Below, piece after piece: positions 1 through 37,810 of a stretch of DNA of 37,810 nt (position 1 is the stretch's first letter; every line of letters starts with the position of its first letter). The notes under the pieces are model-generated. The model was not told the origin of the DNA, made no database searches, and saw only the letters and a list, made by a program, of their open reading frames with translations. Made by a program: the position numbers and the translations under genes. The stretch comes from Bacillota bacterium (GTDB taxonomy: Bacteria > Bacillota > DTU030): positions 1 through 37,810 of the forward strand of contig JAAYTH010000042.1 of the NCBI GenBank assembly GCA_012523785.1, in the 5' to 3' direction.

Positions 1-1
1 C

Positions 2-565
2 GGGCGTGGACCTTTGGCTGGCCCGGTGGTAGCAGCCGCCGTTATTTTGGAAATAGATAAACCCCTTTGGGGTCTTGATGACTCAAAAAGAATATCACCC
101 CGGCAAAGGGAAGAATTGTACAGACAGATCACTTCCTCGGCCATTGCTTGGGCCGTTGCCAGTAGCGGGCCGGAGTACATAGATGCCACCAATATTTTAC
201 AGGCGACTAGGATGGCCATGTCCAAAGCATACAATAAATTAATTGTACCCCCAGATTATCTCCTTTTGGATGCCATCCATCTCCCTTGCATAAAGATACC
301 CCAAGAAGGAATAATTGGCGGTGATGGCAAATGTGCTTGTATAGCTGCCGCCTCTGTTGTGGCCAAGGTGACCCGGGACAGATGGATGAAAAAATGGGAT
401 CAGCAATACCCCGGGTACGGCTTTGCTAATCATAAAGGATACCCAACCCCTGAGCATCTAAAAGCCCTTACTAGGCTGGGACCTACTCCCATCCACCGGT
501 TAAGTTTTCAGCCCCTGGCCGATCTTTGTCCCACCGACGAAAATATCACCAGTGGGGGATGGTAA
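2..565 (+). CDS. rnhB: Ribonuclease HII, 5' truncated by window edge
   Basis: Frame continues upstream of the ORF-track start (…GRGPLAGPVVAAAVIL); RNase HII signature with DDSK and AAASVVAKVTRDRWM. Confidence 0.95.
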   Translation, partial: GRGPLAGPVVAAAVILEIDKPLWGLDDSKRISPRQREELYRQITSSAIAWAVASSGPEYIDATNILQATRMAMSKAYNKLIVPPDYLLLDAIHLPCIKIPQEGIIGGDGKCACIAAASVVAKVTRDRWMKKWDQQYPGYGFANHKGYPTPEHLKALTRLGPTPIHRLSFQPLADLCPTDENITSGGW

Positions 566-568
566 AAT

Positions 569-943
569 ATGGCCGATAAGCAGAAAATTGGTCGCCTGGG
601 GGAGGAGTTGGCCTTTCGCAAGTTACGACAAGAAGGTTACCATATATTAGAACGAAATTTCTGCTGCCCCTTGGGAGAAATTGATCTTATTGCCCGGGAA
701 GGCGGGGACTTGGTTTTTATCGAGGTTAAGACCCGTTCTTCAAAACGCTTTGGTTTGCCACAAGAGGCGGTAGACTGGAGAAAACAACGACGGCTTTATC
801 GGTTGGCTGAGTATTATATGATCAGTAAAAATTTAACAGCCACAAGTTGTCGCTTTGATGTAGCCGCTGTCCTGCTTACTGCCAAAAACACAGCCCGGAT
901 TCAAATAATTAAGAGTGCCTTTTCCCTTTCGGGAGGTTGGTAA
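569..943 (+). CDS. yraN: YraN/UPF0102 family endonuclease-like protein
   Basis: GRLGEELAFRKLRQEGYHILERNFCCPLGEIDLIAREGGDLVFIEVKTRSS: family hallmark; follows rnhB as is usual. Confidence 0.93.
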   Translation: MADKQKIGRLGEELAFRKLRQEGYHILERNFCCPLGEIDLIAREGGDLVFIEVKTRSSKRFGLPQEAVDWRKQRRLYRLAEYYMISKNLTATSCRFDVAAVLLTAKNTARIQIIKSAFSLSGGW

Positions 944-946
944 TGC

Positions 947-1405
947 ATGCATGTGGTACTGTACAAACCTGAGATCCCCCAAAACACCGGCAATATTGCC
1001 AGAACCTGCGCTGTAACTAAAACAACTTTGCATTTGATACAACCCTTGGGTTTTTCCACATCGGACCGGTACTTAAAACGCGCCGGCCTGGACTATTGGC
1101 AATATGTAACAATTTGCTATTGGAGGGACATCAACCAGCTGCGGCAGGCATACCCAGATAGTAACTTCTATCTCTTTAGCGTCAGGGGTAATAAGCCCTA
1201 TCACCTTTTATCCTATGACAAAAGTGATTTTTTGGTCTTTGGTTGTGAAACCAGTGGACTGCCAGATGAATTATTACAATCTGATTGGGGCGATTGTATT
1301 CGGATCCCCATGCGTACCGGTCTTCGCTCCCTTAATCTCTCCAATGCCGTTGCCCTTGTTTTATATGAGGCCTTACGTCAGCAAGGTTTTCCCGAATTTA
1401 CCTGA
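947..1405 (+). CDS. trmL: tRNA (cytidine/uridine-34-2'-O)-methyltransferase, SPOUT family
   Basis: MHVVLYKPEIPQNTGNIARTCA… and IPMRTGLRSLNLSNAVALVLYEALRQ are characteristic of TrmL/YibK. Confidence 0.95.
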   Translation: MHVVLYKPEIPQNTGNIARTCAVTKTTLHLIQPLGFSTSDRYLKRAGLDYWQYVTICYWRDINQLRQAYPDSNFYLFSVRGNKPYHLLSYDKSDFLVFGCETSGLPDELLQSDWGDCIRIPMRTGLRSLNLSNAVALVLYEALRQQGFPEFT

Positions 1406-1495
1406 AATAAGCGACTGTTTATAACACCCGGCAGAGAAATGCTTTCAGCCTATACCGGCGGATATTATAAAATCTATCATAAAGGAGTTGGAAGT

Positions 1496-3034
1496 ATGCC
1501 CTTTGCCAAGGTATACAGTGCAGCTGTCCTGGGAATGGATGGTTACAAAGTTGAGGTAGAAGTAGATACCTCCCTTGGCCTTCCGGCCTTTGATCTTATA
1601 GGGTTGCCAGATTCGGCCCTGCGCGAGGCTAAAGAAAGGGTACGGGCAGCCTTGAAAAACTCCGGGTTTCGTACACCTTCCCGGAGAATAACAATAAACC
1701 TTGCTCCTGCAGATCGAAGAAAGGAAGGTTCCGCCTTTGATCTATCTATTGCCATCGGTATCCTCATCGCCTCTGAACAGGTCCAACCATATAATCTTGA
1801 AGACACCCTTATTGTGGGGGAACTATCATTAGATGGCTCCCTACGGCCAATCACGGGTATCCTTCCTATGGTTATGGATTGGAAAAAACAAGGGGGTGCG
1901 CGGGTTTTCCTACCGGCTGAAAACGCCAGCGAGGCCGCCCTAATAGATGGCCTAAAGATTTATCCTTTTAATTCCTTAGGTGAAGTAATCAGCTTTCTAA
2001 AGGGGGAAATAAAGCGAGAACCCTATGAAAAACAAGCACATCCCCCCAGAACCCCACGGGGGAAAAAGCTTGACTTTTCCGATGTAAAGGGTCAAGAAGT
2101 TGCCAAACGCGCCTTGGAAATCGCAGCCGCTGGCGGTCATAATGTGCTGATGATCGGCCCCCCGGGTTCGGGTAAAACTATGTTGGCCCGCCGGTTGCCC
2201 GGTATATTACCGAAAATATCCTTTTCGGAATCCTTGGAAGTAACACGAATCTACAGTGTTGCCGGTCTCCTTCCCTCAAAACAGCCCTTGATCAATACCC
2301 GTCCCTTTCGTGATCCCCACCATACAATATCATATGCAGGCATGGTCGGCGGAGGGAGAATTCCCCTCCCGGGTGAAATAAGCTTGGCCCACACGGGGGT
2401 ACTCTTCCTTGATGAATTTCCCGAATTTAACCGGGATGTTTTGGAAGTATTAAGGCAACCCCTGGAAGAAGGAACAGTTACAATTTCCAGGGCTAATGCC
2501 ACCTTGACCTATCCTGCCAGATTCATGCTGTTGACTGCGATGAATCCCTGTAATTGTGGATATTTTGGCGATTCTCTCCGCGAATGTAGCTGTACCCCGT
2601 ATCAGGTGCAAAGATATCGTAGCAAAATATCGGGACCGCTACTGGATAGGATTGATCTACATATAGAAGTACCCCGCCTAAAATATAATGAAATAGCGGT
2701 TAATACGCCGGCCGAACCTTCACAAGTTATTGCCCAACGGGTGCATAATGCCCGCCTAATTCAACAAGAGAGGTTTTTTTCCACCGCCGGTGAGCAAAAG
2801 TTCAACGCCCTTATGACCGTTCCCATGATGCGGAAATATTGCCCCCTAAAAAAAGAAGCCCGGGATCTGATGCGCCAGGCTTTTCAAAAATTGGGTTTAA
2901 GTGCTCGGGCCCATGACCGCATATTGAAATTAGCACGGACCATTGCTGATTTAGAACAGGAAACAAATATTCTGGTAGAACATGTGGCAGAAGCCCTCCA
3001 GTATCGCCACCTAGATCAAAGATTATGGACCTAG
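1496..3034 (+). CDS. comM: YifB/ComM family Mg-chelatase-like AAA+ ATPase
   Basis: Lon-protease-like N-terminus, Walker A GPPGSGKTMLARRLPGILP, C-terminal Mg_chelatase region; ATG at 1496 preceded by AAAGGAG (ORF track opens earlier at 1439). Confidence 0.95.
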   Translation: MPFAKVYSAAVLGMDGYKVEVEVDTSLGLPAFDLIGLPDSALREAKERVRAALKNSGFRTPSRRITINLAPADRRKEGSAFDLSIAIGILIASEQVQPYNLEDTLIVGELSLDGSLRPITGILPMVMDWKKQGGARVFLPAENASEAALIDGLKIYPFNSLGEVISFLKGEIKREPYEKQAHPPRTPRGKKLDFSDVKGQEVAKRALEIAAAGGHNVLMIGPPGSGKTMLARRLPGILPKISFSESLEVTRIYSVAGLLPSKQPLINTRPFRDPHHTISYAGMVGGGRIPLPGEISLAHTGVLFLDEFPEFNRDVLEVLRQPLEEGTVTISRANATLTYPARFMLLTAMNPCNCGYFGDSLRECSCTPYQVQRYRSKISGPLLDRIDLHIEVPRLKYNEIAVNTPAEPSQVIAQRVHNARLIQQERFFSTAGEQKFNALMTVPMMRKYCPLKKEARDLMRQAFQKLGLSARAHDRILKLARTIADLEQETNILVEHVAEALQYRHLDQRLWT

Positions 3035-3042
3035 CCACAGTT

Positions 3043-3954
3043 TTATATTAGGCGATGCAACAACTGTTCCCGGTCTCCGTAGATGAAGTCCAGTGGGGGT
3101 ATCTCCGGGAGACTGTAGCATCCAGGCCTCTGCTTGAGGCTGGCCCTTGCCGCCGAAACCAACACTTGGCCGGTAGCCGCCGGGTTAGTTATTGACATAT
3201 TAAATTCCAGCCGCTGGTTATGGGTTTTCCCCGCAACACCTTTTCTTTCTATGCGAACCCCATGGCCCATATCTATGAGTTCTTTAACATTTTTAACGGA
3301 AAAAACATGAGTTTCATCATTAATAAAATATTGGTTGTCTTTTATAGTTCTTGAAATGTTTTCCAGGTCATAACCATCATAAAGTTCTACATAGACCATC
3401 CGCTTGTGAATACCCATACCCAGGGGTACAGTGATAGAAATAGCATCTTTTACCCCTTTTATGCCTTTAACGACAACGGTATGCCCCATGCTCATCCCGG
3501 GGCCGAAGTTTACATTGGTAATCCCCTCGGGCGTAATAATTTCAAAGATCGTTCTTATAATGGAGTCAGTGCCCGGATCCCATCCCGCCGCTATAATAGA
3601 AACACAGCCATATTCCTTTGCCAACTTATCCAGATGTTTTTTTAATTTCAGAGCAGAATCACCGTGAATATCATAGGGATCCACCGTGTTTATACCTCTT
3701 TTCAAATATGTGGGGGCAATCTTGGGTACTGCCAGACTATTGACTGCCAGGATGGCCACATCTATCTCACCCAGATCCAGGGGATCAGCCACCAATGGAA
3801 TAGCCTTTACATTTTGTTTTAAGGTTTCCACAAGCTGGGGCACTTCTACAATTCCGGCTAAACGCATATCTGCACTTTGTTGAATTGCTTCCACAACACA
3901 TTGGCCAACATTGCCATAGCCGACAACAGCAACACTAAATTGTTTCAATTCCAT
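3043..3954 (-). CDS. ddh: meso-diaminopimelate D-dehydrogenase-like oxidoreductase
   Basis: N-terminal Rossmann motif VAVVGYGNVGQCVVEAI; AGWDPGTDSIIR and NFGPGMSMGHTVVVKGIKGVKDA resemble DDH family signatures. Confidence 0.83.
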   Translation of the reverse strand: MELKQFSVAVVGYGNVGQCVVEAIQQSADMRLAGIVEVPQLVETLKQNVKAIPLVADPLDLGEIDVAILAVNSLAVPKIAPTYLKRGINTVDPYDIHGDSALKLKKHLDKLAKEYGCVSIIAAGWDPGTDSIIRTIFEIITPEGITNVNFGPGMSMGHTVVVKGIKGVKDAISITVPLGMGIHKRMVYVELYDGYDLENISRTIKDNQYFINDETHVFSVKNVKELIDMGHGVRIERKGVAGKTHNQRLEFNMSITNPAATGQVLVSAARASLKQRPGCYSLPEIPPLDFIYGDREQLLHRLI

Positions 3955-4195
3955 TTCCCCCTTCTGACTGCAATTTACTTAATTATATTATGTTGCCCGG
4001 CGGCTGGCAAGGAACATAACCCATAAATCCTGCGTTCTTTCCTAGTAGCGGTACTGTTCAGTGATGCCTATGGTGTCATCCAGGGCGGAATGATATAAAA
4101 GTGGCTTTCTATTTTAATCTAGTTACTAAGGATATGCTATTCAGGTAGGATAAGGGAAGGATATGTGGAGAGGCAGGAGCCTGGAGGTATTAGAA

Positions 4196-4759
4196 ATGGC
4201 TACAATTCAAAATAGTTTAGCCTTTGCCCAAGAACTAATTCGCCAAGTACTGCTTCCCGGTGAACAAGCCATAGATGCCACAGCCGGTAATGGCCACGAT
4301 ACTGTCTTTTTGGCTCGCCTGGTAGGAAGTAAGGGTAAGATTTGGGCCTTTGATATCCAAGTCGAGGCAATAAAAAACACGGAAGAACGTCTGGAAAAAG
4401 AGAACCTCAGGCAGCGGGTAAATCTTTTGCTGCAAGGACATGAAAATATGGCCGTATATATAAAGAAGCCAGTGGGAGCCATTATGTTTAACCTGGGTTA
4501 TTTACCCGGTGGTGATCATTCCATCATCACCCGGCCAGACACTACTATTTCGGCCGTAAAGTCTGGTTTAAAGCTGCTGCGCCCCGGTGGAATTATGACT
4601 ATAGTTATGTATACCGGGCATACTGATGGTGGGACGGAGGCCGCCCAATTAAAAAGATTTTGCCACACCCTTAACCAAAAAGACTATCATGTCCTCTCCT
4701 ACTGTTTCCTTAACCAGCAAAATCATCCCCCCCAATTACTTGCAATTGAAAAGAGATAA
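4196..4759 (+). CDS. Class I SAM methyltransferase, MnmM/YtqB-like (putative rRNA/tRNA methylase)
   Basis: DATAGNGHDTVFLARLVGSKGKIWAFDIQ motif I and MFNLGYLPGGDHSIIT, typical of the YtqB family; ATG 4196 with GGAGG upstream. Confidence 0.9.
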   Translation: MATIQNSLAFAQELIRQVLLPGEQAIDATAGNGHDTVFLARLVGSKGKIWAFDIQVEAIKNTEERLEKENLRQRVNLLLQGHENMAVYIKKPVGAIMFNLGYLPGGDHSIITRPDTTISAVKSGLKLLRPGGIMTIVMYTGHTDGGTEAAQLKRFCHTLNQKDYHVLSYCFLNQQNHPPQLLAIEKR

Positions 4760-5004
4760 AACCAAGGTGTTGCTTGCAGCCCACAGTACTACTTCTGGCT
4801 AAAGTGATAAAAGCCTATTTTGTCGCAATAGCAGGATTTATTGCCCACAATGACAAATAACATATAGGAATAATTAGCTGAGGGCTGACGATAATATTTG
4901 TATATGAAAATCCATTGCAAATTTGCCATAAATCCTACATTTTGCTGATTTTTTGCATTATATATCCCCATATTTTTATCCATACTGTAGCAAGGGGTGA
5001 AGGC

Positions 5005-6084
5005 ATGAGTGACGAGAGGTTATATTGGTGGGCTCTATCCTTGGTTCCGGGTATAGGGGCAAAACGGTTCTATACGTTGATGGAAGAATTCGGTTCCGGG
5101 GAAAATATTTGGAAATGTACCGACACGGATTTGAGAAAAATACTGCCGTTGCGAACCAGGAATGAGTTTACCAAGTTTAGAATAAATTTTGACCCCGAGC
5201 CCCGGTTAAGGGCATTGCAAAAAAAGGGCATATCCTTCTTTACCCTTTTGGATCCTGAATACCCGGAAAGCCTAAGAAACATCGTAGATCCTCCCCCGGT
5301 CCTATATGTCTTAGGAAAACTACAGCAACGGGACCAACGGGCGGTGGCAGTGGTAGGAAGCCGCCGGCTAACCCCCTATGGACGCACTACCGCAGAGCGT
5401 TTCGGACGGGAACTGGCCGAATTAGGGTTCACCGTTATAAGTGGCATGGCCCGGGGTATTGATAGCTGTGCTCACCGGGGTTGTTTGACAGCAAGGGGGC
5501 GCACCATTGCAGTACTTGGCTGTGGCCTGGACTATGTATACCCACCGGAAAATCGCAATCTCATGAAAAGGATAGCCCAAAATGGAGCGGTAGTATCAGA
5601 ATTCCCCCTGGGTACTCCACCGAAGGCAGGGCATTTCCCCATCCGAAACCGCATCATCAGCGGGCTTGCCCTGGGGGTGCTGGTAGTGGAGGCTGCAGCA
5701 ACCAGTGGCTCCTTAATTACTGTGGATTGGGCTTTGGAACAGGGGCGGGAAGTTTTTGCTGTACCGGGAAACATCAATAGTCGTTACAGCTTGGGGACTA
5801 ATTTTCTTATCAAGCAGGGTGCCCACCTGGTACAGGAAGCCCGGGAAATTGCCGAGGTGCTCCAGATACCCATTGAGGGAGATACCGCCCAAAGTAAAGC
5901 CTTTAAACTGAGCAATGACGAAAAGGCCGTATTAGCTGTTTTTCAGGAGCGCCACCTTCATATTGATGAAATAATCCGGGCTAGCCAAATGACATCACAA
6001 CAGGTTATTGCAATTTTGCTGATGCTGGAATTGAAGGGGTGTGTGCAGCAATTGCCAGGGAAAATGTTTGTCAAAACACGTTAA
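5005..6084 (+). CDS. dprA: DNA-processing protein DprA
   Basis: VAVVGSRRLTPYGRTTAERFGRELAELGFTVISGMARGIDSCAHRGCL…; Rossmann fold plus C-terminal winged helix. ATG 5005 preferred over 4915 (GGGGTGAAGG upstream). Confidence 0.95.
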   Translation: MSDERLYWWALSLVPGIGAKRFYTLMEEFGSGENIWKCTDTDLRKILPLRTRNEFTKFRINFDPEPRLRALQKKGISFFTLLDPEYPESLRNIVDPPPVLYVLGKLQQRDQRAVAVVGSRRLTPYGRTTAERFGRELAELGFTVISGMARGIDSCAHRGCLTARGRTIAVLGCGLDYVYPPENRNLMKRIAQNGAVVSEFPLGTPPKAGHFPIRNRIISGLALGVLVVEAAATSGSLITVDWALEQGREVFAVPGNINSRYSLGTNFLIKQGAHLVQEAREIAEVLQIPIEGDTAQSKAFKLSNDEKAVLAVFQERHLHIDEIIRASQMTSQQVIAILLMLELKGCVQQLPGKMFVKTR

Positions 6085-6224
6085 ATCAATCATACACATA
6101 AATTTTTATCCCCCGCAGGTGGATTGGCTGGCAAAATTACAGTTTTTATATACACCAGGTCTGGCTTAGTGCTTTTCGGATAGGGCAGTTTAAAATTTGG
6201 CTGTCACCATATTATAACCTTAAC

Positions 6225-6259
6225 AACCGGGGGCTTTCTTTTGACACTCCGGTTTTTTT
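6225..6259 (+). terminator. Possible intrinsic terminator after dprA, overlapping a topA promoter
   Basis: AACCGG (6225-6230) / CCGGTT (6249-6254) stem, extendable by G-T and G-C pairs, followed by a T7 run (6253-6259); the loop is long. Confidence 0.4.
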
Positions 6260-6269
6260 CTGTTAAAGT
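6241..6269 (+). promoter_or_regulatory. Candidate sigma-A promoter for topA
   Basis: TTGACA (6241-6246), 17-bp spacer, TAAAGT (6264-6269), 37 bp upstream of the topA GTG. Confidence 0.55.
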
Positions 6270-6305
6270 TGTGGGTAGTAAAATTGAGTCGGTGGAGGTG
6301 AAGGT

Positions 6306-8417
6306 GTGGCCAAGTCTTTGATAATAGTGGAATCACCCGCCAAGGCGAGGACCATAAAAAGATTTTTAGACGATAGTTATCAAGTTAGTGCTTCTATGGG
6401 CCATGTCCGGGATTTACCCCGCAGCCAATTTGGGGTCGATATTGAAAAGGGTTTTGAACCCAAGTATATTACCATCCGGGGCAAAGGCCCTGTGCTGCAG
6501 GAATTAAGACAAAAAGCAAAAAAGGCTGCAAATATTTATCTTGCAGCAGACCCCGACCGGGAAGGGGAGGCCATTGCCTGGCATTTAAGTAAGGCCTTGA
6601 AAATAAACGAAAATACCCGCTGTCGCATCGAGTTTAATGAAATCACCCAAAAGGCAATACTTAATTCTTTAAAAAAACCTCGCCGTATTGATATCAATCG
6701 GGTCAATGCCCAACAGGCCCGGAGGATTTTAGATCGCTTGGTTGGATATAATCTTAGCCCCCTTCTGTGGCAAAAGGTAAGGAAAGGCCTAAGTGCCGGG
6801 AGGGTGCAGTCTGTTGCCCTGCGTTTAATTTGTGAAAGAGAACGGGAAATAACTGCCTTTATTCCGGAAGAATATTGGAGCTTAAATGCTCATTTAAAGG
6901 AGCCACAATCGGAAGATATCTTCACTGCCATCTTCTATGGTGCTGGGAAGGAAAAAGTAGAATTAAAAACTGAAATAGAAACTAATCGTATCGTGGAACA
7001 ATTACAAGGATGTGACTTCCACGTAGATAAAGTCAGCCGCAAGGTGCGAAAAAGGAATCCTCCCCAGCCCTTTACCACCAGCAGTCTCCAGCAAGAGGCC
7101 TCCCAAAAATTAGGCTTTAGTGTTAGGAAAACCATGTCCTTGGCTCAACAACTATATGAGGGATTAGACTTGGGGAAAGAGGGTACCGTTGGGTTGGTCA
7201 CATACATCCGTACCGATTCAACCCGGCTTTCCACCCTGGCCAGGGAAGAAGCCAAAACCTATATCGAGAAAGAATTGGGCCCACAGTTTTGGGCTGGACA
7301 AAAAGCCACCCCGGGTAAAAGAGGAAAAGTACAGGATGCCCATGAGGCCATCCGCCCCACCGATGCCCGTAGAACCCCGGAAGTGGTCGGCCCCTTCTTA
7401 AAACGAGATCAATTGAGATTGTATCAATTAATCTGGCGGCGTTTTATTGCCAGCCAAATGTCTCCGGCACGTTATAATACCCTTTCAGTTGATATTAAGG
7501 CGGGAGGGTACCTATTTAGGGCCAGTGGCTCTACACTGTTATTTCCCGGATTTATGAAGATATATATTGAGGAGGAGGGTAAAGCCCAAGAAAAAGACAA
7601 AACATTACCAAAATTAGTAGAGGGGCAAAGGCTGATCCTAAAAGAATTGGAACCGAAGCAACATTTTACCCAACCCCCCCCGCGTTACAGTGAGGCCACC
7701 TTGGTCAAGATATTGGAAGAACAAGGTATTGGCCGCCCTAGTACCTATGCCCCAACGGTAAGCACTATCCTACAACGTGGTTATGTAATTTTAGAAAACC
7801 GCCGTTTTGCCCCTACCGAGCTGGGATTTATCGTGACCGATCTGCTGATTGAATTTTTCCCCGGAATTATTGATCCGGAATTTACCGCTAATATGGAAAA
7901 TCACCTTGATTCCATCGAGGAGGGCAAGTCCGACTGGCGGCAAATTATTGCTGATTTTTACCAACCCTTTGCTGCTGAATTGGAACAAGCCAAAGAAAAA
8001 ATGACTGAGGTGGCAATAAAGGATGAGGTAACTGATGAAATATGTGAAATCTGTGGCCGCAACTTGATTGTAAAACACGGACGGTTTGGAAAATTTCTCG
8101 CCTGCCCCGGTTTTCCCCAGTGCCGATTTACAAAACCAATTTTAGAAGAAATAGGGGTGAAGTGCCCCCAATGTGGAGGAGAACTTGTAGTCCGAAGGGG
8201 CCGGAAGGGGAGGGGGCGCAAATTTTACGGCTGTAGTAATTATCCCAAATGTAAATTTATTCTTTGGGATAAACCCCTAGCCAAAAAATGCCCCCAATGC
8301 AGTAGCCTTCTCGTAGAAAAACGTCCCCGGGGCAAGGAACCTTATTACGCCTGCAGTAACAAAGAATGCGAATATCGTGAAAGTATTCAAGAAGATGACC
8401 TAGACAAAAACCAATGA
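6306..8417 (+). CDS. topA: DNA topoisomerase I
   Basis: KSLIIVESPAKARTIKRFL…; TYIRTDSTRLS active site; three C-terminal Cys4 zinc fingers; GTG start. Confidence 0.98.
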   Translation: MAKSLIIVESPAKARTIKRFLDDSYQVSASMGHVRDLPRSQFGVDIEKGFEPKYITIRGKGPVLQELRQKAKKAANIYLAADPDREGEAIAWHLSKALKINENTRCRIEFNEITQKAILNSLKKPRRIDINRVNAQQARRILDRLVGYNLSPLLWQKVRKGLSAGRVQSVALRLICEREREITAFIPEEYWSLNAHLKEPQSEDIFTAIFYGAGKEKVELKTEIETNRIVEQLQGCDFHVDKVSRKVRKRNPPQPFTTSSLQQEASQKLGFSVRKTMSLAQQLYEGLDLGKEGTVGLVTYIRTDSTRLSTLAREEAKTYIEKELGPQFWAGQKATPGKRGKVQDAHEAIRPTDARRTPEVVGPFLKRDQLRLYQLIWRRFIASQMSPARYNTLSVDIKAGGYLFRASGSTLLFPGFMKIYIEEEGKAQEKDKTLPKLVEGQRLILKELEPKQHFTQPPPRYSEATLVKILEEQGIGRPSTYAPTVSTILQRGYVILENRRFAPTELGFIVTDLLIEFFPGIIDPEFTANMENHLDSIEEGKSDWRQIIADFYQPFAAELEQAKEKMTEVAIKDEVTDEICEICGRNLIVKHGRFGKFLACPGFPQCRFTKPILEEIGVKCPQCGGELVVRRGRKGRGRKFYGCSNYPKCKFILWDKPLAKKCPQCSSLLVEKRPRGKEPYYACSNKECEYRESIQEDDLDKNQ

Positions 8418-8582
8418 TAATTACTTCTGGGGGCAAGAATTTTTACAGATTGAAGGTTCGGGCTACCTACTGTGGCACCACCAGCAGGATTAAATAGACA
8501 AGGAGCTGCTATTTGGGCTATTATTTAGGAGTAGTTAGGAATTAAACTTCTACTTTATTAAAAGTTTGTATATTCGGAGTTG

Positions 8583-8611
8583 TTGAATTTTTTATTTTGT
8601 GTTAATATAGT
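8583..8611 (+). promoter_or_regulatory. Candidate sigma-A promoter for xerC-hslVU-codY
   Basis: TTGAAT (8583-8588), 17-bp spacer, TATAGT (8606-8611), ~40 bp upstream of xerC. Confidence 0.5.
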
Positions 8612-8651
8612 ATAGGGAAAGTTTATCACGTTTGTTTTTTTATAAAAGTGG

Positions 8652-9566
8652 GTGTCGCTAAAAGTGGAAAAATGGATTCAGCTATTCTGCACACATCTGC
8701 AGAAAGAAAAAAATTATTCTAGCCACACAGTTGTTGCCTACCGCAATGATCTCTATCAATTTTTGCGCTTCCAGCAAGAATGGCCGGGCAAAGACTGGAC
8801 TAAAACCGATAATATGCTGCTCCGCAGTTATTTGGTCCACATGATGGAGGGTAAATACGAACGTTCGTCTATTGCTCGAAAACTTGCTGCCCTACGTTCC
8901 TTTTTTTCTTTTTTGCAAAGGGAAGGTGTTCTCTCTAGCAATCCGGCCACAGAGATAAGATCACCAAAACAGAGTAAAAAACTACCACGTTTTCTCCACC
9001 AGCAGGAGGTACAATGCTTACTATCAGCGCCGTCTGCAGACACCCCCTTGGGCCAAAGGGACAGGGCCATTTTAGAAGTACTATATGCATCCGGGCTTAG
9101 GGCCAATGAATTAGCGGGTTTACAGCTTGCTGATTTGGATTTTACGAAAAAAGAAATACGCATTTTGGGCAAGGGCAATAAAGAAAGGCTTGTTCCCTTT
9201 GGCAGTAAGGCCCAAAATGCTCTAAACCTTTATCTTAATGGCGGGCGGCGCGAACTACTGACCCGGGGTGGTAAGCACATAAAAAATAATAATACTGTGT
9301 TTTTAAATTATCGGGGTGGAAAACTATCGGTGCGCAGCATCAGGCGGATATTGGCCAAATATGTAAAACAACTGGCCCTGGCCGATGGCATAAGCCCCCA
9401 CAGTATTCGGCATACCTTTGCTACCCACCTTTTGGAGGCCGGAGCGGACCTACGCAGTATACAAGAATTATTGGGTCACGTTAGTATCTCAACAACCCAA
9501 ATATACACCCATGTTTCCCGGAAACGATTACGGGCTGTTTACCAGGAAAGCCATCCCAGAGCATAA
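8652..9566 (+). CDS. xerC: Tyrosine recombinase XerC-type
   Basis: Full Arg-His-x-x-Arg-His/Tyr catalytic set: LYASGLRANELAGL, SPHSIRHTFATHLLEAGADLRSIQELLGHVSISTTQIYTHV; GTG start; context xerC-hslVU-codY. Confidence 0.94.
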   Translation: MSLKVEKWIQLFCTHLQKEKNYSSHTVVAYRNDLYQFLRFQQEWPGKDWTKTDNMLLRSYLVHMMEGKYERSSIARKLAALRSFFSFLQREGVLSSNPATEIRSPKQSKKLPRFLHQQEVQCLLSAPSADTPLGQRDRAILEVLYASGLRANELAGLQLADLDFTKKEIRILGKGNKERLVPFGSKAQNALNLYLNGGRRELLTRGGKHIKNNNTVFLNYRGGKLSVRSIRRILAKYVKQLALADGISPHSIRHTFATHLLEAGADLRSIQELLGHVSISTTQIYTHVSRKRLRAVYQESHPRA

Positions 9567-9605
9567 CTGGACGAAGAAAAAGGACTTAAGGGAGTGTAGG
9601 TATTA

Positions 9606-10133
9606 GTGCATGCAACCACCATTTTAGCAGTACAGCGTGGGGGAAAGGTTGCCATTGCTGGCGATGGCCAGGTTACCCTGGGGAATAATATAATTATGAA
9701 ACATGGTGCTAACAAGATCAGACGCCTTTATAACGATAAGGTTTTGGCCGGATTTGCCGGTTCTGTTGCCGATGCCATAACCTTATTTGAAAAATTTGAA
9801 GGCAAATTGGAAGCATTCCAGGGTAATCTGATTCGTGCTGCAGTTGAAATGGCAAAGGAATGGCGTATGGATAAGGTACTGCGCCGCTTGGAGGCAATGT
9901 TAATTGTCGCTGACAAAAAACATCTACTTATAGTCTCTGGAAAGGGTGAAGTCATTGAACCAGACCAGGGGGTTGCGGCCATAGGTTCGGGAGGGCCCTA
10001 TGCATTGGCTGCAGCCAGGGCCCTCATGGAGCATAGCCAGCTCCCGGCCTTGGAAATTGCCCGGACAGCCCTTTTAATTGCCAGCGAAATTTGCGTTTAT
10101 ACCAATGATAATATTTCCTTGGAGGAACTATAG
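9606..10133 (+). CDS. hslV: ATP-dependent protease subunit HslV (ClpQ)
   Basis: [44 protein letters not shown] start. Confidence 0.96.
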
Positions 10134-10136
10134 GGA

Positions 10137-11555
10137 GTGGTAGAGTTGGAGGACCTTACACCGAAAAATATTGTCTCCCATCTGGATAAGTATATTATCG
10201 GCCAAGAAAAAGCGAAACGATCGGTGGCAGTTGCCCTGCGCAACCGCTATCGCCGCAGCAAACTGGCTGAGGATTTGCGCGATGAGGTTGTACCTAAAAA
10301 CATCTTGTTAATCGGCCCCACGGGTGTGGGGAAAACCGAGATTGCCCGCCGCTTGGCCCGAATGGTTCAAGCACCTTTTATTAAAGTTGAAGCCACAAAA
10401 TTTACAGAAGTTGGGTATGTGGGCCGGGATGTGGAAACAATCATCCGAGAATTGGTCGAAACATCAGTCCGTATGGTCAAACAGGAAAGAATGGCTGCTG
10501 TTGAAAAAGAAGCTGAAAGGCTTGCAACAGAACGCCTTCTTGATATATTGTCACCCCTGCCGAAGAAAACCTCCCCCAGTGTCAATCCCCTCAGTGCCTT
10601 ACTTGGTATACCAGATAAACATCAACCAGAAATAGGGCAGGAAAAAGAGAATCAGCATGAAGAACAACTCGCCCGGGCTCGGAAAATAAGGAAAATACTG
10701 CGACAGCGTCTGCAAAGGAGGGAATTGGAAGACGAGTTGGTTGAAATAGAGGTTGAAGAAAATAATATCCCGTTCTTCGATTTATTTTCCGGGGCTGGAG
10801 AAGAAATAGGTGTTAATTTTCAAGAATTATTGGGAGGGATGTTGCCAAAAAAGAAAAAGAAACGTCGTGTAACTTTAAAGGTAGCTCGCCGTCTGTTGTC
10901 ACAAGAAGAAGCCGCCAAAATGATTGATATGGATGAAGTGACTTCTGAGGGCATCCGGCGCACTGAAGAGATGGGAATAGTTTTTATTGATGAGATGGAC
11001 AAAATAGCAGGTAAGGAAATAGGTTCCGGGCCCGCTGTTTCCCGCGAGGGTGTGCAGAGAGATATCTTGCCAATTGTCGAAGGTTCTACCGTTGTTACAA
11101 AATATGGTCCTGTGAAAACTGATCATATTCTCTTTATTGCGGCAGGCGCCTTCCATGTCTCCAAGCCTTCGGACCTTATTCCTGAACTACAGGGGCGTTT
11201 CCCACTGCGGGTTGAATTGAATAGCTTATCTAAGGACGATTTTGTCCAGATATTAACTAAACCGAAAAATGCCCTTTTAAAACAATACCAGGCCTTATTA
11301 GAAACTGAAGGAATAAAACTCCATTTTACAGCAGATGCTATAGAAGAAATAGCGGGCTTGGCAAACCAAATAAATGAGCAAGCAGAAAATATCGGTGCCC
11401 GCCGTCTCCATACTATTATGGAGCGGCTGCTGGAAGATATATCTTTTTCTGCTTCGGAGTATGTGGGGGGCGTGCTGGAGATTGATGCCGCATATGTTCA
11501 AGAACAGCTTGAAGAAATAGTAAAGGATCGAGATCTTAGCCGTTACATTTTATAA
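10137..11555 (+). CDS. hslU: HslUV protease ATPase subunit HslU (ClpY)
   Basis: [34 protein letters not shown]; Walker [24 protein letters not shown] Walker B; GTG start. Confidence 0.98.
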
Positions 11556-11576
11556 CATGTTTGGGAGGAATATAGT

Positions 11577-12350
11577 ATGTCACTGTTGGAAAAAACTCGC
11601 CGCGTAAATAAACTATTGCAAAAAAGTGCCGGTTACCCAGTGGATTTTGAAGAAATATGCATTGTGCTGAGTGAACTTGTCAATGGTAATATCTATGTGA
11701 TCAGTCGTCGGGGGAAGATCTTGGGCAAAGCTCTACTAGAAGGGTACGAATGTGACGTGCTGGAAGAGGATATTATCCAAGCTGGTAAATTCTCACCCAA
11801 GTACAATAATCAACTGCTACAGATATTTGAAACTAGTGCCAACATTAAACAGGCTGACCAGTGTGTCCTTGATGGCGGAATAGAATGTATGTTCCCTTCC
11901 CAAATGCTAACCATTGTACCCATCAATGGGGCCGGTGAGCGCTTGGGGACATTAATATTATCCAAGCAACAGGGAAATTTTACTGAAGATGATCTTGTGT
12001 TGGCTGAATACAGTGCTACGGTGGTAGGAATGGAAATAATAAAATCGAAATCTGAGGAAATTGAAGAAGAAGCCCGGAAGAAGGCTGCAGTGCAAATAGC
12101 CATTGAAACCCTTTCCTATTCAGAATTAGAAGCCGTTTTGCACATATTCGAAGAGCTCAAGGGAGATGAGGGGTTATTGGTAGCCAGTAGAATTGCCGAC
12201 CGGGTCGGTATCACCCGTTCAGTCATTGTCAATGCTCTGCGGAAGTTTGAAAGTGCCGGTGTTATTGAATCCCGATCCCTGGGTATGAAGGGAACCTATA
12301 TCAAGGTATTAAACGACCGTCTGTTGGCGGAACTGAAAAAGATTAAGTAG
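11577..12350 (+). CDS. codY: GTP/BCAA-sensing pleiotropic repressor CodY
   Basis: [50 protein letters not shown]…; C-terminal w[46 protein letters not shown]. Confidence 0.98.
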
Positions 12351-12387
12351 AATATTGCTTTGCTGTAACCACCCAACGGCAACCATT

Positions 12388-12468
12388 ATTGTCATCCTAA
12401 GGGAAGCGGGGGAGCCTCACGAAATAGAATGTAAAAATCCCCCGGCTAGGTGCCCTTAGGATGACAAT
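12388..12468. repeat. Palindromic repeat relic (REP/MITE-like) with perfect 16-bp terminal inverted repeats
   Basis: ATTGTCATCCTAAGGG (12388-12403) and CCCTTAGGATGACAAT (12453-12468) are exact reverse complements. Confidence 0.7.
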
Positions 12469-12508
12469 TAAGACCACCTATAAATTTTTAGCATCCTATG
12501 CTTTGTTT

Positions 12509-12534
12509 TTGTTACTAGGACCTAGTAGTAACAA
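12509..12534. repeat. Short inverted repeat in codY-flgB gap
   Basis: TTGTTACTA (12509-12517), 8-nt loop GGACCTAG, TAGTAACAA (12526-12534), perfect 9-bp arms. Confidence 0.6.
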
Positions 12535-12659
12535 TTTGCAAATAACACTAGGAAACTACAAAAAAGGTAATATTGGCAGAAAATATTTCCATCTCAGGTA
12601 GGAAAAAGAAGGTGTGATGTAGAACTATAAGATATCAACGGTAAATATACTCTTGTTGT

Positions 12660-12744
12660 ATCCCTGCCGGGGCAAACCTAGGGTGACCTAGGGGCGCAAA
12701 GCCATTGGATCTTGGTTGACCAAGATAGCCAGGTTGCCGGGGAT
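12660..12744 (+). ncRNA. Cyclic di-GMP-I (GEMM-I) riboswitch aptamer upstream of flgB
   Basis: Core GGGGCAAACC-[CCTAGG GTGA CCTAGG]-GGCGCAAAGCC-ATTGG-[ATCTTGG TTGA CCAAGAT]-AGCCAGGTTGCCGG matches GEMM-I consensus: GGCAAACC, GNRA-capped stem, CGCAAAGCC, second hairpin, AG(C)CAGGTT(A/G)CCG. P1 arms ATCC…CCGG / CCGGGGAT close the domain. Confidence 0.93.
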
Positions 12745-12780
12745 TTAACCCCGGTAATATCTACCGGGGCTGTTTATTAT
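12737..12780 (+). terminator. Riboswitch expression platform: alternative antiterminator and terminator hairpins
   Basis: CCGGGG(12737-12742)/CCCCGG(12749-12754) competes with CCCCGGTA(12749-12756)/TACCGGGG(12762-12769), the latter followed by CTGTTTATTAT. The upstream hairpin uses the aptamer P1 3' strand. Confidence 0.75.
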
Positions 12781-12808
12781 CACTGAATGTGACAAGGGGG
12801 AGAGATAT

Positions 12809-13198
12809 ATGCCTATTTGGGGGAGGGGAAACAATATAGACCTGCTGGGACAAGCCCTTGATTATGCTAGTCTTCGCCATCGCCTTCTAGCAGACAATAT
12901 TGCTAATGTGGAAACACCAGGCTACAAGCGCAAAGATGCTAATTTTAGCGCCTACTATCGCGCTGCTCTAGGGGCTAAGGTAACACATCCCGGCCATATA
13001 GCCATCAGCCCCAGATCCACTGCTATTTTAGATTCGGTTTTACCAAATAGTACTGCTAGAAATGATAACAACAATGTGGATATTGATCTGGAGATGGCGG
13101 AGCTGGCAAGAAATACCCTTTATTATCGAAGCCTCACTAGGCAAATATCCCAATCCTTAGCCAACTTAAAAATGGCAATCAGTGAAGGGAGGCGATAA
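12809..13198 (+). CDS. flgB: Flagellar basal-body rod protein FlgB
   Basis: LGQALDYASLRHRLLADNIANVETPGYKRKDANF; C-terminal ELARNTLYYRSLTRQISQSLANLKMAISEG. Confidence 0.97.
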   Translation: MPIWGRGNNIDLLGQALDYASLRHRLLADNIANVETPGYKRKDANFSAYYRAALGAKVTHPGHIAISPRSTAILDSVLPNSTARNDNNNVDIDLEMAELARNTLYYRSLTRQISQSLANLKMAISEGRR

Positions 13199-13641
13199 TG
13201 GTGAGTCTGTTTTCCGGTTTTAATATTAGTGCTTCTGGGATGACAGCCCAACGTCTACGCATGGATCTGATAGCCAACAATCTGGCCAATGCCACTACCA
13301 CCCGCACTAAGGATGGTGGGCCTTATCAGCGACAGGTGCCTGTCTTCGCCCAAAGGGATGCCACACCTTTTTTACCTGCTGCCTTAATTGCAGACTTCAA
13401 TAAGCGGACAGCCGGTGGGGTCAAAGTCGAGGCAATAATAAAAGATCCGACACCTCCCCGGCGTGTTTTCAACCCAGACCATCCCGATGCTGGTGAAGAT
13501 GGTTATGTAGCCTTTCCCAATGTAAATGTGGTTATGGAAATGACGGATCTTCTAGCCGCCAGCCGGGCCTATGAGGCTAATGTAACAGCCTTTGATGCTG
13601 TAAAAACAATGGCCAACCTGGCACTGGAAATAGGCCGTTAA
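13198..13641 (+). CDS. flgC: Flagellar basal-body rod protein FlgC
   Basis: GFNISASGMTAQRLRMDLIANNLANATTTRTKDGGPYQRQVPVF; C-terminal AASRAYEANVTAFDAVKTMANLALEIGR. Confidence 0.98.
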   Translation: MVSLFSGFNISASGMTAQRLRMDLIANNLANATTTRTKDGGPYQRQVPVFAQRDATPFLPAALIADFNKRTAGGVKVEAIIKDPTPPRRVFNPDHPDAGEDGYVAFPNVNVVMEMTDLLAASRAYEANVTAFDAVKTMANLALEIGR

Positions 13642-13805
13642 TATCCTTTTGCACCTCCAATAATTTGCTATATGCAATGTGTCAACCGTCTTCATCAGTA
13701 CAGAGCAAAAAATGGGATGGCCGTAATTATGGTAAGCAACGACAATTATACAATTAGGGAAGGGGACAATTGGCCGTTGTAGAGTACTAGGGAGGAGGGG
13801 AGAAG

Positions 13806-14129
13806 ATGCAGGTAGTCAATCAAGTACCCGGAGGGAAAATTAGTATATCACTTAATAAATCTCCCTCAGCCGATGCAGATATTAGTACAGGCAAGACTGA
13901 AATACCATCCTTTGCCGATATGTTGCGGGAATCCATTGATAAAACTAATCTCCTACAGCACGAGGCTGACATGCTGAATAAAAACCTGGCCCTGGGAAAG
14001 GCCGAAGTTGAAGACCTGCACCAAGTGGTTTTGGCTGGAGAAAAAGCAGAGCTATCATTACTGCTGACAGTTCAGATCCGCAATAAGGTAATAGAAGCCT
14101 ACCAGGAACTTATGCGAATGCAGGTATAG
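13806..14129 (+). CDS. fliE: Flagellar hook-basal body protein FliE
   Basis: SFADMLRESIDKTNLLQHEADMLNKNLALGKAEVEDLHQVVLAGEKAELSLLLTVQIRNKVIEAYQELMRMQV. Confidence 0.96.
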   Translation: MQVVNQVPGGKISISLNKSPSADADISTGKTEIPSFADMLRESIDKTNLLQHEADMLNKNLALGKAEVEDLHQVVLAGEKAELSLLLTVQIRNKVIEAYQELMRMQV

Positions 14130-14243
14130 GTAAAGGGGTATAATTGCCTTTCCCTGTGCTCAGGATGGAAAATTTGTTACTACCTGACTAGATCAGCGGG
14201 GTATTAGTTATAAAGGTATCTAAATATGCTGCAAACCTTCTTA

Positions 14244-14352
14244 GTTGTCAACCTGAGGGCATCGCCTGCAGGATCCCTTAAACCTTCTTCCTGCAAGGGC
14301 CAAAAACCTCCGCTTCACTCCCTCCGCTGCGCCTTGGGCCGATAGGATGACA
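14244..14352. repeat. Degenerate palindromic repeat relic in fliE-fliF gap
   Basis: Left end GTTGTCAACCTGAGGG…GGATCC (14244-~14275) and right end CTCCGCTGCGCC…AGGATGACAG (to ~14352) resemble the termini of the 12388-12468 element. Confidence 0.5.
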
Positions 14353-14425
14353 GCAGGAAATATCAATTTGGTAGTAATGAAAACTTTTAGTCTAAATATA
14401 TAGTCGAGTAACGGGGTGGAAGAGG

Positions 14426-15946
14426 ATGGCAAGTCTTCCGGAAATTAGGGAGCAAATTAATCACTTTTGGAATAATATGGAACGAAACAATAAAATTAAA
14501 CTTGCGCTCATACTGGTGGCTGCTTTATTGTTAATACTCGTCCTTGTATTCATAACTAAACCCCGGTATGAAGTGCTTTTTGCTAACTTGTCCGCGGAAG
14601 ATGCGGGGGAAATTACTAGCCGGCTGGAAGAAATGGATATTTCTTACCAGCTAACCGACGATGGCAGCAGCATCCTGGTACCCAAGGATAAAGTTTACAG
14701 TGTCCGGAATAATCTTGCCATGGATGGCATCCCCCGGGGTGGCGTAGTGGGTTTCGGTGTCTTCGATGAAACAAGATTGGGAACTACCGAATTTGAGCGT
14801 CGAGTTCAATATCGCCGTGCAATCCAAGGTGAATTAACACGTACAATTACCGCCATGGCCGGGATCAAAAATGCATGGGTCCAAATTAGCATACCCGAGC
14901 CGCGGCTGTATTTATCCCAGGAGGAAAAGGCGACGGGTGCTATACTACTGGAAACCATAGGCGAGTTGCGTCCTGAACAGGTGCGGGGTATTGTCCATCT
15001 GGTTTCCCACAGTGTGGAAGGATTGGACACCGAACAGATAACAGTTGTCGATACCAGGGGACAAGTCCTTTCCCAAGATTTAAGCCCCAATAGTAATCTG
15101 GGCCTGACATCTAGCCAATTTGATATTCAACGACGGACAGAAAGGGAACTAGAGCAGGGATTGCGGACCATGCTGGAAATGGTCATAGGCATGGGCAAGG
15201 TAGTTACAAAAGTTAAAGCAGAAATTAACTTTGACCAAACAGAGGTAACCACTCAGCTTTTTGAACCAACTGAAAGTGGTGAAGGTATTATCCGCAGTAT
15301 GCAAGAATTAGAACGTTCCTTCCACGGGGAAGGGGGGACGGGGGGTGTCCCGGGAACTGATGCTAATATTCCCGGAAGCGGTATCCCCACCTATCAGGAA
15401 GGTGGAGAAGGGGAGTCTGAATACTACGAGCGGGAAATAACCACAAATTATGATATAACAGAAATACATGAACACCGGGTCATAGCCCCGGGGCAGATAA
15501 GGCGATTGTCGGTGGCAGTGCTCATTGATGAGAATGAATTGACTTTAGAGCAAAGGTTAGCCATAGAGGATACTGTTAGTGCAGCCGTTGGTCTAGACTT
15601 TTCCCGGGGTGACCAAATTACGGTGGCAAGCATTCCCTTTGCCGACAGCCCCTTTGTGGACCTAGATGATTTGATCGAAATCAAAAAACCATATCCTTTT
15701 TGGTTGTATCTTTTGGGGGCTGGGCTACTATTGGCTAGTGGATTTTTGCTCTACCGTTACCTGCAGCGGCGACGTCAAGTGGATGATTATAAGGCAGTTT
15801 TGGAAGAAGTAGCCGCTGTGCAGGTGGAAGAAGAGGATGAGGAGGCTGCTGAACGGAAACAGCTTCTTGAACAGGTCGGGCGTCTAATACGACAACAGCC
15901 AGAAACTGTAGCCCAACTGTTGAGCACCTGGATGGCTGAAGATTAG
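14426..15946 (+). CDS. fliF: Flagellar MS-ring protein FliF
   Basis: Two TM segments, YEVLFANLSAEDAGEITSRLEEMDISYQL, FERRVQYRRAIQGELTRTITAMAGIKNAWVQISIPEPRLY. Confidence 0.98.
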   Translation: MASLPEIREQINHFWNNMERNNKIKLALILVAALLLILVLVFITKPRYEVLFANLSAEDAGEITSRLEEMDISYQLTDDGSSILVPKDKVYSVRNNLAMDGIPRGGVVGFGVFDETRLGTTEFERRVQYRRAIQGELTRTITAMAGIKNAWVQISIPEPRLYLSQEEKATGAILLETIGELRPEQVRGIVHLVSHSVEGLDTEQITVVDTRGQVLSQDLSPNSNLGLTSSQFDIQRRTERELEQGLRTMLEMVIGMGKVVTKVKAEINFDQTEVTTQLFEPTESGEGIIRSMQELERSFHGEGGTGGVPGTDANIPGSGIPTYQEGGEGESEYYEREITTNYDITEIHEHRVIAPGQIRRLSVAVLIDENELTLEQRLAIEDTVSAAVGLDFSRGDQITVASIPFADSPFVDLDDLIEIKKPYPFWLYLLGAGLLLASGFLLYRYLQRRRQVDDYKAVLEEVAAVQVEEEDEEAAERKQLLEQVGRLIRQQPETVAQLLSTWMAED

Positions 15947-15959
15947 GAGGGTAGTGAAT

Positions 15960-16970
15960 ATGGCCCGCCGTAGTTTATCGGGAAAAGAAAAGGCTGCAGT
16001 TGCTTTAATCACCTTGGGCCCGGAGCTGTCTGCCGAGGTGTTTAAACACCTGCGGGAGGATGAAATTGAAGAACTGACATTAGAAATAGCCAGCATGCGT
16101 AAGGTTGACCCGGAGCAAAAGGATGATGTTCTGGGCGAATTGTATAATATGTATTTGGCCCAGGAATACATTGCCCAAGGGGGTATCGAATATGCCCGGG
16201 AGATTTTGGAAAGGGCCCTGGGCAACCAAAAGGCCATGAGTATTATTGACAGGTTGACCTCATCCCTGCAGGTTAAACCCTTTGAGTTTATCCGCACCAC
16301 AGATCCGGAACAACTGTTAACCTTTATTCAAGGTGAACATACGCAAACCATCGCCTTGATTTTGGCTTTTCTCCGACCTGAACAGGCGGGGACTATCCTA
16401 GCCGCCCTTCCACCGGAAAAACAGGTGGATGTAACAAAACGAATGGCCCTGATGGAAGGTACTTCCCCGGAAATAATACAAGAGATAGAAAAGGTGCTAG
16501 AAGATAAATTATCTGACCTGGTGGGTCAAGATTCCACCCGGGTTGGAGGGGTAGAAGCCCTGGTCGAAGTATTAAACCAAGTCGATAGGGCTACTGAAAA
16601 AACTATTTTGGAAAATTTGGAGGAACATGAGCCGGAACTGGCCGATGAAATCAAACGACTGCTCTTCACCTTTGAAGATATTATCCAGTTAGACAATAGG
16701 GCGGTAATGAGGGTTTTGAGGGAGGTTGACTTAGGCAACGATCTTCCCCTGGCCCTAAAAGTTGCCAGTGAAAGTGTCAAAGATAAAATTTTTACCAACA
16801 TGTCCAAACGAGCAGTGGAGACATTGCAGGAAGAAATGGAATACCTGGGCCCTGTCCGGCTGCGGGATGTGGAAGATGCCCAACAGCGAATCGTCAATAC
16901 CATTCGCAAGCTGGAAGAAGTGGGTGAAGTTATAATTATCCGGGGCGGGGAGGATGAAATCGTTGTCTAG
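15960..16970 (+). CDS. fliG: Flagellar motor switch protein FliG
   Basis: LSGKEKAAVALITLGPELSAEVFKHLREDEIEELTLEIA; EHTQTIALILAFLRPEQA; C-terminal charged torque helix. Confidence 0.98.
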   Translation: MARRSLSGKEKAAVALITLGPELSAEVFKHLREDEIEELTLEIASMRKVDPEQKDDVLGELYNMYLAQEYIAQGGIEYAREILERALGNQKAMSIIDRLTSSLQVKPFEFIRTTDPEQLLTFIQGEHTQTIALILAFLRPEQAGTILAALPPEKQVDVTKRMALMEGTSPEIIQEIEKVLEDKLSDLVGQDSTRVGGVEALVEVLNQVDRATEKTILENLEEHEPELADEIKRLLFTFEDIIQLDNRAVMRVLREVDLGNDLPLALKVASESVKDKIFTNMSKRAVETLQEEMEYLGPVRLRDVEDAQQRIVNTIRKLEEVGEVIIIRGGEDEIVV

Positions 16971-17679
16971 GGTAATTAAAGGTGTCCGGGTGATGACCAG
17001 GGCCTCTACCATCGGACAAAAACAACAAAAACCTAATACTATTAAGACTGATAAGGCTATCCCCCAAGATATCAAACAGCGAATACTGACTAAGCACATT
17101 ATATCCAATGCCGAAAACAAAGCAGCCGCATTGCTCTACGCCGCCCAGGAACAAAGCCGTTCCATATTGGAGGAAGCCGCCTCGGAGGCCAAGGCAATAA
17201 AAGAAAAGGCCCACTCTGAAGGCTATACCCGGGGTTACCAGGAGGGAAAAAAAGAGGCCCTTAACCTTAAAAAAGAAGCAGATATCATGTTAAAGAATGC
17301 CCGGCTGGAAAGGAAAAATATTATTGACTCTGCGGAACCCGAAATTATTACCCTGGCCTTACAAATGGCGGAAAAAATAGTGCACCGGGAATTGACCCTT
17401 GATAAATCCCTTCTATTGGCTATGCTCAGGGGGCTAAAAGCAGAGACCTTAGGCAATGGGGTCGTGATTCGAATTAACCCGGAGTTCCTACCAGTTATAC
17501 AGGCCCGGGAAAGTGAACTGCTACATATTTTCCCCCAGGGAGGCTATAGACTGGAACCCGACCCTAGGGTGGAACAGGGGGTTATCCTGGAAACTGAAAT
17601 GGGAACTATTGATGCAACGGTTACAGCTCAATTAGAAGAATTGGAAAAGGTTTTAAAAGAAGTGATGCCCAATGGCTAG
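16954..17679 (+). CDS. fliH: Flagellar assembly protein FliH
   Basis: Between fliG and fliI; N-terminal LSRVIKG; coiled-coil plus ALQMAEKIVHRELTLDKSLLLAMLRGLK. Overlaps fliG by 17 bp. Confidence 0.93.
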   Translation: MKSLSRVIKGVRVMTRASTIGQKQQKPNTIKTDKAIPQDIKQRILTKHIISNAENKAAALLYAAQEQSRSILEEAASEAKAIKEKAHSEGYTRGYQEGKKEALNLKKEADIMLKNARLERKNIIDSAEPEIITLALQMAEKIVHRELTLDKSLLLAMLRGLKAETLGNGVVIRINPEFLPVIQARESELLHIFPQGGYRLEPDPRVEQGVILETEMGTIDATVTAQLEELEKVLKEVMPNG

Positions 17680-18988
17680 TAAGGGTTTTACGGCAGCAAA
17701 ATACCTGGAAGCTGTTAAGAAAACCATCCCCGTCAAGATTTCGGGCCGGGTCGTCCGGGTGACGGGGGCTTTGCTCGAATCCCAGGGGCCCCCGGCCAGT
17801 GTGGGGGAATTATGCCTAATAGGAAATAATGGGATGAAGGCAGAGGTTATTGGTTTTCACGCTAACCATCTTCTCTTGAGCCCACTGGGGAAAATGACAG
17901 AGATTGCCCCGGGTGCGCCCGTCAGGGCCACCGGGAAACGCTTGACCGTTGGTGTTGGTCCGGAACTTTTAGGCCGGGTGCTGGACGGTTTTGGACAACC
18001 CTTGGATGAAAAGGGTCCTCTTAAGACCAGCGTTGAATATCCCCTTGAAAATGCTCCACCCCATCCCCTCCTTCGTTCTCGCATTAATAAAACACTCCCT
18101 GTGGGTATCCGGGCCATAGATGGACTGCTTACCTGTGGCCGGGGACAGAGGATGGGGATTTTCGCTGGCAGCGGTGTTGGCAAAAGCACCTTGCTGGGAA
18201 TGATGGCAAAAAATACAGAGGCCGATGTTATAGTCATAGCCCTTATCGGAGAGCGGGGGCGAGAAGTAAGGGAGTTCCTTGAGAAGGTTTTGGGTGGTGA
18301 GGGGCTACAACGCTCGGTCTTGGTGGTTGCTACCTCGGATCAATCACCCCTCTGCCGGGTAAAAAGTGCCTTTTTAGCCACTTCTGTGGCAGAATACTTC
18401 CGTGATCAGGGGCAAGATGTGCTCCTACTTATGGACTCTATAACCCGTCTGGCCATGGCCCAACGAGAAATTGGTTTGGCGGCTGGGGAACCACCGACCA
18501 GCAAGGGATATACTCCTTCAGTTTTTTCCCTACTTCCCCGGCTTTTAGAACGCTCCGGTACATCAGAAAAAGGTTCTATAACGGGCATTTATTCTATCCT
18601 GGTGGAAGGTGATGACCCCAATGACCCCATTGCAGACGCTGTCCGTGGAATACTTGATGGCCATATTTTCTTGTCCCGCCGCTTGGCCCAGGCAAATCAC
18701 TATCCGCCTATCGATATACTCGCCAGTACCAGCCGTCTCATGATTGATCTGGTCGACAGGGAAATGTTAGATTTGGCCGGAAAGGCAAGGTCTGTCCTGG
18801 CCTTACAGCGAGAGAATGAGGATCTGGTTAATATCGGAGCTTATATACCAGGAAGTAACACTGAGCTCGACGAAGCCCTGGCAATATATCCCCGGATCCA
18901 AAAATTTTTACAGCAGGGAATAACGGAAACAACCAGCTTAGCGGACACTTGGCAAGAACTAGGCACTATTTTTGCAAAGGAGAAGTAA
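17672..18988 (+). CDS. fliI: Flagellum-specific ATPase FliI
   Basis: GIFAGSGVGKSTLLGMMA Walker A; ALIGERGREVREFLE; VLLLMDSITRLAMAQREIGLAAGEPPTSKGYTPSVFSLLPRLLERSG. Confidence 0.98.
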   Translation: MASKGFTAAKYLEAVKKTIPVKISGRVVRVTGALLESQGPPASVGELCLIGNNGMKAEVIGFHANHLLLSPLGKMTEIAPGAPVRATGKRLTVGVGPELLGRVLDGFGQPLDEKGPLKTSVEYPLENAPPHPLLRSRINKTLPVGIRAIDGLLTCGRGQRMGIFAGSGVGKSTLLGMMAKNTEADVIVIALIGERGREVREFLEKVLGGEGLQRSVLVVATSDQSPLCRVKSAFLATSVAEYFRDQGQDVLLLMDSITRLAMAQREIGLAAGEPPTSKGYTPSVFSLLPRLLERSGTSEKGSITGIYSILVEGDDPNDPIADAVRGILDGHIFLSRRLAQANHYPPIDILASTSRLMIDLVDREMLDLAGKARSVLALQRENEDLVNIGAYIPGSNTELDEALAIYPRIQKFLQQGITETTSLADTWQELGTIFAKEK

Positions 18989-18994
18989 AATAAG

Positions 18995-19423
18995 GTGAAG
19001 ATACTGCGCCTTCTTGATTTGCGGGAACAGCAGGAACAACAAGCCAAGGGTATCTTCAGTCAAAATCTTGCTTACTGGAAACTGGAACTAGGCCGCCTTG
19101 ACAATTTAAAGAAGGAGTTATTACAGGTGGAAGGTTTGCTCCATGAGCACGAAAAACTCCGCGTTAATATATGGCAACAGTATGCAAAATACCTTACAAA
19201 ACTCCGGGATATGATTAAAACCCAAAAACAGCAGGTGGAGAAAAAAAGGGGTGATATGGAGAAGGCCCGTTTGCATTGGGAAAAATGCCGCACAGAAAAG
19301 GAAAAAATGGAGGTGCTCTTGAAAAAGCGAGCAGAGATAAAAAGGGAAAGGGAAAAAACAATGGCGCAGAACGAGTTGGATGAAATTGGCCGTGCAATCA
19401 TTTTACGGGGTATAAAAGCATAA
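18995..19423 (+). CDS. fliJ: Flagellar export chaperone FliJ
   Basis: Coiled-coil, 142 aa, directly after fliI; LRLLDLREQQEQQAKG; GTG start. Confidence 0.88.
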   Translation: MKILRLLDLREQQEQQAKGIFSQNLAYWKLELGRLDNLKKELLQVEGLLHEHEKLRVNIWQQYAKYLTKLRDMIKTQKQQVEKKRGDMEKARLHWEKCRTEKEKMEVLLKKRAEIKREREKTMAQNELDEIGRAIILRGIKA

Positions 19424-19446
19424 AGTATCGCTGGAGGTACACTTTT

Positions 19447-20019
19447 ATGGCAATGGCCGTCTGGCAAAAAAAGGGCTTGCGAATCATATGCATTGGAATA
19501 ATAATCCTCATATTGTTAGGCATTATAACCAGCTTGACGGTTCTTCTTCTGGACTACTTTAACATCGTTGATGTGGAGATATTGAAAACAAATTTACTAC
19601 AAGTATTTCACACTAATGAAGCCGACGGGAAAAATGCCGAGGAAGATCCCGTGGATAATGAATTGCAGGTACTTGGGGAAAAAATTGTCGAGCTAGAGCA
19701 GGAGAATATCTCCTTGCGGGATGAGGTTAAACAAAAGAGCAATGAGGTCTTGGAACTCATACAAGAATTGGATCAACTGCAAACAAAACTAGTGGAACTG
19801 GAAAATGAAAAACAATCTAAAACGCGGGTTGCGGAAATCTATAAAAAAATGCGTCCCCAGCAGGCTGCCGCCATCCTAGAAAAACTTACGGAAGAAGAAG
19901 CCCTGGCAATTCTAAAGATTTTAGATGCACAACAAGTAAGCCAGATCATGGCCCAATTGGATCCCAATCGGGCGGCTACCCTGACCCGGGGAATGAATAA
20001 CCCGAAGGGAGGTGATTAA
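19447..20019 (+). CDS. MotE/YlxF-like protein (TM helix, coiled coil, MgtE_N-type repeats)
   Basis: N-terminal TM; C-terminal KMRPQQAAAILEKLTEEEALAILKILDAQQVSQIMAQLDPNRAATLTRGM; conserved position between fliJ and fliK. Confidence 0.87.
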   Translation: MAMAVWQKKGLRIICIGIIILILLGIITSLTVLLLDYFNIVDVEILKTNLLQVFHTNEADGKNAEEDPVDNELQVLGEKIVELEQENISLRDEVKQKSNEVLELIQELDQLQTKLVELENEKQSKTRVAEIYKKMRPQQAAAILEKLTEEEALAILKILDAQQVSQIMAQLDPNRAATLTRGMNNPKGGD

Positions 20020-21151
20020 AATAGACCTTTTGCAAATAACAGCTAGCCCAATAATGACCCCTAAACTGGAGCTTGAAGAGGAAAAGCCGGGGGCAATTTC
20101 CACTGCCTTTGCCTTACTTCTGTCTGCCTTGCTAGGAGACCAATCTGAATTGCTTTTGTTGAATGAAACAACTGGACAAGCCCTGCTGGAGGGCCATAAC
20201 AATTTGCTGCCAGTAAATGAAGAAACTATACCACTCCTGGCCGAAGGGCAGCCAGAACAGTCGGATGTAAATGCCATATTTGAAACTATAATACCAAACA
20301 TGACTAAGGAAGAAAATGAAACCAAGGCAGCCTATTTGGGAGATACGGACACAGTATCCAGCTTACAGGCAGATGATGAAACCGATGACAGGATGCCAGA
20401 TATACTGCCCGGGGAAGACAAATCTAATGTGGAAGTTTCATTGCATAGACAGGAATATATCCAGGAATTACCCCCAGACAAAATCGAACTATCGGAGCAA
20501 GCTGATAGCAACAAGGACCCTTTAGAGAAGAGTATAAACCGGGGGCAATCAGGAGTCACAAAGCCTAAAATTAGCCTAGCCGAAGAGGAAAAGGAAACAA
20601 CCGGCAAGGGTAATTTAGATTTTCCTTCCTTCCTTGACGATTCCAATTCTTCTTCCATATTGACCACAGAGGTTGAATCCAAAATCCAACCCCAGCAGGA
20701 AACATTGGAAGCACCCACCATTGAAGTCAACAGTGATGACCTTGTGGAAAAGCTTGTGTCTAAGGTGAAAATGGTACAAGAGCAGGGTGAGACCCAGCTG
20801 GAAATTCAATTAAAACCGGAATATCTGGGAAAATTGCGGTTAGAGTTTCTCTATAGGGAAGGAAAGGTTTCCACCCATCTAGTAACTAAAAACCCCCAGG
20901 TAAGGGAGCTACTCCTCAGCCACCTGCCTGAATTGCGCGAAACCCTTAACCAGCAGAGTGTCCTGCAAGAAAATATGGACATAGATGTCTTTGTTGATCA
21001 ACAAGGTGTGGGACATGAAACCAGCGGCCAAGAATATAACGGAAACAAACAGCAACCCATTAAAACACTTCCCCCGGAAGTGAAGGGTAATAATAGCCGG
21101 ATATATTCTGATGTGGAATTAACAGTCGCCGGACTTAATTACTTGATTTAG
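20012..21151 (+). CDS. fliK: Flagellar hook-length control protein FliK
   Basis: C-terminal Flg_hook domain GETQLEIQLKPEYLGKLRLEFLYREGKVSTHLVTKNPQVRELLLSHLPELRETL; GTG start overlapping the upstream stop. Confidence 0.9.
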   Translation: MIKIDLLQITASPIMTPKLELEEEKPGAISTAFALLLSALLGDQSELLLLNETTGQALLEGHNNLLPVNEETIPLLAEGQPEQSDVNAIFETIIPNMTKEENETKAAYLGDTDTVSSLQADDETDDRMPDILPGEDKSNVEVSLHRQEYIQELPPDKIELSEQADSNKDPLEKSINRGQSGVTKPKISLAEEEKETTGKGNLDFPSFLDDSNSSSILTTEVESKIQPQQETLEAPTIEVNSDDLVEKLVSKVKMVQEQGETQLEIQLKPEYLGKLRLEFLYREGKVSTHLVTKNPQVRELLLSHLPELRETLNQQSVLQENMDIDVFVDQQGVGHETSGQEYNGNKQQPIKTLPPEVKGNNSRIYSDVELTVAGLNYLI

Positions 21152-21206
21152 AACCTTTGGATCATCTAGATGTGATTTTATGACTTTCTATAGGAGGTGA
21201 TAAAAG

Positions 21207-21659
21207 ATGTATATAAACAGCAGCACCGGTACTTCAAGCTCATCCCATGACAACAAACTAGATCAAAAAGAGAAGCCCTTGGGCAGCTTGGACAATTTCT
21301 TAAAACTATTCTTGTCCCAAATTCAATACCAGGACCCCCTTAATCCAGTCCAAGACCATGAATTTATTGCCCAGCTGGCCCAATTCTCCCAGCTTGAAGC
21401 CACACAAGCAACCAATGATCACTTAAGCGACATTAGTATGCTGTTAAAAAGCAATTTATCCTACCAGGGACTAGAGCTTTTGGGTAAAGAAGTATATTTC
21501 CAAAGCGAAGACGGTATCTCCTTTGGCCTAGTGACGGGTATCAGCTATGAAAGCCAATGGCCCTCCCTTCTGGTGAATGGACAGGCCGTTGATATAGGAC
21601 AGATACTACAAATAAACACTGCCCCGTCGACGGAAGGGGGAGAAGATGGTGTCCAATAG
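21207..21659 (+). CDS. flgD: Flagellar hook assembly (capping) protein FlgD
   Basis: LGSLDNFLKLFLSQIQYQDPLNPVQDHEFIAQLAQFSQLEATQATNDHLSDI. Confidence 0.96.
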   Translation: MYINSSTGTSSSSHDNKLDQKEKPLGSLDNFLKLFLSQIQYQDPLNPVQDHEFIAQLAQFSQLEATQATNDHLSDISMLLKSNLSYQGLELLGKEVYFQSEDGISFGLVTGISYESQWPSLLVNGQAVDIGQILQINTAPSTEGGEDGVQ

Positions 21660-22032
21660 AATTCATCATAACCCACGGCCGATACTTCCCTTAGATCAAA
21701 GACCGAAGGCGCCTGAAAGAAAAATTAGGCCCCCGGCCGGGGAAGATTTCAAAGCAATTTTGGAACGGGTGCAAGGGGAGATCAGATTCTCCCATCATGC
21801 CTTAGAACGTTTGCAAAAAAGAGATATAGCCCTAACTGCCAATAATATCAACAGTTTGCAGAAGGCAATGGCCAGAGCAGCTGATAAAGGGGCCAGGGAA
21901 TCACTGGTTCTGCTGGATAAGTTGGCCTTTGTTGTCAGCATCAAAAATAAGACTGTTATCACCGCCCTGGATGACAAAAGTATGCGGGAGCATGTCTTTA
22001 CAAACATTGACAGTGCCGTCATAATCAAATAG
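21646..22032 (+). CDS. TIGR02530-like flagellar operon protein
   Basis: FKAILERVQGEIRFSHHALERLQKRDIALTANNINSLQKAMARAADKGARESLVLLDKLAFVVSIKNKTVITALD; position flgD-X-flgE. Confidence 0.88.
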   Translation: MVSNRIHHNPRPILPLDQRPKAPERKIRPPAGEDFKAILERVQGEIRFSHHALERLQKRDIALTANNINSLQKAMARAADKGARESLVLLDKLAFVVSIKNKTVITALDDKSMREHVFTNIDSAVIIK

Positions 22033-22088
22033 GGGCCGGACCTCACTTGTGGAGGCCCCTTTACAAGCCGCTGAATGACTGAAGCGGC
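22031..22088 (+). promoter_or_regulatory. Two tandem hairpins in flgE leader
   Basis: AGGGGCC…GGCCCCT (22031-22060, then TTTAC) and GCCGCT (22067-22072)/AGCGGC (22083-22088) just upstream of the flgE SD. Confidence 0.5.
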
Positions 22089-22107
22089 GGGAAAGGGAGG
22101 TAATAGA

Positions 22108-23310
22108 ATGCTGCGTTCTATGTTTTCTGCAGTATCAGGATTGAGAAATCACCAGACCAGTATGGATGTAATTGGCCACAATATCGCCAATGTCAATACC
22201 CCGGGCTTTAAGCGTAGCCGGGTTACATTTCAAGAGGCCTTGAGCCAAAATATGCAGGGTGCCAGCCGACCGGAGGCCGGGCGGGGGGGCACCAACCCCA
22301 TGCAGGTAGGTTTGGGGATGAATGTCGGTTCCATAGACACCTTCCACACCCAGGGAGGGTTACAGGGTACCGGACGCATTACTGACCTGGCCATTGACGG
22401 AGAGGGGTTCTTTGTCCTCCGGGGGGTTGGTGACAGCCATCAATACACCCGGGCCGGTTCCTTTGGCTGGGATGCCAGTGGTATGTTAGTAAACGGAGCC
22501 GGGCAAATAGTTCAAGGGCAGCGTTTTGACCCGGTAACGGAAACATGGGGCCAAGAAATAGGTGACATAAGGCTCCATGGTGAAGACCAACAGGCCCCAC
22601 CCCGGAAAACGGAGAAAATCACCTTTTCCGGTAATTTGGCAGCAGATGGCGACAAATATATCCGCAGTATAACTGTTTTCGATAATTTGGGCACGGCCCG
22701 GGATATAACCTTTACTTTTACCAAGGATGAAGGCGAGGAACTTAAGTGGACAATAGATACAAATGTTGAAAACGGATCTGTGGAAATAGAATTTGATGAA
22801 AACGGAAAGTATACCATGAACGGTGACCCCCTAGTCATCAGCAACATCGAGGGCTTCGGTGATAGTAGCATCACCCTGGATTTTTCCGCCGTCACCCAAT
22901 ATGCCGCCAAGGGGGAATCATACATGGAACTGGACCAGGACGGTTATCCCCACGGTGACTTGGTGGAAGTGTCAATTGACACCGGAGGGGTAGTTACAGG
23001 GGTTTATTCCAATGGTTCCAGCCGCCCCCTATCCCGCTTGGCCCTGGCCACCTTCACCAACCCCGAGGGACTGGCCAACCTGGGGCATACCCTCTTTGGT
23101 GAATCCAATAACTCGGGCCCGGCCCAGATAGGATTAGCCGGGCAGGGATCTTTGGGCTCCATAAGCCCCAGCTCCTTGGAAATGTCCAATGTAGATCTGG
23201 CCCAGGAGTTTACGGATATGATCATCACCCAACGGGGCTTCCAGGCTAATTCCCGCATAATTACCACCTCTGATGAACTGTTGCAAGAACTCGTCAATTT
23301 GAAACGATAA
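22108..23310 (+). CDS. flgE: Flagellar hook protein FlgE
   Basis: MLRSMFSAVSGLRNHQTSMDVIGHNIANVNTPGFKRSRVTFQEALSQ; C-terminal LEMSNVDLAQEFTDMIITQRGFQANSRIITTSDELLQELVNLKR; ATG 22108 after GGGAGG. Confidence 0.97.
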   Translation: MLRSMFSAVSGLRNHQTSMDVIGHNIANVNTPGFKRSRVTFQEALSQNMQGASRPEAGRGGTNPMQVGLGMNVGSIDTFHTQGGLQGTGRITDLAIDGEGFFVLRGVGDSHQYTRAGSFGWDASGMLVNGAGQIVQGQRFDPVTETWGQEIGDIRLHGEDQQAPPRKTEKITFSGNLAADGDKYIRSITVFDNLGTARDITFTFTKDEGEELKWTIDTNVENGSVEIEFDENGKYTMNGDPLVISNIEGFGDSSITLDFSAVTQYAAKGESYMELDQDGYPHGDLVEVSIDTGGVVTGVYSNGSSRPLSRLALATFTNPEGLANLGHTLFGESNNSGPAQIGLAGQGSLGSISPSSLEMSNVDLAQEFTDMIITQRGFQANSRIITTSDELLQELVNLKR

Positions 23311-23334
23311 ATATAGAAATAGATAAGGAAAGAA

Positions 23335-23381
23335 GGGGTGGGACTGTCAGCCTAGGTCCCACCCCCTATAAAAACGGGGTG
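23335..23381 (+). promoter_or_regulatory. Mutually exclusive hairpins in flgE-motA gap overlapping motA SD
   Basis: GGGGTGGGAC (23335-23344)/GTCCCACCCC (23356-23365) perfect 10-bp stem; alternative CACCCC (23360-23365)/GGGGTG (23376-23381), the latter lying 5 nt before motA ATG 23387. Confidence 0.55.
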
Positions 23382-23386
23382 AAGGA

Positions 23387-24196
23387 ATGGATATAGCAAC
23401 AATTACTGGCATTGTGGTGGGTATTGGTTTAATAGTAGGTGCCATTCTTTCCAGCGGAAGTTTAACAACATTCTGGGATGTGCCCTCAATGATGATCACC
23501 ATTGGCGGCACCCTGGCAGGTACCTTTATCAATTACCCCATGAGTCAAATCATTAGTGTTATAAAGGTACTCCGCAATGCCTTCCGTAAGGACCTAATGA
23601 GGCCCGCCTCAGTTATTAACCTACTGGTTTCCTTTGCCGACAAAGCCCGGCGAGAAGGGTTATTAGCCCTGGAAGAAGAAGCGGAAAATACCGATGACGA
23701 TTTCTTTAAAAAGGGAATACAGCTGGTGGTCGATGGCTCTGATCCAGAATTGGTCCGCAATATCTTAGAAACAGAACTGGCCTTTTTGGAAGAACGGCAC
23801 CGATCCGGGCAGGGCATATTTACCACCATGGGATCCTTGGCACCGGCCTTTGGCATGGTGGGTACCTTGATCGGCCTTATCAACATGTTGCGGGAACTGG
23901 AAACACCGGAGAATATAGGGCCCAGCATGGCCCTGGCCCTAATAACCACTTTTTACGGTGTTCTCTTCGCAAATTTAATCTGCATCCCGGTGGCGGGAAA
24001 ACTGGCCATTAGGAGCGAACAGGAGGTATTGATAAAGGAATTGATCATTGAAGGTGTCTTGTCTATACAGGCGGGAGAAAACCCCCGTATTGTCGAGGAA
24101 AAGCTAAAGGCCTTCCTAGCCCCCGATGATCGTGCTATGCTGCAGACCGAACGGGATATGCGGAAGGTGGGAGAGCATGATGGCGAAATATTCTAG
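23387..24196 (+). CDS. motA: Flagellar stator protein MotA (PomA/MotP-like)
   Basis: Four TM segments; TTMGSLAPAFGMVGTLIGLINMLRELETPENIGPSMALALITTFYGVLFANLICIPVAGKL. Confidence 0.95.
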   Translation: MDIATITGIVVGIGLIVGAILSSGSLTTFWDVPSMMITIGGTLAGTFINYPMSQIISVIKVLRNAFRKDLMRPASVINLLVSFADKARREGLLALEEEAENTDDDFFKKGIQLVVDGSDPELVRNILETELAFLEERHRSGQGIFTTMGSLAPAFGMVGTLIGLINMLRELETPENIGPSMALALITTFYGVLFANLICIPVAGKLAIRSEQEVLIKELIIEGVLSIQAGENPRIVEEKLKAFLAPDDRAMLQTERDMRKVGEHDGEIF

Positions 24197-24950
24197 AAGG
24201 AATAAGAATAGGGAAGCACCTGAAACTGGAACTTGGCTGCTGACCTATAGTGATATGGTAACACTTCTCCTGACCTTTTTTGTCCTTTTATTTACCTTCT
24301 CCTCCTTGGATGTAACAAAATTCCAAGCAGTTCTCCATTCCCTACAAGATGCTCTGGGCCTTTTGGAAGCCGGGACAACCCTGGAAATTGATTATGAACC
24401 TACCAGTATGCCCGGGGAAAGGGATATGGAGTGGGAGGCAGAGCAACTCCGGCTAGAGGGATTATTAGCAAAATTGGAGGAAATTGTTGAAGAACAGGGC
24501 CTGGATGAACAAATTTTAATTTCCCTAGAAGAGAGGGGCTTAGTAGTGCGCTTTTTAGATAGTGTCCTCTTTGATCTTGGAAGTGCAGAACTGAGGGAAG
24601 ATGCATTGGAAATATTAGCTAGTGTCGTTGAGGTATTAAAGGGACTCCCCAACCACATCCGGGCCGAGGGGCATACAGATGACCTGCCTATCAATACCTA
24701 TCGCTATCCATCCAATTGGGAATTATCCAGTGCCCGGGCAACCTCGGTGATACGGGCTCTGCTGGAATCCTACCCTTTTCCACCGGCACAATTGGGAGTA
24801 GCTGGGTATGGTGAATACCGGCCCATTGCCCCCAATCAACCCGGAGGGCAGCCCTTAAACCGAAGGGTGGATTTGGTGGTATTGAGGGAAACCTTAAGTA
24901 TTGGAGAACCCAGCGTTGAGATGCAGGAAGAGGAGGGTGGTTGGGAATGA
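24180..24950 (+). CDS. motB: Flagellar stator protein MotB (OmpA/MotB peptidoglycan-binding domain)
   Basis: TWLLTYSDMVTLLLTFFVLLFTFSSLD single TM with ion-coupling Asp; ANHIRAEGHTDDLPIN-type OmpA domain. Confidence 0.95.
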   Translation: MAKYSRRNKNREAPETGTWLLTYSDMVTLLLTFFVLLFTFSSLDVTKFQAVLHSLQDALGLLEAGTTLEIDYEPTSMPGERDMEWEAEQLRLEGLLAKLEEIVEEQGLDEQILISLEERGLVVRFLDSVLFDLGSAELREDALEILASVVEVLKGLPNHIRAEGHTDDLPINTYRYPSNWELSSARATSVIRALLESYPFPPAQLGVAGYGEYRPIAPNQPGGQPLNRRVDLVVLRETLSIGEPSVEMQEEEGGWE

Positions 24951-25396
24951 GTAATGGAGTAAGAAATACCGGGGGAAAATGGCAGCGCCTATTGATGATA
25001 ACTCTCTTGGCACTGTGCCTTGTTTTAGGCGGTGTTTATGGGACAATTCGTTATATGGCATTACATGCAAATCCAGCTGATCCACCCCCCCTTGGCCCCA
25101 TGTACGATTTAGAACCCTTCTATGTAAATTTAGGTGGAGGCCAGAGTAGAAACACGCTAAAGATTGTCCTTGCCCTCAACCTAACCCGTTCCAAAGTGGA
25201 AAAGGAAATAGAAAAGCATGAACCGATAATAAGGGATGAGATCATTTCTGTACTACGGGGCAAAAATGCTTCTGAACTTCAGGAACAATGCAATTATCAA
25301 GAATTGAAAACAGAGCTTAAAAACCGGTTAAACCGTATTTTACCGGATGAATATATTAATGCCGTCTATTTTACAGAGTTTCTTATTTCCCACTGA
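24947..25396 (+). CDS. fliL: Flagellar basal body-associated protein FliL
   Basis: Single TM followed by LGPMYDLEPFYVNLGGGQSRNTLKIVLALNLTRSKVEKEIEKHEPIIRDEIISVLRGKNASEL. Confidence 0.93.
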   Translation: MSNGVRNTGGKWQRLLMITLLALCLVLGGVYGTIRYMALHANPADPPPLGPMYDLEPFYVNLGGGQSRNTLKIVLALNLTRSKVEKEIEKHEPIIRDEIISVLRGKNASELQEQCNYQELKTELKNRLNRILPDEYINAVYFTEFLISH

Positions 25397-25415
25397 CACC
25401 AAGGAGTGGAGTACT

Positions 25416-26411
25416 ATGCAAGATATCTTATCACAGCAAGAAATTGATGATCTCTTGGCCAGTATTTCTACTGGAGATATGTCTGCGGAAAAAATCGAAG
25501 AACAGCAGGCGGAAGGAAAGGTACAGCCCTATGACTTCCGCCGTCCCAATCGCTTTTCTAAGGATCAAGTTCGCACCCTGGAAATGATACATGAAAACTT
25601 TGCCCGCTTGTTATCCACTTTCTTTTCCGCCCACCTGCGTACAGCCGTCGAAGTTAAGCTCCTATCGGTACAGGAGCTATCTTATGACGAGTTTATCCGT
25701 TCTCTTCTCAACCCCACGGTAATGGCCCTTTTTCAAATTGAAGGTCTAAGGGGAGAGATGCTCATGGAATTTAATCCTGTTTTGGCATTTAGCATCCTTG
25801 AGCGCCTCCTGGGGGGAAAGAGTGATGGGGGGGAGCAGAAACGTGCCTTAACTGAAATTGAACAGACAATAATACTGCGCTTGACCAGACAAGTGGTCAG
25901 AGTATTAGGTGAAGCCTGGAGTAACATCTTATCAATAGAGGGGCGCGTTGGACGACTCGAAACTAACCCATTATTTGTCCACATAGTGGCCGGGAATGAG
26001 ATGGTTGCTTTGGTATCCCTGGAAATAAATATTAATGGGGCCTATGGATTGATGAATCTCTGTTTCCCCTATATTCTATTAAAACCCATTACGGGAAAAT
26101 TAAGTGCCCGTTATTGGTTTTCCAGTTCCGGACAAGAAGGGGTACAAGCTACTGAACAAAAAAATATTATACAAAGAATCGGCAACTCCCTTATCCCAAT
26201 AGTAGTAGAAATAGGACGAACAACCATTACTACGGGGGAATTATTGCATTTACAGAAGGGTGATGTCATTGCCTTGGACAGTAAGGTAGCCGGGGAGGCA
26301 GATGTGTTAATTGTAGATCGCCCGAAATTTTATGCCCGCCCGGGAATGGTGGGCGATAAATTAGCAGTAGTAATTACCGACGTGCGAAGGGAGGAAGATG
26401 GCAATGGGTAA
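25416..26411 (+). CDS. fliM: Flagellar motor switch protein FliM
   Basis: ILSQQEIDDLLASI CheY-P-binding N-terminus; YDFRRPNRFSKDQVRTLEMIHENFARLLSTFFSAHLR. Confidence 0.97.
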   Translation: MQDILSQQEIDDLLASISTGDMSAEKIEEQQAEGKVQPYDFRRPNRFSKDQVRTLEMIHENFARLLSTFFSAHLRTAVEVKLLSVQELSYDEFIRSLLNPTVMALFQIEGLRGEMLMEFNPVLAFSILERLLGGKSDGGEQKRALTEIEQTIILRLTRQVVRVLGEAWSNILSIEGRVGRLETNPLFVHIVAGNEMVALVSLEININGAYGLMNLCFPYILLKPITGKLSARYWFSSSGQEGVQATEQKNIIQRIGNSLIPIVVEIGRTTITTGELLHLQKGDVIALDSKVAGEADVLIVDRPKFYARPGMVGDKLAVVITDVRREEDGNG

Positions 26412-27465
26412 TCATTTGCTTTCCCAGGAGGAAATAGATGCTCTTTTGAAAAAAGAACCGGCCCCGGATGATGTTGCGATACTTACCCCGGAAGAAGTAG
26501 ACGCTCTGGGGGAAATTGGGAATATATCCATGGGAACTGCTGCTACAACATTATCGCAGATCATTGGCCATAGGGTAAGAATTACTACTCCCACTGTCTC
26601 CATCATTGACAAGGGGACATTTACCCAAGACTATCCACTACCACATCTCACCATTGAGGTCCAATACAGCCAAGGGCTGGAAGGAATGAATATTTTTATT
26701 ATGGGGGAACGGGATGCATATATAATAGCCCAGTTAATGCTGGGTCAAGAACCAGAAGAAAAATTTGAGCTGGATGAAATCCGCCTCAGTGCAATTGGTG
26801 AGGCAATGAACCAGATGATGGGGTCGGCGGCGACTGCGGTCTCAACTATGTTCGATAAAGTTGTCACTATTATGCCTCCCCAAGTGGAATTGGTTGATTT
26901 TGCCGCTAAAGATTTGGAAGATATTTTGCCCGCTAGTGCTGACACAAATATAGTCAAGGTTAGTTTCGACCTCACTATTGAGGGGCTGATAGACAGTAAA
27001 ATAATGCAGATGGTTCCCATTCCCTTTGCCAGGGGTATGGTTAAAACCTTGATGGGGCCTACTATTACACCCAAACCCGCCCTAACTAGGAAAAAAATGG
27101 CGACTACAGATAGTAAGTCCCCGGAACATGTGTTACAAGAAGAGTCTGTAGTGGTCCAACCGGTACATTTTGCCCCCCTTAAATCCCAAACAACTGGAGG
27201 AAGTCAAGGGAACATGGAACTTTTGCTTGATATTCCCCTAGAAGTGTCTGTAGAGCTGGGAAGGACTAAACGAGTACTTAAAGAGATCCTGGCCCTTGGG
27301 GTCGGATCTATCCTGGAGCTGGATAATTTAGCCGGTGAGCCTGTAGATATTCTGGTCAATGGGACACTGATAGCCCATGGAGAGGTAGTAGTAATTGGCG
27401 AAAATTTCGGGGTGAGGGTAACAAATATAGTCGGATTGCAGGAACGGGTGAAAACCCTGCAATAA
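26398..27465 (+). CDS. fliY: Flagellar motor switch phosphatase FliY (CheC-like + FliN domains)
   Basis: LLSQEEIDALLK N-terminus, CheC-type ALGEIGNISMGTAATTLSQ and IGEAMNQMMGSAATAVS, C-terminal FliN LLDIPLEVSVELGRTKRVLKEILALGVGSILELDNLAGEPVDILVNGTLIAHGEVVVIGENFGVRVTNI. Confidence 0.96.
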   Translation: MAMGNHLLSQEEIDALLKKEPAPDDVAILTPEEVDALGEIGNISMGTAATTLSQIIGHRVRITTPTVSIIDKGTFTQDYPLPHLTIEVQYSQGLEGMNIFIMGERDAYIIAQLMLGQEPEEKFELDEIRLSAIGEAMNQMMGSAATAVSTMFDKVVTIMPPQVELVDFAAKDLEDILPASADTNIVKVSFDLTIEGLIDSKIMQMVPIPFARGMVKTLMGPTITPKPALTRKKMATTDSKSPEHVLQEESVVVQPVHFAPLKSQTTGGSQGNMELLLDIPLEVSVELGRTKRVLKEILALGVGSILELDNLAGEPVDILVNGTLIAHGEVVVIGENFGVRVTNIVGLQERVKTLQ

Positions 27466-27502
27466 TAAGGGCTAATTTAAATATGGCTAAGGAGGATTGC
27501 AC

Positions 27503-27865
27503 ATGGGGCAAAAAATTCTGGTTGTGGATGATGCCGCCTTTATGCGCATGATGCTTAAAGATATTTTGACAAAAAACAATTTCCAGGTCGTCGGCGAAGC
27601 AGGAGATGGAAAAAAGGCGGTGGAAGATTATAAGGAATTAAAACCCGATCTGGTTACAATGGATATCACCATGCCCGAAATGGACGGAATTGAAGCTGTA
27701 AAACAAATCAGGGCAATTGATCCCAATGCACGGGTTGTTATGTGCAGTGCCATGGGACAGCAGGCTATGGTCATTGATGCCATTCGGGCCGGGGCCCTGG
27801 ATTTTATTGTAAAACCTTTTCAGCCTGAACGGGTTGTTGAAGCAGTCCGCAAGGCTTTGAGGTAG
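27503..27865 (+). CDS. cheY: Chemotaxis response regulator CheY
   Basis: KILVVDDAAFMRMMLKDIL… DLVTMDITMPEMDG … VVMCSAMGQQ … DFIVKPF receiver residues. Confidence 0.96.
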   Translation: MGQKILVVDDAAFMRMMLKDILTKNNFQVVGEAGDGKKAVEDYKELKPDLVTMDITMPEMDGIEAVKQIRAIDPNARVVMCSAMGQQAMVIDAIRAGALDFIVKPFQPERVVEAVRKALR

Positions 27866-27875
27866 GGTAAAGGAA

Positions 27876-28436
27876 ATGGATAGGTTAAATTTTCGTATCG
27901 TTGTCATTATGGCTTGTTTATTTCTGTGCTGCAACAGTCTCGCCGCTGCGGCCAATGAAGATGAATATCTCCCTTCATATAGTGGCCCAGAAGAACCGGG
28001 GGCAATAAACCCACTTTCAATGTTGGGTCGGCTCTTTTTCTCCCTAGTCGTCGTCATTACCTTATTTTATATTTCCGCCAAATTTTTAAAATCCAAGTGG
28101 GGCAGTTCAACGGCGGCGGTGCACATGGCAATTTTGGATCGACTGGTATTGGGGGTTAATAAAGATATATATATTGTCCGTTTGGGTCAGGACTACCTAG
28201 TTTTGGGTGTAACGGGGGAAAATATTTCACTTCTGCAAAAGGTGGAGGAACCAGACTTATTAACTGAATTACAAATGCAGCAAGAAGTGGGGGAGGGGGC
28301 ATTTGAAAAAATCCTTTCCCGCCAGGGTGAAGGCAAATTTCTTTCCTTATCGGCCCTGGAAGCCCGTCTGGCCGGGGCTAAGAAAACAAATAGTACCGGG
28401 GAAAAGTCGCCACGGGGAAAGGAGCGAAACCAATAA
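27876..28436 (+). CDS. fliO: Flagellar biosynthetic protein FliO/FliZ
   Basis: Signal/TM plus MAILDRLVLGVNKDIYIVRLGQDYLVLGVTGENISLLQKVEEPD; directly upstream of fliP. Confidence 0.9.
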   Translation: MDRLNFRIVVIMACLFLCCNSLAAAANEDEYLPSYSGPEEPGAINPLSMLGRLFFSLVVVITLFYISAKFLKSKWGSSTAAVHMAILDRLVLGVNKDIYIVRLGQDYLVLGVTGENISLLQKVEEPDLLTELQMQQEVGEGAFEKILSRQGEGKFLSLSALEARLAGAKKTNSTGEKSPRGKERNQ

Positions 28437-29207
28437 ATGGCTTTAAATAGAGCAACAAAATTGTGCTTTGCCATCGGTCTGGTCCTTTTTCTATTACTGG
28501 CCATAAAGGGTGTGGCATGCGCCCAGCCCATAGCTCCTCCCTGGTTAGATCTTGATTTCATTGGTGAACAGGAACCAGAAGGGGTGGCCCTAACCCTCCA
28601 GATTTTATTTCTACTGACAATTTTATCCCTGGCACCGGCCCTTATGATAATGCTTACTTCCTTTACCAGGATTGTAGTTGTACTATCCTTTGTTCGCAGT
28701 GCCCTGGCCACCCAAAATATGCCACCCAACCAGGTCATTATTGCCTTAGCCCTATTCCTTACCTTTTTTACTATGAACCCTTACTGGCAGCAAATTAATG
28801 AGACTTCCTTGCAACCATATTTACAAGGTGACCTTCCCTATGAGGAGGCAGTTGTACAAGCGGCAGAACCGGTCCGGGATTTTATGTTTAGGCAAACAAA
28901 GGAAAGGGATTTGGCCCTTATTGTAAGTCTTGCTGGCCTGGAAAGGCCCCGGGGCCCGGAAGACATCCCCACATATGCTTTAATCCCCGCCTTTATAACT
29001 AGTGAATTAAAAACTGCCTTCCAGATTGGTTTTCTCATTTACATACCTTTTTTGGTGATTGATATGGTTGTGGCCAGCACATTAATGTCCATGGGAATGT
29101 TAATGTTGCCCCCGGTAATGATTTCATTGCCTTTCAAGGTATTGCTTTTTGTACTGGTCGATGGCTGGCATCTAGTGGTACGTTCCTTGGTCTTGGGCTT
29201 CAATTAG
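28437..29207 (+). CDS. fliP: Flagellar type III export protein FliP
   Basis: LSLAPALMIMLTSFTRIVVVLSFVRSALATQNMPPNQVIIALALFLTFFTMNP; TSELKTAFQIGFLIYIPFLVIDMVVASTLMSMGMLMLPPVMISLPFKVLLFVLVDGWHL. Confidence 0.98.
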   Translation: MALNRATKLCFAIGLVLFLLLAIKGVACAQPIAPPWLDLDFIGEQEPEGVALTLQILFLLTILSLAPALMIMLTSFTRIVVVLSFVRSALATQNMPPNQVIIALALFLTFFTMNPYWQQINETSLQPYLQGDLPYEEAVVQAAEPVRDFMFRQTKERDLALIVSLAGLERPRGPEDIPTYALIPAFITSELKTAFQIGFLIYIPFLVIDMVVASTLMSMGMLMLPPVMISLPFKVLLFVLVDGWHLVVRSLVLGFN

Positions 29208-29224
29208 CTGCGGGGGGAATACAT

Positions 29225-29494
29225 GTGAGTGAAGAGTTTATCATCGCCCTCAGTCAAGATGCACTGTTAACAGTGTTACTTGTTGCCGGACCTATGTTAG
29301 CCTCCGGGCTATTGGTGGGGATTGTCGTGAGCCTTTTTCAGGCCACAACCCAAATCCAAGAACAAACCCTCACCTTTATACCTAAAATTATAGCAGTCTT
29401 GGCTGCTATTGTCCTCTGGGGCCCCTGGATGCTCACAGTACTGTTGCAGTTTGCCCATAAAATACTGGCCAACATACCCTACTATGTACCTTAG
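29225..29494 (+). CDS. fliQ: Flagellar type III export protein FliQ
   Basis: 89 aa, two TM; GPMLASGLLVGIVVSLFQATTQIQEQTLTFIPKIIAV. Confidence 0.97.
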   Translation: MSEEFIIALSQDALLTVLLVAGPMLASGLLVGIVVSLFQATTQIQEQTLTFIPKIIAVLAAIVLWGPWMLTVLLQFAHKILANIPYYVP

Positions 29495-29509
29495 GAGGGA
29501 AAAGGAAAA

Positions 29510-30292
29510 GTGCCAGATATTATCTTATTGCAGGAAGGATTGCGATTATTCCTGTTGGTTTTAACCCGGATAGGGGCCATGATAACTGCTGCACCCTTTT
29601 GGAGCAGTAGAGTAATTCCCATGCAGGTCAAGATCTACTTCACTATTCTCACCAGTGCTGCCCTTCTTCCCCTAATTTGGGAATCAGTTCCATCGGTTTC
29701 AAGCGGGCTCTCATTATACATCCTAATGGTAATACGGGAAACAGTATTGGGGCTGATTCTGGGAATAGCCAGTATTTTACTTTTTAATGCTATTCAGGTG
29801 GCAGGACAAATAATTGATACTCAAATGGGTTTTGGAATGGTAAATGTACTTGATCCCCAATCGGGGACACAGATGCCAATGATGGGCAACTTTTACTACC
29901 TAATTGCACTTTTACTATTCATCTTGAGTGATGGCCACCACTATCTTTTAACAGCCTTGACCCACAGCTTTATTCTTGTTCCACCGGGTACACTAATACC
30001 CTTTCCGATTCATATGTGGCAAGATCTTGCCGGGCTCTTTGGCCAGATATTAATATTTGCACTACAAATCGCCTTACCAGTAGCTGGCGTACTTTTCCTC
30101 GCCGATATCGCCCTAGGTATTATAGCCCGCACCGTACCTCAAATGAATGTTTTTGTTCTGGGGATACCAATTAAGATCTTGGTTGGAATTATTACTATTT
30201 TTGTTGTACTCCCCCTTTATGTAGTGTCCTTGCGTTTCTTATTCCGACAAATATTTGACACCCTAGATTTATTAATTCAGACCTGCAGTTAG
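29510..30292 (+). CDS. fliR: Flagellar type III export protein FliR
   Basis: Multi-TM; FQVAGQIIDTQMGFGMVNVLDPQSGTQMPMMGNF-type motif; GIIARTVPQMNVFVLGIPIKILVGI; GTG start. Confidence 0.97.
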   Translation: MPDIILLQEGLRLFLLVLTRIGAMITAAPFWSSRVIPMQVKIYFTILTSAALLPLIWESVPSVSSGLSLYILMVIRETVLGLILGIASILLFNAIQVAGQIIDTQMGFGMVNVLDPQSGTQMPMMGNFYYLIALLLFILSDGHHYLLTALTHSFILVPPGTLIPFPIHMWQDLAGLFGQILIFALQIALPVAGVLFLADIALGIIARTVPQMNVFVLGIPIKILVGIITIFVVLPLYVVSLRFLFRQIFDTLDLLIQTCS

Positions 30293-30319
30293 ACAGCATC
30301 ACCAATAAGGAGTGCCACT

Positions 30320-31450
30320 ATGGGAGATAAGCACAAATCTACTTTGTTGTTGAAAAACCACTCCCGGATTCCCCGGCGGACTATCAATTGTCAACTATTT
30401 GCCCAAGAGAAAACTGAACAAGCCACACCCCGGAGACGTCGGGAGGCCAGGCGCAAAGGACAGGTTTATAAAAGTCAGGAATTCTCTTCCGCCCTTCTCC
30501 TGTTGGCCACCTTTGGTATTTTATATGTTTCCCTTCCCCATATGAAAAGCGAATTCGAAAAATTATTCACCTGGGTTTTTTCCTTAAACCCGCGACAATT
30601 ATCTACCCCAGCGGGTTTAACCGGGATTTATCCTCAAATTATTCTTTCCTTTGGCAAGCTGCTCTTTCCATTATTGGTAACAGTGATGGCTTCCGGATTA
30701 ATCAGTAATATCTCCCAGACGGGCTTTATTCTAAGTGGGGAACCCTTACGCTTTAAACCAGAGCGCCTCAACCCGGTAGAAGGCTTTAAGCGTATTTTTT
30801 CCCGCCGGGCCTTGGTACAGCTATTAAAATCCCTGGCAAAGTTAATTATTGTACTTGTCATTACGCGTCTCTTAATAAACCAGTACCTTGATCAAATAAC
30901 ACTGCTATCTTTGATGGAGATGAAAGAGGGTGTGGGGATTATAGGATATTTAGCTATGCGGCTAGGGATCAGCTGTGGAGCAGTCCTTCTATTATTGGGT
31001 GTAATGGATATCTATTATCAACGTTGGGAACATGAACGCAGCCTAAGGATGTCGAAACAGGAAGTTAAGGAAGAAATGAAGCGGATGGAGGGGGACCCCC
31101 AGATCCGGGCCAGAATACGGGAACGGCAAAGACAAATGGCTGTACTGCGGATGATGGAGGATGTACCCAAGGCTGATTTAGTTATTACCAACCCCACCCA
31201 ATACGCCGTGGCTTTAAAGTACGAGGCCCCAAAGATGTTGGCTCCTTTAGTCCTGGCCAAGGGCAAGGGTTACATGGCACAAAGGATCAAGGATACCGCC
31301 AAGGCCCATGAAATAGCTATAGTGGAAAACCGGCCTTTGGCCCAAGGGCTGTACTGGGGGACTGAAATAGGGGAAGAAATACCGGTTGAATTCTACCAGG
31401 CCGTGGCAGAGGTCTTGGCATTTATCTATCAACTACGAAATAGATACTGA
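30320..31450 (+). CDS. flhB: Flagellar type III export switch protein FlhB
   Basis: LFAQEKTEQATPRRRREARRKGQVYKSQEFSSA; VPKADLVITNPTQYAVALKYEAPKMLAPLVLAKGKGYMAQRIKDTAKAHEIAIVENRPLAQGLY. Confidence 0.97.
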   Translation: MGDKHKSTLLLKNHSRIPRRTINCQLFAQEKTEQATPRRRREARRKGQVYKSQEFSSALLLLATFGILYVSLPHMKSEFEKLFTWVFSLNPRQLSTPAGLTGIYPQIILSFGKLLFPLLVTVMASGLISNISQTGFILSGEPLRFKPERLNPVEGFKRIFSRRALVQLLKSLAKLIIVLVITRLLINQYLDQITLLSLMEMKEGVGIIGYLAMRLGISCGAVLLLLGVMDIYYQRWEHERSLRMSKQEVKEEMKRMEGDPQIRARIRERQRQMAVLRMMEDVPKADLVITNPTQYAVALKYEAPKMLAPLVLAKGKGYMAQRIKDTAKAHEIAIVENRPLAQGLYWGTEIGEEIPVEFYQAVAEVLAFIYQLRNRY

Positions 31451-31475
31451 CCAGCCTATAAGGGGAGGGAAGGAT

Positions 31476-33557
31476 ATGGCATTCACAACTAATACAACCG
31501 CCGGGCCAACTGCCGGACTGCTGCGTTATAGCGATGTTTTCATTGCCTTTGTTGTAATTACCATCGTGGCCATGATGATTATTCCCATGCCTCCTTTCCT
31601 TTTGGATATAATGTTGGCCTTTAACATCACCTTTGCACTTCTGGTCTTACTAATAGCCATGAATACCCTTCAACCTCTAGAGTTTTCCGTATTTCCTTCC
31701 CTGCTGCTGGTGGCAACCCTTTTTCGTTTATCCTTAAACGTTTCCTCCACCAGACTTATTTTGCTGGAAGGTTATGCCGGACGTGTTATTCTGTCCTTTG
31801 GCCAATTCGTTGTCAGCGGCAACCCGGTCGTTGGTTTTATTGTATTTCTGATCCTTGTTGTTATACAGTTTATCGTTATCACCAAGGGGGCGGAAAGGGT
31901 AGCTGAAGTTGCAGCCCGTTTCACCCTGGATGCAATGCCGGGAAAACAGATGAGCATAGACGCTGATCTCAATGCTGGAATTATTACTGAAAATGAGGCC
32001 CGGGTCAAGCGCTTGGAAATTCGGCGTGAAGCAGATTTTTATGGAGCAATGGATGGGGCCAGCAAATTCGTCAAAGGGGATGCCATTGCCGGGATTGTAA
32101 TCACCCTTATTAATATAGGGGGAGGGTTTATCATCGGCATGCTCCAGGAGGGTATGCCCTGGGATGCGGCCCTACAAAAATATACCCTATTGACCGTTGG
32201 TGACGGTTTGGTTACCCAGATCCCTGCCCTTTTAATTTCAACGGCGACGGGCATCATCGTCACCCGCTCGGCTTCTGAAAGTAATCTGGGTCAAGATTTA
32301 ACCAAACAACTCCTATCCCAGCCCCGGGTATTAACGGTAGCCACGGTATTGTTGACCCTGCTGGGATTGATCCCAGGACTACCATCAATTCCTTTCTTTT
32401 TCCTGGCTGGTCTCACCGGTTATTTGGCCTATAACCTAAATATTTCCCAGCAAAGGGAGATAAAACAAAGGGATACAGAAAGGGAGAAAAAACCCGATCC
32501 CCTTCTACAGCAAAGGGATATGACCTCACTCCTGCAGGTCGATCCCTTGGAGGTTGAATTGGGATATGCCCTTGTTCCCATGGCTGATCCCCAGCAGGGC
32601 GGTGATCTTTTAGAACGTATTGTCTTAATCCGCAGACAACAGGCCCTGGAGATGGGGTTTTTGGTGCCTACGGTGCGGGTCCGGGACAATATGCAACTAT
32701 CCCCCAATCAATACCGCATAAGTGTACGGGGATTAGAAACCGCCGAGGGAGAATTGATGCCGGGTTATGTATTGGCAATGGGCCCGGAGGAAAGTGAAAG
32801 TCATGTGGATGGCATCCCCACCCGGGAACCTACCTTCGGCTTACCAGCACTGTGGATTCGGGAAGAACAGCGGCAAGAAGCAGAAGAAGCCAATTATACG
32901 GTGGTTGATCCGCCAGCTGTTTTGGCTACCCATCTTACCGAAGTAATTAAGGAGCATATTCATGAATTATTGGGTCGGCAGGAAGTAAAAACCCTCCTGG
33001 ATGGCATACGGGAAAATTACCCAGCAATTGTCGATGAGTTGGTCCCGACAATTTTGAGCCTGGGCCAAGTCCAACGGGTTTTGGGGAATCTACTGAAAGA
33101 AAAGGTTTCTATCCGTAACTTAGTTACAATTCTTGAGACCTTGGGCGACTACGGCCCTTTGACTAAGGATACCGACCTTTTGACTGAATATGTGCGACAA
33201 TCTCTGGCCCGGCAAATTTCTCACCAATACCGCCCCGAAAAGGGGCCGCTGCCGGTAATAACCTTGGCACCAGATGTCGAAGAAACAATCCGCAGCTCGC
33301 TGCAGCAATCAGAATACGGCAACTACCTGGCCCTAGCACCGGAAAAAACTGAGAAACTTCTTCATTCTTTGAAATCTATATATCAGGAGGCCATGGCCCA
33401 GGGTTATCAAACACCTATTCTCCTTAGCAGCCCCGTTATCAGGTTCTATTTGTGGCGTTTGCTGGAGAAACAACTGCCCCGAATGCCAGTGTTATCCTAT
33501 AACGAATTGGAAGCAAACATGGAGATACAGGTAATTGGAAGGGTGGGCCCAATATGA
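31476..33557 (+). CDS. flhA: Flagellar type III export protein FlhA
   Basis: FPSLLLVATLFRLSLNVSSTRLILLEGYAGRVILSFGQFVVSGNPVVGFIVFLILVVIQFIVITKGAERVAEVAARFTLDAMPGKQMSIDADLNAG; ATG 31476 preferred over 31386. Confidence 0.98.
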   Translation: MAFTTNTTAGPTAGLLRYSDVFIAFVVITIVAMMIIPMPPFLLDIMLAFNITFALLVLLIAMNTLQPLEFSVFPSLLLVATLFRLSLNVSSTRLILLEGYAGRVILSFGQFVVSGNPVVGFIVFLILVVIQFIVITKGAERVAEVAARFTLDAMPGKQMSIDADLNAGIITENEARVKRLEIRREADFYGAMDGASKFVKGDAIAGIVITLINIGGGFIIGMLQEGMPWDAALQKYTLLTVGDGLVTQIPALLISTATGIIVTRSASESNLGQDLTKQLLSQPRVLTVATVLLTLLGLIPGLPSIPFFFLAGLTGYLAYNLNISQQREIKQRDTEREKKPDPLLQQRDMTSLLQVDPLEVELGYALVPMADPQQGGDLLERIVLIRRQQALEMGFLVPTVRVRDNMQLSPNQYRISVRGLETAEGELMPGYVLAMGPEESESHVDGIPTREPTFGLPALWIREEQRQEAEEANYTVVDPPAVLATHLTEVIKEHIHELLGRQEVKTLLDGIRENYPAIVDELVPTILSLGQVQRVLGNLLKEKVSIRNLVTILETLGDYGPLTKDTDLLTEYVRQSLARQISHQYRPEKGPLPVITLAPDVEETIRSSLQQSEYGNYLALAPEKTEKLLHSLKSIYQEAMAQGYQTPILLSSPVIRFYLWRLLEKQLPRMPVLSYNELEANMEIQVIGRVGPI

Positions 33558-34690
33558 GAATCAAACGTTATGAATCCAGTGACCTACAATCTGCCATTCA
33601 AAAGGTAAAAGCAGAATTAGGAGAAAATGCAATAATCCTCAATACTAGACGCCGCAAAAAAGGTGGTCTTTGGGGATGGTTCGGCAAAGAAATAATTGAA
33701 ATTACCGCAGCAGTAGCCGACACCCCCAAGATCCGTCCCCGTCCCTTACCTCCGCCTACTGCCCCACTGGCTGTACCGCCCCAGCCCCAAATGCTGTCAC
33801 TGTTGCAAAATGAATTAAATGAGATCAAAACCATGGTTTCTGACTTAACAAAGGAGCCCCGGGGCACACTGGGGGGCAGTCAAATGGACGGAGGCCCCTT
33901 AGCTTCTAACCAACACCTTATGGCCTTCAATAATCTGCTTATCTCTAATGATGTTACCGGGGATAATGCCACTGCCTTAATAGAAAAGGTTGTCGCAACT
34001 CTGCCTAGAGAGAAGCTGGAGGATTATGAGCAAGCCAAGGCAGCCCTTTTGCGTGCCTTGGCTATAGACCTAAAGATTACAAATCCTACTGCCTTTGAAA
34101 GCGGACAGCAAATTGTTGCCTTGGTAGGCCCTACAGGGGTCGGAAAAACAACTACCATTGCCAAGTTGGCCGCAAGATCTGCACTATTGGAAAATCGTGG
34201 TGTAAGCTTAATTACAGCCGATACCTATCGTATTGCTGCAGTAGAACAGCTGCGCCGCTATGCAGAAATAATCGGCGTTCCCCTGGAGGTGGTGTTAGGG
34301 GCAGAGGATTTGCAAAAGGCCCTTGAACAGCACAAAGACAAGAATCTGATTCTAATTGATACCGCCGGGAGAAGTCAACGCAATATTGTCCAGCTTTCAG
34401 AGTTAAGAAATATACTTAGCTTAACTACACAGGTCAAAACCCTGTTGGTGTTAAGTTTAACTACCAAATATCGGGACCTGTTGGATATTACAACAAAATA
34501 TCAGCGGGTTGAATATGATGCCCTCTTGTTTACCAAACTTGACGAAACAACCAGCTATGGTTCCATATACAATATTGCTAAGGCCACGGGGAAACCTTTG
34601 ACCTATATTACCACAGGACAGAATGTACCCGATGATATAGAGGCTGCCGAGCCCATGAAGATTGCAAAAATGATCCTGAGGGAGACATAA
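33554..34690 (+). CDS. flhF: Flagellar SRP-like GTPase FlhF
   Basis: Basic N-terminus MRIKRYESSDLQSAIQKVKAELGENAIILNTRRRKKGGLWGWFGKEIIEITAAV; G1 [25 protein letters not shown]. Confidence 0.96.
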   Translation: MRIKRYESSDLQSAIQKVKAELGENAIILNTRRRKKGGLWGWFGKEIIEITAAVADTPKIRPRPLPPPTAPLAVPPQPQMLSLLQNELNEIKTMVSDLTKEPRGTLGGSQMDGGPLASNQHLMAFNNLLISNDVTGDNATALIEKVVATLPREKLEDYEQAKAALLRALAIDLKITNPTAFESGQQIVALVGPTGVGKTTTIAKLAARSALLENRGVSLITADTYRIAAVEQLRRYAEIIGVPLEVVLGAEDLQKALEQHKDKNLILIDTAGRSQRNIVQLSELRNILSLTTQVKTLLVLSLTTKYRDLLDITTKYQRVEYDALLFTKLDETTSYGSIYNIAKATGKPLTYITTGQNVPDDIEAAEPMKIAKMILRET

Positions 34691-34692
34691 TC

Positions 34693-35580
34693 ATGTCCGA
34701 TCAAGCCAAAGTGTTGCGACAACTGGCAAAAAACGCAAAACAAGGTGCCCAACATCCTTCCCTTTGCCTACCCGGGTGCCGAGTTGTAGCAATTACAAGC
34801 GGTAAGGGAGGGGTAGGCAAAACAAATCTAACGGTCAACTTGGCTCTAGCCCTAAAAGAACAGGGAAAAAGGGTACTGGTATTTGATGCCGATTTGGGTT
34901 TGGCCAATATCGATGTCATAATGGGCATAATACCCTCCCTTACCTTGACCCATGTAATGAAGGGAGAAAAAAAGCTTAAGGACATCATTGTATATGAACA
35001 TGGCATCGGCTTGATAGCCGGCAGCTCCGGTGTGGAGGAATTTCTTAACTTGCAAGAATGGCAGTTGCAAAATTTCCTGCGGGAATTGCAACAATTAGAT
35101 GGCATGGGGGATTTTATATTTATTGATACCGGGGCCGGGATTTCCCACCAGGTATTAGGATTTGTCCTAGTAGCGACGGATATAATTCTTGTCACTACAC
35201 CAGAGCCCAGTGCTATTACCGACGCCTATGCCCTACTAAAGGTGATAGCCAGTAAAAATAAGGAGGCAATTGTGCGTCTAGTTGTGAACCGGGCCATGAA
35301 CCCACGAGAGGCTAGACAGGTGTTAAATAAATTGAAGTTGGTGACAAAAGAATTTTTAGCCATGGAACTGTTGGACTTGGGTTATATCGTGGAGGACCCA
35401 CGTATACCCCGGGCTGTAAAGGCACAGGAGCCTTTTCTATATTCTTATCCCCATTCCCCGGCCAGTTTATGTTTACATAAGGTCGCAGATAGACTTCTAT
35501 CAAAATCTGGTGATGATATCCCACCCCGCGCCGATAACTTAAAGGGATTTTTTCAGCGGATGTTTAGTTTGTTCCATTAG
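34693..35580 (+). CDS. flhG: MinD/ParA-like ATPase FlhG (YlxH/FleN)
   Basis: DQAKVLRQLA N-terminal motif; deviant Walker A TSGKGGVGKTNLTVNLALAL; follows flhF. Confidence 0.95.
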   Translation: MSDQAKVLRQLAKNAKQGAQHPSLCLPGCRVVAITSGKGGVGKTNLTVNLALALKEQGKRVLVFDADLGLANIDVIMGIIPSLTLTHVMKGEKKLKDIIVYEHGIGLIAGSSGVEEFLNLQEWQLQNFLRELQQLDGMGDFIFIDTGAGISHQVLGFVLVATDIILVTTPEPSAITDAYALLKVIASKNKEAIVRLVVNRAMNPREARQVLNKLKLVTKEFLAMELLDLGYIVEDPRIPRAVKAQEPFLYSYPHSPASLCLHKVADRLLSKSGDDIPPRADNLKGFFQRMFSLFH

Positions 35581-35684
35581 TGGGACATAAAGAGCAAATA
35601 TAGATAGAGGCCCCAGATGGTACACCGTTTTTACATACATAAGCTGTGTATTACCCGCTTGAAATACAATAGGGAGGAGCTTTA

Positions 35685-36308
35685 ATGCACATACTCAGCA
35701 TCAACCAAAAATTAAAAATACAGCCGATTTCACAAAAACAAGTATATACTACCTACATAACGGAAAAAACAGATGAACTTCTGACCATTGCTGCACCTAT
35801 GCATAAGAACCAGTTTATAACCTTCCCCTTAGGACAAATTTTAAAGTTATGGTATCCGGGATGCTATGCTGTTTATACCTTTACCAGCTCGATTGTTGGA
35901 AAAAAACCCGGACCGCCCCCTTTGCTGATAATAGAATATCCAAGCAAGTTTTATCGCAGCCAACGGCGACAATTTGTACGTCTTAAATCACTAATATCGG
36001 TAAAAGTAGAATTAACCGATTCACCCAAAACCTCATACCAAGGCCATGCTATTAATATCAGCGCCGGTGGGGTGTATCTGGTAATGGGGAAAAATTGTAA
36101 ACCCGGCACAGAAATTAACCTAACCCTGCAAAGACCATCCCTTCCCAAGATCCTGGGCAAGGTATTACGTTCCTACCCATCGACCCGCGGTGCCGGGCTA
36201 TGGGAATGGGCAGTAGAGTTTATTGATATTACAGAACAAGAACAAGACAAAATCACAAAGTTTATTTTTGCCAAACAGCTGGAACTGCGGCGCAGAGGGT
36301 TACTATAA
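35685..36308 (+). CDS. PilZ-domain flagellar brake-like protein (YcgR/YpfA family)
   Basis: C-terminal PilZ motifs RQFVR (RxxxR) and NISAGG ([D/N]xSxxG); N-terminal YcgR-like domain. Confidence 0.9.
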   Translation: MHILSINQKLKIQPISQKQVYTTYITEKTDELLTIAAPMHKNQFITFPLGQILKLWYPGCYAVYTFTSSIVGKKPGPPPLLIIEYPSKFYRSQRRQFVRLKSLISVKVELTDSPKTSYQGHAINISAGGVYLVMGKNCKPGTEINLTLQRPSLPKILGKVLRSYPSTRGAGLWEWAVEFIDITEQEQDKITKFIFAKQLELRRRGLL

Positions 36309-36372
36309 CAATTACCGGCGGAAATTACCCCCTTGCCAACGTGCCGATTATAAACTACAAGGAGGGTGCGAA

Positions 36373-37810
36373 GTGTTCGACAGATCCCATTATCTAAAAC
36401 AATTTGTCGAGGAAGCCCGGGAGTACTTGGAAAACCTCACCCGGATTGTCCTTGCCTGGGAACGCCAGCCGGAAAATAACGATCCGGTACAAGAAGTATT
36501 TCGCATCGCCCATAGCATAAAAGGTATGGCGGCAACCATGGAATTAAAGGAAATTACCACCCTCAGTCATCATTTAGAAAATCTTTTGGACGAAGTAAGG
36601 CAAAATAATATTATTACCGATAGATCCTTCTTTGATATTTTACTTGCCAGTATTGACGCTCTGGAAAATTTAATTTTGGATATCGAGGAAGGGAATAATC
36701 AGGGGAGGGACCTGATCCCACATCTTATCGGCCAAATAGAAAATTTCATGGGGGAAAAACCACTTTATTCCCAGCCAACCGCGGCCGGGGAGGAAATGGG
36801 GAATTATGAACTCAATGAATATGAAAGTCGGGTTATTCAGAAAGCCAAGGCAAAAGGGTTTGAGGTATTCCAAATTGACATTTGGCTTCATCCAGATTGC
36901 CTTCTAAAAAGGGCCCGCGTTTACATTATCCTAAAAAACATTGAACTGTTGGGGGAAATTATTAAAACGGTCCCCCCCATAGAGGACTTAGAAGAGGAAA
37001 ATTTTGCTGACCATTTTGCAGCCCTTTTGATATCACAAGCGGGGGAGGAGGAAGTAAAAAATATTGTTCAGGAATTAGCAGATATTAAACGTTATGAGAT
37101 AACCCCCCTTGACATGCCATTACCGGCAATAGACACCGTCGAAGCCAAGCAAAAAGAAACCATAAAAAGGGCTAGCCAAGATGGTTTGCGCCTGAGTTCA
37201 CGGCAAACAGTTCGGGTGGGTATTGACCGACTTGATCAGTTAATGAACCTAGTTGGTGAGCTTGTTATAACTAAAACACAGCTGCGACAATTATTAATAC
37301 ATCAATCTGGAACCGAAATGGAGGAGGTTTTAAAGAGGCTGGACCAAATATCTTCCAATCTCCAAAATGTTGTTATGCAGGCCCGGATGGTACCAATCTC
37401 CCAGTTATTTAATCGTTTCCCCCGCATGATTAGGGATCTGGCCAAGGACTTGGACAAGTCTCTGGATTTAGAAATAAGCGGTGAGGATACTGAGCTGGAC
37501 CGCCGGGTTATTGATGAGTTGGCCGATCCCCTAGTCCATATTGTCCGCAATGCCGTTTGCCATGGTCTCGAAGATCCCCAAACAAGGGCAGCGGCGGGAA
37601 AAGCACCGGTCGGACACATTCACCTTACTGCCCGCCATGAAGGCAATTCAGTTGTCATAGAGGTTAGGGATGATGGCCGCGGTATTTCCCCCCGAGAAGT
37701 GCAGCAAAAGGCTATGGAGCGGGATATCATTTCCCCCAAGGAAGCCCAAGAGATGGGGAGGGCTGAAATATTAAACCTAGTGTTTGCCCCCGGTTTCAGT
37801 ACTGCCTCCC
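36373..37810 (+). CDS. cheA: Chemotaxis histidine kinase CheA, 3' truncated by window edge
   Basis: My translation from GTG 36373 shows no stop: VFDRSHYLKQFVEEAREYLENL…, HPt IAHSIKGMAATMEL, dimerisation VGIDRLDQLMNLVGELVITKTQLRQL, kinase VVMQARMVPISQLFNRFPRMIRDLAKDL, N-box HIVRNAVCHGLEDP, G-box DDGRGIS. Not in the ORF track because it is open-ended. Confidence 0.96.
   Translation, partial: MFDRSHYLKQFVEEAREYLENLTRIVLAWERQPENNDPVQEVFRIAHSIKGMAATMELKEITTLSHHLENLLDEVRQNNIITDRSFFDILLASIDALENLILDIEEGNNQGRDLIPHLIGQIENFMGEKPLYSQPTAAGEEMGNYELNEYESRVIQKAKAKGFEVFQIDIWLHPDCLLKRARVYIILKNIELLGEIIKTVPPIEDLEEENFADHFAALLISQAGEEEVKNIVQELADIKRYEITPLDMPLPAIDTVEAKQKETIKRASQDGLRLSSRQTVRVGIDRLDQLMNLVGELVITKTQLRQLLIHQSGTEMEEVLKRLDQISSNLQNVVMQARMVPISQLFNRFPRMIRDLAKDLDKSLDLEISGEDTELDRRVIDELADPLVHIVRNAVCHGLEDPQTRAAAGKAPVGHIHLTARHEGNSVVIEVRDDGRGISPREVQQKAMERDIISPKEAQEMGRAEILNLVFAPGFSTAS

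Follow-up and report, generated by a model that had tools for sequence, protein, structure and literature searches.

The flgB leader and its surroundings

The window (the whole 37,810-nt stretch of DNA that was analysed) comes from a 1.68-Mb draft Bacillota genome that carries three GEMM-I aptamers. One of these lies in the gap between codY and flgB (12351-12808), which contains every element named in a first-pass annotation of this DNA, each motif being found at the position given there (Table 1). flgB is the first gene of the flagellar operon; next come genes for a FlgC-like rod protein, FliE and FliF. A gene for a PilZ/YcgR-type c-di-GMP receptor closes the flagellar gene run, which the riboswitch would control, and this suggests that c-di-GMP may act both on flagellar transcription and on the motor. 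After codY (12388-12464) there is an imperfect palindrome (TGTCATCCTAAGGG...CCCTTAGGATGACA), of which two further copies are present in the genome at 72% identity (contigs C42 and C208) and which is possibly a small interspersed repeat.

Upstream of the aptamer a motif search identified a sigma-H-like promoter from which transcription would be expected to start near 12631-12635. The sigma-H consensus is RnAGGAwWW-N11-12-RnnGAAT. The motif was seen in all four same-family leaders and, across the phylum, in 18 of 28 flgB leaders, with or without a riboswitch, where shuffled sequences predict 0.7. SigH itself, a stationary-phase/sporulation sigma factor, is encoded in the source genome (TIGR02859, 367.5 bits). 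A literature search linking sigma-H to flgB found no direct paper.

Table 1. Features of the flgB leader and flagellar gene run (positions in the window)
Feature	Position	Strand	Basis or remark
Sigma-H-like promoter, GTAGGAAAA-N12-GTAGAAC	12598-12625	+	Motif search; putative activity
P1 5' strand, AUCCCUG	12660-12666	+	Pairs with 12738-12744; seven standard pairs in 4/4 same-family leaders
c-di-GMP-I (GEMM-I) aptamer, RF01051	12661-12741	+	59.8 bits, E 2.1e-9
Presumed G20 equivalent, model position 11	12671	+	Rfam alignment; marks c-di-GMP versus cGAMP
GNRA-capped stem, CCTAGG-GTGA-CCTAGG	12677-12692	+	Sequence and Rfam alignment; pairing retained in relatives
CGCAAA joining segment	12695-12700	+	Sequence
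Second stem, ATCTTGG-TTGA-CCAAGAT	12709-12726	+	Continuous helix
CCGGGGAT, region of P1 3' strand	12737-12744	+	Sequence
Antiterminator hairpin, CCGGGG-AUUUAA-CCCCGG	12737-12754	+	-11.3 kcal/mol alone
P1 3' strand, CGGGGAU	12738-12744	+	Also used by antiterminator
Terminator hairpin, CCCCGGUA-AUAUC-UACCGGGG	12749-12769	+	-13.9 kcal/mol; equalled by 0/40 shuffles
Terminator 5' arm, CCCCGGTA	12749-12756	+	Sequence
Terminator 3' arm, TACCGGGG	12762-12769	+	Sequence
Imperfect U-tract, CTGTTTATTAT	12770-12780	+	TTATTTATTATC or similar in G001, G003, G004
Likely ribosome-binding site, AAGGGGGAG	12794-12802	+	Just 5' of ATG
flgB	12809-13198	+	Identity to same-family FlgB
PilZ/YcgR-type c-di-GMP receptor gene	35685-36308	+	PilZNR 6.6e-14, PilZ 1.1e-13; far end of flagellar gene run

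The c-di-GMP-I aptamer

The assignment to GEMM-I made in the first-pass annotation was borne out by the Rfam covariance model RF01051 (c-di-GMP-I), whose score stands against a gathering score of 35 and whose alignment is full length (model 1-87 of 87). This is the sole gathering-level Rfam match across the whole window; matches to mir-2767 and anti-hemB scored far under cut-off and were rejected. GGCAAA and CGCAAA link two stems (12671-12726), of which the first has a GNRA cap, and P1 is best described as seven pairs, conserved in four genomes. G at 12694, within GGGGCGC, departs from the consensus A and was considered as a defect, but several other aptamers share it and the idea was dropped. 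On those features of sequence and structure that are open to testing, the element is a member of RF01051.

Alternative helices and folding energetics

Between the aptamer and flgB, which lies directly downstream, there is a candidate intrinsic terminator whose hairpin was recovered independently by a pattern-based terminator scan. An antiterminator can be built from the P1 3' strand with the 5' arm of the terminator, and it is mutually exclusive with both P1 and the terminator, the former because bases 12738-12742 are common to both helices. When 12745-12808 was dinucleotide-shuffled 20,000 times, an 8-bp hairpin of any kind followed by a U-tract arose in 31 of the sequences, and in none was it accompanied by an overlapping 6-bp antiterminator partner for the P1 3' strand. 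This three-part test was substituted for shuffling just the stretch from the aptamer to the terminator arm, which is a poor control in that CCCCGG still pairs however it is shuffled.

Folding energies were calculated for the growing, ligand-free transcript from an assumed start at 12633, with tertiary contacts and the polymerase footprint ignored. At transcript ends 12756-12762 the antiterminator fold has -51.1 to -53.9 kcal/mol and the P1 fold -44.2 to -45.3 kcal/mol (-53.8 versus -44.9 kcal/mol at 12760), and from 12754 to 12768 the antiterminator makes up essentially the entire ligand-free ensemble. Only after the terminator 3' arm emerges does P1 plus terminator come within 1-2 kcal/mol of the antiterminator (-57.1 versus -58.8 kcal/mol at 12770). 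From these energies we infer that ligand-free RNA would be trapped in the read-through fold and that an aptamer bound early, with slow release, would be carried to the terminator fold. A transiently stable antiterminator and kinetic control of this kind have been described for the Cd1 riboswitch of Clostridioides difficile, and the cyclic-dinucleotide riboswitches studied have derived bound half-lives of 25-190 s (PMC9262584). One result counts against this explanation: in the leader of genome G001 other folds prevail in the predicted ligand-free ensemble before the terminator forms. The directly computed part of the explanation comprises the aptamer and the alternative helices, with their conservation and predicted energies.

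Conservation in the family and across the phylum

Three other genomes of the family have a FlgB match (72, 65 and 63% identity) and in all three the aptamer is found upstream of flgB. Their leaders retain CCGGGGAU(U), CCCC(C)GG, CCGGGG and the TTATTTATTATC-like tail. The loops vary, from 6 to 8 nt in the antiterminator and from 5 to about 16 nt in the terminator, and the retention of P1, antiterminator, terminator and tail alongside this variation therefore indicates that the switch elements are conserved as elements. The first stem reads CCTAGG-GCGA-CTTAGG and CCCAAG-GTGA-CTTGGG in relatives, its pairing being preserved by changes on both sides. Judged from these sequences the switching helices are almost invariant within the family, and are thus backed by conservation, covariation being weak.

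Across the phylum 52 sampled genomes have a FlgB match, and in at least 23 of them a GEMM-I aptamer is located upstream of that match at a distance of no more than about 240 nt. Carriers include Carboxydocella thermautotrophica, a Pelotomaculum MAG and two Symbiobacterium, one of which has the aptamer in tandem; a literature search on GEMM-I in Carboxydocella found nothing direct. Tandem GEMM-I aptamers were observed before flgB in L050 (G035) and in L093 (a Symbiobacterium thermophilum MAG). A hairpin with a U-rich tail is present between aptamer and flgB in 27 of 30 such leaders, several of these being no better than shuffles. In a simple pairing test on 22 leaders from other families, about half clearly allow the 3' strand of the aptamer to pair with the terminator 5' arm while the terminator is still incomplete. 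The exact antiterminator is therefore not universal and elsewhere, if present, is differently arranged.

Proposed mechanism

Taken with the anatomy of the leader, these data make it very probable that the c-di-GMP-I riboswitch is a kinetically controlled transcriptional OFF-switch of the flgB operon. When c-di-GMP is low, pairing of CCGGGG (12737-12742) with CCCCGG (12749-12754) would precede completion of the terminator, and polymerase would continue into flgB. If instead the aptamer has bound c-di-GMP early, before about 12754, P1 would retain its 3' strand, CCCCGGUA would be left to pair with UACCGGGG and transcription would stop near 12776-12780. Ligand binding, termination and the sigma-H-type start of transcription are the parts of this explanation that we infer. 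The interplay of P1, antiterminator and terminator had been proposed in the first-pass annotation, together with the OFF sign; the former is now backed by folding energies, shuffles and the pairing conserved in relatives, and the sign, as a prediction, by computation, by conservation in relatives and by its match to the Cd1 mechanism (PMC9262584, PMC6366702).

The annotation had also called the U-tract imperfect, which is correct, and an TTATTTATTATC-like tail is retained in relatives. Since the tract is interrupted, termination may be partial. The same imperfect tract (CUGUUUAUUAU) could be taken to mean that the hairpin lacks the strength to end transcription and that control is exerted via flgB translation or Rho. 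This is very improbable, in that the hairpin and U-rich tail are retained in four genomes despite differing loops, the ribosome-binding site lies outside every switching helix, and terminator-like hairpins occur in most aptamer-bearing flgB leaders, many of them with good U-tracts.

It is also very improbable that the element is an ON-switch in which bound ligand promotes read-through. GEMM-I switches of both signs are known, as in V. cholerae and Bc2 of Bacillus thuringiensis (PMC6366702), and membership of the family does not fix the sign, which consequently rests on the anatomy of the source leader itself. Here P1, which is required for binding, excludes the antiterminator and frees the terminator arm, and the flagellar target and the Cd1 precedent favour OFF. 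As the antiterminator is the ligand-free default and P1 plus terminator becomes competitive only when the terminator is complete, P1 held by ligand should terminate transcription.

Predicted ligand specificity and possible tertiary contact

Alignment to the RF01051 model places the set of bases that specifies c-di-GMP at G12671, A12698 and C12737. We take these to be G20, A47 and C92 in Vc2 numbering, C92 being the least certain. A G20A mutant of GEMM-I has been shown to bind cGAMP (PMC6274999). The related model RF03167 (c-di-GMP-I-GGC), which belongs to the same clan as RF01051, aligns to 12662-12742 in a local scan at 54.8 bits, under its gathering score of 59, and differs in its consensus CGCGAA, where the window has CGCAAA with A rather than G at 12698 (the A47 position); the element is not a member of that family. 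Two other aptamers of the source genome exceed the RF03167 cut-off.

The usual GEMM-I contact, between a GAAA loop and an 11-nt receptor, is common but not obligatory. Nearly all GAAA aptamers examined have the 11-nt receptor, either as such or in variant form. The second stem of the source aptamer lacks this receptor, and there is instead a GTGA loop with a CU:AG-containing helix. In group I introns GUGA loops have a known helix preference that fits a CU:AG second stem. A GNGA loop paired with a CU:AG second stem was found in all four family leaders, and also in L002 and L079 (12683-12726 region), which suggests an exchanged tertiary contact between a GNGA tetraloop and a plain helix.

It is extremely improbable that the aptamer has decayed or switched ligand (to cGAMP or as another variant) and lost its response to c-di-GMP: it scores below most aptamers of the phylum, lacks the 11-nt receptor and has the sub-threshold match to the GGC model, but it has the c-di-GMP set at the presumed G20, A47 and C92 equivalents, paired changes in relatives preserve its stems, and receptor loss accompanies the GNGA loop and CU:AG helix in all four family members. 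Five GGDEF domains in the source genome exceed the cut-off, four of them strongly and one more weakly, and one GGDEF protein with an intact motif (RYGGDEF) adjoins an HD-GYP-type protein on the same contig, so that c-di-GMP is probably both made and removed in this organism.

Other aptamers of the source genome

A second GEMM-I aptamer (L001, G000:C116:3130-3213) precedes by about 40 nt a camelysin/TasA-like gene that has a signal-peptidase-like gene nearby. The third (L002, G000:C106:2974-3053) has a GCGA loop and directly adjoins the ribosome-binding site of a gene for a secreted transglutaminase-like protein; its contig also carries GGDEF and HD-GYP-like genes. No obvious terminator was found between either aptamer and its downstream gene. 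It is possible that L001 is an ON-switch for a matrix gene. Tentatively, and with rather more doubt than confidence, the genome could be read as coupling a sigma-H promoter and a c-di-GMP OFF-switch at the flagellar operon to a terminator-less aptamer that is possibly ON for the TasA/camelysin-like matrix gene, with one ligand setting flagella and matrix oppositely via RNA alone.

Comparison with known riboswitches

Cd1 (Cdi1_3) of C. difficile lies before flgB and is OFF in vitro and in cells, and it yields a short terminated RNA (PMC6366702, PMC3649979). Its antiterminator is formed by strands T and A with H and its terminator by T and H (PMC9262584). The source leader shares with Cd1 the aptamer class, the target operon and the strand order (PMC9262584, PMC6366702, PMC3649979). 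In both, the P1 3' strand and a switching strand build the antiterminator and the switching and terminator strands the terminator; both are OFF with ligand, as a prediction for the source, and have an antiterminator that is just transiently stable. They differ in that the predicted terminator of the source leader is about 40 nt upstream of flgB, whereas in C. difficile 496 bp separate the promoter from flgB and the terminated RNA is about 160 nt, in the apparent GNGA contact of the source tetraloop with a plain helix, and in its putative sigma-H-type promoter. Bc1 and Bc2 of the Bacillus cereus group have the same aptamer class and likewise act on termination or read-through but have other targets, Bc2 being an ON-switch and Bc1 having a long platform with two terminators (PMC11218506, PMC6366702). 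The source switch is a well-supported but ordinary further example, in an uncultured lineage, of a mechanism proven in C. difficile.

The putative sigma-H promoter, if real, would tie the onset of flagellar expression to the transition-phase programme. The flgB switch is not confined to the pathogen C. difficile, as the order aptamer, terminator, flgB is found in many Bacillota families with differing terminator sequences, and harmless relatives with this arrangement offer systems in which c-di-GMP gating of flagellar operons may be tested.
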